Below, one piece after another: positions 1-64,000 of a DNA stretch of 64,000 nt (position 1 is its first letter; each line of letters starts with the position of its first letter). A program made the translations under genes and the position numbers. The stretch lies in assembly GCF_028471905.1 (NCBI RefSeq), contig NZ_CP116902.1:532501-596500 (forward strand). The letters are read 5' to 3'. Source of the DNA: Aneurinibacillus uraniidurans. Lineage in GTDB: Bacteria > Bacillota > Bacilli > Aneurinibacillales > Aneurinibacillaceae. Below the pieces are notes generated by a model that was not told the DNA's origin, ran no database searches, and saw only the letters and a program-made list of their open reading frames with translations.

Positions 1-51
1 GTCGGGCTCATAACCCGAAGGTCGCAGGTTCAAGTCCTGCCCCCGCAACCA
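1..51 (+). tRNA. tRNA-fMet(CAU), 5' end missing
   Basis: Only the 3' part lies in the window. The anticodon loop carries CAT between GGG and CCC, the three stacked G-C pairs typical of the initiator tRNA. T-arm, acceptor strand and encoded CCA (49-51) follow. Confidence 0.9.
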
Positions 52-127
52 TAATATCATCCTAACTACGTCGGGTTATGTTCTAAGCTAGGATGAGACT
101 GTAGTGCCTGAAAGGTGCAACCATAAT
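45..127 (+). repeat. 11-bp direct repeat flanking a small insert beside tRNA-fMet
   Basis: GCAACCATAAT, which includes the CCA end of the initiator tRNA, occurs at 45-55 and again at 117-127. The intervening ~61 bases carry a 7-bp hairpin (CATCCTA 58-64 with TAGGATG 89-95) and no tRNA. This gap is larger than the others in the cluster. It looks like a small insertion or a remnant of a lost tRNA; which one cannot be decided here. Confidence 0.5.
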
Positions 128-129
128 GC

Positions 130-206
<77 letters not shown>

Positions 207-213
207 TGAATAA

Positions 214-286
214 GCCGGTGTAGCTCAACTGGTAGAGCACCTGACTTGTAATCAGGGGGTTGAGGGTTCAAGTCCTTTCGCCGGCA
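214..286 (+). tRNA. tRNA-Thr(UGU)
   Basis: Cloverleaf with GCCGGTG acceptor strand pairing with CGCCGGC and anticodon TGT. The CCA end is not encoded. Confidence 0.93.
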
Positions 287-299
287 TTTAAATAAATAT

Positions 300-384
300 G
301 GAGGGGTAGCGAAGTGGCTAAACGCGGCGGACTGTAAATCCGCTCCCTGTGGGTTCGGCGGTTCGAATCCGTCCCCCTCCACCA
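300..384 (+). tRNA. tRNA-Tyr(GUA)
   Basis: Class II tRNA with a long variable arm, anticodon GTA, GGAGGGG acceptor strand and encoded CCA. Confidence 0.95.
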
Positions 385-391
385 GTTTTAT

Positions 392-466
392 TGGGGTATA
401 GCCAAGCGGTAAGGCAACGGACTTTGACTCCGTCACTCCCTGGTTCGAATCCAGGTACCCCAGCCA
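392..466 (+). tRNA. tRNA-Gln(UUG)
   Basis: TGGGGTA acceptor strand pairs with TACCCCA, anticodon TTG, encoded CCA. Confidence 0.95.
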
Positions 467-475
467 TTTTATAGC

Positions 476-551
476 GAGCCATTAGCTCAGTTGGTAGAGC
501 ACCTGACTTTTAATCAGGGTGTCACTGGTTCGAGTCCAGTATGGCTCACCA
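476..551 (+). tRNA. tRNA-Lys(UUU)
   Basis: GAGCCAT acceptor strand pairs with ATGGCTC, anticodon TTT, encoded CCA. Confidence 0.95.
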
Positions 552-578
552 TTTATCCATATGCGGTAAATGAATTAT

Positions 579-661
579 GCGGGTGTGGCGGAATTGGCAG
601 ACGCACTAGACTTAGGATCTAGCGCTTCGGCGTGGGGGTTCAAGTCCCTCCACCCGCACCA
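579..661 (+). tRNA. tRNA-Leu(UAG)
   Basis: Class II tRNA with a long variable arm, anticodon TAG, GCGGGTG/CACCCGC acceptor stem and encoded CCA. First of three leucine isoacceptors in this cluster. Confidence 0.95.
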
Positions 662-666
662 TACAT

Positions 667-739
<73 letters not shown>

Positions 740-754
740 TTTCTTGGTATTTCT

Positions 755-826
755 GGAGGTATAGCCAAGTGGTAAGGCCAAGGTCTGCAAAACCTTTATT
801 CCCCGGTTCAAATCCGGGTACCTCCT
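755..826 (+). tRNA. tRNA-Cys(GCA)
   Basis: GGAGGTA/TACCTCC acceptor stem, anticodon GCA, discriminator T. CCA is not encoded. Confidence 0.94.
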
Positions 827-837
827 GTACATCTTAT

Positions 838-922
838 GCCGATGTGGCGGAATTGGCAGACGCGCACGACTCAAAATCGTGTTCCTTCTGGAGTGTCGGT
901 TCGACCCCGACCATCGGTACCA
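838..922 (+). tRNA. tRNA-Leu(CAA)
   Basis: Class II tRNA with anticodon CAA, GCCGATG/CATCGGT acceptor stem and encoded CCA. Confidence 0.95.
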
Positions 923-926
923 TATT

Positions 927-1000
927 GCGGGTGTAGTTCAATGGTAGAACATCAGCCTTCCAAGCTGAATACGTGGGTTCGATTCCCATCACCCGCTCCA
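927..1000 (+). tRNA. tRNA-Gly(UCC)
   Basis: GCGGGTG/CACCCGC acceptor stem, anticodon TCC, encoded CCA. Confidence 0.95.
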
Positions 1001-1012
1001 TCAAGTTCATAT

Positions 1013-1089
1013 GTGCCCGTAGCTCAATCGGATAGAGTGTCTGACTACGAATCAGAAGGTTGGGAGTTCGAGTCTCTCCGGGCACGCCA
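1013..1089 (+). tRNA. tRNA-Arg(ACG)
   Basis: GTGCCCG/CGGGCAC acceptor stem and encoded CCA. Anticodon ACG, in which A34 is normally edited to inosine. Confidence 0.95.
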
Positions 1090-1097
1090 TAGTATGT

Positions 1098-1174
1098 CGG
1101 GAAGTAGCTCAGCTTGGTAGAGTACCTGGTTTGGGACCAGGGTGTCGCAGGTTCGAATCCTGTCTTCCCGACCA
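1098..1174 (+). tRNA. tRNA-Pro(UGG)
   Basis: CGGGAAG/CTTCCCG acceptor stem, anticodon TGG, encoded CCA. Confidence 0.95.
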
Positions 1175-1191
1175 TTTTTATGTCTACATAT

Positions 1192-1265
1192 GGCGGTGTA
1201 GCTCAGCTGGCTAGAGCGTACGGTTCATACCCGTAAGGTCGGGGGTTCGATCCCCTCCGCCGCTA
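1192..1265 (+). tRNA. tRNA-Met(CAU), elongator type
   Basis: GGCGGTG acceptor strand pairs with CGCCGCT, and the anticodon is CAT. It lacks the initiator GGG/CCC anticodon stem, so elongator Met (or a tRNA-Ile2 with modified C34) is meant. CCA is not encoded. Confidence 0.9.
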
Positions 1266-1273
1266 CTTTATAT

Positions 1274-1347
1274 AGGGGCATAGTTTAACGGTAGAACAGA
1301 GGTCTCCAAAACCTCCAGTGTGGGTTCGATTCCTACTGCCCCTGCCA
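1274..1347 (+). tRNA. tRNA-Trp(CCA)
   Basis: AGGGGCA acceptor strand pairs with TGCCCCT, anticodon CCA, discriminator G, encoded CCA end. Confidence 0.95.
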
Positions 1348-1362
1348 GTTTTTCATACATGT

Positions 1363-1451
1363 GGAGGGATACCGAAGTGGTCATAACGGGGCGGTCTTGA
1401 AAACCGTTAGGGTGCAAGCCCACGCGGGTTCGAATCCTGCTCCCTCCGCCA
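1363..1451 (+). tRNA. tRNA-Ser(UGA)
   Basis: Class II tRNA with a long variable arm, anticodon TGA, GGAGGGA/TCCCTCC acceptor stem and encoded CCA. It ends one base before the next tRNA. Confidence 0.95.
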
Positions 1452-1452
1452 T

Positions 1453-1529
<77 letters not shown>

Positions 1530-1543
1530 TTTATATAGATTTT

Positions 1544-1626
1544 GCGGTCGTGGTGGAATTGGCAGACACGCTATCTTGAGGGGGTAGTGATCCATGATCG
1601 TGCGAGTTCGAGTCTCGCCGACCGCA
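1544..1626 (+). tRNA. tRNA-Leu(GAG)
   Basis: Class II tRNA with anticodon GAG and GCGGTCG/CGACCGC acceptor stem. CCA is not encoded. Last tRNA of the cluster. Confidence 0.93.
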
Positions 1627-1646
1627 TCATATAAAGGCAAAAGTAA

Positions 1647-1690
1647 CATAGCCCTGTGGTTCTCTATTAGATTGAGAGCACAGGGCTATG
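1647..1690 (+). terminator. Hairpin terminator of the tRNA operon
   Basis: A long stem, CATAGCCCTGTG with CACAGGGCTATG, is followed by a T-rich run. The same hairpin, with compensatory base changes, recurs at 61824-61866. Confidence 0.8.
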
Positions 1691-1792
1691 TTTGTATTAT
1701 TTCACGCTAGTACAAAAAAGTTTCTTGATCTTTGTTACTTTTTAAAAATATGATGACAGTAGAATTGAATGATAGGTATAGGTGGGACGGAT

Positions 1793-2065
1793 GTGTTAAG
1801 TGAAGTAATATTGGAATTGGTGTCAACACAGCAAAAAGACCCATATGCACTGATATGGAGAAGGCTATTTGTTATTCTATATAAAATAAAGCGTAATGCT
1901 GATTTAAAGGGAGATACGGTGACCTTATATCAAGTGAATGGGTATGACATGATCTACACACCTGATGAAAGAAAGTTTAAATTGCAAGCAGAAGGTATCA
2001 CCTTTAATTTAAAAATTGATGAACTTGTTACGGGAATATGTGAAGGAAGGTTCTTACCTTCTTAA
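1793..2065 (+). CDS. Small protein of unknown function
   Basis: A 90-residue reading frame from GTG 1793, which has GGTGGGA 8-9 bases upstream. An ATG at 1769 is in frame but has no ribosome site. I recognise no family. The protein is soluble and mixed in character, with a positively charged RRLFVILYKIKR stretch near residue 25 that could be an amphipathic helix and a beta-rich second half. It stands alone between two terminators, just after the tRNA cluster. Coding is likely because the frame is closed by good punctuation, but function is open. Confidence 0.45.
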   Translation: MLSEVILELVSTQQKDPYALIWRRLFVILYKIKRNADLKGDTVTLYQVNGYDMIYTPDERKFKLQAEGITFNLKIDELVTGICEGRFLPS

Positions 2066-2096
2066 ATTAAAGATAATAAGAAATAAAAGATGAGTA

Positions 2097-2147
2097 GGGT
2101 TATCCTGTAAGCAGTTGGTCGAATCGCTTGTGGGATACCCCTTTTTT
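2097..2147 (+). terminator. Intrinsic terminator, copy 1 of a duplicated hairpin
   Basis: GGGTTATCCTGTAAGC pairs imperfectly with GCTTGTGGGATACCC, followed by a T run. Nearly the same hairpin occurs at 3108-3157, also just ahead of a GNAT gene. Confidence 0.75.
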
Positions 2148-2226
2148 AAATTTATCTATTGGATATAGTATCCACATCGCGTTCTTTTTTCGATGAGCTT
2201 CCTTTTATCTACTTACATCAACCCAA

Positions 2227-2260
2227 TGTTCAGAAAATGTTCAGGACCGTTTGATAAGAT
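2227..2260 (+). promoter_or_regulatory. Direct-repeat activator box with -10
   Basis: TGTTCAG-AAAA-TGTTCAG (2227-2244) is a tandem heptamer with an 11-bp period, one helical turn. It is followed after exactly 10 bases by a TAAGAT -10 candidate (2255-2260). The same box with the same spacing is at 4539-4572. This layout suits an OmpR-family response regulator replacing the -35; the regulator is unknown. Confidence 0.5.
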
Positions 2261-2303
2261 GAAATTATGATTGTAAGAGTTCGAGGCTGGAGGTGAAAGT
2301 AGC

Positions 2304-2828
2304 TTGATTCATACACGCAATGTGACTGCCTATGATACATCCTTCCTTTATCAAGCCTATAAGGAGGCAAGAGAGAAGGAACTTTCACAAATGGGATGGG
2401 ATGCAGAAGAGCAGGAAGGACTTCTTCGTGTGCAGTTCGACATGCAGAGACGTTCGTATGCGCTTCAGCATCTAGCGGCTGATCATAACATTATCTTGCT
2501 TGATACGGTGCGCATCGGTCAGATTATGACCAAAATCACGGATCGTTCTATCTGGATTATTGATGTTTCTTTGCTTGCAGAATACCAAAATAAAGGGATT
2601 GGTACGCGTTTGATTCATGATATTCAAGCGAGAGCAGAAGAGACGGGGAAGGCTGTACGTTTACATGTACTGCATAACAATCCAGCGCAATGTTTGTATG
2701 AACGACTTGGGTTTTATAGGGTAGGGGAGAAGTTTCCTTATGTTGCTATGGAATGGCTGCATAATCAAACAACAAGAGCAAGTAGAAAGGAAGAAGAGGT
2801 TCCACTTATGTTTGGTGACATGAAATGA
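2304..2828 (+). CDS. GNAT family N-acetyltransferase (copy 1)
   Basis: A 174-residue GNAT-fold enzyme, expected to transfer acetyl from acetyl-CoA to an amine; the substrate is unknown. It starts at TTG 2304, with GGAGGTGA at 2289-2296. The acetyl-CoA loop is seen as EYQNKGIGTRL (motif A, around residues 93-103). The fold ends with the HNNPAQCLYERLGF motif B typical of the family. The product is very close to the one at 3226, and the upstream terminators match too, so the two form a tandem duplication. The last ~24 residues after MEW differ from copy 2 and are probably a read-through into foreign sequence. Relatives of this family often sit beside phage-tail-collar (MdpB) genes, as they do here. 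Confidence 0.85.
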   Translation: MIHTRNVTAYDTSFLYQAYKEAREKELSQMGWDAEEQEGLLRVQFDMQRRSYALQHLAADHNIILLDTVRIGQIMTKITDRSIWIIDVSLLAEYQNKGIGTRLIHDIQARAEETGKAVRLHVLHNNPAQCLYERLGFYRVGEKFPYVAMEWLHNQTTRASRKEEEVPLMFGDMK

Positions 2829-3009
2829 GTGATGTTTGAACGGTATCAAACTGTTTATCTTCATCCTTGTGGAAAGAAACGAAGACATTGTCATGCTTCT
2901 TGGCCGTACACTCCAAACAATCTGTAGCTATTTAAAGTTTATCGAGAAAAAGGACTGGTAGGGCTTGAACTTCGACATTATCCTCTACATCACTAATGCA
3001 AGTTGTAAA

Positions 3010-3084
3010 AAAGAGTTTATCTCGAGAGAAGAAGTTGCGGCGATTGTTCAGCAACTTCTCCAAAAGTCTGAATTAATCAACTAA
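3010..3084 (+). pseudogene. 3' remnant of an SLH-domain surface protein gene
   Basis: This frame encodes KEFISREEVAAIVQQLLQKS and stops after ELIN. It matches the last 24 codons of the large SLH protein ending at 13349 with only a few changes. The sequence upstream (2829-3009) contains stops and no SLH homology that I can see. A second SLH gene therefore once lay here and has been deleted except for its tail, which still precedes a terminator. Confidence 0.8.
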
Positions 3085-3107
3085 AGATCAAGAGAAAAAA
3101 AGGAAGA

Positions 3108-3157
3108 GGGTTATCCTGCAAGCAGCTCGTTCAGTAGCTTGTGGGATACCCTTTTTT
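3108..3157 (+). terminator. Intrinsic terminator, copy 2 of the duplicated hairpin
   Basis: GGGTTATCCTGCAAGC pairs with GCTTGTGGGATACCC, then six T. It follows the SLH remnant and is homologous to 2097-2147. Confidence 0.8.
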
Positions 3158-3225
3158 GCATTTTATCTATCTGAATGTAGTCATTCACATCGCGTTCTTT
3201 GTTAGAGGATGGAGGTGAAAATAGC

Positions 3226-3702
3226 TTGATTCATACACGCAATGCGACTGCTGCTGATGCTTCTTTCCTTTATCAAGTCTATAAGGAGACAAGAGAGAAG
3301 GAACTTGTACAAGTAGGCTGGGGTGAGGAAGAACTGGAAGTATTTCTTCGTATGCAGTTTGCTATGCAGAGACGTTCGTACGAGCTTCAGCATCGAACAG
3401 CCAATCATAACATTATTCTGCTTGGTACGGTGCGTATCGGTCAGATTATGACTGAAGTCACAAATCAAGTCACAAATCAAGTCATATGGTTTATTGATGT
3501 GTCTTTACTTGCCGAATATCAAAATAAAGGAATTGGCACACGTTTGATTCACGATATTCAAGCGAGAGCAGAGGAGGCTGGGAAGGTTGTGCATCTACAT
3601 GTACTGCATAACAATCTAGCGCAGCGTTTGTATGAGCGACTCGGATTTTATAGGATAGGGGAGAAATTTCCTTATATTGCTATGGAGTGGAAGCCTACCT
3701 GA
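3226..3702 (+). CDS. GNAT family N-acetyltransferase (copy 2)
   Basis: A 158-residue GNAT protein starting at TTG 3226 behind GGAGGTGA. A longer in-frame start at 3199 would place the ribosome site inside the gene. It carries the same EYQNKGIGTRL acetyl-CoA loop and LYERLGF motif as the gene at 2304, and ends in AMEWKPT. It differs from copy 1 by a short in-frame insertion that duplicates the Val-Thr-Asn-Gln stretch near residue 75. The upstream direct-repeat box of copy 1 is missing here: about 85 bases are deleted relative to copy 1. It is followed 33 bases later by a broken tail-collar gene, the pairing also seen at 4727/5314. Confidence 0.85.
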   Translation: MIHTRNATAADASFLYQVYKETREKELVQVGWGEEELEVFLRMQFAMQRRSYELQHRTANHNIILLGTVRIGQIMTEVTNQVTNQVIWFIDVSLLAEYQNKGIGTRLIHDIQARAEEAGKVVHLHVLHNNLAQRLYERLGFYRIGEKFPYIAMEWKPT

Positions 3703-3735
3703 AAAATCATTATGAAAAAGGGGGAAAGTTTTACG

Positions 3736-4103
3736 ATGAGTGATCAATACATTGGAGAGATTCGTATGTTTGCAGGAAGCTATGCTCCGTAAGGCTGGGC
3801 ATTATGTAAAGGGCAACTCTTGAGCATTTCGGAAAATGAAGCTTTATATACATTATTGGGAACGACATATGGTTGGATGGTCAAATAAATTTTGATTTGC
3901 CAGATCTGCGAGGACGACTTCCGGTTCATATAAACAATTCCATCAGTCTTGGCGCTAAAGATGATGCGAAGACAGTTACGCTGACAACTTCACATTTGCC
4001 AGCACATACCTATGTGGCAAATGCAATGTCGACAGCAGGGACTAAATCGTCGCTAACTAATGTCGTATGGGCTGATTCAACTCAAGAAAACTATTTGCAA
4101 TAG
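3736..4103 (+). pseudogene. Broken phage-tail-collar (MdpB-like) gene
   Basis: From ATG 3736 (ribosome site GGGGGAAAG) the frame reads like an MdpB/tail-collar protein: YIGEIRMFAG, then GWALCKGQLL. It is interrupted by TAA at 3790-3792. After the expected TYGG the frame shifts by one base near 3871, and the NFDLPDLRGRLPV collar motif continues in another frame. It stops at 4103, well short of the usual C-terminal YIICxxGxYPSR end. One stop, one deletion and a lost tail make it non-functional. Confidence 0.85.
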
Positions 4104-4538
4104 GATAAGGTTTAATGTCTGCCTAAAAAGCGAAGAAAATCAAACCGTTTTTGCATAGGTTTTCTTCAAGGTAAACTTTCGTTGATGTTTAATATTGTAA
4201 AATAAAATAGATTTTTTGTTGTTACATTGTTCAACAAAATAATTGGTAACCCTTATTGCTTATTCATTTACCTGGAATTCTCCTTTCTCTGGTGTACGAT
4301 CCTAACGTTCCATTTGATCATAGCTTTGCTGATAACTGTATAAGTTGAACTAAAGATTTTTTATTATTTTTGTCGAAGTAAAACTTTATCCTAAATTGTA
4401 ACGATGGAGAGACGATTAAAAAATGAGTGAAAACCATGTGTGTATTCATCATGCCAAGCTCATTTAAGCGTTTTTACAGGAACATACAGCGTGTTTATCG
4501 CTTGTATTTCTATTTTTAGTTTACATAATTTTGTGATT
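4104..4538. other. AT-rich intergenic stretch
   Basis: No open frame of note. It contains an imperfect hairpin around 4131-4170 (GAAGAAAA with TTTTCTTC) and one TGTCGAA heptamer at 4371-4377. The rest probably includes decayed collar-gene 3' sequence that I cannot align by eye. Confidence 0.4.
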
Positions 4539-4572
4539 TGTTCAGAAAATGTTCAGAGCGATTTGATAAGAT
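4539..4572 (+). promoter_or_regulatory. Direct-repeat activator box with -10 (second copy)
   Basis: TGTTCAG-AAAA-TGTTCAG at 4539-4556, then 10 bases, then TAAGAT at 4567-4572, identical in layout to 2227-2260. It lies ~155 bases before the intact collar gene. Confidence 0.5.
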
Positions 4573-4607
4573 GAAGAAGTAGTCGCAAGAGTATAGAGGG
4601 GGTATCT

Positions 4608-4643
4608 ATGTTAAATAAATCTCATAAGTATTATATTACATAA
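4608..4643 (+). other. Eleven-codon leader ORF
   Basis: ATG 4608 follows AGAGGGGG with a 5-base spacer and opens 11 codons ending in TAA (peptide MLNKSHKYYIT). It sits between the direct-repeat promoter and the collar gene. It may be a leader peptide or the 5' stub of a lost gene. Confidence 0.25.
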
Positions 4644-4726
4644 AATTCTATATATTTAGATAACTATATTGTATTTTTGTGTTATTGTATTAGATGGTAA
4701 TTAAATTGAAAAGAGGATGTGTAAAA

Positions 4727-5314
4727 ATGGACGCTTTTATTGGGACGATTTTGCCGTGGGCAGTGAACTGGGCACCAGTGGGTTGGTTGCCGTGTAATGG
4801 TCAACAGTTGAACATCAATCAATATCAAGCGCTGTACTCCTTGATTGGCACCCAGTACGGTGGCAATGGCACGACTACCTTTAATTTGCCGGACTTGCGC
4901 GGGCGAGTTCCCGTTGGAATGGGGCAACAAGCAGGCGGTACCAACTTTGTCATTGGTACTACCGGAGGTGTTGAGAGTTCAACGCTGACCATCAACCAAC
5001 TACCGCCGCATAATCATACTTTTTCCGGTACTGCGAATGTAAGCTTAGGGGCACCTGCGAATGCAGCAGCACCGACAACCAATACGCCTGCTGCGAACAC
5101 GAGCCTTTCCGTGGCTAAAGATTCAACGGGTGATGTGGCAAACATTTACAACACAAGTGCTCCCACAATGATGACGGCAACGATGAATGTGGCGACTACG
5201 GTCAACGGAACTACGGCAGTAAGCGGTAACGGACAATCGTTCTCCAACATGCAGCCGTACCAGGTTATCAATTACATCATTTGTGTAGAGGGTCTGTATC
5301 CGTCGCGCCCATAA
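4727..5314 (+). CDS. Phage tail collar domain protein, MdpB-like
   Basis: A 195-residue protein with the tail-collar fold of phage short-tail-fibre and microcystin-related MdpB proteins. ATG 4727 is chosen because AAGAGGATG lies 9 bases ahead; the upstream in-frame codon at 4694 has none. Order of motifs: N-terminal GTILPWAVNWAP, then WLPCNGQ, YGGNGTTTFNLPDLRGRVPVG (residues ~46-66), an LPPHNHTFSG histidine motif near residue 97, an Ala/Thr/Asn-rich low-complexity middle, and the NYIICVEGLYPS C-terminus. No signal peptide is present. The stop codon overlaps the start of the next GNAT gene (TAATG), so the two are translationally coupled and probably act together. What such proteins do in bacteria without a phage context is not established. 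Confidence 0.9.
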   Translation: MDAFIGTILPWAVNWAPVGWLPCNGQQLNINQYQALYSLIGTQYGGNGTTTFNLPDLRGRVPVGMGQQAGGTNFVIGTTGGVESSTLTINQLPPHNHTFSGTANVSLGAPANAAAPTTNTPAANTSLSVAKDSTGDVANIYNTSAPTMMTATMNVATTVNGTTAVSGNGQSFSNMQPYQVINYIICVEGLYPSRP

Positions 5315-5787
5315 TGTTCGAACACGTAGTAACTTTGCGAACTGTTGAAGAAGTGGATGAGACGATTCTTCTGCATCTTTTTTTCAACAGTAGCCCGGAT
5401 TTGCAGAACATGCCAATCCCGGACGATGCCAAGAGCGTACTCGTTCGACAACAGTTCCTGGCCGAGCAGTATTTTTTAAAGACGCACTTTCCTGATGCTG
5501 ATGTATGCGTGATCTTTTTGAATGAACAACCTATCGGGAGATTGAATGTGCACAGAGGGCAGGAAGCGTATCGAATTCTGGCGATTGCACTCCTTCCTGA
5601 ATTCCGTAGCATGGGGGTCGGAAGAAGTTTGCTAGAAGATATACTGCAAGAGGCCGCGAACTGCAGGAAAAAGGTGTGTCTGCAAGTCGCCTGGCATAAC
5701 GGTTTGGCGCGAGCTCTCTATGAGCGATTAGGATTTGAAATGGTTGAAGATAAGGGGGTTTATTGCGAGATGCAATGGATTCCCTGA
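5314..5787 (+). CDS. GNAT family N-acetyltransferase (copy 3)
   Basis: A 157-residue GNAT protein starting at ATG 5314, overlapping the collar gene stop by one base. The acetyl-CoA loop reads LPEFRSMGVGRSLLEDI near residues 95-111, and the motif B end is LARALYERLGFEMVE. It is more diverged than the two copies at 2304 and 3226, but shares the same ending pattern (GF..V.....Y..MQW). The coupling to the collar gene suggests that the collar protein, or something it binds, is its substrate. That is inference from context; the family gives only the chemistry. Confidence 0.88.
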   Translation: MFEHVVTLRTVEEVDETILLHLFFNSSPDLQNMPIPDDAKSVLVRQQFLAEQYFLKTHFPDADVCVIFLNEQPIGRLNVHRGQEAYRILAIALLPEFRSMGVGRSLLEDILQEAANCRKKVCLQVAWHNGLARALYERLGFEMVEDKGVYCEMQWIP

Positions 5788-5906
5788 TCCTTGTTTTTGG
5801 GAATGGGAGATAGTGTAACAGGGTTAAAAATCAAAATCTTTACTCAGTTTAAAGGCAACGTTCTGTATGTTTGGTATTACTATTACAAGTAAGGGGGGAG
5901 GTTGCT

Positions 5907-6745
5907 ATGGGAAAAAGAAAGTCATCTTTAAAGGGATGATATGGTTGTCCTTGCTTTGTATGGCCATTACTTTGGCATCACCAGTACAATTGGTGTTTTA
6001 CCCGATATCGGCTTACGCGGCAACGACACCAGGGAGTGAGTATTTTGAAGGTGTAGCCGTGCAAGGTACAGCGATTGAAACCCAAGATATAAACGATTGG
6101 AATTTTAGTATGGTCAGTAATTCAGGACTTAGTGCGAAGACGTAAGTTAAAAACACTCCTAATCCCCCAGTTACGTCTAAGTGTTTATTTTTTTCGGCAT
6201 CTAGTGGGCAAGGGCAGACTGATTATGGGCTAGTTTAATCAAAAACGGGAGCTGCTTTTAAACTTAATTATTTTAGAGTTATAGAACTAAATACTTCGGC
6301 CAATACGTATACAATTGTAGGATATCTTAATGGGCAACTTGTTTCAGGGGCAACGAAAACATTTACCCCAACTTATAATCTCTATACAGATGTTGACTTT
6401 TCTGCCGATACTGCCTGGAACAACATTAATGAGTTTAGAATTTATGCAAGTACAACGATTAAGCTGGTTTTTGACGATCTTACTGTCAGTGATCCAGTAA
6501 CTTCTACGCCAACCAATGCGGCCACGCCGAGCATTGGTACGCAGCCAGCGGACAAAACAGTGAACGTGGAAGATTCCACGTCGCTGAGCGTGGCAGCAAG
6601 TGTAAGTGACAGTGGAACACTGAGCTACAGCAATACGACGAATAGTACTAGCGAAGGCACAGCTATTACCGAAGCGATGAACGAAACGTATGCACCACCG
6701 GCGGGCACAGCGGGAACGACGTACTACTATGTATATAAGTTTACT
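5907..6745 (+). pseudogene. Decayed secreted/surface protein gene
   Basis: GGGGGGAGG precedes ATG 5907, whose frame (MGKRKSSLKG) closes at once. The long frame one base off continues with a clear signal peptide (MIWLSLLCMAITLASPVQLVFY, cut after AYA). In that frame there are stops at 6143-6145 and near 6236, yet protein-like sequence resumes (NYFRVIELNTSANTY, LVFDDLTVSDPV, then a Ser/Thr-rich Ig-like stretch ending TYYYVYKF). Homology-like text stops abruptly at about 6745, where a transposase fragment begins on the other strand. It is a dead relative of the large exported proteins of this locus, with frameshift, two stops and a truncated 3' end. Confidence 0.75.
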
Positions 6746-6772
6746 TTGGTGTTTCGACATCTGGATCGCTTT

Positions 6773-6959
6773 TTTATCTTTATGAAATCGATTGAAAATA
6801 ACCGCCTCTTTTAGCTACTTCTTTTCCTAGATATCCTTCCATAATAAGGCGAACAATCATGACTCGTTGGCGAAGAAAGCTATCTTTTAGCATCCGTTCT
6901 TCTTTACGAAGTGATTTTATCGTCCATTCATGCGTATCTGTAATCGTTACTCGTTTCAT
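6773..6959 (-). pseudogene. IS630-type transposase, N-terminal fragment
   Basis: Read on the minus strand from ATG 6959 (ribosome site GGAAAAGGAAAG upstream). The peptide MKRVTITDTHEW continues through LRKEER and RLIMEGYLGKEVAKRGGY, the N-terminal helix-turn-helix of IS630-like transposases, and then stops near 6773. No catalytic DDE part exists in the window. The fragment interrupts the 3' side of the secreted-protein pseudogene. Confidence 0.65.
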
Positions 6960-7331
6960 GAAGTACCCACTCTTTCCTTTTCCTTAGGATCAATTTTTCC
7001 AGTTCGTCCAAGATTTACATGAATGTCGATACTTTAATGTGAATTTATATAGTATTTGTAGTTTTACAAGCAGAAATGACAGAAGTTGAAATTAAGTAGA
7101 AACAGGATATATCCATAAGGGAATGTCTGCAATAAGAACAGTGACCACAAAATAAAGTTTCTTGATGCTTATAGAATTCTTCACCTATACCATTAAGAAA
7201 CTAGATTTGGTTCCCTATTTCTTAATGTGTGTGAACGATATTTTAAACAGGTTTACTGCAGCATTAGGAAATTGATGATATATAGGAGCTTCTTGAATGT
7301 TTTTTATGCACGAAAAAGAGGAGGTATCAAG
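6960..7331. other. Intergenic stretch ahead of the giant SLH gene
   Basis: No gene seen. A short inverted repeat, AGTTTCTT/AAGAAACT, flanks a ~30-base loop near 7157-7202. Several AT-rich -10-like sites exist, but no promoter can be chosen with confidence. Confidence 0.4.
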
Positions 7332-10300
7332 TTGATAATAAGATATCAAAAAAAATTTCTGATTTGCTTGTTAATTGCCCAAATTTTATTATTAGTAACC
7401 CCGGTTGGTAAGATTTATGCGGCTCCAATTACTTTTTCAAAAGTAACTGGGGCAAATAATCCATTGAATGGAGTGGGAGCACAGACAGCTAGTACGACAT
7501 CAGGAAGCATTGATTATAATAGCGATGGTTATGATGACTTGGCGATACGTACTAGTGATGATCGTTCAGTAGATGTATGGAAGAACAATGGGGATGGAAC
7601 GTTTACAAAATTGACAGGGACGAGTTCACCATTTTATGGGATAAATTTTGGAGATGGGACAGCAAATCCGATTATATTTCAACCAGGTGCTTCATGTGTG
7701 TTTGGGGATTGGGATGGCGACGGTGATACGGACATATGGAATGCTAGGTATAATGAGATGTATCGAAATGACAATGGAGTATTCACAAAAGTAACCGGAA
7801 CAAGCAATCCATTGAATGGAGTGGGAGCACAGACAGCTAATACGAAATCAGGAAGCATTGACTATAATAGCGATGGTTATGATGACTTGGCGATACGTAC
7901 TAGTGATGATCGTTCAGTAGATGTATGGAAGAACAATGGGGATGGAACGTTTACAAAATTGACAGGGACGAGTTCACCATTTTATGGGATAAATTTTGGA
8001 GATGGGACAGCAAATCCGATTATATTTCAACCAGGTACTTCATGTGTGTTTGGGGATTGGGATGGCGACGGTGATACGGACATATGGAATGCTAGGTATA
8101 ATGAGATGTATCGAAATGACAATGGAGTATTCACAAAAGTAACCGGAATAAGCAATCCATTGAATGGAGTGGGAGCACAGACAGCTAATACGACATCAGG
8201 AAGCATTGACTATAATAGCGATGGTTATGATGACTTGGCGATACGTACTAGTGATAATCGTTCAGTAGATGTATGGAAGAACAATGGGGATGGAACGTTT
8301 ACAAAATTGACAGGGACGAGTTCACCATTTTATGGGATAAATTTTGGAGATGGGACAGCAAATCCGATTATATTTCAACCAGGTGCTTCATGTGTGTTTG
8401 GGGATTGGGACAGCGATGGAGATACGGACATATGGAATGCTAGGTATAATGAGATGTATGTCCAATCCGACTCGCCTCCTAAGTTGATTGGCTCAACACC
8501 AGTTAATAATGGAACAAACTTCACGCCGAGCGGAAATATTGTGTTGAACTTTAATGAACCGATAGCATCTGCAGGTAATAAAACGATAAAGATTTATCGT
8601 TCTTCGGATAAAAGTGTTGTTGAGAGTATAGAAGCCAATTCTGCTCGTGTGACAGGTATTGGTACGAATTCAATTACAATTGATCCGAATGTCACGCTAT
8701 TGGATAATACAACTTATTATGTAACGATTGAAAAAAGTGCATTCTTTGATATTGATGGTCAAACGTATCAAGGTATTAAAAAAAGTAATCTATTTAAATT
8801 TACGACAGGTACTAGTACAACTCCGACGTATACAATTGCAACAATAGGAGATCAGTCTCTTACAGCTGTAACCGGGGGATACACAGGAGGAACGCAGGAA
8901 ACGAAGTCCGTCACGATTACCCGGACCGGAACGGGAGATCTGGCAAATCTGGCAGTAGCGTTAAGCGGAACGAATGCAGCTGATTTTGAGATTACGCAGC
9001 CACTGGCCCCAACGTTAAATGGCGGAACGCCATCTACTACCTTTACGGTGAAAGCAAAAGATGGATTGGCAGCGGGAACCTACACGGCAACCGTTACCGT
9101 GACGGCCACGAACATGACGGCCCAAACGTTTACAGTAACACAGGTGGTAGGTGCAGCCCCAACCTATACGATCTCTCCGATAGCGGATCAAACCCTCACG
9201 GGATTGACGGCAGGATACACAGGAGGAACGCAGGAAACGAAGTCCGTCACGATTACCCGGACCGGAACGGGAGATCTGGCAAATCTGGCAGTAGCGTTAA
9301 GCGGAACGAATGCAGCTGATTTTGAGATTACGCAGCCACTGGCCCCAACGTTAAATGGCGGAACGCCATCTACTACCTTTACGGTGAAAGCAAAAGATGG
9401 ATTGGCAGCGGGAACCTACACGGCAACCGTTACCGTGACGGCCACGAACATGACGGCCCAAACGTTTACAGTAACACAGGTGGTAGGTGCGGTCCCAACC
9501 TATACGATCTCTCCGATAGCGGATCAAACCCTCACGGGATTGACGGCAGGATACACAGGAGGAACGCAGGAAACGAAGTCCGTCACGATTACCCGGACCG
9601 GAACGGGAGATCTGGCAAATCTGGCAGTAGCGTTAAGCGGAACGAATGCAGCTGATTTTGAGATTACGCAGCCACTGGCCCCAACGTTAAATGGCGGAAC
9701 GCCATCTACTACCTTTACGGTGAAAGCAAAAGATGGATTGGCAGCGGGAACCTACACGGCAACCGTTACCGTGACGGCCACGAACATGACGGCCCAAACG
9801 TTTACAGTAACACAGGTGGTAGGTGCGGTCCCAACCTATACGATCTCTCCGATAGCGGATCAAACCCTCACGGGATTGACGGCAGGATACACAGGAGGAA
9901 CGCAGGAAACGAAGTCCGTCACGATTACCCGGACCGGAACGGGAGATCTGGCAAATCTGGCAGTAGCGTTAAGTGGAACGAATGGGAATGATTTTGAGAT
10001 TACGCAGCCACTGGCCCCAACGTTAAATGGCGGAACGCCATCCACTACCTTTACGGTGAAAGCGAAAGATGGATTGGCAGCGGGAACCTACACGGCAACC
10101 GTTACCGTGACGGCCACGAACATGACGGCCCAAACGTTTACAGTAACACAGGTGGTAGGTGCAGCCCCAACCTATACGATCTCTCCGATAGCGGATCAAA
10201 CCCTCACGGGATTGACGGCAGGATACACAGGAGGAACGCAGGAAACGAAGTCCGTCACGATTACCCGGACCGGAACGGGAGATCTGGCAAATCTGGCAGT

Positions 10301-13300
10301 AGCGTTAAGTGGAACGAATGGGAATGATTTTGAGATTACGCAGCCACTGGCCCCAACGTTAAATGGCGGAACACCATCCACTACCTTTACGGTGAAAGCG
10401 AAAGATGGATTGGCAGCAGGAACCTACACGGCAACCGTTACCGTGACGGCCACGAACATGACGGCCCAAACGTTTACAGTAACACAGGTGGTAGGTGCGG
10501 TCCCAACCTATACGATCTCTCCGATAGCGGATCAAACCCTCACGGGATTGACGGCAGGATACACAGGAGGAACGCAGGAAACGAAGTCCGTCACGATTAC
10601 CCGGAACGGAACGGGAGATCTGGCAAATCTGGCAGTAGCGTTAAGTGGAACGAATGGGAATGATTTTGAGATTACGCAGCCACTGGCCCCAACGTTAAAT
10701 GGCGGAACGCCATCCACTACCTTTACGGTGAAAGCGAAAGATGGATTGGCAGCGGGAACCTACACGGCAACCGTTACCGTGACGGCCACGAACATGACGG
10801 CCCAAACGTTTACGGTGACACAGGTGGTAGGTGCGGCCCCAACCTATACGATCTCTCCGATAGCGGATCAAACCCTCACGGGATTGACGGCAGGATACAC
10901 GGGAGGAACACAAGAAACGAAGTCCGTCATGATTACCCGGACAGGAACGGGAGATCTGGCAAATCTGGCAGTAGAGTTAAGCGGAACGAATGGGAATGAT
11001 TTTGAGATTACGCAGCCACTGGCCCCAATGTTAAATGGCGGAACGCCATCTACTACCTTTACGGTGAAAGCGAAAGATGGATTGGCAGCGGGAACCTACA
11101 CGGCAACCGTCACCGTGACGGCCACGAACATGACGGCCCAAACGTTTACGGTGACACAGGTGGTAGGTGCGGCCCCAACCTATACGATCTCTCCGATAGC
11201 GGATCAAACCCTCACGGGATTGACGGCAGGATACACAGGAGGAACGCAGGAAACGAAGTCCGTCACGATTACCCGGACCGGAACGGGAGATCTGGCAAAT
11301 CTGGCAGTAGCGTTAAGTGGAACGAATGGGAATGATTTTGAGATTACGCAGCCACTGGCCCCAACGTTAAATGGCGGAACGCCATCCACTACCTTTACGG
11401 TGAAAGCGAAAGATGGATTGGCAGCGGGAACCTACACGGCAACCGTCACTGTGACAGCAACGAACATGTCAGCTCAAACGTTTACGGTAATTCAAGTGGT
11501 GAGTACGGAATCAGCACAGAATGCTAGTCTGAGCCTCTCCACAGCGAACTTTGACAAGAAAACAGAGAATCAGTCGGATGTTGTTATCGCGATGACTTTG
11601 CATGGAAATATGTTTAACGGCATTCAGCATGGCGGGGCAATGTTAACTGAGGGTATGGATTACACGGTAACTTCAGGAGATACGGTCACCATTAAGAAGG
11701 AATACCTGGAAAAACAAAGCCTGGGAACAGTAACATTATTATTTATTTTTAATGGCGGCCAGCCTCAAAATTTGGCGATAACGATTAGTAATACGACGCC
11801 GATTCCAGCTGCACCGAGTGTAACAGCTAATGATATAACGAACAAACTGGTAGGTGCGGACGGGACAATGGAATACTCTACAAACAACGGAATGAACTGG
11901 ATGACGTATGATCCAGGCAATGAGCCAGTGTTTAATGGAACCTTTACAGTCCTAGTGCGGGTAAAAGCAAGTGGACATATTCCTGCAGGAGCCACTACAA
12001 GTGTAAGCTTTACGACAAATCCTTCTGCAAACACCGGCGGAGGCGGTGGTGGCGGAAGTAGCACACCAACACAATCTACTACATCAAGTACGCCAAATAC
12101 ATGGGTTGAAGTACTGGTTAATGGGAAGGCTGAAAATGCAGGAATTGTCTCAACCACCAAAGTGAACGATCAAACCGTAACAACCATTGCGGTTGATCCG
12201 AAGAAACTCGACGACAAACTAGCAGCAGAGGGTCAACATGCGATCATCACCATTCCAGTGAAGACAAAGTCTGATGTTCTGGTTGGAGAACTAACCGGAC
12301 AAATGGTCAAAAACATGGAACGAAAGCAGGCGGTCATCGAAATCAAAACTGATAAGGCATCGTATACGGTGCCCGCACAGCAGATTAACATTGACGCCGT
12401 ATCTGAGCAAATCGGCAAGAGTGTGAACCTGCAAGACATTAAAGTAAAGATAGAGATTTCCAAACCGACAGCAGAAACCACCAAGATCGTGGAAAATGCA
12501 GCCGTAAAAGGAGAATTCACGATCGTAGCCTTACCGCTCAATTTCACAGTCAAAGGTACGTATGGGGATAAAACAATTGATGTTTTCAAGTTCAACGCAT
12601 ATGTAGAACGAACCATCGCCATTCCAGACGGAGTAGACCCGAACAAGATTACAACAGGCGTGGTCGTAGAACCGGATGGAACCGTTCGGCATGTACCGAC
12701 GAAAGTGGTTAAAATCGATGGGAAGTATTTTGCGAAAATCCATAGTTTAACAAACAGTACGTATTCCATTGTCTGGCATCCTCTGGAGTTTAAAGATGTA
12801 GAGAAACACTGGGCGAAGAATGCGGTGAATGACATGGGTTCACGGATGGTGATTAGCGGCGTCGGTCATGATCTCTTTAATCCAGACCAGGATATTACGC
12901 GTGCAGAGTTTGCGGCAATCATGGTTCGTGGGTTAGGGATTAAGCAAGAGGATGGTGCTGTGCCATTTACAGATGTCAAAGCAGCAGATTGGTACAGTGG
13001 AGCGGTGCAAGCCGCGTACAAGTACAATCTGATCCGTGGGTTTGAGGATGGTACCTTCCGCCCGAACGACAAGATTACGCGGGAACAGGCGATGGCTATT
13101 ATCGCCAAAGCGATGAAAATCACCGATCTGCAAGCAAAACTTCAGCCTAAAGAAGCAGGAGAACTGTTGCTTCCATTCATAGATGCGAAACAGGCATCGG
13201 AGTGGGCGAAGGAAGGGGTTGCAGATTGCGTGCAAGCAGGTCTGGTTTCCGGTAGAAATGGTCAGCAACTGGCACCAAAAGAGTTTATCTCGAGAGCGGA

Positions 13301-13349
13301 GGTTGCGGCGATTGTTCAGCGACTTTTACAAAAGTCTGAGTTAATTTAA
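7332..13349 (+). CDS. Giant exported SLH-domain surface protein with repeat arrays
   Basis: A 2005-residue secreted protein. Start TTG 7332 is chosen because GAGGAGGT lies 5 bases upstream and a signal peptide follows at once (KKFLICLLIAQILLLV, cut near YAA). Domains in order: three FG-GAP/VCBS-like units of 116 residues (~37-376) with Asp-rich calcium-type loops (DYNSDGYDD, DWDGDGDTD); a Big_5-like Ig domain (~377-495); eight 112-residue Ig-like repeats (~497-1392); a CBM_X2-like domain (~1393-1490); a short DUF4073-like domain; a Gly-rich linker near 1570; a ~220-residue beta-rich domain; and three SLH motifs (~1819-2003) that bind pyruvylated cell-wall polymer. It is therefore anchored in the S-layer zone and projects outward. 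The repeats are almost identical at DNA level, a sign of recent expansion. A terminator follows at 13369, and a small collar gene lies 140 bases downstream. Confidence 0.92.
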   Translation: MIIRYQKKFLICLLIAQILLLVTPVGKIYAAPITFSKVTGANNPLNGVGAQTASTTSGSIDYNSDGYDDLAIRTSDDRSVDVWKNNGDGTFTKLTGTSSPFYGINFGDGTANPIIFQPGASCVFGDWDGDGDTDIWNARYNEMYRNDNGVFTKVTGTSNPLNGVGAQTANTKSGSIDYNSDGYDDLAIRTSDDRSVDVWKNNGDGTFTKLTGTSSPFYGINFGDGTANPIIFQPGTSCVFGDWDGDGDTDIWNARYNEMYRNDNGVFTKVTGISNPLNGVGAQTANTTSGSIDYNSDGYDDLAIRTSDNRSVDVWKNNGDGTFTKLTGTSSPFYGINFGDGTANPIIFQPGASCVFGDWDSDGDTDIWNARYNEMYVQSDSPPKLIGSTPVNNGTNFTPSGNIVLNFNEPIASAGNKTIKIYRSSDKSVVESIEANSARVTGIGTNSITIDPNVTLLDNTTYYVTIEKSAFFDIDGQTYQGIKKSNLFKFTTGTSTTPTYTIATIGDQSLTAVTGGYTGGTQETKSVTITRTGTGDLANLAVALSGTNAADFEITQPLAPTLNGGTPSTTFTVKAKDGLAAGTYTATVTVTATNMTAQTFTVTQVVGAAPTYTISPIADQTLTGLTAGYTGGTQETKSVTITRTGTGDLANLAVALSGTNAADFEITQPLAPTLNGGTPSTTFTVKAKDGLAAGTYTATVTVTATNMTAQTFTVTQVVGAVPTYTISPIADQTLTGLTAGYTGGTQETKSVTITRTGTGDLANLAVALSGTNAADFEITQPLAPTLNGGTPSTTFTVKAKDGLAAGTYTATVTVTATNMTAQTFTVTQVVGAVPTYTISPIADQTLTGLTAGYTGGTQETKSVTITRTGTGDLANLAVALSGTNGNDFEITQPLAPTLNGGTPSTTFTVKAKDGLAAGTYTATVTVTATNMTAQTFTVTQVVGAAPTYTISPIADQTLTGLTAGYTGGTQETKSVTITRTGTGDLANLAVALSGTNGNDFEITQPLAPTLNGGTPSTTFTVKAKDGLAAGTYTATVTVTATNMTAQTFTVTQVVGAVPTYTISPIADQTLTGLTAGYTGGTQETKSVTITRNGTGDLANLAVALSGTNGNDFEITQPLAPTLNGGTPSTTFTVKAKDGLAAGTYTATVTVTATNMTAQTFTVTQVVGAAPTYTISPIADQTLTGLTAGYTGGTQETKSVMITRTGTGDLANLAVELSGTNGNDFEITQPLAPMLNGGTPSTTFTVKAKDGLAAGTYTATVTVTATNMTAQTFTVTQVVGAAPTYTISPIADQTLTGLTAGYTGGTQETKSVTITRTGTGDLANLAVALSGTNGNDFEITQPLAPTLNGGTPSTTFTVKAKDGLAAGTYTATVTVTATNMSAQTFTVIQVVSTESAQNASLSLSTANFDKKTENQSDVVIAMTLHGNMFNGIQHGGAMLTEGMDYTVTSGDTVTIKKEYLEKQSLGTVTLLFIFNGGQPQNLAITISNTTPIPAAPSVTANDITNKLVGADGTMEYSTNNGMNWMTYDPGNEPVFNGTFTVLVRVKASGHIPAGATTSVSFTTNPSANTGGGGGGGSSTPTQSTTSSTPNTWVEVLVNGKAENAGIVSTTKVNDQTVTTIAVDPKKLDDKLAAEGQHAIITIPVKTKSDVLVGELTGQMVKNMERKQAVIEIKTDKASYTVPAQQINIDAVSEQIGKSVNLQDIKVKIEISKPTAETTKIVENAAVKGEFTIVALPLNFTVKGTYGDKTIDVFKFNAYVERTIAIPDGVDPNKITTGVVVEPDGTVRHVPTKVVKIDGKYFAKIHSLTNSTYSIVWHPLEFKDVEKHWAKNAVNDMGSRMVISGVGHDLFNPDQDITRAEFAAIMVRGLGIKQEDGAVPFTDVKAADWYSGAVQAAYKYNLIRGFEDGTFRPNDKITREQAMAIIAKAMKITDLQAKLQPKEAGELLLPFIDAKQASEWAKEGVADCVQAGLVSGRNGQQLAPKEFISRAEVAAIVQRLLQKSELI
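7440..8460 (+). repeat. Three 348-bp FG-GAP/VCBS-like coding repeats
   Basis: The phrase CCATTGAATGGAGTGGGAGC recurs at 7461, 7809 and 8157, giving a period of 348 bases (116 codons). The units differ by only a few bases, mostly silent or conservative (Asp to Asn, Gly to Ser). Confidence 0.93.
8820..11507 (+). repeat. Eight tandem 336-bp Ig-like coding repeats
   Basis: Unit length is 336 bases (112 codons). Unit 1 has a divergent first 16 codons (TYTIATIGDQSLTAV) and unit 8 a divergent end (NMSAQTFTVIQVV). Units 1-3 carry NAADFE and units 4-8 carry NGNDFE at the same place, and linkers alternate between GAA and GAV. This mosaic suggests block duplication and gene conversion. Confidence 0.95.
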
Positions 13350-13368
13350 CGAAAGAGGCAAGATTTAA

Positions 13369-13413
13369 AGAGCCTGACATATTCTCTTATAGGGTAGTAT
13401 GTTAGGCTTTTTT
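13369..13413 (+). terminator. Terminator of the SLH gene, repeat family 'GCCTGACATA'
   Basis: AGCCTGACAT pairs with ATGTTAGGCT around a CTTATAGGG centre, then six T. It is one of seven related hairpins in the window; the others lie between 58.0 and 62.7 kb. Confidence 0.85.
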
Positions 13414-13488
13414 AGGTAACTTGAAATGATCGCATAAACGAATATCTCATTCAAAACGAAAAAAATTTCGAAAAGGAGTATAGGGGAT

Positions 13489-13737
13489 ATGGAATTTTTT
13501 ATGGGGAGTATTATACAATGGCCAATGGATCGAGCACCTGAGGGTTGGAAGCTTTGTGATGGGCAATTACTACCAATTACTCAATATCAAGCACTGTATT
13601 CTCTAATAGGCAACAAATACGGTGGTGACGGAAGAACAAACTTTGCTTTACCCGACTTGCGTGGACGATCCGCCAATCCTGCGACAGCTATGAATTGCAT
13701 TATTTGCATAGATGGAAGATATCCTGACAGACCATAA
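13489..13737 (+). CDS. Minimal tail-collar (MdpB-like) protein
   Basis: An 82-residue collar-type protein with AAGGAG 13 bases before ATG 13489. It has the N-terminal half of the family (GSIIQWPMDRAPEGW, LCDGQ, YGGDGRTNFALPDLRGR), then jumps directly to the C-terminal segment (MNCIICIDGRYPDRP). The His-containing middle and low-complexity region of the 195-residue neighbour at 4727 are absent. It is either a natural mini form or an in-frame deletion product; punctuation is intact, so it is probably expressed. It is followed by its own terminator. Confidence 0.8.
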   Translation: MEFFMGSIIQWPMDRAPEGWKLCDGQLLPITQYQALYSLIGNKYGGDGRTNFALPDLRGRSANPATAMNCIICIDGRYPDRP

Positions 13738-13745
13738 CTATAAAG

Positions 13746-13783
13746 AATCCCCACTATCTAAGCTATAGGTATAGTGGGGATTT
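13746..13783 (+). terminator. Intrinsic terminator after the mini collar gene
   Basis: AATCCCCACTAT pairs with ATAGTGGGGATT, followed by a T-rich tail. Confidence 0.85.
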
Positions 13784-13897
13784 CTATTTCTAAGCCTCTT
13801 TAGTCTTGGATGCAATCACCCGCATCGAGTATAATTGTAATGGGTGTGCATAATACTATTATGTGGAAAAGCATCGAAAATAAGGAGGCTACTCTTC

Positions 13898-14350
13898 ATG
13901 AAATTGCGTGATGAAATGCCGGAATTTACAGGTGTGGCTGAGTGGGTAAATGGCAGCGTGGCAAAAGCCGAGCTGGCAGGTGCGCCTGTACTTGTTCATT
14001 TCTGGTCGATTAGCTGTCATTCCTGTAAAGAGACGCTGCCACAGCTGATTGAATGGCGTGATCAGTACCGGGATAAGGGGCTTCGTGTAATCAGTATTCA
14101 TATGCCTCGCTCGGAAAAAGACACAGAAGTTGGCCCTGTTAAAGAAGCGATTCAGCAGTATGGTTTAACGCACCCTGTTGCAATTGATAACAACCATAAA
14201 ATCGTGGACGCGTATCAAAACCAGTATGTTCCGGCTTACTACCTGTTCGATGAAGAACAGAAACTCCGTCATTATCAGGCAGGAGAGAAGGGGCTTAGCA
14301 TGCTTGCGAAACGTTTGAGCCGCGTGATGGGATCGGAGGAATTGGCATAA
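13898..14350 (+). CDS. Thioredoxin-like (TlpA/ResA-type) protein
   Basis: A 150-residue thioredoxin-fold protein that begins at ATG 13898, 10 bases after AAGGAGG. The active-site motif is WSISCHSCK (Cys near residues 45 and 48), and the cis-Pro site is VPAYYLFDE near residue 111. It has no signal peptide or membrane anchor, so it should act in the cytoplasm, unlike classical TlpA/ResA. It may be a peroxiredoxin-like or general disulfide reductase. Its stop overlaps the gcvH start by one base (TAATG), so the two are co-translated. That suggests a link with lipoyl or redox chemistry, but this is inference. Confidence 0.8.
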
Positions 14351-14730
14351 TGAATCTACCAACCAATTTGAAATACAGCGAAGAACATGAGTGGGTGCGC
14401 GTAGAAGGAAATAAAGCGTATGTGGGCATTACTGAATTCGCGCAGTCAGAACTCGGTGATATCGTATTTGTTGAGCTTCCGTCTGTTGGGACAGATGTGA
14501 AGCAGGACGACCCGTTCGGAAGTGTCGAGTCCGTGAAAACGGTATCAGAACTGTATGCTCCGGTTAGTGGAAAAGTGATCGAAGTGAACAAGGGACTTGA
14601 GGACTCGCCTGAGCTTGTCAACGAATCACCCTATGAGAAAGCGTGGATGATTGCTGTTGAACTGTCTGACCCATCTGAATTGGATAAATTAATGGATGCG
14701 GCTGCATATGAAGCGATGACGAAAGAATAA
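14350..14730 (+). CDS. gcvH: Glycine cleavage system H protein
   Basis: A 126-residue lipoyl carrier protein of the glycine cleavage system; it shuttles the aminomethyl group between the P and T proteins, and in Bacillales also serves lipoate assembly. The lipoylated lysine lies in [12 protein letters not shown] near residue 63. The length and the [10 protein letters not shown] motif match the family. It is preceded by GGATCGGAGGAATT inside the thioredoxin gene and overlaps it by one base. No gcvP or gcvT genes are in the window. Confidence 0.95.
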
Positions 14731-14746
14731 AAGATTGGTACGATAG

Positions 14747-14779
14747 CAGGAGGAGGCCGCTGTGCCGACTCCTGTTTTT
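14747..14779 (+). terminator. Probable terminator after gcvH
   Basis: CAGGAG (14747-14752) pairs with CTCCTG (14769-14774), followed by five T. The stem is short, so strength is uncertain. Confidence 0.5.
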
Positions 14780-14804
14780 CATTCTGGTCACAAGGTGGGA
14801 CGCC

Positions 14805-15356
14805 ATGAGCTTTCACGGACAACATATTCTTCCAGCCGCACGCGATATGAAAGATTTTGAGAAAATCCTTGAGAGCCCCTATGAATATGGCGTTTTTCTC
14901 GATACGCATATCGCTCGGCTCAAAAGCCTGTACAAAGCCGCACACGATGCGAAGAAAAAAATGTTCCTGCATGCGGATCTTGTCCATGGCTTGAAAAATG
15001 ATGAATACGCAACAGAATACATATGTCAGGAATTCAAGCCCGTCGGTGTCATCTCGACTCGAGCCAATGTCATTTTGAAAGCCCGGCAAAAAGGGGTACT
15101 GGCTATTCAACGTGTGTTTTTGCTTGATACAAACGCGCTTGAAAAAAGTTATACGCTTCTAGAGAAGACGAAACCAGACTATATTGAGGTGCTGCCAGGG
15201 GCGATGCCGCATATTATCACCGAGGTGAAGCAGCGGGCGGGCATTCCTATTTTTGCGGGTGGCTTGATACGAACAAGAGAAGATGTAGAGCGGGCGCTCG
15301 CTGCCGGTGCGACGGCGGTAACAACTTCTAATCGTGAACTCTGGGATATGTATTGA
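14805..15356 (+). CDS. glpP: Glycerol-3-phosphate-responsive antiterminator GlpP
   Basis: A 183-residue TIM-barrel RNA-binding regulator. In Bacillus, GlpP with bound glycerol-3-phosphate lets RNA polymerase read through leader terminators of glpFK and glpD. Motifs seen include HADLVHGLKNDEYA (around residues 56-69), the STRANVILKARQ stretch, a PDYIEVLPGAMP segment and the C-terminal IFAGGLIRT phosphate-binding loop. Length equals the family norm. The ribosome site is AAGGTGGG. The stop codon lies inside the cre/-35 region of the next promoter, and glpF, glpK and glpD follow with candidate target leaders. Confidence 0.95.
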   Translation: MSFHGQHILPAARDMKDFEKILESPYEYGVFLDTHIARLKSLYKAAHDAKKKMFLHADLVHGLKNDEYATEYICQEFKPVGVISTRANVILKARQKGVLAIQRVFLLDTNALEKSYTLLEKTKPDYIEVLPGAMPHIITEVKQRAGIPIFAGGLIRTREDVERALAAGATAVTTSNRELWDMY

Positions 15357-15381
15357 CAACGTTTTCATTTTGACATATCAT
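15353..15381 (+). promoter_or_regulatory. glpF promoter with overlapping cre site
   Basis: TTGACA (15353-15358), 17 bases, TATCAT (15376-15381): a good sigma-A promoter. TGACAACGTTTTCA at 15354-15367 matches the CcpA cre consensus TGWNANCGNTNWCA at every defined position and covers the -35. Carbon catabolite repression of glpFK is the natural reading. Confidence 0.85.
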
Positions 15382-15386
15382 AGGAA

Positions 15387-15473
15387 ACAAGTTAATACAT
15401 GTGACGGAGAAATGGAGACTCACACGAATGTCCTTTTTACAAGAAAGGACGTTTCGTTGTGAGTCTCTTTTCT
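15387..15473 (+). promoter_or_regulatory. GlpP-type leader and terminator of glpFK
   Basis: The transcript should begin near ACAAGTTAATA (15387-15397), a motif also at the 5' end of the glpD leader. A terminator follows: GAGACTCACA (from 15415) pairs with TGTGAGTCTC (to 15467), then a T-rich run. In the known mechanism GlpP prevents termination here when glycerol-3-phosphate is present. Confidence 0.8.
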
Positions 15474-15509
15474 TTTGTCTAAAACAAAAAAAGAGAAGGG
15501 GACAGTACG

Positions 15510-17835
<2,326 letters not shown>

Positions 17836-17848
17836 TCCGTAACTGTGA

Positions 17849-17953
17849 TACAATAAACACAAGTTAATAAATCGGTTGGAGCTTAGGAGAGACCACACTG
17901 CGCGATGATGATTCATGAGAATGATCGTCGTGTATGTTGTGGTCTCTTTTTTT
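17849..17953 (+). promoter_or_regulatory. glpD promoter -10 and GlpP-type leader terminator
   Basis: TACAAT at 17849-17854 is the -10; no good -35 is visible. ACAAGTTAATA follows at 17859-17869, as in the glpF leader at the same distance from the -10. A long hairpin (GAGACCACA from 17889 with TGTGGTCTC to 17946) with seven T closes the leader before the glpD ribosome site. Confidence 0.8.
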
Positions 17954-17982
17954 GCATCCTTATGCCCATAGGAGGAATAAAC

Positions 17983-19653
17983 ATGGCACAACAATTTTCT
18001 GGATTGAAACGAGCCGAACAACTGGCGGCTATAAATAAACATGTATACGATATGATCGTAATTGGCGGCGGGATCACAGGGGCCGGGATTGCGTTGGATG
18101 CCACGACGCGTGGGATAAATGTGGCGGTATTTGAGATGCAGGATTTCGCAGCGGGTACATCAAGCCGCTCTACGAAGCTTGTGCATGGTGGATTGCGGTA
18201 TCTGAAACAGTTCGAAGTGAAAATGGTGGCAGAAGTCGGTAAGGAACGGGCGATTGTGTATGAGAATGGTCCACATGTAACGACACCGGAGTGGATGCTT
18301 TTGCCGATGCACAAAGGCGGTACATTCGGCCCGTTCAGCACATCGATTGGCCTGCGTGTGTATGATTTCCTCGCCGGAGTAAAACGTTCAGAATGGCGTT
18401 CGATGCTGAGTCCGGAGCAGACGCTTGCGAAGGAGCCGCTTGTGAAACAGGAAGGTCTTAAAGGTGGCGGCTATTATGTAGAATACCGGACCGATGATGC
18501 GCGTCTGACGATTGAAGTGATGAAAGAAGCGGTACATCGTGGTGCGACAGCGATGAATTACGCGAAAGTGGATGCGTTCATTTATGATGAAGCAGGCAAA
18601 GTAAAAGGAGTGCGTGTCATTGATGTGCTGACAGGTACGGAATATGAAGTATACGCGAAAAAAATCGTCAATGCAGCTGGTCCGTGGGTCGATACGCTGC
18701 GGGAGAAGGATGGCTCGAAAACAGGCAAGAAGCTGCAATTATCGAAAGGTGTGCACCTTGTGATTGACCAGTCACGCTTTCCACTGAAGCAGGCGATTTA
18801 CTTTGATACACCGGACGGGCGCATGGTATTTGCGATTCCGCGCGATGGGAAGGCGTATGTCGGAACAACGGATACGTTTTATAAGGAGGACGCGGTACAT
18901 CCAAAAATGACGGTTGCAGACCGTAAGTATGTCATTGATGCGATTAACTATATGTTCCCAAGTGTAAAGATTACGGAAGACGATATTGAATCAAGCTGGG
19001 CAGGTGTTCGCCCGCTTATTTATGAAGAAGGAAAATCTGCTTCCGAGATCTCGCGCAAGGATGAAATCTGGCAGTCTGCGTCCGGTCTTATTACGATTGC
19101 AGGCGGCAAGCTGACAGGCTACCGCAAGATGGCCGAGTTAGTGGTAGACCTGGTGGCGAACTTGCTAAAGCAAGAAGGAAACGGCAGCTACAAGGCGTGC
19201 AGTACGAAGCATATGCCGATTTCCGGCGGTGCTGTTGGCGGCTCGGCAGGGTTCCCGGCATTTGTGCAGCGAAAAGCAGATGAAGGGGTTGGGCACGGTC
19301 TGACGCGTGAGCAGGCACAGCATCTGGTGCACATGTACGGCTCAAACGTTGACCATCTATATGACATCATCGCCAAGCGCGGAACAGAAGCCAAAGAGGC
19401 AGGGCTTGCACCTGATGTATTTGCACAGCTTGTCTATGCGATCGAACAGGAAATGGTCGTAAAGCCGGTTGATTTCTTTATTCGCCGTACAGGTGCATTG
19501 TTCTTTAATATCAGCTGGGTGAGAGCGTGGAAAACGCCGGTCATCACGTATATGGCAAATGATCTCGGCTGGAGTGATGAGGAGAAGCGGGCATACACAG
19601 ATGAGCTTGAGCAGCGCTTAACAGAAGCTGTTGTGCCTGAGGAGCTTTTGTAA
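17983..19653 (+). CDS. glpD: Aerobic glycerol-3-phosphate dehydrogenase
   Basis: A 556-residue FAD enzyme of the inner membrane face that oxidises glycerol-3-phosphate to dihydroxyacetone phosphate and feeds electrons to menaquinone. ATG 17983 is chosen because ATAGGAGGAA lies 6 bases ahead; the upstream frame runs through the leader terminator. The dinucleotide-binding motif [18 protein letters not shown] is near residue 27, and the [13 protein letters not shown] substrate-site motif near 64. The C-terminal DAO_C region includes [12 protein letters not shown]. It completes the pathway begun by GlpF and GlpK and has its own GlpP-type leader. Confidence 0.96.
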
Positions 19654-19714
19654 GGAGTAAGTTCGGCTGACTTTGCGCATCCTATTGGTACACTGTAGGA
19701 AAGGTGGGAGGCGC

Positions 19715-19948
19715 ATGTCAGATATGAATCGTATTGATGTGACCAATAAAGTGCGCGGTGAAGTAACGGAAGATTGCATTGTGCTGACATTGAACGGTCA
19801 GGAAATCGGCCAGGTTCCGTTCAACGCAGCTGACTGCTGTATGAATGCGGGCTATGCCATTGATCAGCAGCGTATTTTTCGGATGGATACGACGGACACG
19901 GTACATCGGTCGAGTTATGTGGATGGTTGTGACATGGGGTGGTGCTAG
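19715..19948 (+). CDS. Small cysteine-containing protein of unknown function
   Basis: A 77-residue protein from ATG 19715, preceded by AAGGTGGGAGG with a normal spacer; an in-frame codon at 19673 lacks one. It is acidic and beta-rich, with five cysteines including a CC pair (AADCCMNAGY) and a C-terminal CDMGWC. No membrane segment or known family is recognised. The 3' end of the gene itself forms one arm of a terminator. The cysteine pattern could bind a metal, but nothing here proves it. Confidence 0.6.
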   Translation: MSDMNRIDVTNKVRGEVTEDCIVLTLNGQEIGQVPFNAADCCMNAGYAIDQQRIFRMDTTDTVHRSSYVDGCDMGWC

Positions 19949-19966
19949 TGAGCATCGCCCTTTTTT
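19936..19966 (+). terminator. Terminator overlapping the small-protein stop
   Basis: GGGTGGTGCT pairs with AGCATCGCCC, followed by six T. The 5' arm lies in the last codons of the gene. Confidence 0.75.
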
Positions 19967-20059
19967 ACCTGAATTTATCGGTGTTAAAAAAGGATACAGA
20001 TTGATAGAATAGAATATAGATAGAGTAATAGCGTTGCTGTACGCAGAGGAGGAGTCTGG

Positions 20060-20485
20060 ATGAGCTTTTGCTGTGGAGCGAGCATGATTGGCGCACTGGG
20101 AAGCCTGCGTCATTACAAAACACAGATTCATAATGTTCCGATTTTATATTGTCCGGTATGCAACCGTATTGATGTTCATCCTGATATAGAGGAAGAATAT
20201 GAAATTCTCGCTGAATATGCACATGCGGACTTGGCTCCCGAAGTTGATTTCCGCGAGTATGTGACAGGTGATAGTGTAGAGCAGCTTTTTGAGAACTGTG
20301 TATCTGTTGATAATGGAAATATTTCGCAAATTTTACGTATGCAAATCGATAACGCCCTTGATTTGCTGACGATTGCTAGACAGCTTGATGATAAGGTATG
20401 GACGGAAGAATTGAAGAATCGACTAAATAAATTGAGCCGCCGATTAAGTCGTTGGGAGGCCCAAAGTAACAAATCTATGCCGTAA
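20060..20485 (+). CDS. Protein of unknown function with a zinc-ribbon-like CPVC motif
   Basis: A 141-residue protein with AGAGGAGGAG 9 bases before ATG 20060. The N-terminus holds Cys-Cys at residues 4-5 and a CPVC knuckle near residue 31, as in YgiT-type zinc fingers. The middle is acidic (EEEYEILAEYAHADLAPEVDF) and the C-terminal third is helical, with heptad-like leucines (ALDLLTIARQLDD, LNKLSRRLSRW). It is terminated separately from sigI. A role in RNA or protein binding is possible; I assign none. Confidence 0.6.
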   Translation: MSFCCGASMIGALGSLRHYKTQIHNVPILYCPVCNRIDVHPDIEEEYEILAEYAHADLAPEVDFREYVTGDSVEQLFENCVSVDNGNISQILRMQIDNALDLLTIARQLDDKVWTEELKNRLNKLSRRLSRWEAQSNKSMP

Positions 20486-20506
20486 GACCTGCTTGCCGAA
20501 CGGGAA

Positions 20507-20538
20507 ACCATCGCTCTACAATAGAGTGATGGTTTTTT
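20507..20538 (+). terminator. Intrinsic terminator
   Basis: ACCATCGCTCT pairs with AGAGTGATGGT, then a T run. It closes the gene at 20060. Confidence 0.85.
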
Positions 20539-20545
20539 GTATTTG

Positions 20546-20594
20546 CATACATTTGCTCCCCTCATAAAACGTGGAGAGCAAACGAATGTATATG
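20546..20594 (+). repeat. Long inverted repeat just before sigI
   Basis: CATACATTTGCTC pairs with GAGCAAACGAATGTATATG across a ~17-base loop. There is no T run, and it ends a few bases before the GAGGTGA ribosome site of sigI. It may be an operator or a translation-controlling stem. Confidence 0.55.
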
Positions 20595-20610
20595 AAACGA
20601 GGTGAACATC

Positions 20611-21477
20611 GTGTTACTCACGCTTTTCCTGGGGAAATGGCGCCGGAAATCACAAGCTCTCAGGGAAAATGACAATCAGTATGTACATAACTTGATTGAA
20701 CGAATACACCAGGGAGAGGATGAGTGGCGCAATGAGCTTCTGACACAGTATCGACCGTTTATCGGTACAGTTGTTTCTAAGGTATGTAAACGATACATTG
20801 ATCAGTCACAAGATGAGGAGTTTAGCATTGGACTGGAAGCATTTAATGAAGCGATTACCGGGTATTCCGCACAGAAAGGAAGCTCATTCCTGTCCTTTGC
20901 TGATCTGGTTATCCGCCGCCGTGTGATTGATTTTATTCGAAAAAATAGACAACGAATTGTAACGGTGTCGCTTGATGAAGCGCTAGACCCGGAAGCCCCT
21001 GAATACAACGTATGGGATGCACAGGCGGCGGTAGATCGGTATCAGCTTGATCAAGAGGCTGAGTACCGACGGGAAGAAATCTTCCATTATCGCGAGCGGC
21101 TGGAGCAGTTTGCGATTAAGCTAGAAGAATTACCGGACCATACGCCGCAGCATGCGGATGCCCGGAGTAATATGATTCAGATTGCTCGCGTAATTGCCGA
21201 AAAAACAGAGCTTCGGGAATCTTTCCTGGAAAAGAAGAAAATCCCGGTTAAGTATTTGCTTCAATATGTTCCCTTTTCGCGTAAGACGGTGGAACGGAAC
21301 CGTAATTATATTGTGGCGATTACTTTACTTTTTATTGAGGATTATCAGTATTTACGCTCCTACATTCAGACAGAGGATATAGAGGGAAAGGGGGAGCCGC
21401 GCGATGAAGAAGGGCATCGTGCTCAAACGACAGGATCATCATTGGATTGTGATGACGCCGGACGGGAGATTTCATAA
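20611..21477 (+). CDS. sigI: RNA polymerase sigma factor SigI
   Basis: A 288-residue sigma factor of the SigI type, which in Bacillus responds to heat and envelope stress. GTG 20611 is preferred because GAGGTGA lies 5 bases ahead; GTG 20602 would overlap that site. Region 2 reads FSIGLEAFNEAITGYS and FADLVIRRRVIDFIRKNR (near residues 75-115). The SigI-specific C-terminal helix-turn-helix is LLQYVPFSRKTVERNRNYI near residue 220. The 3' end overlaps the anti-sigma gene rsgI by 74 bases, which indicates coupled expression. Confidence 0.93.
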   Translation: MLLTLFLGKWRRKSQALRENDNQYVHNLIERIHQGEDEWRNELLTQYRPFIGTVVSKVCKRYIDQSQDEEFSIGLEAFNEAITGYSAQKGSSFLSFADLVIRRRVIDFIRKNRQRIVTVSLDEALDPEAPEYNVWDAQAAVDRYQLDQEAEYRREEIFHYRERLEQFAIKLEELPDHTPQHADARSNMIQIARVIAEKTELRESFLEKKKIPVKYLLQYVPFSRKTVERNRNYIVAITLLFIEDYQYLRSYIQTEDIEGKGEPRDEEGHRAQTTGSSLDCDDAGREIS

Positions 21478-22597
21478 AATCCGCTCTGATGGTCGTGACG
21501 TGATAGAGGGTGAAGAAATTGAATTTGCCCTGCCTCAGGAACAACGGATTCGAACGATGCGTCGTCCGTGGAGAAATGTAACGTATGCGGCTGCGGCTTG
21601 CCTGCTGCTTTTGTTATCTGGTATACCGCTCTGGAATTTGTTATTTACGACTGCATATGCTGCTGTTTCCATTGATATTAATCCAAGTTTTGAGCTTGAA
21701 GTCAACAAACAGTATCAGGTGACGGACTTGCATCCGTTAAACGAGGAAGCAAAGACACTAGCCCCTTCAATTGCATGGAAGGATAGAGAGTTGACCGCTG
21801 TGACATCTGACATTATTCAAGATGCGAAGAAAAGCGGCTTTCTAAAGCAGAATCAAGATATTTTGATTGTGCCGGTTGGACTTGACAATGCAGACGCGTC
21901 TCGGGAAGTTCTTCATAAAATTGAACAGCAAGCATCTGTATTAGCTCAGCAGGGAGGCGAAGGTGTAACCGTTACGTTGATGGAGGGGACAAAGGAAGCG
22001 CGTGAGGCAGCACAGAAGGAGGGGATGTCTGTCGGAAAGTACGCACTGTATGATTCCGTGCGGCACATGGACAGTTCTTTCTCAGCCGATCAGATCAAGA
22101 AGCTGAGTATTACCGAGATCTCATCAGCAATTGGTGGAATCGACCGTGTACCAAATGCAAAGCATTATACGAGTCAACCTACACGTAAACCAGATGATAT
22201 ACTGAAACCGACTGTACAGCCAGAAGTGAAAAGGACGACGGAGCCAACTGCTACCCAGCCGGATAAGGTAACGAAAGTAGATACAAGTAAGCACGAGTCG
22301 GTATCTTCTAAAAAGGAAAATCATATGCCTGATACACAGGAAAGTGGGCCGAAGACAAAGGTGATTCCAAAAGCTGTGGTGGAAGAGACGAAGCGTAAGG
22401 CGGCAGCACAGGAGAAGAAAGAATCGGGTCGTACAGAGGAAGAGAAAAAGTACAAGTCAGAGTACGGCCAGCTTCAGCAGGAGCAAAGTCAAGGCGGGCA
22501 AGCTGCTGATGATGAAGAAAAGAAGCGCAATGACTCTTATAAAAAAGAACGGGAGAAAAAACAGCCTCATTTTTCAGATCCGCTGCAAGACGAATGA
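21404..22597 (+). CDS. rsgI: Anti-sigma-I factor RsgI family protein
   Basis: A 397-residue membrane protein that holds SigI inactive. The N-terminal RsgI domain is residues 1-48 (MKKGIVLKRQ, VMTPDGRFHKI). One membrane span lies near 57-77 (VTYAAAACLLLLLSGIPLW). After it comes the conserved extracytoplasmic AVSIDINPSFELEVN block, whose Asn-Pro is the autocleavage site described for this family. The outer part is Lys/Glu/Gln-rich and disordered, with no carbohydrate-binding domain, so the sensed signal is open. It starts inside sigI and has a strong terminator at its 3' side. Confidence 0.92.
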   Translation: MKKGIVLKRQDHHWIVMTPDGRFHKIRSDGRDVIEGEEIEFALPQEQRIRTMRRPWRNVTYAAAACLLLLLSGIPLWNLLFTTAYAAVSIDINPSFELEVNKQYQVTDLHPLNEEAKTLAPSIAWKDRELTAVTSDIIQDAKKSGFLKQNQDILIVPVGLDNADASREVLHKIEQQASVLAQQGGEGVTVTLMEGTKEAREAAQKEGMSVGKYALYDSVRHMDSSFSADQIKKLSITEISSAIGGIDRVPNAKHYTSQPTRKPDDILKPTVQPEVKRTTEPTATQPDKVTKVDTSKHESVSSKKENHMPDTQESGPKTKVIPKAVVEETKRKAAAQEKKESGRTEEEKKYKSEYGQLQQEQSQGGQAADDEEKKRNDSYKKEREKKQPHFSDPLQDE

Positions 22598-22614
22598 GGA
22601 AAGGAATAAAAACA

Positions 22615-22658
22615 GGGGTGTCACGAGATGATAAGTTCATCTCGATGACACCCCTTTT
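22615..22658 (+). terminator. Terminator of sigI-rsgI
   Basis: GGGGTGTCA and GAGATG pair with CATCTC and TGACACCCC, followed by four T. Confidence 0.9.
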
Positions 22659-22719
22659 ATACGTGCACACAACACTTTCCAAACAATTTTGTTTAAAAAA
22701 TATGGCTATATGTCTTTCC

Positions 22720-22747
22720 TTGATTTTCAACTATGTTATACTATATA
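22720..22747 (+). promoter_or_regulatory. Possible suf operon promoter
   Basis: TTGATT, 16 bases, TATATA lies ~85 bases before the sufC start in an AT-rich stretch. The match is moderate, and overlapping alternatives such as TATACT exist. Confidence 0.4.
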
Positions 22748-22832
22748 TTAAAAGATGGATTTGTACAATTTGTTTACAATACGTGGCACGATAATGCCAT
22801 GTTTACCTTGTATAACTGGAGGGAATTCAACT

Positions 22833-23621
22833 ATGGCAGGAACACCGCATTTACAGATAAAAGACTTACGCGTTGCAATTGATAATAAACAGATTCTCAA
22901 AGGATTGAACCTTGAAATTAAGGGTGGCGAAGTACACGCGATTATGGGACCGAACGGAACGGGTAAATCGACACTCGCTTCTTCTATCATGGGTCATCCA
23001 AAATATACAGTTACAGGCGGCTCGGTTGTTCTTGACGGTGCAGACGTACTGGACATGGAAGTGGACGAGCGTGCACGCAAAGGATTATTCCTCGCGATGC
23101 AATATCCAAGTGAGATTAGTGGTGTAACGAATGCTGATTTTCTGCGCAGTGCCATTAACGCACGCCAGGAAGAAGGCAAAGAGATTTCTCTGATTAAGTT
23201 CATTCGCCAAATGGATAAGCAAATGGAAATGCTTGAGATGGATTCTTCTTTCTCGCAGCGCTATGTAAATGAAGGCTTCTCCGGTGGGGAGAAGAAACGT
23301 AATGAAATTCTCCAGATGTCGATGATCAAGCCGCGGATCGCGATTCTTGATGAAATCGATTCTGGTCTTGATATCGATGCATTGAAAGTAGTAGCTCGTG
23401 GCGTAAACGAACTGCGCAGCCCAGAAATGGGTGTACTGATGATTACCCACTACCAGCGTCTGCTTAACTACATTAAGCCTGACTTCATCCACGTTATGAT
23501 GCAAGGACGAATCGTGAAATCTGGTGGCCCAGAACTGGCACTTAAACTTGAAGAAAACGGCTATGACTGGATTAAAGAAGAGCTTGGCATTCAGGATGAA
23601 ACTGTAGACGCAGAAGCGTAA
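22833..23621 (+). CDS. sufC: Fe-S assembly ATPase SufC
   Basis: A 262-residue ABC-type ATPase that drives the SufBCD scaffold for iron-sulfur cluster assembly in the cytoplasm. ATG 22833 is chosen because TGGAGGGAATT is 8 bases ahead. Walker A reads GPNGTGKST (near residue 35), the signature FSGGEKKRNE near 150, and Walker B RIAILDEIDSGLD follows. It has no membrane partner, as expected. It is the first gene of sufC-D-S-U-B, the standard order of Bacillales. Confidence 0.97.
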   Translation: MAGTPHLQIKDLRVAIDNKQILKGLNLEIKGGEVHAIMGPNGTGKSTLASSIMGHPKYTVTGGSVVLDGADVLDMEVDERARKGLFLAMQYPSEISGVTNADFLRSAINARQEEGKEISLIKFIRQMDKQMEMLEMDSSFSQRYVNEGFSGGEKKRNEILQMSMIKPRIAILDEIDSGLDIDALKVVARGVNELRSPEMGVLMITHYQRLLNYIKPDFIHVMMQGRIVKSGGPELALKLEENGYDWIKEELGIQDETVDAEA

Positions 23622-23638
23622 GTAAGGAGGGTACAAAC

Positions 23639-26569
<2,931 letters not shown>

Positions 26570-26616
26570 CATCACGACCATGAGGAGGCGTAGCGCCTCG
26601 CAAGGAGGAACGATCA

Positions 26617-28017
26617 ATGAGTAAAAAAGCACCTGAGTTATCTTCAGAGTATCAATATGGATTTCATGATAAAGACATTTCTGTCTTCCGTGCTAAGAAA
26701 GGTCTAACACGAGAAATCGTCGAAGAAATCTCTCGGATTAAAGGTGAAGAACAGTGGATGCTCGACTTCCGTCTGAAATCCCTTGAGATTTTTGAGAGCC
26801 TTTCGATGCCACAGTGGGGCGGAGATTTGACAGAACTTGATTTTAATAGCATTACGTACTATGTTAAGCCGTCCGAGAAACAGGGACGTGACTGGAGCGA
26901 AGTGCCGGAAGAAATCAAGAATACATTCGATCGTCTGGGCATTCCAGAAGCGGAGCAGAAATACCTTGCAGGTGTATCTGCCCAGTACGAATCTGAAGTT
27001 GTGTACCACAATATGCAGGAAGACCTCGAAAAAATGGGGGTTATCTTCTGTGATATGGATTCGGCTGTTCGTGAACATCCAGAGATCGTTAAGCAGCACT
27101 TCAGTAAAGTAATTCCACCAACGGATAACAAGTTTGCCGCATTGAACAGCGCCGTTTGGTCAGGCGGAAGCTTTATTTATGTACCACCGGGCATCAAATG
27201 CGAAACACCGCTGCAGGCATACTTCCGCATTAACTCCGAGAACATGGGGCAGTTCGAGCGTACGTTGATTATTGCAGATGAAGACAGCTTCGTGCACTAC
27301 GTAGAAGGCTGTACAGCGCCAATCTACGGTACCGATTCTCTTCACAGTGCGGTTGTTGAGATCGTCGTGAAGAAAGGTGCCCGTTGCCGTTATACAACGA
27401 TCCAGAACTGGTCATCGAACGTTTACAACCTCGTTACGAAGCGTGCGGTTGCAGAAGAAGATGCGACAATGGAATGGATTGATGGCAACATCGGCAGTAA
27501 GCTGACGATGAAATATCCAGCTGTTGTGATGACAGGCCCTCGTGCGAAAGGTGTTGTCATCTCGATCGCGGTAGCAGGCAAAGGTCAGCATCAGGATGCG
27601 GGTGCCAAAATGGTTCACTTAGCGCCGGATTGCAGCTCAACAATTGTATCGAAAAGTATCAGTAAGCATGGTGGTAAAGTAACATACCGTGGACTTTCAA
27701 GCTTTGGCCGTAAATCGGAAGGGTCTAAGTCCAACATCAAATGTGATACGATTATTCTTGATAAGTTGTCTACATCCGATACGATTCCGTACAACGAAAT
27801 TTTGAATAATAACATTACACTTGAGCACGAAGCAACGGTTTCGAAAGTAAGCGAAGAGCAGCTCTTCTATTTGATGAGTCGTGGTCTTAAAGAAGAGGAA
27901 GCGACTCAGATGATTATCATGGGCTTTATCGAACCGTTTACGAAAGAACTTCCAATGGAATATGCAGTAGAGATGAACCGTTTGATCCAGTTTGAAATGG
28001 AAGGCTCAATCGGCTAA
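26617..28017 (+). CDS. sufB: Fe-S assembly protein SufB
   Basis: A 466-residue scaffold subunit that assembles the nascent cluster with SufC and SufD. AAGGAGG precedes ATG 26617. Family blocks include [25 protein letters not shown], seen near residues 176-200, then HYVEGCTAP and [13 protein letters not shown] at the C-terminus. Normal length; no odd features. A terminator follows at 28038. Confidence 0.97.
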
Positions 28018-28037
28018 TCGATCTTAATATGTGCAGG

Positions 28038-28070
28038 AAAACTCCCGAATCAATCGTTCGGGAGTTTTTT
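28038..28070 (+). terminator. Terminator of the suf operon
   Basis: AAACTCCCGA pairs with TTCGGGAGTT, followed by T6. Confidence 0.93.
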
Positions 28071-28126
28071 GTGTGTTATGATAATCATATACTATAGAGA
28101 AAGTCCAACAGGAAGCGAGGGAAGAT

Positions 28127-28954
28127 ATGTCTGTTTTTAGTCTCGTCATTCTGACGCTCGTCGGGATTTTTGCGGGGGCATTCGGGAGCATGCTGGGCTT
28201 AGGCGGTGGAATTATTCTGGTTCCAGCTCTGTTCTACCTTCCATCCCTTATATCCGGTGTACCACCGATTACGCCGCAGCTCGCAGTCGGCACATCGCTT
28301 ATGCTAATTATTATTACGTCGTTATCTTCTACGCTGAGCTATTCAAAAAAGAAGCTGATTGATGTTTCCAGCGCATTGCTGTTTTTTGTTGGAAGCGCAC
28401 CGGGTTCTATACTAGGTGCCTGGCTGTCCACACGCTTTGATTCGAAATCATTTACGCTTTATTACGGATTATTTATGTTACTGATGCTTGTCATTCTTAC
28501 ATACCGAAAGCGCTTGTCTCCGCGTAACATGAATTGGAAAATAACAAAGACGTATGTCGATGTGTCCGGACAAACTTATACATATGGATACTCGCGGTCG
28601 CTGGCTATTATCATTGCGTTTGTCGTGGGAACGATGTCGAGTGTATTTGGCATCGGCGGCGGTGCATTACTTGTTCCGTTCATGCTGGTGCTGTTTCGCT
28701 TCCCGCCACATATGGCGGCTGCGACATCGATGCTTGTTATTTTGCTGTCTTCGATTGTCGGTAGTGTGACGCATGTCGTTCTTGGACACATCATCTGGAG
28801 TGCTGTTCTTGCGATCGCTCCTGGTGCCTGGATTGGCGGCAAGCTGGGCAGTGCACTGGCAGGCAAACTGCCGGGTAACCGAATTGAATTGATCTTGCGA
28901 TTAGTCTTGCTGTTTCTTGCGATCCGCATGCTTTGGCATGGCTTGGTGGCGTAG
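28127..28954 (+). CDS. TauE/SafE family sulfite exporter-like permease
   Basis: A 275-residue membrane protein with about eight spans. It has the internal duplication of the TauE/SafE family: GSMLGLGGGIILVPAL near residue 22 and SSVFGIGGGALLVPFML near residue 170. Such proteins export sulfite, sulfoacetate or other organosulfur anions, but substrates vary widely. It resembles YunE of Bacillus in family and neighbourhood (yunC homologue at 29331). It starts at ATG 28127 behind a purine-rich GAAGCGAGGGAAG. The closeness to suf genes is typical gene order rather than proof of function. Confidence 0.85.
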   Translation: MSVFSLVILTLVGIFAGAFGSMLGLGGGIILVPALFYLPSLISGVPPITPQLAVGTSLMLIIITSLSSTLSYSKKKLIDVSSALLFFVGSAPGSILGAWLSTRFDSKSFTLYYGLFMLLMLVILTYRKRLSPRNMNWKITKTYVDVSGQTYTYGYSRSLAIIIAFVVGTMSSVFGIGGGALLVPFMLVLFRFPPHMAAATSMLVILLSSIVGSVTHVVLGHIIWSAVLAIAPGAWIGGKLGSALAGKLPGNRIELILRLVLLFLAIRMLWHGLVA

Positions 28955-29007
28955 TAGATGACTTAGATAGATAGAAAAGATCGAAATATTAGGAGGGGAA
29001 TGCTTGT

Positions 29008-29265
29008 ATGAAACTGGTAAATGACATTTATAACATGTATCGTGATAAATTGATTGGAGAAGAAGAAGATGTAACGATGCTTGTGATGGGGCTTTTGCAT
29101 GAGCGTACGAAAGAAGAAATGATCAACTGGGTTAATGAAATGCAAGAGACGGAAGTGTATCAGATGCTCGGATTATATCTGCTGGAGATGCTGCGTCTGA
29201 AGCTGGCAGATGAAGGGATTGCCGTTCCAACCCATCATGATGTTGGGACACAGCGTTTTCATTAG
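29008..29265 (+). CDS. Small helical protein, DUF6154-like
   Basis: An 85-residue protein with AGGAGGGGAATGC ahead of ATG 29008. It is strongly helical and acidic, with motifs NDIYNMYRDKL and LLHERTKEEMINWVNEM. It resembles the short DUF6154 proteins of Bacillales that lie near yunC; that assignment is from memory of size and motif. No membrane segment. Function unknown. Confidence 0.6.
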   Translation: MKLVNDIYNMYRDKLIGEEEDVTMLVMGLLHERTKEEMINWVNEMQETEVYQMLGLYLLEMLRLKLADEGIAVPTHHDVGTQRFH

Positions 29266-29330
29266 AACAGACACCCAAACTTTGTGGGTGACATACTGTA
29301 AAGAGAAGTGGGAAAGGGGAGTATACGATC

Positions 29331-29633
29331 ATGATGGAGATGAAGCCACTGCTGATTGAGGGACGTCCAGTAACAGCTATTACGGTACAGCTTCCAAAAA
29401 CAACGCTGCTTGCGATTACAACAGATAAGGGCTATATCATGTGCGGAGCACTTGATATCGGGTTATTGAATGCGAAGCTGGCTGACAGAGGAATTCTTGC
29501 AGGACGTGCGGTTGGCGTTAGGACGATTGAACAGCTTCTGGAAGCCCCGTTGGAATCCGTAACGATTGCGGCTGAGGAACTAGGTATCACGGCCGGAACG
29601 ATTGGCAGAGATGCGCTGCTAAAAATGATGTAA
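29331..29633 (+). CDS. yunC: DUF1805 protein, YunC-like
   Basis: A 100-residue protein that matches YunC of Bacillus in length and almost motif by motif: PLLIEGRPVTAITVQLPKT, KGYIMCGALD, AGRAVGVRTIEQLLEAPLE. The family (DUF1805) has a small alpha/beta fold, and its role is not established. GGGGAG lies 10 bases before ATG 29331; a second ATG at 29334 is possible. It stands between the DUF6154-like gene and an HD-GYP gene and ends before a terminator. Confidence 0.85.
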   Translation: MMEMKPLLIEGRPVTAITVQLPKTTLLAITTDKGYIMCGALDIGLLNAKLADRGILAGRAVGVRTIEQLLEAPLESVTIAAEELGITAGTIGRDALLKMM

Positions 29634-29641
29634 ATTGTATG

Positions 29642-29669
29642 AAAAGCTTTCCATTTGGAAGGCTTTTTT
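29642..29669 (+). terminator. Intrinsic terminator after yunC
   Basis: AAAAGCTTTCC-ATTT-GGAAGGCTTTTTT. Confidence 0.85.
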
Positions 29670-29713
29670 ATGTATAATGGGCATATGAAACTAAAGACAA
29701 GGGGCAAAAGATT

Positions 29714-30805
29714 ATGAGACTGCTCTCCATAACTCGTTGTGAGCCTGGAATGAAGCTTGCTAAGCCCATTTTTACCGACACAGGGGCGGTGTTACTAAAT
29801 ACAGAGGTTTTGCTTACAAGCACAATGATCCGTCGCCTCCAGGAAAAGGGGATCAATACTTTATACATATATGACGATGCAACCAAAGATATAGAAGCGG
29901 GGGAAGTGATCTCCGAGAAAGTCAGACGGACAGCCGCACGTACGATTTATCATACTTTCAATGAAATTTTGGGGTCGGACCAGAAATGGAGAGCCCGGCT
30001 TTCACCAAGTGCGATTGCAGATTTTCGTAATATATTTGAAGATATTTTACTAGACTTGAAGCAGAATCGGCAGGCGATGAACTTGCTGACAAATATTTGT
30101 GCACAGGATCATTATATTTATGCACACTCTTTAAATGTAGCCATTTATGCGGCAGCACTCGCACTGCATCTTGGATATCCCGACAAGGATATTGTTGAGC
30201 TTGGAATGGGAGCACTTCTTCATGATATTGGAAAGTTACGCGTTCCAGGCGAAGTGCTGTATAAACCGGGGCGTCTGACAGATGATGAATTTATTGAAAT
30301 GAAAAAGCATGCTGAATATGGCTTTGAATTTTTACGCAATCAGGAAGGTGTGTCTTTGCTTGCCGCACACTGTGCCTTTCAGCATCATGAGCGACTGGAT
30401 GGAACAGGGTACCCGCGGGGGCTAAAAGGGGATGAGATTCATCGTTATGCCCGCGTTTTGGCTGTGTGCGATGTATTCGACGCAGTAACAACGAATCGCG
30501 TGTATCGATCTGCCATGCTGCCGCATGACGCGATGGAGATTTTATATACGGGCTCGGGCACACATTTTGAACCGGAAATAGTAGATGCCTTCCGGCGGAC
30601 GGTTGCGATTTATCCGATTGGGTTAACGGTGCAGCTTAATACAGGAGAAACAGGAGTTGTGGTTGATTATAATCGCAATGTACCGGCACGCCCGGTTGTG
30701 CGTGTGACCCGACTTCCAGATGGTAGTGTACCGTCCCGTTATTACGAGATTGATTTAGCCAAAGAGTTGACAGTCATGATTGTGAAATGCGATGCTATCC
30801 TATAA
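29714..30805 (+). CDS. HD-GYP domain phosphodiesterase
   Basis: A 363-residue cytoplasmic protein of the HD-GYP family, which typically hydrolyses cyclic di-GMP. Residues 1-125 form an N-terminal domain (PGMKLAKPIF motif), often called DUF3391-like in related proteins. The metal-binding HD pair is LLHDIGKLRVP at 170-174, an upstream His is in YAHSLNVA (138), and the HHERLDGTGYPRG signature is at 224-236. All catalytic residues of an active enzyme are present. The C-terminal 50 residues (VGLTVQLNTGETGVVV-like) resemble a small beta domain. It has its own terminator upstream. The substrate is inferred from family only. Confidence 0.88.
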   Translation: MRLLSITRCEPGMKLAKPIFTDTGAVLLNTEVLLTSTMIRRLQEKGINTLYIYDDATKDIEAGEVISEKVRRTAARTIYHTFNEILGSDQKWRARLSPSAIADFRNIFEDILLDLKQNRQAMNLLTNICAQDHYIYAHSLNVAIYAAALALHLGYPDKDIVELGMGALLHDIGKLRVPGEVLYKPGRLTDDEFIEMKKHAEYGFEFLRNQEGVSLLAAHCAFQHHERLDGTGYPRGLKGDEIHRYARVLAVCDVFDAVTTNRVYRSAMLPHDAMEILYTGSGTHFEPEIVDAFRRTVAIYPIGLTVQLNTGETGVVVDYNRNVPARPVVRVTRLPDGSVPSRYYEIDLAKELTVMIVKCDAIL

Positions 30806-30833
30806 CGCATTTTTTGAATGAGGTGTATCGATC

Positions 30834-32231
30834 ATGGGTCTGGAAAACTATGTAACCAGTATAGAGGATAATGTATATGCGATTAAGAATGTGCCGACGG
30901 AAGTAGTCGGCACTGTTTTTGCTAAAGTAAGTCGTAGCCCACGCAGTTTTCGCGACAATCTATTCGACTTGATCAAGGAAGATATGCTGAATTTACCGGA
31001 TGCGGATATGATTGCAATGTTTAAGCAGTCGAATGCACATGCCGGTGGATTCATGAAAAAATGGGGTGTCGACTATGGGCACTCAAGTATCAAGGAGCAT
31101 GCGTTTGCACAGTTTTGTATTGAAGGGGTATCCCGCTGGTTTACCGAAGCGTTAGAGACTGTACAGGCAGCGAAGTGGCTGTCATTTACCGAGTTTAGTC
31201 TGCGCTATCAGAAGCCAGAAGACTTTGTCGTTCCTGTTGAATTAGACAAGCACACGGAAGTAAAAGAACGGTATCTAGCATTTGGTCAGAAATGCCTTGC
31301 ACGCTATGAAGAGCTCGTGCCGCTCTTTTTTGAATTGATTAAAGCGAAAAATCCAGCGATCACAGACGGTGCCGCAGAGAAATTGGCGTATGAGAATGCG
31401 CGTAATGCACTGCCGCTTGCAACGAAATCAAACGTTGCGATTACGGGCAATGCACGGGCGATCTCAGATGCGATTGCCGAGCTTCTTGCGCATGAAGGGT
31501 ATAGTCAAGAGTTTGTAGAGACCGCCGAGAAGGTACGGCTTCATACGACGGAAGTTTTGCCATCTTTGATTAGTCATACGGAAGCCACACCGTTCCACCG
31601 TTCATACGTGGCAGATTTTTATCATCGTCGTGCAGCTGAACAGAAAGAACTGCCGCTATATAGTGGTCCGTTTGTGGAAATAGAAGACGATGCGCCTGCC
31701 CTTACATTTGTGCATACGGATGATATGACACTAGGGAATGTCTCGCTGATGAACCGCTTCAATGAACTGCCAGCGGTAACACGTGCGTTTGGCAAGCGGG
31801 TAGCGGTTGTATGTTCAGAGGGTTGTCACCATCAGATTATTCGTCACCGCGCATTTGATTTCTCGATTCAGCTTCCAGATACACGTTATGGCTTTATTTT
31901 GCCGCAGGAAGTTGTAGACGCGACTGGTACTGAGACAGCGGATCGTATTACGGATATTTTCCTATCCTTGCACGCTGAGTCGCATGAATTGTACGAAGCA
32001 CTCATGGCGGCTGGACTTATTGGAGTTGCTCCGTACGTTGTTCTGAACGGCAATGCACGTCGACTGCCGTTCTATGCTAACATGTACGGACTTGCGCATT
32101 TCATTACCTTGCGTAAGGAGGAATACGCTCAGGATGAAATCCGCAGCGTAGCCGGTCAGCTTGAGCATATCTTCGCTGCTATGCAGCAGCAGCTGCCAGG
32201 CTTTGCGCTTGACCGTCACATAAAAAAATAG
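30834..32231 (+). CDS. Two-domain FAD-dependent thymidylate synthase-like protein
   Basis: A 465-residue protein related to ThyX, which methylates dUMP with methylenetetrahydrofolate and FAD. Classical ThyX is ~220-250 residues. Here two ThyX-like halves lie in tandem, and the signature RHRxxSxNExSxRY is split: the first half has SFTEFSLRY (117-125) without RHR, the second has IIRHRAF (335-341) with a divergent PDTRYG. Both halves keep the later GNAR segment (residues 205-208 and 406-409). GHSSIKEHAF near residue 82 also matches family sequence. It may be a diverged enzyme or a related flavoprotein; thymidylate synthesis is not secure. GAGGTG precedes ATG 30834. Confidence 0.8.
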   Translation: MGLENYVTSIEDNVYAIKNVPTEVVGTVFAKVSRSPRSFRDNLFDLIKEDMLNLPDADMIAMFKQSNAHAGGFMKKWGVDYGHSSIKEHAFAQFCIEGVSRWFTEALETVQAAKWLSFTEFSLRYQKPEDFVVPVELDKHTEVKERYLAFGQKCLARYEELVPLFFELIKAKNPAITDGAAEKLAYENARNALPLATKSNVAITGNARAISDAIAELLAHEGYSQEFVETAEKVRLHTTEVLPSLISHTEATPFHRSYVADFYHRRAAEQKELPLYSGPFVEIEDDAPALTFVHTDDMTLGNVSLMNRFNELPAVTRAFGKRVAVVCSEGCHHQIIRHRAFDFSIQLPDTRYGFILPQEVVDATGTETADRITDIFLSLHAESHELYEALMAAGLIGVAPYVVLNGNARRLPFYANMYGLAHFITLRKEEYAQDEIRSVAGQLEHIFAAMQQQLPGFALDRHIKK

Positions 32232-32244
32232 CTTGTTTTGCCGA

Positions 32245-32281
32245 GGGGCAGCCTCATACATCTATGGAGCAGCTCCTTTTT
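32245..32281 (+). terminator. Probable terminator
   Basis: GGGGCAGC pairs with GCAGCTCC with one mismatch, followed by five T. Confidence 0.6.
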
Positions 32282-32393
32282 GTATAACATTTTTCCTATC
32301 GTTCGTAAAACTGTTAGAATTATTATGATACTAAAGGTTGTATACCTGCTATAAATAAAGAAAAGGGATTATCGCAGAGAGGAGCTGAAAGGA

Positions 32394-33458
32394 TTGCGTG
32401 GGGTGGGAGAAGCAATAGATGTGAAAGACCATCTTTATCTGGCTTCAATTGTATTTGAGCACTCAAGTGACGGGATTTTAATTACAGATGCTTCTGCTAT
32501 CATTATTAGCGTGAATCCTGCTTTTACGCGTGTAACGGGTTATCGATCTCAGGAGGTAGTTGGTAAGACGCCACGCATTTTGCGTTCGGGAAAACAACCG
32601 CCAGCTTTTTATTATCATATGTGGCGTTTATTAAAGGAGAAAGGAAGCTGGCAAGGCGAAGTATGGAACCGACGCAAGAATGGGGACGTCTATCTAGAAT
32701 GGCTTCGAATTACGGCAATTAAAGACCGGATGGGCAGAGTAGTGTACTACATGGCGGTATTTGCTGATATTACGGAACGGGAACAGCTGCGTAATGAGCT
32801 GCTGCAGACAGCGAAAATTCAGCGCGATCTCCTGCCAGCGCCACTTGAAGATGACAGACTTAGATTAAAAAGTATTTACAGGCCATATCGATATGTAAGT
32901 GGAGACTTATACGGGTATAAGTGGACGCGGGACAAAACAAAATTGTTTGGATTTTTGATTGATGTGATGGGACATGGAGTTGCAACGGCCTTGCAGACAT
33001 CAGGGCTGCGTATCCTGTTTCGCCAAGCGTTTGAGAGCAGCCGTTCACTTGCCGAGAGACTTGCTTATATTAATCATGAGGCGATGTGTTTGTTTACGGA
33101 CGAATCATTTGCTGCAGCGATTTGCTTCGAAATTGATTTTACAACACATACACTTACGTATGCATCAGCTGGTATTACGTATTTTCTAGCATATACCGGG
33201 CAGGTAGAGGGACTTATTAAAGCATCGGGTATGTTTCTTGGTATTATGGATGGCGTACAGTATGAGCAGCATGAGCTAGCATTTGGCTCAGGAGATCGCT
33301 TCTTCTTTCTCACAGATGGCCTGTTTGATATGTTGCCGCTTTCATTTGCTGGAGAAGGAAAAGGATCATTCCGTTCTACGGTTGAGATGCTTGAGCGAAT
33401 GGCATACAGCAAGGAATGCAGTGATGATGCGTCAGCGATTTGTCTGCAGATCCGATAG
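32394..33458 (+). CDS. PAS-domain PP2C (SpoIIE/RsbU-type) phosphatase
   Basis: A 354-residue cytoplasmic regulator. The N-terminal PAS domain covers residues ~15-130 (SSDGILITDASAIIISVNPAFTR, seen near 25-47, and a PAC-like VYYMAVFADITERE). The C-terminal PP2C/SpoIIE domain covers ~145-350, with metal-binding Asp in SGDLYGY (170), FGFLIDVMGHGVA (near 190) and FFLTDGLFD (near 305). Such enzymes dephosphorylate a STAS-domain antagonist. The start is TTG 32394 behind GAGGAGCTG. Downstream lie an HATPase, a chemoreceptor and a STAS gene, so this is probably the phosphatase of a partner-switching set. It has no membrane segment; the PAS domain should read an internal signal. Confidence 0.88.
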   Translation: MRGVGEAIDVKDHLYLASIVFEHSSDGILITDASAIIISVNPAFTRVTGYRSQEVVGKTPRILRSGKQPPAFYYHMWRLLKEKGSWQGEVWNRRKNGDVYLEWLRITAIKDRMGRVVYYMAVFADITEREQLRNELLQTAKIQRDLLPAPLEDDRLRLKSIYRPYRYVSGDLYGYKWTRDKTKLFGFLIDVMGHGVATALQTSGLRILFRQAFESSRSLAERLAYINHEAMCLFTDESFAAAICFEIDFTTHTLTYASAGITYFLAYTGQVEGLIKASGMFLGIMDGVQYEQHELAFGSGDRFFFLTDGLFDMLPLSFAGEGKGSFRSTVEMLERMAYSKECSDDASAICLQIR

Positions 33459-33498
33459 ATAGATGATAGATAGATGGAGTGTAATAGGGGGGATACGC

Positions 33499-33966
33499 AT
33501 GCGGGAGCTGCAGCTTGTCTGTATCAGGAAACAGGAGCTTCCATTCATACGGGAACAAATCCGTATATTCATCCAGGAAACAGTAACCGATGATAACATT
33601 TTGCTAGAGATTGCTGTCAATGAGGCCATTAATAACGCAATGCGGTATGGAAACAGAGGAGAGCATAGGGCGGTGACCATTCGGCTGCACAGCACAGGGA
33701 AGCGTCTGATGGTTCGGGTGCGGGATGAGGGAGAAGGGTTCGAGGGGAATGAACGATTGCAAAGGCTATCATACGCGCATTATTCTACCTCTGAGGAATT
33801 ATATAAAGAATCAGGACGAGGTCTCTATATTATGAAGAAAGTAACCGATTATATAAAATATAATCAAAAAGGTAACGAGGTTATGCTAGTGAAATATACA
33901 GATTCATGTCGGAAGTCAGTTTCTGTACGGAATGACGCACTCGTTGCCTTAGGGGATAATGGCTAG
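33499..33966 (+). CDS. Anti-sigma-type HATPase (RsbW/SpoIIAB-like serine kinase)
   Basis: A 155-residue GHKL ATPase. ATG 33499 follows GGGGGGATAC. The N box reads LLEIAVNEAINNAMRYGNRG near residue 40, the G1 motif VRVRDEGEGF near 78 and the second glycine box SGRGLYIMKKVTDYI near 110. These match the RsbW-type kinases that phosphorylate a STAS protein and otherwise hold a target, usually a sigma factor. No sigma gene is adjacent. It is in one transcription unit with the phosphatase (40 bases upstream) and the receptor (21 bases downstream). Confidence 0.87.
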   Translation: MRELQLVCIRKQELPFIREQIRIFIQETVTDDNILLEIAVNEAINNAMRYGNRGEHRAVTIRLHSTGKRLMVRVRDEGEGFEGNERLQRLSYAHYSTSEELYKESGRGLYIMKKVTDYIKYNQKGNEVMLVKYTDSCRKSVSVRNDALVALGDNG

Positions 33967-33987
33967 AAGAACAGGAGGGAAAATTGC

Positions 33988-35670
33988 TTGAATATTAGAC
34001 AAAAGCTAGTCATTGCAAATCTGTGTATTGTCGTATTTATGTTGGCTATGGCAGGATACTCCAATGTTTCGTTAGTACGAATTAATGAAAATGGCGATAC
34101 AATGTATCATAACCGGGTGGTTCCCATATCGCAGCTTGGAGTGATTGGTAAATATGCGGAAAATACACGGGTGAATATGTTGTCCTCGGTTGTCTTTCAA
34201 AAACCAGAGCTGACAGATAAGGCCGAAGCAAACCTTGTACAAATTGCTAAAATTATGAAAGAATATAGTAGTAGTAACCTAACAGAAGAAGAAAGAAATA
34301 TATTTACCCGCTTTACTACTTCCTGGACCGAGTTTGAAACGATTGTGCGCAACAATATAAAGCTTGTTAAAGCAGGCAAGTATGCAGAGGCACGAGCTGG
34401 GTTGCAGAAGGGAGGCGCACCATTCGGCAAAGCAAGTGAGGAGCTTGCGAGCCTGATGAAGCTGAATGAACAAATAGCGGAACAGCTTATGAATCAAAAC
34501 GAGGAATCGTACCAGTTTACTCATTTTATTCTGATCGTTTTAAGTGTAGTATCTGTTCTTACAGCAATCGGGGTGGCGCTGGCATCTGGCACAGTCATCT
34601 CGAAACCACTGCAAAAATTGGCAGAGCAGGCTAGACGGATTGCAGAGAATGATTTAACGGTAGAAGACATAGAAGTAAAAAGTAAAGATGAGATTGGTCA
34701 GCTATCTAACTCTTTTAATCAGATGAAGAAAAATCTGCATGCTGTTGTGGGCGGTGTATATCGCGGTGTAGAAGAATTGTCAGCTACGTCGCAAGAAATG
34801 GCTGCTTCAAGTGAGCAGGTGAGTGCAGGGGTTCATGAAGTAGATAATAGTATTCACGAAGTAGCGACTGCTGCGGAAGCAGGAAGTCAGGCGGTGGTGG
34901 ATGCTTCCAAAGTACTGTTAGAGCTCTCTTCTCTGATTCAGATTGCGAAGGATAAAGCGAACAGCGCGGCCGAGAACTCTGATGAGACGCTACGTACAGC
35001 TGAAAATGGCAAAAATATTGTAGCCGATACGGTGCGACGCATGGAAAGCATTCAGAACCGAACGGCAGAAACAGAGACATTAATTGCTACCCTGAATGAG
35101 TACTCCAAGGAAATCGAACTGATCACTGATACAATTACACAGCTTGCAGCTCAGACCAACCTGCTGGCGCTGAATGCGGCGATTGAAGCAGCGCGTGCTG
35201 GGGAAGCAGGAAAAGGATTTGCTGTGGTGGCAGATGAAGTGCGCAAGCTTGCGGAGCAATCGAATGCAGGAGCGGTTCAAGTGGCTGAGCTTGTACAAAA
35301 AATCTCCGAAAGTACGCTTCGAGCGGTTACTGCAACCCAGCAGAGCCGAACAGAGGTAGAAGAAGGTACGGTCATTGTGGCACAGGCGGGAGAAGCGCTA
35401 TCTGCTATTTTACGGGCTGTATCCGCTACTGAGAAAGAAGTGCGCAGCATTGTCGCAGTAACGGATGAAGAAGTAGCTGGCTCTGATAAAATTATCGAAT
35501 TGATTCATTCTTTGGCGACAATTGTGGAGAATACAGCCCATCATGCGCAGCAAGTATCCGCTACGACAGAACAAGTGTCTACATCGATGGAGACGATTGC
35601 GGCTAGTGCGGAACAGACAAGCGCGATGGCAATTGAACTGCGTTCGAGAGTGGACCAGTTCAAAATGTGA
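33988..35670 (+). CDS. Methyl-accepting chemotaxis protein
   Basis: A 560-residue transmembrane receptor. The TTG 33988 start follows ACAGGAGGGAA. Membrane spans are at residues ~8-28 and ~178-198, and an external four-helix bundle (4HB_MCP-like) lies between. A HAMP linker follows ([21 protein letters not shown]), then a cytoplasmic coiled-coil signalling domain with the hairpin tip [20 protein letters not shown] near residue 395. The tip is what CheA/CheW bind, so coupling to the chemotaxis arrays is possible. Its placement between HATPase and STAS genes is unusual and hints that it also, or instead, controls the partner switch. Confidence 0.92.
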
Positions 35671-35698
35671 GAACAGGAGAGGAGTGTCAGTTGTACAT

Positions 35699-36001
35699 AT
35701 GATAGAAGATATTGTATTAGCTAACCAACAAGTACATGTTACACTGCGGGGCAACATTTATGTAGAACAGGCATCCTCTATTCGCGAGCAATTGCTTACC
35801 TATATGGAAGAGGGCCATAAAAATTTCATGATTAATGTTGCTGCTGTAGACTATATTGATAGCTCGGGGCTTGGCGTGCTTGTGGCACTTCACAAGCGGA
35901 CGCAGCAGGTAGGCGGGCAGCTTACGATTCAAGGGCTGCGCGGAGTTGTCAAAGAGTTGTTTGAGCTGACGCGGCTTACCAAAGTATTTACGATTGTGTA
36001 A
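35699..36001 (+). CDS. STAS-domain anti-sigma factor antagonist (RsbV/SpoIIAA-like)
   Basis: A 100-residue STAS protein. The phosphorylatable serine lies in VDYIDSSGLGVLVALH near residue 56, the canonical DSSGLG motif. ATG 35699 is chosen because it gives the usual N-terminal length; an in-frame GTG at 35684 lies closer to the AGGAGAGGAG site and is a real alternative. It is the natural substrate of both the PP2C enzyme (32394) and the HATPase (33499). A terminator follows at once. Confidence 0.87.
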   Translation: MIEDIVLANQQVHVTLRGNIYVEQASSIREQLLTYMEEGHKNFMINVAAVDYIDSSGLGVLVALHKRTQQVGGQLTIQGLRGVVKELFELTRLTKVFTIV

Positions 36002-36010
36002 TTCTATACA

Positions 36011-36046
36011 AGCATGCTCGCTGTTACAAGCGAGCATGCTTTTTTT
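36011..36046 (+). terminator. Terminator of the partner-switch operon
   Basis: AGCATGCTCGC pairs with GCGAGCATGCT, followed by T7. Confidence 0.93.
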
Positions 36047-36101
36047 ATGCGGTTGTAAAACTATGAGGAGAGGGATACGATTGGGGGTGGAGGAGAGAAA
36101 T

Positions 36102-37181
36102 ATGAATACAAAACAAAAGAGAAAAGCAGGGATCGAAGCGGCTGTTGTGGGATTAGCTGGAGCACTGCTGTTCATGCTGCTGTATATTCCACTACCCTGG
36201 ATTCTTGGACCGCTTACCGCTGTGATGGTGTGGAGACTGTCTACTGGACGCACATTGTATTGGTCGACTGCTTTGCGTTCATCCGGGCTGCTTGTACTTG
36301 GCTCTATGCTAGGGGCGGCTTTTACACATGAAACGGTTGTACAGATTATTCAGCAGCTTCCATATATGGCTGTTTCTACAATCGCTACGGTTGTGTTTAG
36401 TCTTTCACTCGGAGCATGGGTAGCATATCGAACGGGTCTTACGCTGCCGAGTGGTGTGTTTGGTAGTGTACCGGGCGGGTTATCACAGATGCTTGTCCTG
36501 AGTGAGGAAGTCGAAGGAGTAGATGCGACTGTAGTCGCATTTATGCAGACAATTCGCGTCATGAGTGTCATTTTTGCCGTTCCATTTCTGACGATCCATG
36601 GTATAGGAGTCGAACAAGCTGTGCCTATAGCTTCTAGCAGTGGGGGAACGGGTAATATAGACGGTTGGATGTATGCTTTGTATGCGGTGATTGCGCTTGG
36701 AGGAGCATGGATAGGCAGAAAAATCGGGCTGCCGACTAGTGTGCTTACCGGACCGCTGTTAGCAACGGCATGTTGTGCTATTTTTTATAGGCCTGTTCCA
36801 CCGCTACCGCATACGATTATTTTGCTATCCCAGTTTGCGATCGGTGTTCATATTGGTTTGCAGATGAAGCCGCATATGCTTGGAAACGTTAAAAAGCTGG
36901 GCGGATATACGATAACAAGCAGTTTGCTGCTCATTTTATTTTCGTTACTCGTTGCCTGGCTGCTGACAAAAGTATCGTCGATGACGCTTTCCACTGCATT
37001 TTTAAGTACTGCTCCGGGTGGAATTGCTGAGATGGGAGTAACGGCGGCGATGGTCCATGCTGACCTGTCGATGGTAAGTGGGTATCAACTTTTCCGGGTC
37101 TTTTTTGTGATTTTTGCCGTTCCTCCGGTGCTTACCTGGTGGATGCGCCGCCTGCAAAAGCAGAAAACAAGCATATTATAA
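36102..37181 (+). CDS. AbrB-family membrane permease
   Basis: A 359-residue membrane protein with about ten spans. ATG 36102 is preceded by GGAGGAGAG. The AbrB/'ammonia monooxygenase regulator' family (PF05145) shows an internal duplication with GSVPGGLSQM near residue 126 and STAPGGIAEMGVTA near residue 305; both halves are present. It is unrelated to the DNA-binding AbrB of Bacillus. Its substrates are unknown. It is monocistronic by the flanking terminator and riboswitch. Confidence 0.85.
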   Translation: MNTKQKRKAGIEAAVVGLAGALLFMLLYIPLPWILGPLTAVMVWRLSTGRTLYWSTALRSSGLLVLGSMLGAAFTHETVVQIIQQLPYMAVSTIATVVFSLSLGAWVAYRTGLTLPSGVFGSVPGGLSQMLVLSEEVEGVDATVVAFMQTIRVMSVIFAVPFLTIHGIGVEQAVPIASSSGGTGNIDGWMYALYAVIALGGAWIGRKIGLPTSVLTGPLLATACCAIFYRPVPPLPHTIILLSQFAIGVHIGLQMKPHMLGNVKKLGGYTITSSLLLILFSLLVAWLLTKVSSMTLSTAFLSTAPGGIAEMGVTAAMVHADLSMVSGYQLFRVFFVIFAVPPVLTWWMRRLQKQKTSIL

Positions 37182-37320
37182 ATAAGTTGCAAAAAAAAAC
37201 CTATAAATATGTCTAAATTTTGAACATTATCCAGAAAAACTTCTTTTTTTCGCCAATATTCGATAGAATAAGAGCGTTGTTACGAGAGAGAAATAAAGGT
37301 GTGAAGTTACAAAAATTTAC

Positions 37321-37430
37321 TTGCCGAATTCACGTACTGTGAAGCGGGGGAAAGTATTTCTTTTGGGGTGAATCTGCGCATGCGGACAGAGACCTTATCC
37401 TCTGAACCCGTCAACTAACCTCGTAGGCTC
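37321..37430 (+). ncRNA. c-di-AMP riboswitch (ydaO/yuaA type)
   Basis: The sequence contains the conserved blocks of this class in order: TTGCCGAATTC, GCGGGGGAAA, TTTTGGGGTGAATC, and CTGAACCCGTCAACTAACC closed by TCGTAGGC. It lies directly before the NlpC/P60 gene. No T-rich terminator separates it from the ribosome site, so control may be translational or by early arrest. Confidence 0.93.
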
Positions 37431-37448
37431 GAAGGGAGTAAATCGTTC

Positions 37449-37913
37449 TTGAAAAGAAAGAATTTTTGGTCTTTTTTACTTGCCGCCTCTATTACAGTCA
37501 CTGGTCTATCTTTATCATTTGGAGCTGAGACAGCGTCTGCTGCTTCGACAGCGACACTTGCTTCAAAAGCGAAAAGCCTCATTGGAATACCGTATAAGTT
37601 CGGAGGCACAACACGTCAAGGATTTGATTGTTCAGGGTTTTTAAATTACGTATTTAAAAGCGAGAACATTACGCTTCCGCGTACAGCAAGCGGGATGTAT
37701 CAAAAGGGCACGCCGGTTTCACGTTCAGCATTGCGGACAGGAGACCTCGTCTTTTTCAAAACATCGCGCAGCGGAGGGATTTCTCATGCTGGTATGTATA
37801 TTGGCAATGGGAAATTTGTACATTCCGCAAGCAGCAGCGGCGTATCGATTAGCAGTCTCAATGATAAGCATTATTGGGCTAGTCGTTATGCGGGTGCGCG
37901 TCGCGTGAATTAA
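37449..37913 (+). CDS. Secreted NlpC/P60 peptidoglycan hydrolase
   Basis: A 154-residue secreted cell-wall endopeptidase. The signal peptide (KRKNFWSFLLAASITVTGL) is cut near ASA-ASTA. The NlpC/P60 domain fills the rest: the catalytic Cys is in FDCSGFLNYVF near residue 60, the His in ISHAGMYIGNGKFVHSA near 113, and a third polar residue in NDKHYW near 138. No SH3 or LysM domain is fused. The start is TTG 37449 with AAGGGAG 11 bases upstream. It is under a c-di-AMP riboswitch; in known cases c-di-AMP switches such hydrolases off. Confidence 0.93.
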   Translation: MKRKNFWSFLLAASITVTGLSLSFGAETASAASTATLASKAKSLIGIPYKFGGTTRQGFDCSGFLNYVFKSENITLPRTASGMYQKGTPVSRSALRTGDLVFFKTSRSGGISHAGMYIGNGKFVHSASSSGVSISSLNDKHYWASRYAGARRVN

Positions 37914-37937
37914 CATCCATACATAACTTTCGCAAAG

Positions 37938-37974
37938 AACTCTCAACTGCAAATGTGCGGTTGGGGGTTTTTTT
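37938..37974 (+). terminator. Terminator after the NlpC/P60 gene
   Basis: AACTCTCAACTGC pairs with GTGCGGTTGGGGGTT using several G-U pairs, then T7. It also overlaps the 3' end of kdpD on the other strand. Confidence 0.75.
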
Positions 37975-39115
37975 ATTCCCGGTAATCGACGTCATCGGCT
38001 ACGATTAAAATATCGACAAAGCGGGTATTTTTCATGATTCGGTTTATGATGGAGCCTTTGATGATTTCTTCCCAGCGGGAGCGGGCAGATTGCCCAAGGA
38101 CCATCTGGGTAATGCCTTTTTCATTCACGAAGTCGATCATGATTTGTTCGGGCTTTTTTCCTCCTAACGCTCGAATGTGAAATTCTGCACCGAGGTCACG
38201 CGCGATTTGTTCCAGCTCAAGATGCTGTTTGCGAGTTGTTGCATTGAGACGATCAACCGGAGCGAGTGGAATAGTCAAAATGTACAGCTCGCATTTCAGG
38301 CGGCGGGCAATTCGCCAGCCACGGCGGATCAGGCGTTCAGCATTCGGTCGGTAGTTGACGCAGACAAGAATTTTTTCGTTTGCGCCTTTCATTAGTTCAA
38401 TGCCTCGCTCAAGTTTGTATGACTCAAGCCTTTCGTCGACATCGTCGGCTACTTCTCGGAGTGCAATCTCTCGCAGGGCGTTCAGATTGCCGATGCGGAA
38501 AAAGTTATGGAGCGACTGCTCTACTTTTTCGGGACGGTAGATTAGACCGGATTTTAGTCGCTCGCGCAGCTTTTCTGGTGAGGTATCAATCAGTTGTACT
38601 TCATCTGCCTCACGTAGAATCCAATCTGGAACCCGTTCCCGCACTTTGACGCCTGTTAGCTGTTCGACGGTACAATTTAAACTTTCGAGATGCTGAATAT
38701 TGACAGCGGTTAGGACATTAATGCCAGCTTTGATCATTTCCATTACATCTTCATAGCGTTTTTGGTTTTTTGTGCCGGGTACATTGGTGTGCGCCAGCTC
38801 ATCAATGATGACGTACTGGGGATGACGAGCGAGAATGCCTATAAGATCGAGCTCTTCTAACTCTTTTCCCTTGTAGGAAATAGTCTGAAGGGGGAAGAGC
38901 GGCAAGTTTCCAATCTGACTGGCTGTCTCGCTACGGCCATGTGTTTCCACCAATCCGACAATAATATCCACTCCTTGGGTAAGCAGGTCATTGCCCTCCC
39001 GCAGCATTGCATACGTTTTTCCGACACCAGGAGCAGCTCCGACAAAAATTTTCAGATGGCCCCGGCTTTCTTTTTCAATCAATTGCAAGTATTGTTCTGG
39101 TGATTTTCGCTTCAT
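37973..39115 (-). CDS. kdpD: Truncated KdpD: sensor and USP domain without kinase
   Basis: A 380-residue protein equal to the N-terminal cytoplasmic half of KdpD. It has the KdpD domain with Walker A GAAPGVGKTYAML (near residue 27), the DELAHTNVPG motif near 106, and a universal-stress-protein-like domain (~240-370, VLGQSARSRWEEIIKGSI). The four-helix membrane part, GAF and histidine kinase of full KdpD are missing, and no kdpE follows. Short KdpDs are known in several Firmicutes, and the USP domain of staphylococcal KdpD binds c-di-AMP. ATG 39115 and GTG 39118 are both possible behind GGAGG. It is the last gene of kdpFABC-D. Confidence 0.92.
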   Translation of the reverse strand: MKRKSPEQYLQLIEKESRGHLKIFVGAAPGVGKTYAMLREGNDLLTQGVDIIVGLVETHGRSETASQIGNLPLFPLQTISYKGKELEELDLIGILARHPQYVIIDELAHTNVPGTKNQKRYEDVMEMIKAGINVLTAVNIQHLESLNCTVEQLTGVKVRERVPDWILREADEVQLIDTSPEKLRERLKSGLIYRPEKVEQSLHNFFRIGNLNALREIALREVADDVDERLESYKLERGIELMKGANEKILVCVNYRPNAERLIRRGWRIARRLKCELYILTIPLAPVDRLNATTRKQHLELEQIARDLGAEFHIRALGGKKPEQIMIDFVNEKGITQMVLGQSARSRWEEIIKGSIINRIMKNTRFVDILIVADDVDYRE

Positions 39116-39131
39116 CACATATAACCTCCAA

Positions 39132-39162
39132 CAGCCGTCTTCCTGCAGCAGGAAGGCGGCTG
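39132..39162 (-). other. Strong intercistronic hairpin between kdpC and kdpD
   Basis: A perfect-looking stem of ~15 bp (CAGCCGCCTTCCTGC with GCAGGAAGACGGCTG on the minus strand, one mismatch) lies just before the kdpD ribosome site. There is no T run. It probably shapes mRNA processing or stability, or lowers kdpD expression. Confidence 0.7.
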
Positions 39163-39169
39163 TGTGTAC

Positions 39170-39733
39170 TTATTTAATAGAAGAAAGAAGGTCCTGATTC
39201 AGAGCTAATACGTTCACACGAGGTTCTCCAAAAATGCCAAGTGAGCGATTTTCCGTGTGAGCATCCACAAGTTGATTCAGCTTCTCTTCCGTGAGACCTG
39301 TTGCTTTAGCAATACGAGGAATCTGTGCTCGGGCAGCGGCAGGTGACAGATGCGGGTCAAAGCCGGAACCAGATGTCGTAACGAGATCGGCCGGGATCGA
39401 AGACACAAGGGCCGGATTGTCTTGTTGAACGGTATGGATTGCCTGCTTTACCGTTTTGACGTAGTCAGGGCTTGCAACGGCGGCATTAGTAGCCGCTGAT
39501 GCCGTTGGATCATAGTTTGCCGCCGATGCACGCGGATGGAACAGCTTCGGCGATGTGAAGTTTTGGGCGAGCAGTTCAGAGCCGACGATATGTCCATTCT
39601 CTGTTACGAGACTTCCTTCAGCTTGATGCGGGAACAATACTTGAGCGACTGCTGTTGTGGCGAGTGGATAAATCAGCCCACACAGCAGCATGAGAATAAG
39701 CGAAGTACGAAAAGCCGTCCATACAGATGTCAT
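39170..39733 (-). CDS. kdpC: Potassium-transporting ATPase subunit C
   Basis: A 187-residue accessory subunit of the KdpFABC potassium pump. ATG 39733 follows AAGGAGAATTC. One N-terminal membrane span (TSLILMLLCGLIYPLATTAVAQ) is followed by an external domain with FNVLALN-like RVNVLALNQDL at the C-terminus and the GSGFDPHLSP motif near residue 125. The length fits. It follows kdpB by 25 bases. Confidence 0.95.
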   Translation of the reverse strand: MTSVWTAFRTSLILMLLCGLIYPLATTAVAQVLFPHQAEGSLVTENGHIVGSELLAQNFTSPKLFHPRASAANYDPTASAATNAAVASPDYVKTVKQAIHTVQQDNPALVSSIPADLVTTSGSGFDPHLSPAAARAQIPRIAKATGLTEEKLNQLVDAHTENRSLGIFGEPRVNVLALNQDLLSSIK

Positions 39734-39758
39734 GTGAATTCTCCTTATCATTCGCCTG

Positions 39759-41795
39759 CTACAGAAGCGTGGCGAGAATGAGATCAATTGCTTTAATACC
39801 GACGAATGGGACAAGAACACCGCCTACTCCATAGAGCAGAAGATTGCGTGTTAGCAGTCGGTTTGCGTCCATTGCTTGATACTTTGTGCCGCGCATCGCA
39901 ATCGGGATGAGCAGCGGGATGATCACAGCGTTGAAAATGAGTGCCGAGAGAATCGCGGATTGCGGTGATGCGAGATGCATAATGTTAAGCCACTGAAGCT
40001 GTGGAAGAGCCAGAATGAACAAGGCTGGAATAATCGCGAAATATTTGGCGATATCATTGGCGATTGAGAATGTTGTCAGTGAGCCGCGTGTGATCAGCAG
40101 TTGTTTGCCAATGGCGATGACGGACAAAAGCTTGGTTGGATCAGAGTCGAGATCGATCATGTTGGCGGCTTCTTTCGCAGCCATCGTACCGGAGTTCATG
40201 GCGAGACCAACATCGGCTTGTGCGAGAGCAGGTGCGTCGTTTGTGCCGTCTCCGGTCATCGCGACTAATTTGCCCTGCGCCTGTTCTTTTTTGATGGCGG
40301 CAATTTTATCTTCTGGTTTTGCTTCTGCGATGAATTCATCTACACCCGCTTCTTTTGCGATCGTAGCGGCGGTAAGTGGATTGTCGCCGGTACACATAAC
40401 GGTTTTGATTCCCATGGCTCGCAATTCCGCAAATCGTTCTTTCAAGCCTGGTTTCACCGTGTCTTTTAAGTAAATCAATCCAAGTATGCGATCATTAAGG
40501 GCAACCGCAAGCGGTGTTCCACCTGCGCGAGCGATCTGACCGGCTTTTTCATCGAGATCAGGTGGGATGATACCGTTCTGAGCAGTGATCCATTTTTTGA
40601 TGGCATCGACTGCGCCTTTACGAATGGTTGTGCCGTTCGACAAGGTAAGACCGGACATGCGTGTCTCGGCGGTGAATTCGATCGTGTCCGCTCCTTCATA
40701 TTCATGCTCGTTCCAAGTGGTGCCATTCTGGTGGGCCAGATCGACAATCGAGCGGCCTTCTGGTGTTTCGTCTTTGACGGATGACTGAAGGGCGGCTTGT
40801 GTCATTTCTGAATGAGATATCCCTGTAACAGGGATAAACTCGGCTGCCATCCGATTGCCGAATGTGATCGTGCCTGTTTTATCCAGAATCATCGTATCGA
40901 TGTCCCCGGCTGCTTCTACCGCCTTACCGGACATCGCGAGTACGTTAAACTGTGTGACCCGGTTCATACCGGCAATTCCGATGGCGGATAATAAGCCACC
41001 AATTGTCGTTGGGATCAGGCAGACGAGCAGGGCGATGAGCGTTGCTACGTCTAGTTGGACCTTTAAATAGTTTGCGAGTGGAACAAGAGTGACAATTACG
41101 ACCATAAAAATGAGCGTAAGAACAGTCAGTAATGTCGTCAGAGCAATTTCGTTCGGTGTTTTCTGGCGAGATGCGCCTTCCACTAGCGAGATCATTTTAT
41201 CGAGGAACGACTCGCCAGGATCGGTAGTAACACGCATAACGATGGAGTCCGATACGACTCGTGTGCCTCCTGTGACCGATGAGAAATCGCCACCTGCTTC
41301 TTTAATAACGGGAGCTGATTCCCCGGTAATCGCAGACTCGTCAATAGAAGCTAGGCCTTTGATGATCTCACCATCAGCCGGAATCAGATCATACGTATCG
41401 ACACGGACGATATCGCCTTTGCGTAACTGAGTGGACGAGACTTCACGAATGGTCCCGTCTTTTTGTACCAGACGTGCGATCGTGTCAGACTTTGCCTGAC
41501 GTAGACTATCTGCCTGTGCCCGACCACGTCCTTCCGCCAGTGCTTCGGCAAAGTTGGCGAATAGGACGGTAAAGAGAAGAATCAAAAATACGGCGATGTT
41601 GTAGCTCCGGCTGACCGTGCTTGGCCCAAAGGCATCTGGCAGCAGAGATAAAATGAGTGTAATAAAGGTGCCAATTTCGACAATGAACATGACAGGATTT
41701 TTCATCATGACCATTGGATGCAGCTTTTTGAATGAATCAATGATCGCTTGCGAGATAATGTGCTTATCCAGCAGTGACTTCGCTTGATTGGCCAT
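39759..41795 (-). CDS. kdpB: Potassium-transporting P-type ATPase subunit B
   Basis: A 678-residue P-type ATPase that powers high-affinity K+ uptake by KdpA. The phosphorylation site is [15 protein letters not shown] near residue 305, the actuator motif [11 protein letters not shown] near 155, and the hinge [18 protein letters not shown] near 510. It has seven predicted spans. RBS GAGGAGG precedes ATG 41795. Complete, with no odd residues seen. Confidence 0.97.
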
Positions 41796-41825
41796 TGTGG
41801 CTTCCTCCTCTTGTACGTCTAATTC

Positions 41826-43502
41826 CTAAAACATTCCCAGATGTTCTGCGATCGGGCCAAGGGCGAGCGCCGGGAAAAAAGTCAGGGCACCAATGACCAT
41901 AATGATGACGAGCAGAATCATCGTGAATAGTGGTGTATCCGTCCGGAATGTACCGGCTGTCACAGCGACAGGCGGCTTCACAACGAGCGAACCTGCAATC
42001 GCAAGCATGGCGATAATGGAGATGTAGCGTCCGAACAGCATAACCAGCCCGATGACGATGTTATAGAAATTTGTGTTAGCGCCAAGACCGGCGAATGCTG
42101 ACCCGTTATTTGCTGCTCCTGATGTGAAGGCGTAGAGTATTTCGGAAATGCCGTGCGATCCACCGTTTAAAATCGATGCCATTGATTCCGGGCGCAAGAA
42201 TGCAAGCGCTGTGGGAACGAGAATGATGACAGGATGAGTAAGCAGGGCAATGGAAGCAAGCTTAATTTCTTTTGCTTCAATTTTTTTGCCGAGGAACTCC
42301 GGTGTTCGTCCGACCATCAAGCCGCAAATAAATACGGTCAGGATGACATAGAGCAAACCGTTTAATAACCCGACACCTTTGCCGCCGAACACGTTATTCA
42401 GCATCATTTGTGCGAGCGGAACCATGCCGCCGAGCGGGGTAAGGGAATCGTGCATATTGTTAACAGAGCCGGTTGTGGCCGCTGTGGTTACGGTTGTAAA
42501 CAGAGCCGAGCCAGCGAGTCCGAAGCGAACTTCCTTGCCTTCCATATTGCCGCTGACCCCAAGTGCTTGCAGGGCTGGCGTACCTTTGTATTCGGCAAAA
42601 AATACGACGGAGAGCATAGTGAGAAAAATGATGCTCATCGCAGCAAAAACGCTCCAGCCTTGCCGTTTGTTTTGTACCATTACACCGAATGCGTACACAA
42701 GCGCAGTCGGTATGAGCATCATGCATATCATATGAACGAGATTCGTGAGTGCGGTTGGGTTCTCAAATGGGTGAGCTGCATTCGTGCTGAAGTAGCCGCC
42801 GCCATTCGTGCCCAGATGTTTGATGGATTCAAGCGAAGCGACTGGACCGCGTGTAATCGTTTGTTCCGCTCCACTAAGCGTTGTAGCTGTTACAGCTCCG
42901 TGAATCGTTTGCGGTGATCCTTGAAAAATGAGGAACAGCGCAACGAAAAACGAGAGTGGAAGAAGAATTCGTGTAATGGTGCGGGTGAGATCAACATAGA
43001 AGTTACCCAAATCATCCTTGCGCCCGGAAAGCCCGCGAATAAAAGCGATCGCTACGGCAAGGCCGGTTGCTGCCGAGGTAAACATCGGAAATGTGATCGC
43101 AAGCATTTGTGAGAAATAAGAGAGGCTGTTCTCTCCGCTGTATGCCTGCCAGTTTGTATTTGTGATGAATGAAGCTGCTGTATTAAAGGCAAGTGCGCTC
43201 GGCATATTGTCGATGCCATCCGGGTTAAACGGCAAATATTTTTGCAGGCGCAGTACAGCATACATCAGCAGAAGCATAATAAAATTACTCAAAAGTACAG
43301 CCAGGGTATACGCTTTCCAGCCCATTGACTCTTTTTCGGTAACACCCATGAGTCGATAGATCAATCGCTCAAACGGTCCAAAGACGCGATCAAGCGCAGT
43401 TTGGTTATAATCAAATGCATTTACAAGGTAGCGCCCCATTGGTTTTACTAGCAAAAGAAAAATTGCCAGCGTAATCGCTACCTGTACAAATCCCATTGTC
43501 AT
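41826..43502 (-). CDS. kdpA: Potassium-transporting ATPase subunit A
   Basis: A 558-residue membrane subunit that forms the K+ channel-like path (ten spans, four pore loops). ATG 43502 is chosen because GGGAGGAATTC is 6 bases ahead; the earlier in-frame start would overlap this site. Selectivity-filter type blocks include NTNWQAYSGE near residue 113, LGTNGGGYFSTNAAHPFENP, seen near 230-250, and FTSGAANNGSAFAGL near 465. It follows kdpF by 14 bases. Confidence 0.97.
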   Translation of the reverse strand: MTMGFVQVAITLAIFLLLVKPMGRYLVNAFDYNQTALDRVFGPFERLIYRLMGVTEKESMGWKAYTLAVLLSNFIMLLLMYAVLRLQKYLPFNPDGIDNMPSALAFNTAASFITNTNWQAYSGENSLSYFSQMLAITFPMFTSAATGLAVAIAFIRGLSGRKDDLGNFYVDLTRTITRILLPLSFFVALFLIFQGSPQTIHGAVTATTLSGAEQTITRGPVASLESIKHLGTNGGGYFSTNAAHPFENPTALTNLVHMICMMLIPTALVYAFGVMVQNKRQGWSVFAAMSIIFLTMLSVVFFAEYKGTPALQALGVSGNMEGKEVRFGLAGSALFTTVTTAATTGSVNNMHDSLTPLGGMVPLAQMMLNNVFGGKGVGLLNGLLYVILTVFICGLMVGRTPEFLGKKIEAKEIKLASIALLTHPVIILVPTALAFLRPESMASILNGGSHGISEILYAFTSGAANNGSAFAGLGANTNFYNIVIGLVMLFGRYISIIAMLAIAGSLVVKPPVAVTAGTFRTDTPLFTMILLVIIMVIGALTFFPALALGPIAEHLGMF

Positions 43503-43516
43503 GTAGAATTCCTCCC

Positions 43517-43603
43517 TTACGCTTTCTCGCAAAATATGGTGAATCCGAAAAACGAAAGAAATGATACAGCAAATAGTCCAACCGTTACAAAATCATTGAA
43601 CAA
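43517..43603 (-). CDS. kdpF: Kdp small subunit KdpF
   Basis: A 28-residue hydrophobic peptide from TTG 43603, with GGAAAGGAGGG 7-8 bases upstream (minus strand). It reads MFNDFVTVGLFAVSFLSFFG, then FTIFCEKA: one membrane helix, the typical form of KdpF, which stabilises the KdpABC complex. Position (first gene, just before kdpA) and size agree with the family. Confidence 0.85.
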   Translation of the reverse strand: MFNDFVTVGLFAVSFLSFFGFTIFCEKA

Positions 43604-43869
43604 GCGTGATCCCTCCTTTCCTGAAAAATGGAATAAAAAATAGACCGACAATATCTCCTTCTCCATCAGAAAATGGCATGCGGAAACGAGCGCTGTAAAC
43701 GCGCATCCTGCATGATCAATCTGATAGAGAAAAAGCATCATCGGTCTACCGAATGCCCATCCGTGCCTGGCACGGACCTGCATCAAGTCCCCCTGTTCTT
43801 TTTTGCTCTAAATAATAAGCAAAGAAAAAAAGACCTGCAAACAACTTGAATAAATGGTTTGATTTACCT
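43604..43869 (-). other. kdp leader between riboswitch terminator and kdpF
   Basis: A ~265-base untranslated stretch. It contains a near-perfect palindrome ATCCGTGCCTGGCACGGAC (43762-43780). An open frame runs through it into kdpF, but it lacks a ribosome site and protein-like composition, so I treat it as leader RNA. Confidence 0.5.
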
Positions 43870-43881
43870 TAAAAAGGCAAC

Positions 43882-43956
43882 AAAAAAACCATCCTCAATA
43901 GGCGGTCTATGACCTCCTTCGCTTTAGCCGACGAAGTTAGCTGACGGGTAGGATGG
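43882..43956 (-). terminator. Expression-platform terminator of the kdp riboswitch
   Basis: On the minus strand AGGATGG (43889-43895) is followed by seven T. Its partner CCATCCT (43950-43956) lies inside the 3' part of the aptamer, beside the conserved ACCCGTCAGCTAAC block. Aptamer folding and terminator formation are therefore linked. Confidence 0.7.
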
Positions 43957-44058
43957 CGAAAGAGTATTCTCATCCCTCTCTGCAAAAGCAGAGATTAACC
44001 CCAAAAGATTGGTTCCTCCGTTCCCGGCGCGCCGGGACTAGGCCGAATATGCGGTTGC
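43927..44058 (-). ncRNA. c-di-AMP riboswitch (ydaO/yuaA type) upstream of kdpFABC
   Basis: Minus-strand blocks in order: CATATTCGGCCTAGTCCCGG, GAACGGAGGAACCAATC, TTTTGGGGTTAATC, a CTCTGC/GCAGAG stem, and CTACCCGTCAGCTAACTTCG closed by GTCGGC. They match the class consensus closely. c-di-AMP riboswitches upstream of kdp are known in the Bacillus cereus group; high c-di-AMP should stop kdp transcription. Confidence 0.93.
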
Positions 44059-44267
44059 TTCATGTGCTTAATTATACGAGCGGACTCGAATAAAAATAAA
44101 ACCGTGAATATGAGGAAAATAGGAACAAAAGCAATGATTTAGGCGGAAAAATGAGGATAAAATACTCGCAATCAAATGAAATCTCTTTTTTTTAGCGTTT
44201 TTTATCACTTTACAAAGTTCTAGCAGCGGGAGTAAGATACTACCATCATTTTAATACATATATCGTT

Positions 44268-44400
44268 AGATCGCTGAGTCCCGGATCGGGAACGGGGGAA
44301 CCAACTGTACAAGATAGATATTTGTACACGGGGTGAATCGCGGCAGAGCCGTGTAGGGTGACTTTTCACATCCGAATCCGACAGCTAACCTCGTAAGCGT
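44268..44400 (+). ncRNA. c-di-AMP riboswitch (ydaO/yuaA type) upstream of the DUF2294 gene
   Basis: Plus-strand blocks: TCGCTGAGTCCCGGATCGGG, ACGGGGGAACCAACTG, a TGTACA-type stem, CACGGGGTGAATCGCGGC, TAGGGTGACTTTTCACATCC, and GACAGCTAACCTCGTAAGCG. It ends ~7 bases before the ribosome site GGGGAGGAA, with no terminator between. It is arranged back-to-back with the kdp riboswitch, ~210 bases apart. Confidence 0.93.
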
Positions 44401-44419
44401 ATGGGGAGGAATTAGAGGA

Positions 44420-44800
44420 ATGGGGCAAGTAGTAAAAAGCCACATGGAGTCGACAATTAGTGAGGCATACATTAAATTTTTGCGCGGTATACTTGGCAGA
44501 GGACCAAAAGAAACTAAAACATACATTATTCGCGATATGGTAATTGTTCGCTTAAAAGATGTGTTAACGCAAGAAGAAAAGGCATTAGCTCATACAGAAC
44601 GGGGACGTCCGCTGGTGAAGCAAATGCGGCGGATTCTTCGCGAGACGCACAGCGTACAGACGGAAGAGATCATCTCGACCATTACAGGCTGCCAGGTTAT
44701 TTCAAGCCACAGTGATATTAGTACAAAGCTTGGGGAGCAAGTTGAGATGTTCATATTAGATTGCGATCTAGAAAAGAAATGCAAAGTCAAAATGGAATAG
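44420..44800 (+). CDS. DUF2294 domain protein
   Basis: A 126-residue soluble protein of the DUF2294 family (often annotated Na-translocating decarboxylase-like, without proof). ATG 44420 has GGGGAGGAATTAGAGG ahead. Motifs: ISEAYIKFLRGILGRGPKETKTYIIRD, seen near residues 14-40, then LTQEEKALAHTERGR and ITGCQVISSHSDIS. It has no membrane segment. It is directly under a c-di-AMP riboswitch, which is not a usual neighbour, and that suggests a role in potassium, osmotic or wall homeostasis (inference). A terminator follows. Confidence 0.8.
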   Translation: MGQVVKSHMESTISEAYIKFLRGILGRGPKETKTYIIRDMVIVRLKDVLTQEEKALAHTERGRPLVKQMRRILRETHSVQTEEIISTITGCQVISSHSDISTKLGEQVEMFILDCDLEKKCKVKME

Positions 44801-44804
44801 AATG

Positions 44805-44836
44805 GAGGCCGTCCGAGTGAGGACGGCCTCTTTTTT
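44805..44836 (+). terminator. Terminator of the DUF2294 gene
   Basis: GAGGCCGTCC pairs with GGACGGCCTC, followed by T6. Confidence 0.95.
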
Positions 44837-44896
44837 GCTGCATCTTCTAGCAATGACCGGCTGTGCATATACTTAGCAGGGGAGAGGAGGGGACAG

Positions 44897-45625
44897 ATGA
44901 AGCGGCGAAAAAAACGTTCGGTGCGTGCACCAATACCGTCACGTTATATGTTTCTTATCTCTCTTGCCGTTTTTCTCGGATTATCAATTCAGACGTTCTA
45001 TTATATCGAGAAGAATCTTGAGCCGGTTATTCGAGATATTGCTCGTGCCCGTGTAGAGCAGATGGCGACGAAAACACTTCATGATGCGATTAGTGAAAAG
45101 ATCGTAAAACAGACGAATTTTAAAGAACTTGTTCAGGTACAAAAAGATAAAAACGGAAAGATACAAGTGGCGTCATTTGATTATAATCGTTATGCGCCTA
45201 TTGTAGCTGATGTTACCGAAAATGTCGGGCGCACGCTAGAAAAATTAGAACAAACACCAGAAAAAATTCCACTTGGGCAGGCGTTACGAAGTAATTTGCT
45301 TGCCCAGTATGGACCGGACATTCCGGTCACACTTGTTCCATATGGAAGCTCCCATGTAGAGCTGAAGCCAGAAGTAAAAGAGGCAGGTATTAACATGGTG
45401 CTTGTTACCGTTTATGTGGTTGTTCATACGAAGATTAAAATTGTGATTCCGTTTACGACAGAGCCTACCTCGCTTACGATGGAAATTCCGATCTCGAATA
45501 CATTGATTGTAGGGGATGTCCCACAGTTTTATTATGATGGTAACGGGAAAGCTGTTGGAAGTGAGGTCCCTGGTGCTGTACCGCCTGCCATTCCCCCTGT
45601 TCAAATGAATGTCAAAAACGAATAA
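44897..45625 (+). CDS. yunB: Sporulation protein YunB
   Basis: A 242-residue protein with a basic N-terminus (MKRRKKRSVRAP) and one membrane span at ~20-38 (FLISLAVFLGLSIQTFYYI). The remainder lies outside the membrane. Family blocks seen: ARARVEQMATKTLHDAI near 45, LGQALRSNLLAQYGPDIPV near 135, TEPTSLTMEIPISNTLIVG, seen near 196-214, and VPQFYYDG at the end. In Bacillus YunB is made in the mother cell and is required for normal sporulation. GGGGAGAGGAGGGG precedes ATG 44897. Confidence 0.9.
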   Translation: MKRRKKRSVRAPIPSRYMFLISLAVFLGLSIQTFYYIEKNLEPVIRDIARARVEQMATKTLHDAISEKIVKQTNFKELVQVQKDKNGKIQVASFDYNRYAPIVADVTENVGRTLEKLEQTPEKIPLGQALRSNLLAQYGPDIPVTLVPYGSSHVELKPEVKEAGINMVLVTVYVVVHTKIKIVIPFTTEPTSLTMEIPISNTLIVGDVPQFYYDGNGKAVGSEVPGAVPPAIPPVQMNVKNE

Positions 45626-45712
45626 TAGTAACAATTTTGTAACAATTAACCCCCGATATTTATTAAATTTCTCGCATTATTTTTGTAATATTATAGAAAA
45701 AGGAGGGGGAAT

Positions 45713-45958
45713 ATGGGAGGAGTAGTAAGTAATTGTGAATATCATATGTCACAAGATCGGAAGCAAAGTTTATTGCAAACACTTTTAGAGTATGCCTATT
45801 GCGAACCAAGTAGTCTTGTAGAAGAATGCATGGAACGTACAGGAATTTCTCACTTGTTTGAACTTGAAAAATTATGTACAGAGCTGAAATCCGAGCGTAA
45901 GCTGTATGATTATTATATTTATGACGATTACCGACGAATCAAAGTAGCTCTTTATTAA
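45713..45958 (+). CDS. Small protein of unknown function
   Basis: An 81-residue protein with a strong AAAAAGGAGGGGG site before ATG 45713. It is helical, with LLQTLLEYAYCEPSSLVEECMERTG and FELEKLCTELKSERKLYDYY, three cysteines and a Tyr-rich C-terminus (YDYYIYDDYRRIK). No family recognised, no membrane part. It lies between YunB and a converging nos set and is probably monocistronic. Confidence 0.6.
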   Translation: MGGVVSNCEYHMSQDRKQSLLQTLLEYAYCEPSSLVEECMERTGISHLFELEKLCTELKSERKLYDYYIYDDYRRIKVALY

Positions 45959-46127
45959 AGGGCTATCATAATCCCCTAGGAATCATTTGGAAGGTATTAC
46001 TTTTGGTACACCGAGCATGGATATTCATGAAACTAAATTTTGAATAGATGTTTAACAAATGGGGATAAAGGGCATACTATACAATAGTAGCATGAAAATT
46101 TTCTCTCTCTTTCTCCCCCTATACATT

Positions 46128-46161
46128 CGCCCCTGCCGGAAAAATGGCAGGGGCGCTTTTT
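46128..46161 (+). terminator. Terminator between convergent transcripts
   Basis: CGCCCCTGCC pairs with GGCAGGGGCG, followed by T6 on the plus strand; the minus strand lacks a T run. It reaches the nosF stop codon. Confidence 0.85.
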
Positions 46162-46829
46162 TATGCCCGAAGCAGGTCAAGAAAACGCTGTTCCGGTGTA
46201 CGAGTATCCTGTTTCCAAGCCTCCGCAGGTTCATCTACGATCAGGCGACCTTCATGCAATAGAATAATCCGATCGGCTACAGCCAGTACATCGTGCAGCA
46301 AGTGAGAGGAGAATACAATCGTTTTACCTTGTTCCCGGCAGGTGAGCACTTGCTGTTTCCACTCCTCTACCCAGAACGGATCAAGCCCATTACCTGGTTC
46401 ATCCATCAAGAGGATGTCCGGATTGCCAAGCATCATCTGAGCGAATAGCAGGCGCTGCAGCATGCCGCGTGAAAAGGCAGCAGGTTCTTTATCCGCCGCG
46501 TGCGTGAGTCCTGTCATAGTTAGTACACTATCGACTTCGCCCCGGTCGCATCCTTTCAAGTCAGCCAGATAGAAGAGCCAACGACGGGCACTTACACCAG
46601 GTGGGACATGAATGGCATCAGGCATGAAGCCGGTGCTGTTGCTGGTAAGCCCACTAATCGTACCACCATCTGCGTGAAGTGTGCCGGCCATCATATGAAG
46701 CAAAGTGCTTTTACCTGCGCCATTGCCGCCGCACAGTGCGACACAAGAGCCGGATGCAATCGACAGGCTCAAGGGTTCGAGTGCGGTCTGAGGACCGTAT
46801 TTTTTCGTAATTTGTTCAATGGTAATCAT
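46161..46829 (-). CDS. nosF: ABC transporter ATP-binding protein, NosF-like
   Basis: A 222-residue ATPase. Walker A is CGGNGAGKSTLL near residue 35, the signature FSRGMLQRLLFAQ near 118 and Walker B PDILLMDEPGNGLDP near 138. It stands 7 bases after a six-span permease and two other Nos-type genes, which supports NosF rather than a random ABC-2 ATPase. NosDFY serves copper-sulfur centre assembly of nitrous-oxide reductase in other bacteria; no nosZ is seen here, so the real client is open. Confidence 0.75.
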   Translation of the reverse strand: MITIEQITKKYGPQTALEPLSLSIASGSCVALCGGNGAGKSTLLHMMAGTLHADGGTISGLTSNSTGFMPDAIHVPPGVSARRWLFYLADLKGCDRGEVDSVLTMTGLTHAADKEPAAFSRGMLQRLLFAQMMLGNPDILLMDEPGNGLDPFWVEEWKQQVLTCREQGKTIVFSSHLLHDVLAVADRIILLHEGRLIVDEPAEAWKQDTRTPEQRFLDLLRA

Positions 46830-46835
46830 GAAGCA

Positions 46836-47684
46836 TCATCCTCTCCCGCGTCGTATGCGTGCTGCTGCAAAATGAAGTGGAGTAGCTATATACAGAAGTA
46901 TAATGATGGTTGCTGTCGCAATCCCAGCAGCGGAGTTAAACCACTGCTCCCAGTAGTAGAAGGCAGGGCCATAAATATAGCCATCCCCCCGCCAGAATAC
47001 GGAAGCAACTCGGACGGCTTCCACTGGATTCAGCACAAGTGCACCAGCCAGAACTGGCTGCTGTGCCGAAGTTGGAGCAAAAGGCAGGGCGACCATGAGA
47101 ACCATGCTGTATACATAAACAGAAACAAACCAGATTAGCAGGCTAGCTGCAACGGCACCAAGCCGACTTTGGACCCTTCCCCCGATCCAGAGACCAATCG
47201 CACTGCATATGCCGCACAGAGCAATCCCCATAGCGAGGAGTGGAAGTGTGTGTGAGACGGTAGCTCCAGGTAGAAGAAACAGACCGAGAAGCTGAGCAAT
47301 TCCAAAACCGACGAGCAATGTCAGCAGGAATGCACCGAATAGCCCGAAGAATTTGCCCAGGATATAGCAAGCTGGTGGCAATGGATATGTGCGCAAAAGT
47401 CCGGTCATGCCGTCGTTTCGTTCCGATGCAAGCGAAAGAGACGCAATGGTAAGACTCATAAGTGGCGCGAGCTGGAGCATGAGATTCATCTGGGATGCTG
47501 CCTGACGGGTGAAGCCGGACGCATCACCACCAGCGGGCATTAGGCGAGCTTCCCAGATCAGCATGAACATGTTCAGCAGAGCGAATAAGACAGCGAATGC
47601 TGCCAGCCAGCGGCTGTGCAGCAAGGTTCGCAGTTCATAAGCAGCAACGGCTGCTAGTTGTCGGAAAACAGTTGGCTGTTTCAT
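46836..47684 (-). CDS. nosY: ABC-2 type permease, NosY-like
   Basis: A 282-residue protein with six predicted spans, starting at ATG 47684, two bases after nosL. It has the NosY-type blocks LAPLMSLTIASLSLASERNDG, seen near 72-92, then PLPPACYILGKFFGLF, and LVLNPVEAVRVA near 215. Together with the adjacent ATPase it makes one ABC unit. Assignment to NosY rests on motif and neighbours. Confidence 0.78.
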   Translation of the reverse strand: MKQPTVFRQLAAVAAYELRTLLHSRWLAAFAVLFALLNMFMLIWEARLMPAGGDASGFTRQAASQMNLMLQLAPLMSLTIASLSLASERNDGMTGLLRTYPLPPACYILGKFFGLFGAFLLTLLVGFGIAQLLGLFLLPGATVSHTLPLLAMGIALCGICSAIGLWIGGRVQSRLGAVAASLLIWFVSVYVYSMVLMVALPFAPTSAQQPVLAGALVLNPVEAVRVASVFWRGDGYIYGPAFYYWEQWFNSAAGIATATIIILLYIATPLHFAAARIRRGRG

Positions 47685-47686
47685 TC

Positions 47687-48253
47687 TTATTGATGGGCCG
47701 GTTTCATATCGCTCTGCTGCATTTGGTGTTGTCCGGTTTCACCTTGTTTCATTTGACCGTGTTTCATGCCTTCCATCGGCATCATGTTGCCCTTGTCCAT
47801 TTTCCAGTCATGCTTTTGTAGGTCAGTATAACTCATTACCGTGCCTGTCCCTTTTTCTTTTATAAAAGCATTAGCTGCAGCAGTGTCTTTAAAAGCATGT
47901 ACGCCATAGCCCATTGGTGTCGGAACGGTACTTGCAAGCACATACGATGCATTTTCAAGCTTCAACCAGTCTTTAGATTGATTGTCTTGAACGAACTGAG
48001 CGGCAATTTTGTCTTCTTTATGTTCGCTTTCATATTTGTGAAGACAACCAAGGTCATCGAACTTTAAAGCTTTGCCGTCTTCTGTTACGTATTGGGCAGC
48101 ATAGCCGTTGTTTTTAATCGCCATATGGCATTGAGCGCATGTATCTACCTTTTCGTCAATCGGCTGCGGCTGTGCTTCTGCCTTTTGGCCGCAGGCTGCC
48201 AGGATCGCTACTAGACAGAAAGAAAGAATGCTTAGTAAGAATCGTTTTGTCAT
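47687..48253 (-). CDS. nosL: NosL-like copper lipoprotein
   Basis: A 188-residue lipoprotein: signal MTKRFLLSILSFCLVAILAAC with the lipobox LAAC at residue 21. The NosL domain has the copper-type motif DTCAQCHMAIKN near residue 37 and a DDLGCLHKY block near 66. The C-terminal ~35 residues are very Met/His-rich (GNMMPMEGMKHGQMKQ), suggesting extra copper binding; this tail is not typical of the core domain. NosL delivers Cu(I) to NosZ in denitrifiers. AAGGAGGAAC precedes ATG 48253. Confidence 0.9.
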   Translation of the reverse strand: MTKRFLLSILSFCLVAILAACGQKAEAQPQPIDEKVDTCAQCHMAIKNNGYAAQYVTEDGKALKFDDLGCLHKYESEHKEDKIAAQFVQDNQSKDWLKLENASYVLASTVPTPMGYGVHAFKDTAAANAFIKEKGTGTVMSYTDLQKHDWKMDKGNMMPMEGMKHGQMKQGETGQHQMQQSDMKPAHQ

Positions 48254-48285
48254 GTTTGTTCCTCCTTAGTATTGTAGGTAAAAAA

Positions 48286-49497
48286 TTATGAAGTGGTTGG
48301 TGGTAAAAGCAACGGGTAGTGATCGAATGTTCCATCGGCCCCGGTTAGCTGTTCGAGCAATTGTTGAAGCGGACTCGCATAAAAAATCGCCAGCAGCGGG
48401 TTCTGATCCATTGTCTTCAGCATGTCGTCTGCCATGCGGTATGGACTGTCTCCGATCTGGTCTCCATTTAGATCAAATCCACTGTAGTCATCCCAGTAGT
48501 TCCCTACTTTGTTCAAGCTCCATACATCCGCTGGCCATGTCGCTTTACCACCAATTGGGCGAACATTGCCTGTAAAAACATTGCGGGTTAGATGAGTATC
48601 CAGTACGTTGCCAACACGCTTGACGCCAATTGCGTTCTCTGCGATGCGATTGTTGCTGATGGTCACACCATCGGTCATGTCAAGCGCAAGTCCGATTGAG
48701 TTGCGTGTTAACTGGTTGTTGGTGACAGTTGCGCCGCGCGCATCATACAGAAACAGGGCATATCCCTGACTGTTGCGCTGACCGGAAAAAGTGTTCCCTA
48801 CGATTCGTGTGTTTTCCGCATCCATGACCATTGTCCCGATCGTACTATTCGTAGCTTGATTATGTTCCAACGTATTGCGGTCAGAGAACATGACGTGGTA
48901 GCCGTAGCGTGAGTTTGCTACAGAATTGTTGCGAACGATATTGTCATACGTACCGTCAAAATAAACACCGTCTTGCATGTCATACATGTGATTGTTTTCT
49001 AATATGTGTTTTCCTTTATTTGTTAACTGGATTCCGTTTCCCCGCTGAGGGAGTGGAATGTCGTTACGACCTTTGATGGTGTTAGACTCAGCTTTTGACC
49101 CGGTGCTATGATCAAAATGAATCCCAAACGCATCGGTCTGAATGGTATTGTTACGCAGGATGACGTGATTGCCCGAGACTTTGATTGCAGCGTCGAAATT
49201 GGCTACTGATTCTCCTGTCCCACGGATGGTCAGGCCCTGCACCGTTACGTTATCCGCTTCAATAAGGAGTACGCTTCCCTCGTGGTTGCCTTCTAGTACG
49301 GCACCTGGCTTAGCAAGAAGCGTGACAGGTTTGGTGATACGGATGGGTCCTTCATATGTGCCGGCGGGAAGTGTTACAGTATCTCCAGGCTTCGCGGATG
49401 CAAGCATGGAGGAAAGTGATGGTGCTGCCTGAGCGTGCACAGGTATTCCTGCAAGCAGGGCGCACATCATCAAGATAGCAAGCCAGTAGGTGCGAAT
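48286..49497 (-). CDS. nosD: NosD-like right-handed beta-helix protein, probable ATT start
   Basis: A ~403-residue secreted protein with repeated beta-helix rungs (ENHMYDMQDGVYFDGTYDNIVRNNS-type repeats, shown in part) over ~residues 65-330, as in NosD, the exported partner of NosFY. The first in-frame conventional start (TTG 49473) has no ribosome site and would give a signal peptide with no positive charge. Eight codons upstream, ATT 49497 sits 7 bases after CGGAGGAG, and the frame from there reads RTYWLAILMMCALLAGIPVHAQA, a normal signal peptide. ATT is a rare but known start codon. The ATG at 49506, inside the ribosome site, is out of frame. Confidence 0.82.
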   Translation of the reverse strand: MRTYWLAILMMCALLAGIPVHAQAAPSLSSMLASAKPGDTVTLPAGTYEGPIRITKPVTLLAKPGAVLEGNHEGSVLLIEADNVTVQGLTIRGTGESVANFDAAIKVSGNHVILRNNTIQTDAFGIHFDHSTGSKAESNTIKGRNDIPLPQRGNGIQLTNKGKHILENNHMYDMQDGVYFDGTYDNIVRNNSVANSRYGYHVMFSDRNTLEHNQATNSTIGTMVMDAENTRIVGNTFSGQRNSQGYALFLYDARGATVTNNQLTRNSIGLALDMTDGVTISNNRIAENAIGVKRVGNVLDTHLTRNVFTGNVRPIGGKATWPADVWSLNKVGNYWDDYSGFDLNGDQIGDSPYRMADDMLKTMDQNPLLAIFYASPLQQLLEQLTGADGTFDHYPLLLPPTTS

Positions 49498-49572
49498 ACG
49501 GCATCTCCTCCGTTCATCATGTGAATTCGTTTACAAGCATACCAGAGTGCAGTGAGAAGCAGGTGAAAAAAA

Positions 49573-49590
49573 TGTGAGGAATTTTTCACA
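49573..49590 (-). promoter_or_regulatory. Inverted repeat upstream of nosD
   Basis: TGTGA-N8-TCACA, ~75 bases before the nosD start. It resembles the FNR/CRP site TGTGA-N6-TCACA but with two extra central bases, so FNR control is doubtful. Confidence 0.35.
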
Positions 49591-49657
49591 AAATGACGCT
49601 GCATTTATGATGTGATAAGATGGCTGGTATTATAGGAAGAAAAGGGAGGAATCGGAT

Positions 49658-50953
49658 ATGAGAATGGTTGATATCATTGAAAAGAAGCGAGATGGAGGCG
49701 AGCTCAGTCCGGGCGAGATCGAGTTCGCAATCAGTGGCTATACACGCGGCGAAATACCGGATTATCAGATGGCTGCCCTAGCGATGGCGATTTTTTTTCA
49801 AGATATGACTTCGACAGAGCGGGCTGAACTGACGATGGCGATGGTACGCTCGGGGGATCAGATTGATCTATCCGGCATTGAAGGCATTAAGGTCGATAAG
49901 CATAGCACAGGGGGAGTCGGGGATACAACTACGCTTGTTCTGGCTCCGCTTGTCGCATCGGTCGGTGTTCCGGTGGCGAAAATGTCTGGACGCGGTCTCG
50001 GGCATACTGGTGGTACAATTGACAAGCTTGAATCCATTCCTGGTTTTCATGTGGAAATTGACAACGTTACGTTTAACGATCTCGTAAATCGTAATAAGGT
50101 GGCAGTCGTTGGACAGAGCGGGAATTTGACACCAGCTGATAAAAAACTGTATGCACTGCGCGATGTGACGGCAACAGTCAGTTCGATTCCACTGATCGCA
50201 AGCTCCATTATGAGTAAAAAAATCGCATCCGGGGCAGATGCAATTGTGCTTGATGTGAAAACAGGAAGCGGAGCGTTCATGAAAGACATCGAGGCGGCGA
50301 GAGAGCTGGCCCGTGCGATGGTGGAAATCGGTAATAATGTAGGGCGTCGTACGGTAGCCATCCTGTCTGATATGAGCCAGCCGCTCGGCTATGCGGTCGG
50401 TAATGCGCTGGAAGTAAAAGAGGCGATCGACACGCTGCGCGGTCAGGGGCCAAAAGATTTGGAAGAACTGTGTCTCGTGCTTGGTAGTGAGATGGTGTAT
50501 CTCGGCGGGAAAGCAGATAGTCCAGAAGCGGCTCGTGCCATGCTTTTGGAATCGATTCGGAGCGGCAGAGCGCTTGAGACATTCCGAACGTTTATTTGTG
50601 CCCAAGGAGGAGACCCGTCTATAATTGAGCATCTAGATCAATTGCCAACAGCTTCTTATCAGATTGAGGTTAAAGCAGAGGAAGGCGGATATGTTTCATC
50701 CATTCAGGCAGATGCGATCGGGACAGCTGCGATGCTGCTCGGAGCGGGACGTGCTACGAAAGATTCTGTGATTGATCTGGCGGTCGGCATTGTACTGGTA
50801 AAAAAAGTTGGGGATTCTGTCGCACAGGGCGATACGCTGGCGCTACTTCACAGCAATACGCAGCAGATAGAAGAAGTAGTGCGGCGTGTGCAGGAGGCGT
50901 ATGCAATCAGTCCGCAAAAAGTATCCACCCCTTCACTATTGTACAAGTTGTGA
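49658..50953 (+). CDS. pdp: Pyrimidine-nucleoside phosphorylase
   Basis: A 431-residue enzyme that splits uridine, thymidine and deoxyuridine with phosphate into base and sugar-1-phosphate. The family signature [16 protein letters not shown] is near residue 79, and phosphate-site stretch [17 protein letters not shown] near 108. The C-terminal PYNP domain follows from ~345 ([20 protein letters not shown]). AAAGGGAGGAATC precedes ATG 49658. No deoC, cdd or nupC genes are adjacent. Confidence 0.96.
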
Positions 50954-51084
50954 AATGCAAGCAAATAAATCGAACAATATACAAAAAATCCGGAAACGGA
51001 CAGGAATTTACGTGAATTTTATGCTATAGTTTAAATCATTATAGGGAGTTAGTTAAGAGGGTTTAGAAATTTCTTTAGGGGGTT

Positions 51085-52074
51085 ATGGGTTTGACAATTC
51101 CATCATTAAAAATTGCACATATGACAGCGTCGGTTCCGGTTATGCAGGGAGGCATGGGGGTTAAGATCTCGCTGAGTAATCTGGCCGCTGCCGTAGCGAA
51201 TGCGGGAGGGATCGGGATTATCTCGGGAACCGGCATTCCAATCGAGGAAATGAGAGCCCATATCCGCCGTGCACGTGAATTGACAAATGGAAAGGGATAC
51301 ATTGGAGTTAACGTTCTGTTTGCGATGAATCATTTTCCGGAGACAATCAAAGCCGCGATGGAAGAAAAAGTGGATTTTGTTATTTCCGGTGCTGGTTTTT
51401 CTCGTGATATGTATGCCTGGGGCCGTGAATATGGTGTCCCAGTTATCTCGATTGTATCATCGGCTAAGCTGGCTAAGCTGGCGGAGCGCCTTGGCGCTGC
51501 TGCGATTGTAGTCGAAGGATTTGAAGCGGGTGGACACTTAGGTACAGACCGTCCGTTGTTTGATATTCTTCCAGAAGTCATTGAAGCGGTTAACGTTCCG
51601 GTTATTGCGGCAGGCGGGATTATGACAGGCTATGATATTGACCGCGCCCTTCGTATGGGAGCTGCCGGTGTGCAGATGGGTACTCGTTTTGTAGCGAGCG
51701 TAGAATGTGATGCGCCAGACGTATTTAAGCAGAAATACGTTGAAACAACAGAAGATACAGAAGTTGTGCTTGTGAAAACAACCGTGGGCTTACATGGTCG
51801 AGCGATTCGGAATGCATTTACGGATTCGATTAGCGGGGATAACAAGCTCAAAATTGATAAATGTCATGACTGTTTGAAACATTGTTCGTATCGCTTTTGT
51901 ACACTCGATTCCTTGCTGAGATCTGTTGAAGGCGATGTAGATACCGGACTTGTATTCTCGGGTGCTCGTGTGCAGGAGATTAAGGAAATTCTTCCGGTGC
52001 AGACGATTATCGATAACTTAGTACGGGAATATGAAGACGCACAGCAACAACAGGAAATTGCGGTGAATAATTAA
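51085..52074 (+). CDS. Nitronate monooxygenase family flavoprotein
   Basis: A 329-residue TIM-barrel FMN protein of the nitropropane-dioxygenase family. VPVMQGGMGVKISLSNLAAAV lies near residues 18-38, GIGIISGTG near 43, the FMN phosphate loop PVIAAGGIMTGYDIDRAL near 172 and VQMGTRFVAS near 197. The His of VVEGFEAGGHLGTD, the usual catalytic base region, is near 148. The C-terminal 75 residues carry six Cys (CHDCLKHCSYRFC), an addition I do not know from classic enzymes; they could bind a metal or Fe-S cluster. TTAGGGGG precedes ATG 51085. Confidence 0.85.
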   Translation: MGLTIPSLKIAHMTASVPVMQGGMGVKISLSNLAAAVANAGGIGIISGTGIPIEEMRAHIRRARELTNGKGYIGVNVLFAMNHFPETIKAAMEEKVDFVISGAGFSRDMYAWGREYGVPVISIVSSAKLAKLAERLGAAAIVVEGFEAGGHLGTDRPLFDILPEVIEAVNVPVIAAGGIMTGYDIDRALRMGAAGVQMGTRFVASVECDAPDVFKQKYVETTEDTEVVLVKTTVGLHGRAIRNAFTDSISGDNKLKIDKCHDCLKHCSYRFCTLDSLLRSVEGDVDTGLVFSGARVQEIKEILPVQTIIDNLVREYEDAQQQQEIAVNN

Positions 52075-52077
52075 AAC

Positions 52078-52115
52078 AATAAGGCAGTTATTCCATTGGG
52101 GATAACTGCCTTATT
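52078..52115 (+). terminator. Terminator after the flavoprotein gene
   Basis: AATAAGGCAGTTAT pairs with ATAACTGCCTTATT; the structure is near-symmetric and may act in both directions. Confidence 0.85.
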
Positions 52116-52152
52116 CTGTTTGGCGAGAAAGTATCTTTTCACAAATTGACAC

Positions 52153-52188
52153 ACAAACAACCGACCTGCATTGCGGTCGGTTGTTTGT
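52153..52188 (-). terminator. Terminator of the L,D-transpeptidase gene
   Basis: ACAAACAACCGACC pairs perfectly with GGTCGGTTGTTTGT across an 8-base loop, with T-rich flank on the minus strand. Confidence 0.85.
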
Positions 52189-52197
52189 ATTGTGCTT

Positions 52198-52533
52198 CTA
52201 CTGGGCTCGAATCGTGACTTGTGTACCGATTGGAACGATGGCTGCAAGCTGTAATACGTCGTTGTTGTACATGCGGATGCAGCCATGGGATACGAGGTGC
52301 CCGATTGACCACGGGGCATTTGTCCCATGGATGCCGTAATGCGGACGGCTGAGCCCCATCCACATCGCCCCGAATGGGCCTCCAGGGTTGGGAGCTTTGT
52401 TGATGATTGTGTATACACCAAGCGGCGTCGCTGTCAGGATTTTGCCGAGTCCTACCGGATAGGAGCGGATTACTTTGTTGTCTTGTAGGAGATGAAGTTG
52501 TCTTTGTTGCAAGGATATGATAATTGAGTACAT
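52198..52533 (-). CDS. L,D-transpeptidase (YkuD fold)
   Basis: A 111-residue enzyme made of a single YkuD domain. ATG 52533 is chosen because AGGTGAGAC lies just upstream; the longer frame adds nine residues without a site. The catalytic block is [13 protein letters not shown] (near 74) and [12 protein letters not shown] (near 90), with active Cys in SHGCIRM. It lacks signal peptide and LysM, like the short YkuD enzymes of spore formers. It should crosslink peptidoglycan or a spore-wall peptide. A second family member is cut by the right window edge. Confidence 0.9.
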
Positions 52534-52625
52534 ATGTCTCACCTGGATTATCGTATTCATGCAGGAAGTGCTGTGCTCCTACGAACTATTCCTTGGTGTA
52601 GTAGGTTTTCCAAAAGTGTGGTGGA

Positions 52626-52831
52626 GGAGCGGGATCAGGCGGGGCCTCGTCACTTCAGTATGCTTACAAAGAAGCGATGACTGTCCGCTCCAGGTGCCAG
52701 GCGAACTCGCCCACAAAAGAGGACCCACGATGTATTTGCATCGAAGCATTGTGGGCAAAAATCCGTTCACCTGGCCCCTTCCGCTGGGGAGTCGCATACA
52801 GGCGTTCCGTTGCCCCGCCCAATCCCGCTCC
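52626..52831 (-). ncRNA. Structured RNA candidate, 6S-like architecture
   Basis: A GC-rich ~206-base element with no gene. A ~20-bp closing stem pairs GGAGCGGGAT (52831 downward) and GGGCGGGGC with GCCCCGCC and ATCCCGCTCC (to 52626). A large central bubble follows, with a small hairpin on its 3' side (CAGTCATCGCTT with AAGCATACTG), then a terminal rod (CCAGGTG with CACCTGG; GCCCACAA with TTGTGGGC; GATGCAAATACATC tip). Length and plan fit bacterial 6S RNA, the RNA polymerase regulator. On the minus strand TTGCTT-N18-TATGCT abuts the 5' end as a promoter. I cannot prove 6S identity by sequence alone. Confidence 0.55.
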
Positions 52832-52886
52832 TAGCATACTTTGGTTAAACACTATCAAGCAATATCAAGAAGCAGCCTCTTTTGAT

Positions 52887-53801
52887 TTAGGTCGTAAGCT
52901 TTTGCTTTGAGCCCATCGTTTTTTGCCAAGTGTAATAATTGGTCAGGAATACCCCTGCAAGCACGACAGCTGCTCCGACAAGTGTGAATCCATGAACGGT
53001 TTCACCGAGCAGGAGATAGCCGACGATCACAGCGATTACCGGTGATACGTACGTCCATGTAGCAGGAAATAGCGGATTCGTAACTTTTACGAGCCAGTAA
53101 TAAATGCTTGAGGCAATCAGAGAGCCAAATACAATCATATACAGAAGCGGTAGAATAGCTTCTAGTGTGAGTCCAGTTGATGGAAGTGGATGGGGTTCGA
53201 ACCAGAATGAAAGAATAAAAAGAAACAAACTTCCTGAGAGCATCTGAACCCCGTTCATAACGGCGGGTGAAACACCGCGATCAATTACATGCCGAGCTTG
53301 CACAGTACCGAGTGCATAAAAAAACTCAGCGATCAAAATAATGACAACACCAATCAACCATTGCTTCGTTACGACCATACCTTTTGCAAGTTCAGGCCAT
53401 ACAATAAGAGCGACACCGACAAATCCGAGCAGCATACCGAGTTTCTCCACTTGCGGCACCTTTTTGCGATACACCATAACAGTTGTGATGGTTACCATAA
53501 GAGGAGTAGAGGCAGCAAGCAGAGCAGTGAAGCTCGAGGAGACGAATTGTTCTGCCCAGTAGACAGCAGCAAATTCAATTCCTGTCATGCATAGCCCAAC
53601 AGATGCCATCTCAAGATAGTCGCGCAGGCGGGACGGGAAGCGCTGGCGTCTGAACAATAAAAATAGCAGGATGAGCAGAGATGCCGTGGCAAAACGCGCT
53701 CCAGCGTACCAGAACGGTGAAAATCCAGCATTTAGCCCCAGCTTAATTCCGAGAAATGTAGTGCCATAAATGAGGCACATTAGTAGATAAGCAAACAACA
53801 T
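52887..53801 (-). CDS. EamA-family (DMT) transporter
   Basis: A 304-residue membrane protein with ten predicted spans and two EamA repeats (the first starts YLLMCLIYGTTFLGIKLGL, the second TYVSPVIAVIVGYLLLGE near residue 245). Such carriers export amino acids, nucleosides or metabolites; no substrate can be read. AAGGAGAGGAT precedes ATG 53801. It is divergent from the MocR-type regulator, 110 bases away, the usual layout for a transporter and its regulator. Confidence 0.9.
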   Translation of the reverse strand: MLFAYLLMCLIYGTTFLGIKLGLNAGFSPFWYAGARFATASLLILLFLLFRRQRFPSRLRDYLEMASVGLCMTGIEFAAVYWAEQFVSSSFTALLAASTPLMVTITTVMVYRKKVPQVEKLGMLLGFVGVALIVWPELAKGMVVTKQWLIGVVIILIAEFFYALGTVQARHVIDRGVSPAVMNGVQMLSGSLFLFILSFWFEPHPLPSTGLTLEAILPLLYMIVFGSLIASSIYYWLVKVTNPLFPATWTYVSPVIAVIVGYLLLGETVHGFTLVGAAVVLAGVFLTNYYTWQKTMGSKQKLTT

Positions 53802-53911
53802 CGTATCCTCTCCTTGTTTAAAAAAACATTGTATATATGTTGGATCTACTATACGATGAGTGTGACCATAACAGTAAACGGTACACTATAACACTTTTGG
53901 GGGAGAGAAGG

Positions 53912-55402
53912 ATGCATATTGATCTGGATCGGAAATCAGGCATTCCGCTTACTGAACAAATTCGGCAGTCCATTGCCGATCGTATCCGCTGTGGACTGCT
54001 TGTGCCTGGTGTACGTCTGCCTTCCGTACGAAAGCTTGCAGCAGAGCTTTCCGTCAGTCTTGTCACAGCTGTTCAGGCATATGAGCGGCTTGAGCAGGAT
54101 GGATTGATTATCAGACAGCAAGGAAGGGGAACGTATGTATATCAAGATGGGACAGAGGCAGAGGGGGAAGCGCAGACGGATTGGCAGTTGTCGATTATGG
54201 ACTATGTGCCGCGTGCCCGGTTCTGGCAGCACCATCATCTACAGTCTTCCGTTGTTCCATCTGTGCAGCTCAAACTGTCGGCAGCAGAAATTAATCGGGA
54301 GCTGTTTCCGATTGGGGAGATGGCAGAAGAATTATATCAATTGATTCAGAAAGAGCCGTGGATTACAAGCGAATACGGTCCGATTCAAGGCGATGCCCAA
54401 CTGCGGGGAGCGATTGCTGGGTATTTGCATCGTCATCATGGGATACGAGTTACGAAGGAAGAAATGCTTGTGACGAATGGCTCCCAGCAGGGGATTGATA
54501 TTGTGGCCCGGACATTTGTCGGGCCGGGGGATGTAGTGGCGGTTGAAGCTCCTACCTATATGGCTGCCATTGATGTATTTCGTGGGCGAGGGGCGACCAT
54601 TCTGTCTGTTCCGGTAGATGAGGAAGGGATGCGGGTTGACTTATTGACTGCCATGTGCGATGTACGTCCACCTAAGCTAATTTATACAACACCATCGTTT
54701 CATAATCCAACAGGTAGCGTGTTAAGCATGCGTCGTCGAAAGCAGCTGCTCGATCTGGCACAGAGTTATAATTGTCTGATTGCAGAAGATGATGCATTCA
54801 GTGATATGTATTTCAGCCAGGCTCCACCTCCATCGCTTAAAAGTATGGATCAGAGCGGGCATGTCATTTACCTTAAAAGCTTCAGTAAGCTTCTCTCGCC
54901 TGGTGCACGGGTCGCCATCGCCGCTGCGACTGGAAGTGTACTGACGCGTCTCGTTAGCTCGAAGGCAATTACAGATTTGGGGACCCCGCTTTTGACGCAG
55001 AAGGCGATGTTACCTTTTTTTCAGAAAGGTCGTATAGAAGCGCATCTCGTACGCATGCGTGCACGTCTCTATGAGAAACGGAATATTGTGTTGAATACAT
55101 TGAAGCGCTATGCTCCACCTGGCGTGACATGGACGAAGCCGATGGGCGGGCTTAATCTATGGGTGAGTGTTCCTCCGCGTATTCAGACGGATATCGTACT
55201 CGGAGAAGCACTCAGGCGTGGGGTTACCTTTTTGCCGGGTTCTGTGTTTTATGCGGGAGAGCCGGAGAATCATCATTTGCGGATTGTCTTTTCCTATTTG
55301 CCCGACGATCAATTGCAGGAAGCTGTTCAAATATTATGTGAGGTGCTAGCTCAGGCTATCGAGCAAAAAAAAGAGGAATATCGCATAAATCCGCTTGTTT
55401 AA
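53912..55402 (+). CDS. MocR-type GntR regulator with aminotransferase domain
   Basis: A 496-residue PLP-dependent transcription factor. ATG 53912 follows GGGGGAGAGAAGG; the longer frame begins inside the divergent promoter region. The GntR winged helix is at residues ~1-75 (PLTEQIRQSIADRI, LPSVRKLAAELSVS). The class I aminotransferase-like domain spans ~120-480, with PLP Lys in VIYLKSFSKLLSPGARV near 330 and NPTGSV near 267. It probably controls the divergent EamA gene in response to an amino compound (inference from layout). Confidence 0.92.
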   Translation: MHIDLDRKSGIPLTEQIRQSIADRIRCGLLVPGVRLPSVRKLAAELSVSLVTAVQAYERLEQDGLIIRQQGRGTYVYQDGTEAEGEAQTDWQLSIMDYVPRARFWQHHHLQSSVVPSVQLKLSAAEINRELFPIGEMAEELYQLIQKEPWITSEYGPIQGDAQLRGAIAGYLHRHHGIRVTKEEMLVTNGSQQGIDIVARTFVGPGDVVAVEAPTYMAAIDVFRGRGATILSVPVDEEGMRVDLLTAMCDVRPPKLIYTTPSFHNPTGSVLSMRRRKQLLDLAQSYNCLIAEDDAFSDMYFSQAPPPSLKSMDQSGHVIYLKSFSKLLSPGARVAIAAATGSVLTRLVSSKAITDLGTPLLTQKAMLPFFQKGRIEAHLVRMRARLYEKRNIVLNTLKRYAPPGVTWTKPMGGLNLWVSVPPRIQTDIVLGEALRRGVTFLPGSVFYAGEPENHHLRIVFSYLPDDQLQEAVQILCEVLAQAIEQKKEEYRINPLV

Positions 55403-55548
55403 GAATTTTTTGAATAGATTTCGACAGTTTGGAAACATATATCCATTGTTTCATTTGTCTGAACACGGTAAAATTGCATACTTGGATGGTATTATAAAAT
55501 GTGTCTATATAGTGAAAAATCGCTTGCTTGATGGGAGATGTTATCATC

Positions 55549-56862
55549 ATGGAAACAAACGAAGCACAACATTTCGATGCCGTGATCGTAGGTGGCGGGT
55601 TAGCTGGTTTATCAACAGCAGCGTACCTGGCGAAGAACGGAAAAAAGGTAGCGGTCCTCGAACGTGGAAACCTAGGAGGACGCGCTGTTACATTGAAACT
55701 TAAAGGATTTTCGTTTAACTTTGGCGCACATGCCATTTATGGACGCGATTCGTCTGTACTTAGGAAATTTGAAAAAGATCTTGGGATTCAGATTACGTGG
55801 AAAGATTTTGAACCGAGTAAGGCGAAATATGACATTGGAGATCGGCTGTCAGCTATGCCAGCTAACATTCAAGGTTTGTTCCGTACGTCGATTCTGAACA
55901 GTCTGGGTAAGGTAAAATTCACCTTCAATATTTTCAAAACGATGCTTCATATGGAAAAAGGTCATCCACATATGTCGATTGAGAAGTGGATGGAAGAAAA
56001 GCAAGTAAGTGAAGATGTAAAAAACATGATGCTTACACTCGCTTCCTCTAATTTCTTCACCCGTGAGCCGGAGCGCATTCCATCTGATGTGTTCTTTACG
56101 TATTACCAGCGCCTGTTTACCTCTAATAAGCCGGTAGCTTATATTGGGGGCGGCTGGCAGGCTTTGATCGCTGAATTTGTCCGAGTGATCGAAGAGAATA
56201 ATGGTGTAGTGATTACGAAAGCAAAGGCAGAGTCCATTGAGGATGACGGTGATCGTGTAACAAAAGTACACACTACACAGGGGATTTTTGAAGCGGATGA
56301 ATTCGTGTTCTGTATGCCACCGAAAGAGTTGGAGAAAGTTGTAATCAACACAAAAGTAGAGCATTTCATTAAGCAGTATTCCAGCTATGAACCGAGCTAT
56401 GTGTATGTGTATGATATTGGATTAAGTGAGCGAATTGATGTACCGTATACGTACATTTATGATAAAGCGAATAAAATGTTCATTACAGATATCTCGCATT
56501 ACGACGAGACATGTGTGCCTGAAGGTGGGCAGATGCTGCAGGCGATTGCGTATTTGTCCGAGTCTGATCTGGCAGATAAGGAAAAAGTACAAGAGTACCA
56601 TGAGAAAATCGAAGCGTTGTATGATAAACACTTTGCAGGCTGGCGCGATAAGCTTGTCGTTCCGCGTGTATCCAAGCGTGCAGCAGCGCAGGAAATCAAG
56701 TGGACAATGAATCAGAAACCGATGCCGGTGTATTTGCCGGATTACCGTAATGTTTTCTTTGCGGGTGACTGGTGCGAAGGGAAAGGCCAGCTGTCTGAGC
56801 TGTCATTTTCCAGCGCATACGAGGCAAGTCGTCTGATTCTCGGAAAATATTCGCATGTATAA
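55549..56862 (+). CDS. FAD-dependent oxidoreductase, phytoene-desaturase-like
   Basis: A 437-residue flavoprotein. ATG 55549 is chosen, with GGGAG 10 bases ahead; the in-frame TTG/ATG at 55528-55531 sit before it. The FAD motif is VIVGGGLAGLSTAAYLAKNGKKV near residue 13 (partly shown), and the second dinucleotide region is NVFFAGDWCEGKGQLSELSF near 405. It resembles CrtI/amine-oxidase-type enzymes. No carotenoid genes are near, so the substrate is open. A terminator follows at 56953. Confidence 0.88.
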   Translation: METNEAQHFDAVIVGGGLAGLSTAAYLAKNGKKVAVLERGNLGGRAVTLKLKGFSFNFGAHAIYGRDSSVLRKFEKDLGIQITWKDFEPSKAKYDIGDRLSAMPANIQGLFRTSILNSLGKVKFTFNIFKTMLHMEKGHPHMSIEKWMEEKQVSEDVKNMMLTLASSNFFTREPERIPSDVFFTYYQRLFTSNKPVAYIGGGWQALIAEFVRVIEENNGVVITKAKAESIEDDGDRVTKVHTTQGIFEADEFVFCMPPKELEKVVINTKVEHFIKQYSSYEPSYVYVYDIGLSERIDVPYTYIYDKANKMFITDISHYDETCVPEGGQMLQAIAYLSESDLADKEKVQEYHEKIEALYDKHFAGWRDKLVVPRVSKRAAAQEIKWTMNQKPMPVYLPDYRNVFFAGDWCEGKGQLSELSFSSAYEASRLILGKYSHV

Positions 56863-56952
56863 ATAAAAAAATATGTATCAGATTCGGGGGAAGCGGGAAT
56901 AACAAGAATAGTTGTAGGAAAGTGTCTCCCTATATTCTCCCCCTTTTCCCTT

Positions 56953-56976
56953 GCCGCCAATTTGGCGGCTTTTTTG
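56953..56976 (+). terminator. Terminator after the FAD oxidoreductase
   Basis: GCCGCC-AATTT-GGCGGC, then T6. The remaining ~225 bases up to 57202 are AT-rich with no gene seen. Confidence 0.9.
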
Positions 56977-57202
56977 TTTTTAATACCCCCCTAGTGATGT
57001 AGGTGGATTCAAATGCTGTGAGTATCTCGTATAGATTTGATCTAGGTATGTAAGAATTTCATTCTATAGTTCGTGAATTTGGCTACTGTTTGTATGTTTC
57101 ATAAATACCCTCCTTAAAATCTCCATTTAGGGCATGACAATTGAATTGCTCACTTTTATATGCACTTATACATAAAGTGGTTGAAGCAAAGGAGTGGGCA
57201 AT

Positions 57203-58009
57203 ATGAATAATTTTATGGCAGATGTACGATTTGAGCATCGTTTTTGGCTTCAAATATTAGGGGATCATGCTCGTTTTATTTTTACTACTCTTGCAGTTAC
57301 TGAAAAACAAGAAATCAATAAAGCAAATATGTTTATTCATGCATTTGATTCATTACTTGAAAAATCTCGTCATCCTTTATTAGGACCAGAACTTTCTTTA
57401 TTGAACCAAGAAGCATATCAACTTACATGTCAACTAAGGGCATTTAAACTTCATCTTTTACGAAGACATTTGATTGGGAAAATTAAGATTCAGTTACCCC
57501 CCACATTCCTCAATCATATGGTAAATGAATTAGAGGAATATGTACGAATATTATCGTGTCTATTACAAGGGAATCCAGTGCCAACCTACCACCCGATTCA
57601 TCATCATTTGTTATGGTTACAGGATGCCGTAGGTCATGCAGCCACCATAACGTGTTCTGTTGATGAAGTGGAAAGGGATGTTCAAGCCAAGAGTAAAAAG
57701 TTCAATAAAAATTTTGAGAATCTCTATATGAAGGCTGTAGAATTTGCAGGATATTTACGAACTCATCTAGAGAAGTTCCCTGCTCTTGACCGATTTAATC
57801 ATCAAATTGAGCTAGAAATGTTTGTGTTTTTGCAATTTCTTAAAGAAATAGAGGAAATGTCTCTTGATGATCAGTTGTTAGGTACACTTTCTCCCCTGAT
57901 ACCTGATCATATGTCTAGAGAAGAATGTTATTATTTAACAAAGTTAGCTAGTGTTACAGAAATAAAAAAACCTGAGTGTAGTGCTGATAAACCAAGAATA
58001 GAATTTTAA
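57203..58009 (+). CDS. DUF2935 protein (metal-binding helical repeat)
   Basis: A 268-residue soluble protein with two DUF2935 units. ATG 57203 follows AAAGGAGTGGGC; a GTG at 57194 overlaps that site. The first unit begins FEHRFWLQILGDHARFIF and the second HHHLLWLQDAVGHAATI; both have the E/H pattern seen in this family, whose known structure is a four-helix bundle with a bound metal ion. Function is unknown. It marks the left edge of an AT-rich segment with different base use from the core genes. Confidence 0.85.
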   Translation: MNNFMADVRFEHRFWLQILGDHARFIFTTLAVTEKQEINKANMFIHAFDSLLEKSRHPLLGPELSLLNQEAYQLTCQLRAFKLHLLRRHLIGKIKIQLPPTFLNHMVNELEEYVRILSCLLQGNPVPTYHPIHHHLLWLQDAVGHAATITCSVDEVERDVQAKSKKFNKNFENLYMKAVEFAGYLRTHLEKFPALDRFNHQIELEMFVFLQFLKEIEEMSLDDQLLGTLSPLIPDHMSREECYYLTKLASVTEIKKPECSADKPRIEF

Positions 58010-58022
58010 CCTGTAAAAGATG

Positions 58023-58055
58023 AAAGCCTGACATAGGGTGGTATGTCAGGCTTTT
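58023..58055 (+). terminator. Terminator, repeat family 'GCCTGACATA' (short form)
   Basis: AAAGCCTGACATA pairs with TATGTCAGGCTTT with a short GGGTGG loop. Confidence 0.88.
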
Positions 58056-58123
58056 CTAGTTGGACATTCTATATTTCGAAATTGTGCGAATTCATCTTTA
58101 CATATTAAAGTGAATCAATTACA

Positions 58124-58136
58124 ATACGAATCGTAT
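58124..58136. promoter_or_regulatory. Palindromic operator before the TetR gene
   Basis: ATACGA-A-TCGTAT, a perfect 13-bp palindrome with an extra CGTAT overlapping a TATTAT -10 candidate, 35 bases before the TetR start. It is a likely autoregulatory site. Confidence 0.55.
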
Positions 58137-58170
58137 CGTATTATAACTAATTTCGTTAAAGGAGTCTCTT

Positions 58171-58758
58171 ATGATGTCGGAAAAAATTGATAGTAAAAAA
58201 GGAGGGGCTGGTCGTCCACGCAGCATACAGGTTACGGAAACGATTCTTTCTACCACCCTGTTTTTATTAGAAAGAGAAGGCTATAAAAAACTGTCCATGG
58301 AATTGATTGCGAAAACTGCAGGGGCAGGGAAACAAACGCTCTATCGTTGGTGGCCAAATAAAGCATCGATTGTACTGGAGGCTGTGAGGGAACGGTGTCA
58401 ATTAGAAATTCCAGTTCCTGAACTTGGTTCCGTTAAGCAGGATTTGTCGGAGTACATCGGAAATACTTGTAGGCTGCTCAACGGATCAACAGGGAAAATT
58501 ATTGCGGCCCTTATAGCTGAGGCACAATTTGATGACGAGTTCTCCTTATTGCTTGATAAAGAATTCATCTCTACACGTAGAGAGGCACTCATCTCGATAC
58601 TTAAAAGAGGAATAGAGCAAGGGGAGATAAACGACTGCAAAAACCTAAATGTTCTATCTGATTTTTGTTATGGTGCTATTTGGTATCGACTTTTAAACCG
58701 TCACGCACCATTGGATGATGAGTTTGTTCAGCATATCGTAGAAACTTTGATTTCATAA
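58171..58758 (+). CDS. TetR family transcriptional regulator
   Basis: A 195-residue repressor. AAAGGAGTC precedes two ATG codons (58171 and 58174). The N-terminal helix-turn-helix is ILSTTLFLLEREGY then LSMELIAKTAGAGKQTLYRWW (~25-62), the classic TetR block. The C-terminal domain (residues 80-190) resembles TetR_C-type ligand pockets. Directly downstream is an EthD-like gene 23 bases away, so the pair is probably one unit responding to a small organic molecule (inference). Confidence 0.92.
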   Translation: MMSEKIDSKKGGAGRPRSIQVTETILSTTLFLLEREGYKKLSMELIAKTAGAGKQTLYRWWPNKASIVLEAVRERCQLEIPVPELGSVKQDLSEYIGNTCRLLNGSTGKIIAALIAEAQFDDEFSLLLDKEFISTRREALISILKRGIEQGEINDCKNLNVLSDFCYGAIWYRLLNRHAPLDDEFVQHIVETLIS

Positions 58759-58781
58759 TAAATGAAGGGGAGATGTGTAAA

Positions 58782-59108
58782 ATGATCGTATTATCGTTTT
58801 ATTACAAACAGAATGTTTCGTTTAACGAAGAGTATTATTATAAGCAGCATATTCCTCTGGTTAAAAATGAAGTTTTTAAGATGGGTGCATGTAAGTATGA
58901 AGTGAAGAAGTTTGTAACAGCCGCAGATGGATCAGCTCCACCCTATCAGTTTTCATTCAGCTTACACTTCCCTTCGCAGAAGCAATTGGATGAATTCTTT
59001 TCTAATCCAAAGCTTAAAGATTTACAAAATGATGTTGCAAACTACTATGATGGTAATCCAGACGTCTTTATTGAGGAAATAACGATCCAGGAAGATAGCT
59101 CTATGTAA
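58782..59108 (+). CDS. EthD-like dimeric alpha/beta-barrel protein
   Basis: A 108-residue protein of the EthD/ferredoxin-like barrel type, with FNEEYYYKQHIPLVKNE near residue 15 and QKQLDEFFSNPKLKDLQNDV, seen near 70-90. ATG 58782 is chosen because AAGGGGAG lies 8-9 bases ahead; ATG 58773 would touch that site. The family acts on hydrophobic or phenolic compounds or helps their breakdown. It is paired with the TetR gene. Confidence 0.82.
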   Translation: MIVLSFYYKQNVSFNEEYYYKQHIPLVKNEVFKMGACKYEVKKFVTAADGSAPPYQFSFSLHFPSQKQLDEFFSNPKLKDLQNDVANYYDGNPDVFIEEITIQEDSSM

Positions 59109-59133
59109 AACGAATAAAAGTAACGTAATAAAA

Positions 59134-59172
59134 AACCTGGCATATTTCCTTATGGAAGGAGTATGTCAGGTT
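59134..59172 (+). terminator. Terminator, repeat family 'GCCTGACATA' (variant)
   Basis: AACCTGGCATA pairs with TATGTCAGGTT around TTCC/GGAAGGA, followed by T6. Confidence 0.88.
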
Positions 59173-59249
59173 TTTTGTATAGGTCTTGGTATAGATATTG
59201 CTGTTGTTTTTATGGTGATGGAAAATTATTGATAGGGGGGAGCAATACC

Positions 59250-59705
59250 ATGAAAACTGTAAATATTAGACGTGCTACAAAAGAAGACATCCCACAACTT
59301 ATGGATTTGATGTACCAATATATTGTTGATTTTTACAAATGTCCTCGTCCAAGTGAAGATGATCTTAAAGGATTGATTATTCATTTACTTGACCATCCAT
59401 ATGAGGGGATTCAATTTGTAGCGGAGGAGGATCCGAATAAATTAGTGGGGTTTGCCACATTATATTTCACCTTTAACACACTAGAAGTAAAACGAATGGC
59501 TTTTCTTTACGATTTATTTGTACGACCAGATACGAGAGGACAAAAAGTTGGCGAAACCCTTTTTCAAACGTGCCTCTCTTATATCAGAGATCATAATTAT
59601 TCGCATATGCTTTGGGAAACGGCTCATGATAACGTAACGGCCCAGGCCTTATATGATAAAATGGGTGCTCAAAAAGCGGCTTGGTTAAATTATGAGATTA
59701 AGTAA
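59250..59705 (+). CDS. GNAT family N-acetyltransferase
   Basis: A 151-residue GNAT protein. ATG 59250 follows AGGGGGGAG. The acetyl-CoA loop is RPDTRGQKVGETLF near residue 92, and the C-terminal NVTAQALYDKMGA motif is near 128. It is not closely related to the three copies in the surface locus. Substrate unknown. A terminator of the GCCTGACATA family follows. Confidence 0.88.
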   Translation: MKTVNIRRATKEDIPQLMDLMYQYIVDFYKCPRPSEDDLKGLIIHLLDHPYEGIQFVAEEDPNKLVGFATLYFTFNTLEVKRMAFLYDLFVRPDTRGQKVGETLFQTCLSYIRDHNYSHMLWETAHDNVTAQALYDKMGAQKAAWLNYEIK

Positions 59706-59776
59706 GGTTATGAATTATTGAATGTGGTATTCATAATTAACTAATGCTGGGTAGCGTTCAGAATACAACCGCGAGG

Positions 59777-59817
59777 AAAAGTCTGACATATTCCCTTATA
59801 GGGTAGCATGTCAGGCT
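59777..59817 (+). terminator. Terminator, repeat family 'GCCTGACATA'
   Basis: AAGTCTGACAT pairs with ATGTCAGGCTT around CCCTTATAGGG. Confidence 0.85.
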
Positions 59818-59835
59818 TCTTTATGGTTATGGACT

Positions 59836-59871
59836 GTATATACTCCCTAGTATGTACTAGGGAGTATATAC
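59836..59871. repeat. Palindromic repeat, family 'ACTCCCTAGTA', copy 1
   Basis: A perfect inverted repeat, GTATATACTCCCTAGTA with TACTAGGGAGTATATAC around a 2-base centre. Degenerate copies lie at 61875-61902 and 62742-62777. It lies just after the stop of the minus-strand gene at 59874 and may end transcription from that side. Confidence 0.85.
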
Positions 59872-59873
59872 AA

Positions 59874-60611
59874 CTATTCAGGATTAATACGCAAGGCAAC
59901 CCCATCCATACTAGTAAGTGATACTCTTTCAATTACTAGTCCTTTGTAAACTACAGAATCTGTTTCTTTTTCTGCGTTAGAGTTTACAAGCGGGGCAATA
60001 ATATTGTCTGATTCGTTTTCCGTAAAACCAAGAGATTGAAAAGCAGCTACAAAAGCGCCGATAGCATTAATCATACTTTGTTTATCAGTATCAAGTTGAG
60101 CTAGAACATAAAGGGATTTTGTATTTTCGCCATCAGTTGTGATTTCGTAGAAGATAGGTCTGGATAAATCCGTGTTATAAGTAGTTAAACCGTTCTTTAA
60201 TTTCCAGTGGTCCCAAGTTCCTGCGGCTATAACAGGGAATTTATCAAAGACTGGATCGATCGTACCCGGATTAGATAAAGCATTCATAATGTATTCTGGA
60301 GACTTCGGAAGATTATGTGATGATTTTTCGACCTCAGATGCTGCTTGGAGTTCAGCTTTTTTGGTAGCTTCCATGTCTTTTTCAGGCTCTTTTGTTACTT
60401 CTGTTTGAACAGGAGCACTGGTGGAGGCCCGTTCAAACATACCTTTTAAATCGGCTCCATTTTCTACTACAGTACCGATCAGAACAAGTGTACAAACAAA
60501 TGCAAAACCTATGTATTTACCAGGTCCTTTATTTTTTACCGTGGCGTAGACAGCTAATCCTAAAAAGATAAGCGCCCACAGAAAACTGGCTAACCCAATG
60601 ATGAACCACAT
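59874..60611 (-). CDS. Membrane-anchored protein of unknown function
   Basis: A 245-residue protein. ATG 60611 follows AAGGAGGACTC. There are two N-terminal membrane spans (IIGLASFLWALIFLGLAVYA and YIGFAFVCTLVLIGTVV), then a charged Ala/Glu/Lys linker (residues 70-100). The globular end is mixed alpha/beta (SLYVLAQLDTDKQSMINAIG, VVYKGLVIERVSL). I know no family with certainty. It has a shared promoter layout with the genes at 61266 and 62581. It may be a stress-related envelope protein. Confidence 0.65.
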   Translation of the reverse strand: MWFIIGLASFLWALIFLGLAVYATVKNKGPGKYIGFAFVCTLVLIGTVVENGADLKGMFERASTSAPVQTEVTKEPEKDMEATKKAELQAASEVEKSSHNLPKSPEYIMNALSNPGTIDPVFDKFPVIAAGTWDHWKLKNGLTTYNTDLSRPIFYEITTDGENTKSLYVLAQLDTDKQSMINAIGAFVAAFQSLGFTENESDNIIAPLVNSNAEKETDSVVYKGLVIERVSLTSMDGVALRINPE

Positions 60612-60703
60612 GATGAGTCCTCCTTGTTTAGTAAAAATACTTATTTAATTGTAATTTATATAGTCCTACGGAACTAGACACTGATGTTAGACATATTTCG
60701 ACA
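60612..60703 (-). promoter_or_regulatory. Promoter region with TGTCGAA box, copy 1
   Basis: On the minus strand TGTCGAA (60703-60697) is followed by ATATGTCTAAC, TGTCTAGTTCC, and an ACTATATAAATTACAAT stretch that can hold a -10. The same order is upstream of the genes at 61266 and 62581. TGTCGAA is the Spo0A box core. Confidence 0.5.
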
Positions 60704-60706
60704 TAG

Positions 60707-60751
60707 AAAAGAACCTGACATATCCCTTATAGGGTAGTATGTCTGGCTCTT
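60707..60751. terminator. Bidirectional terminator, repeat family 'GCCTGACATA'
   Basis: AAAAGAACCTGACATA pairs with TATGTCTGGCTCTTTT around CCCTTATAGGG. It ends the minus-strand gene at 60757. Confidence 0.82.
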
Positions 60752-60756
60752 TTGTT

Positions 60757-61266
60757 TTACATAAAATATCTGGCATCATCATCATATTGATCGATTCTCC
60801 AGCCGGCTTTTGTTTTTATTAAGATTAATTTCTGTGTTACATATCCACCTTCTCCTTCCTCGTAATTCTTTTCGGATACATAAGACTTACTTTTATCTTT
60901 TGAGTATGTAACTTTAAAATTTGAATTATAGTAGAATGCGTATACATAGACGGCTCCTCCTCTTGTTGACTTCCATTTATCACCTACTGGTTCTAAGTCA
61001 CATTTTATAAAGTTCTCGATGTACTTTGGCGTAAAATACGGCTGCATGATGTCGTAGATTTGTTTTTGTGTAAGTGGAGTAGTATAACTTTTTTCGAAAA
61101 CATTATCCATGGCTTTTCGCCCGTTTTTTAATAACGAGATCGTTTGGCTCTTTGATAATGTTTTAGTTGATGTTGCAGCGTGAACATACGTCTCTGATGT
61201 GTTAGTTAAGCTGGCTGTGAGTATCAGTACTCCCAGGTACAGCATAGTCTTTCGTAGTAAGGTCAT
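60757..61266 (-). CDS. Secreted protein of unknown function (DUF3993-like)
   Basis: A 169-residue secreted protein. ATG 61266 follows GGAGGGAACT. The signal peptide (LLRKTMLYLGVLILTASLT) is cut after VHA. The mature part has SKSQTISLLKNGRKAMDNV and IMQPYFTPKYIENFIK, helical, and ends in beta strands with GGYVTQKLILIKTKAGWRI. This resembles DUF3993/IseA-like small exported proteins; the assignment is tentative. It shares the TGTCGAA promoter layout of its neighbours. Confidence 0.68.
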   Translation of the reverse strand: MTLLRKTMLYLGVLILTASLTNTSETYVHAATSTKTLSKSQTISLLKNGRKAMDNVFEKSYTTPLTQKQIYDIMQPYFTPKYIENFIKCDLEPVGDKWKSTRGGAVYVYAFYYNSNFKVTYSKDKSKSYVSEKNYEEGEGGYVTQKLILIKTKAGWRIDQYDDDARYFM

Positions 61267-61357
61267 ATAGTTCCCTCCTATATTTTATTCCTACATATTC
61301 CATTTTAGGATACATGCTATTACAGGACCAGACATTACTATTAGACATTTTTCGACA
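61267..61357 (-). promoter_or_regulatory. Promoter region with TGTCGAA box, copy 2
   Basis: Minus strand TGTCGAA (61357-61351), then AAATGTCTAATAGTAATGTCTGG, seen in part, at the same distance (85 bases) from the start codon as in copy 1. Confidence 0.5.
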
Positions 61358-61361
61358 CAAC

Positions 61362-61392
61362 AAAAAGCCTGGATAGTATGTCTGGCTGTTTT
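61362..61392. repeat. Degenerate hairpin, repeat family 'GCCTGACATA'
   Basis: AAAAAGCCTGG and TATGTCTGGCTGTTTT keep the outer arms, but the centre (CCCTTATAGGG) is lost. The stem is weak. Confidence 0.55.
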
Positions 61393-61823
61393 AGTTCCGT
61401 TAATAGGCATGTAGTATGGCTCTAATTATGAGTATTAACCAATTTTGCGAGCGTAAAAATAGATAAAAAGAGAGAAAACAGATGATAAACAGATTAATAA
61501 GATGATATGCGGAGATATAAGGAGATAAACAATCTATTCCGTTGTTTTAATTATTTAGAATATTTGTTATATTTATTTTACAACAACAACAGTTGGACAA
61601 CCTTCTACTCAACCCACTACACCTGAATGGATGTGATGACGATGATTGCAGAGGGTAAAATTCAATGGATGCTTGCTCCAGGTAAATAGGGAAAGGCGAT
61701 GTACACAGTAGTCGAATAACGAAAGAAGGAAGGTGTGACACTTCCCGAGATCGTTAGGGGTGTACAGGTGTATAAACTAAAGCAGGAAAGGAGAACGAAA
61801 AATTGAATAGTGAGGAAATACAA
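61393..61823 (+). other. Non-coding stretch with decayed coding fragments
   Basis: No intact gene. On the plus strand a short segment reads TTTTVGQPSTQPTTPEWM (around 61574-61630), like a Thr/Pro linker of an exported protein. A later frame reads RKKEGVTLPEIVRGVQVY. Stops break both. Possibly remains of one or two genes. Confidence 0.4.
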
Positions 61824-61866
61824 ACGTAGCCCTGTGCTCTCAATGACCGAGAACACAGGGCTACGT
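61824..61866 (+). terminator. Terminator homologous to that of the tRNA operon
   Basis: ACGTAGCCCTGTG pairs with CACAGGGCTACGT, with TCTC/GAGA inside, then a T-rich run. Compared with 1647-1690, an A-U pair is replaced by G-C on both arms, a compensatory change. Confidence 0.8.
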
Positions 61867-61874
61867 TATTTTTA

Positions 61875-61902
61875 TTACTCCCTAGTATGTACTAAGGAGT
61901 GA
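61875..61902. repeat. Palindromic repeat, family 'ACTCCCTAGTA', copy 2
   Basis: TTACTCCCTAGTATGTACTAAGGAGTGAA, given here in part: arms ACTCC(C)TAGTA and TACTAAGGAGT with one mismatch. It lies after the stop of the minus-strand lipoprotein gene. Confidence 0.75.
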
Positions 61903-61924
61903 AATATTATAGTAATTTGTTTTG

Positions 61925-62581
61925 TTATTTTTCTGTTTTATCCATATCGACATTATATTTCTTTGCTATATCCTGTCTCTCGTAAACGGATTGTCTCTCT
62001 AATTCTCGTGCTTCTGAAAGTAATTTATTAGCAGAAGTAAACTTTGATGCATCTTTTGTACCAAGGGCTGAAATAATCTCGGTTATAGCCTGCATGTGCT
62101 TATCTGACATTTTGATCATTTTTTCGTGCGCATCACGGAATTCTTTTTCGGGCATGATGGCTGCGAGTTTTTCTTGCATTTCTCTTGCTATCGGTAAAAT
62201 TTCATTCGTTATTTTGTCAGCAAATTGCGCATCTGTTAATCGAGAGTCATTTTTAAGAGCTTCGAACCGGCTTGCTAGTTTCTTTTTTTCGTCAATGATA
62301 GGCTGTAACTCCCCGAGATACTTAATGAACGCTTTTTTTCCTATATCCTTTGCGGCTTCTTCGGCTTTCTTCTTAGACTCTTCAAGCTTTGTAGCAGCCT
62401 CTTGCTCTTTAGGCTCCTCTTTTACAGCAGCCGAAAACGCTGTTACAGCTTGATCGTATTTACCTTCTTGTAAGGCTTTGTTTCCAGACTCCATGTTCTT
62501 TTTGTATTCAGGTGAAGGTCCACACCCGGATAAAGATAAAGAAGCAACGAGTAAACTGGAAAATAACAATCTTTTCTTCAT
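61925..62581 (-). CDS. Lipoprotein with TPR-like and coiled-coil region
   Basis: A 218-residue lipoprotein. ATG 62581 follows AAGGGGAGAAATC. Signal MKKRLLFSSLLVASLSLSGC with the lipobox LSGC at residue 20. A TPR-type helix pair (GNKALQEGKYDQAVTAFSAAV) follows at ~33-55, then a long Lys/Glu/Ala coiled-coil (~60-90) and a helical bundle to the end. No enzyme motif. It shares its promoter layout with the genes at 60611 and 61266. The outer-leaflet role is unknown. Confidence 0.75.
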   Translation of the reverse strand: MKKRLLFSSLLVASLSLSGCGPSPEYKKNMESGNKALQEGKYDQAVTAFSAAVKEEPKEQEAATKLEESKKKAEEAAKDIGKKAFIKYLGELQPIIDEKKKLASRFEALKNDSRLTDAQFADKITNEILPIAREMQEKLAAIMPEKEFRDAHEKMIKMSDKHMQAITEIISALGTKDASKFTSANKLLSEARELERQSVYERQDIAKKYNVDMDKTEK

Positions 62582-62678
62582 GATGATTTCTCCCCTTATT
62601 ATGTATTTACCTTAATCTTTTTATTGTAATTTACATAGTTATACAAAACTAGATATGAATGTTAGGCAATTTTCGACA
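62582..62678 (-). promoter_or_regulatory. Promoter region with TGTCGAA box, copy 3
   Basis: Minus strand TGTCGAA (62678-62672), then AATTGCCTAAC, ATCTAGTTTTGTA and AACTATGTAAATTACAAT, closely matching copy 1 over ~60 bases; 91 bases before the start codon. Confidence 0.52.
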
Positions 62679-62686
62679 TTAAACTA

Positions 62687-62731
62687 CAAAAGCCTGACAT
62701 ATTCCCTTATAGGGCAGTATGTCAGGCTTTT
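62687..62731. terminator. Hairpin, repeat family 'GCCTGACATA', best copy
   Basis: AAAAGCCTGACATA pairs with TATGTCAGGCTTTT around CCCTTATAGGG. It lies between divergent promoters, so it does not end an obvious gene here. Confidence 0.85.
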
Positions 62732-62741
62732 CCTTATGGTT

Positions 62742-62777
62742 GTATATACTCCCTAGTATGCACTACTAGAGAGTATG
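62742..62777. repeat. Palindromic repeat, family 'ACTCCCTAGTA', copy 3 (degenerate)
   Basis: GTATATACTCCCTAGTATG is as in copy 1; the right arm ACTACTAGAGAGTAT has an insertion and a mismatch. Confidence 0.7.
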
Positions 62778-62831
62778 AGGTTGCTTATGATATTCTATAA
62801 AACTAGGAAATGATGTAGATGGAGGACAAAT

Positions 62832-63545
62832 ATGAACAAGTACAAAGTTTTACTTTTTGATTTAGACGGAACAATATCAGACTCCAAAGAAGGAATTACA
62901 AAATCTGTACAATATGCATTAAAAAAATTAGGTATTGAAGAAGACGATCTCAATAATCTCGAACCTTTTATTGGTCCTCCATTACAAGAATCTTTTCGAG
63001 CTTTTTATTCGTTTACCGAGGAAAGAGTCAACCTAGCAATTGAATATTATCGGGAGCGTTTTAAAATAAAAGGAATGTTTGAAAACAAATTATATCCCGA
63101 TATTGTTGAACTTTTACATAAACTACGAACAGAAGGGTATATCCTGGTAGTTGCCACATCTAAACCTACTGAGTTTGCGGAAAAGATTTTGCTACACTTT
63201 AACATCTCTCAGTATTTTAATGTAATAGTCGGTAGTAATCTTGATGGCACAAGGATAAATAAAACCGAAATTATCGAACATATACTAAACCAATTTAATG
63301 AATTTGATAAAAGTTGTTTTCTTATGATTGGCGATCGCAAACATGATATTATTGGTGCTCGTAATACGGGCATTGATTCGCTTGGGGTTACATATGGTTA
63401 TGGTTCACATATGGAACTTCAGCAAGAGAATGCAACCTATATCGTTCATAGTGTTGAGGAGATTAAAGAAATCTTAAATCGCATAGGTGAAAACGACGGA
63501 TTTTTTTGTTTAAGTGATAAGCATTCGGAAGAAAAAACAAGATAG
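62832..63545 (+). CDS. HAD superfamily hydrolase (phosphoglycolate phosphatase-like)
   Basis: A 237-residue phosphatase. ATG 62832 follows GATGGAGGAC. Motif I is LLFDLDGTISDSKEGI (Asp near 10), motif II VVATSKPTEF near 110, and motif III/IV MIGDRKHDIIGARNTG near 172. A helical cap lies between residues 15 and 85. This matches Gph/PpaX-type enzymes acting on small phosphates such as phosphoglycolate or pyrophosphate. The last ~17 residues (CLSDKHSEEKTR) exceed the family core. Confidence 0.9.
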   Translation: MNKYKVLLFDLDGTISDSKEGITKSVQYALKKLGIEEDDLNNLEPFIGPPLQESFRAFYSFTEERVNLAIEYYRERFKIKGMFENKLYPDIVELLHKLRTEGYILVVATSKPTEFAEKILLHFNISQYFNVIVGSNLDGTRINKTEIIEHILNQFNEFDKSCFLMIGDRKHDIIGARNTGIDSLGVTYGYGSHMELQQENATYIVHSVEEIKEILNRIGENDGFFCLSDKHSEEKTR

Positions 63546-63546
63546 T

Positions 63547-63580
63547 AAAAAACCGCACGCCAATATCTGTTCGGGTGCGG
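63547..63580 (-). terminator. Terminator of the right-edge L,D-transpeptidase
   Basis: On the minus strand CCGCACCCGAAC pairs imperfectly with GGCGTGCGG, followed by six T. Confidence 0.75.
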
Positions 63581-63586
63581 GAAGAT

Positions 63587-64000
63587 TTATGAGACGATAA
63601 GAACCGTTGTGCCGAGTGGAATGTTGCGGAACAGCCATTCCACGTCTTTGTTCTGCATGCGGATGCAGCCCTGGCTTACATGATAACCGATGCTATATGG
63701 ATTATTCGTGCCGTGGATGCCGTATTTATAGCCGCCAGTGTTTGAGACATTTAATCCAAGCCAGCGCGTTCCCAGTGGATTCTGTTCGCTGCCTCCGGGA
63801 ATGTTTTTCGGCACGTACCAAGGGTTTTTGACTTTAGTAATGATACGGAATTCACCCTCTGGTGTTAATGTTCTATTCTTGCCGGTAGCGACCGGGAAAT
63901 AATAAATCGGATGATCATTTAGAAAAACGGTAAGTCGATTTGTCGTTTTGTTGATCTCGATGTGTACATCATCTTCTACCGCAAATGCTGTACCAGATCC
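63587..64000 (-). CDS. L,D-transpeptidase (YkuD fold), 5' part beyond the window
   Basis: The last 137 codons of a minus-strand gene that continues past the window edge. The YkuD domain is present: IEINKTTNRLTVFLND, TPEGEFRIITKV, YGIHGTNNPYSIG and the catalytic SQGCIRMQNKDV. It is longer than the short enzyme at 52198, so an N-terminal domain (LysM or signal) may lie outside the window. Function as for other YkuD enzymes: peptidoglycan crosslinking. Confidence 0.88.
   Translation of the reverse strand, partial: GSGTAFAVEDDVHIEINKTTNRLTVFLNDHPIYYFPVATGKNRTLTPEGEFRIITKVKNPWYVPKNIPGGSEQNPLGTRWLGLNVSNTGGYKYGIHGTNNPYSIGYHVSQGCIRMQNKDVEWLFRNIPLGTTVLIVS

Follow-up and report, generated by a model that had tools for sequence, protein, structure and literature searches.

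What is the compact GC-rich island that separates two minus-strand genes in the genome of Aneurinibacillus uraniidurans? The window, the whole 64,000-nt stretch of contig NZ_CP116902.1 analysed here (positions 532,501 to 596,500 of the forward strand), had been described in a first-pass annotation as holding an ORF-poor, structured RNA of about 206 bases, with a 6S-like plan and an adjoining minus-strand promoter or, failing 6S, a new structured RNA. The physical description stands: the rod lies between genes for a YkuD-type L,D-transpeptidase (52198–52560) and an EamA transporter (52887–53801), both on the minus strand, and its two arms (52625–52663 and 52794–52832) are 77% complementary across 39 nt. 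The minus strand of 52600–52860 folds at −123.7 kcal/mol (z −7.25, with 0 of 200 shuffles equally stable), and the plus strand alone is nearly equal (z −6.76), as is expected of a palindrome. A match to our covariance model R1 spans a 210-nt core, close to the size first proposed, and scores 228.4 bits (E 2.9e-58) with canonical bases at 42 of 42 model pairs, although score and pair count are not independent because the window sequence is in the model's own alignment. Two short motifs, AGCGGA and AGCGGACAG, are almost invariant among 41 aligned copies. The element is laid out as follows.

52591–52879, minus strand: whole inserted element, a solo A unit, delimited by the empty site in the congener G005
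52834–52879, minus strand: 5' outer end of the unit (the centre side in twin copies)
52624–52833, minus strand: structured RNA core, positions 1–210 of model R1, from the covariance-model match
52794–52832, minus strand: 5' arm of the closing stem, a 39-nt inverted repeat
52780–52785, minus strand: conserved AGCGGA on the 5' side, part in helix 4, part unpaired
52681–52689, minus strand: conserved AGCGGACAG on the 3' side, part in helix 4, part unpaired
52625–52663, minus strand: 3' arm of the closing stem
52591–52623, minus strand: 3' outer end of the unit

A hairpin of the GAGGCTGTCTC type, which many copies carry beyond the 3' outer end, is absent in the window.

The proposed 6S identity did not survive a covariance search with the 6S family (RF00013), in which nothing in the window reached the gathering score (46.4 bits) and nothing over 52500–52960 came up even at E ≤ 10. 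The genuine 6S genes are two and lie elsewhere in the genome, at C1:837414 and C1:1065209 (89.4 and 72.6 bits). No Rfam 15 family exceeds its gathering score at the window element, the sole Rfam match at 16 loci of other genera is an adjacent c-di-AMP riboswitch, and a group II intron is matched neither at the window element nor at those 16 loci. The adjoining promoter likewise failed to appear: a sigma-70-type scan of 52450–53000 returned 0 sites, with 0.4 expected. Elsewhere in the window, three c-di-AMP (ydaO) riboswitches occur within about 7 kb, at 43911–44054 (minus), 44262–44413 (plus) and 37312–37443 (plus), two of which stand back to back, facing away from each other across about 200 bp, and positions 1–1626 hold 18 closely packed tRNA genes (Rfam matches), of which the first is cut by the window edge.

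The locus is one of many. Among the best 40 of 71 blast candidates, at least 30 matches of at least 200 nt occur in the same genome at 82–100% identity, the window copy included; repeat searches scored 40 of 71 and 40 of 140 candidates, and the copy numbers are lower bounds. R1 finds at least 90 matches in the window's genome and at least 150 in G005; 6 are listed for G006 and 4 for G003, and G001, G002 and G004 have none among the 150 candidates scored in each. In G005 the window locus is an empty site, reading ACGAACTGTTTTTTGATTTAG where the window reads ACGAACTATT-[289 bp]-TTTTGATTTAG (locus alignment), and by comparison with it the insert is blunt, with no target duplication visible. At 13 sites where the sister genome is shorter, eight are empty, three hold remnants (L043, L091 and L096) and two hold another unit (L035 and L038); at seven of the eight empty sites a plain inverted repeat stands in the other genome, terminator-like in appearance on our reading of the alignments. 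The gap size at 11 or more further sites is that expected of a copy shared between the sister genomes. By a simple ORF caller of our own, the genes on either side are convergent at 39 of 81 sites, tandem at 38 and divergent at 4, and the element sits mostly beside gene 3' ends. It is short, non-coding, multicopy and lineage-specific in its sites, as a miniature inverted-repeat transposable element (MITE) is; blastn against phages and plasmids gave no match, and its exact pattern had 0 matches in viral contigs. We have little doubt that the locus is a mobile structured element and not 6S RNA.

Many copies belong to a larger design. The consensus of 37 copies is a composite of about 730 bp that runs from a terminator-like hairpin through arm B, a centre of about 100 nt and arm A to a second terminator-like hairpin; the two arms are about 70% identical and stand head to head, 5' end to 5' end. 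In the window only a single A arm is present. Among 67 cases in Aneurinibacillus in which neighbouring arms are less than 250 nt apart, 63 are divergent A/B pairs, 4 point the same way and there are no convergent ones. At these loci the GAGGCTGTCTC hairpin lies within 130 bp of an arm in 50 of 53 occurrences; it goes with the element, and a further forty stretches contain 22 occurrences, counted irrespective of element positions. A sigma-70-type promoter scan of a full twin returned 1 weak site, with 0.4 expected. Where the sister genome (L120, L149 and L146) is set against L043, L091 and L096, most of a twin has been deleted between the arms and the remnants are left.

If the rod acts as RNA, its helices should bear the mark of selection on one strand. 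In the alignment that we used for covariation (41 sequences: 21 A, 16 B and 4 of G006; MAFFT), 1717 cells were scored and 97.4% of them pair; the value is 89.5% in shuffles and does not exceed 50.8% once the structure is slid. Two-sided change occurs in 23 of 42 pairs. None of 500 shuffles reached any of five covariation measures, figures that are not probabilities because that alignment also supplied the structure and the copies share ancestry. Compensatory stem changes, whose lack in homologous regions had been named beforehand as grounds for refuting the first-pass annotation, are thus present, and together with homologues in other genera they support its fallback of a new structured RNA.

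The strand test defined the structure equally on both strands and counted all branches unless stated, over 70 A and 52 B near-full-coverage copies, with columns below 70% occupancy left out. On the outward-reading strand, A helix 112–126 has 39 WC>GU changes against 4 WC>AC, and B helix 89–103 has 33 against 4; terminal branches alone give 32 against 4 and 25 against 3. The asymmetry is weaker in the closing stems (G-U to A-C 57:20 in A, 30:14 in B) and no preference is seen in the outer tails, one of two internal controls (49:56 in A, 22:30 in B). The outer ends are under no constraint as a helix in A copies. The apical stretch, the other control, runs in the opposite direction (7:43 in A, 10:25 in B) and is unsupported as a helix. 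At unpaired positions C>U exceeds G>A little in A (94 against 75) and moderately in B (81 against 40). The two arms are on opposite strands, so neither DNA strand of the composite by itself fits both. When each copy is folded without an alignment, the sense strand comes out ahead for 64 of 70 A and 44 of 52 B copies, compared with only 21 of 53 sequences from other genera; G-U to A-C counts there are 43:41 in G069 copies and 44:20 in G240 copies. The G-U tolerance of the inner helices in Aneurinibacillus thus appears to point to RNA, a signal that is weak or absent elsewhere, and we judge selection at the RNA level to be likely.

How far does this RNA extend? R1 finds it in at least 50 of 398 genomes and 21 of 145 genera, the window's genome included and all within the class (E ≤ 0.01, about four chance matches expected, 6 candidates scored per genome). 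This survey misses carriers: G069, with dozens of copies, was not picked up. A broader model, R2, matched 20 of 20 held-out loci; applied to a phylum-wide sample of 398 genomes at E ≤ 1e-4 with strict filters, and 6 candidates scored per genome, it matched the window's own genome alone and 0 of the 397 others, however many carriers these include. E-values of both models are rough. All 53 other-genus sequences fold with 14–27 closing pairs, AGCGGA occurs somewhere in 38 of the 53, 46 have a motif of the GCGG(A/G)CA type, and their closing stems are well paired and differ from those of Aneurinibacillus. Judged by these model matches and predicted folds, a structured RNA family spans several families of Bacilli.

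Head-to-head twins recur in this wider set and are found in three genera. In genus g28, located with R2, a divergent head-to-head pair stands at 13 of 22 loci with 0 convergent; these pairs represent about nine independent sites by eye, one locus being present in four genomes and another in two. In G069 a head-to-head pair stands at 10 of 20 places (taken from 43 matches), and 16 neighbouring units there include 12 divergent and 4 convergent cases, the latter mainly within minus-plus-minus arrays. In G204 and G240, a divergent neighbour is present at 2 of 30 loci. Two G069 loci carry four-unit arrays in the order minus-plus-minus-plus (L296 666–1639 and L300 659–1634), and locus L205 has one at 1396–2764 in the order minus-minus-plus-plus.

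Where the element lands is most legible in G204 and G240. Among the 30 units for which we obtained loci (of 36 matches), 22 (6 of 10 and 16 of 20) have the same locus-specific hairpin as a direct copy on both sides; the scores of these 22 repeats beat all 870 cross-pairs, all form hairpins of 6 pairs or more, and 12 are identical. In G069, a member of that genus as well, a duplicated hairpin occurs at the outer edges of 4 of 11 twins or clusters (three score above the best of 110 cross-pairs and one ties with it) and at 0 of 9 single units. Some G069 loci share flanks, which takes the cross maximum to 108, so that over all 20 loci L303 alone passes the 99th percentile. The duplicated hairpin at these outer edges means that a twin can act as a single insert. 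No hairpin duplication was seen at the 13 twins of g28, and in 51 Aneurinibacillus composites the two flanks resemble each other little more than flanks paired across loci do (direct p = 0.046, inverted p = 0.33). The flanking hairpins look, by their appearance, like predicted terminators, and the simplest reading would be that the element inserts at a putative intrinsic terminator and duplicates the whole stem-loop. At the one locus tried in the hairpin-duplicating genus, synteny is broken and no empty site was found.

The ends of the units tell a more varied story. Read directly, units of G003 and G006 have ISL3-like inverted ends, GGSTC..ATCAAA..TGTGCTTGAC, and L017 has an 8-bp duplication, ATAAATAT, that is clear in none of the other five of the six loci read. 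Terminal inverted repeats were not seen on the window copy; the window's genome (G000) contains a degenerate ISL3-type insertion sequence (IS), a pseudogene, with 28-nt ends of similar style by eye. Insertion is blunt at the window; a target duplication is 8 bp long in L017 only, and hairpin-long and variable in G204, G240 and G069. The ends differ between lineages, so the conserved part is the RNA core and not one set of ends.

We found no mobiliser in the two places tried, the ISL3 element of G003 and a protein-coding version in G240. The former was rejected as autonomous parent: L150 has a decayed copy beside an ISL3 element whose ends are different. The search of G240 gave 34 matches to the end pattern against 4 for a reversed control. 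Of five such matches that R1 does not recognise, L276 holds a diverged member (70 bits with R2); it lies within a longer outer stem that has the usual ends and, on either side, a GC-rich hairpin, and L276 1140–1550 is possibly a nested unit. L282 is remnant-like, and R2 finds nothing in L291, L293 and L295. In G005, an IS110-family IS stands at the same point of the arm B loop in three separate copies, a target choice that looks as if set to the arm B repeat:

Locus L078 2997–4253, also loci L095 and L098 (genome G005): IS110-family IS in the arm B loop

The reading that we favour, and hold to be rather probable, is that the window contains one solitary copy of a mobile element that is non-autonomous and conserves a rod-shaped RNA of about 210 nt. 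Each unit would be transcribed outward from the centre, a putative protein partner would bind the conserved AGCGGA/AGCGGACAG region, and the resulting ribonucleoprotein may take part in copying the element or targeting it to intrinsic terminators. Such a role would explain why evolution keeps the RNA core and not one set of ends. That the RNA serves mobility rather than the host is a part of this to which we give somewhat less than even weight. A SINE-like bacterial element, steered to intrinsic terminators through an RNA or ribonucleoprotein step, with hairpin-duplicating insertion and twins from adjacent landings, strikes us as rather unlikely; there, cuts at both bases of the terminator stem-loop would leave the whole hairpin duplicated, and twins and minus-plus arrays would arise from copies landing beside a first one and then moving as a unit.

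The main rival, which we think unlikely, is a palindromic element at the DNA level, a MITE or giant REP-like sequence whose transposase reads a DNA hairpin or cruciform and whose RNA is incidental. A dispersed, non-coding, mobile element is what it predicts, and the inverted ends of the G003 and G006 units, the 8-bp duplication in L017, the degenerate ISL3-type IS with ends of the same style (compared by eye) and the alternating orientation, including the minus-plus-minus-plus arrays of G069, as in BIMEs, all fit. It sits poorly with nucleotides conserved across genera, with ends that are lineage-specific around a core that is kept, and with a single-strand G-U preference of the inner helices that falls on opposite chromosomal strands for A and B; the strand test speaks against it in Aneurinibacillus, but not decisively elsewhere.

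Rather unlikely is a multicopy RNA or 3'-end module useful to the host (a stabiliser, insulator or regulator between convergent genes) that mobility once spread. It would account for the excess of sites between convergent genes (39 of 81, only 4 between divergent ones), for pairing that is largely kept in orthologous copies of two species (13 pairs listed, with arms on both sides in 11 A and 8 B) and for the twin locus common, by eye, to four g28 genomes. It would not readily account for lineage-specific sites or for a copy number that within one genus ranges from 0 among 150 candidates in each of G001, G002 and G004 to at least 150 in G005.

Template switching, to which long inverted repeats are prone, could keep quasi-palindromes perfect without selection and make the apparent covariation mutational, and the three sister sites are remnants after internal deletion; we consider this very improbable, since the process predicts no conserved unpaired bases and none of the G-U/A-C asymmetry observed so far, and would keep the outer tail paired, whereas the A outer tail has 270 mismatched cells. 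A 6S RNA, or a 6S paralogue sequestering RNA polymerase, shares the size, closing stem, bubble and terminal rod of the element but is hardly credible for a mobile sequence in dozens of copies that Rfam's 6S model does not match, in a genome with two genuine 6S genes elsewhere.

Several known systems resemble the element favoured here, a mobile structured RNA, in part. Group IIC introns choose intrinsic terminators, as the element putatively does, and the element has no Rfam intron match at the loci searched. CRISPR integration duplicates a whole, often palindromic, repeat, to which the hairpin duplication at the element's insertion sites can be likened. REPs are tens of nucleotides long, a length that the 210-nt RNA does not fit. 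In the available part of one report, REP and BIME elements occur in high copy number and alternating orientation (PMC2817692), as the element does. The IS110-type insertions into the arm B loop are a further point of likeness to REPs. The bcr1–bcr18 repeats of the Bacillus cereus group are interspersed, some MITE-like and some transcribed with conserved secondary structure (PMC3446304), and are like the element by description alone; they are reported for B. cereus strains, and the accessible portion of that source does not mention twins or hairpin duplication. The mobile/repeat sequence candidate MRSC-65-2, as far as the accessible text of its report goes, is likewise structured and covarying, present in many copies and suspected to be selfish, with a conserved UYCCGG repeat and more than 20,000 representatives in diverse phyla (PMC11109978), whereas the element is a 210-nt rod with AGCGGA motifs found so far only in some Bacilli. 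Neither the element nor the duplication of a whole hairpin at an insertion site is described among the top-ranked matches of our literature search, in which subscription journals are sparsely covered, and the element is apparently undescribed.

Covariance models of this kind can annotate repeated intergenic DNA that, at the places tested, lies outside the families of Rfam 15. In small mobile repeats it is usually the ends that persist and the middle that is lost; here the reverse holds, with a 210-nt RNA middle kept across several families of Bacilli and ends that differ by lineage. If insertion does duplicate an entire hairpin of variable length, the choice of target would be an unusual one, and it offers a testable mechanism.
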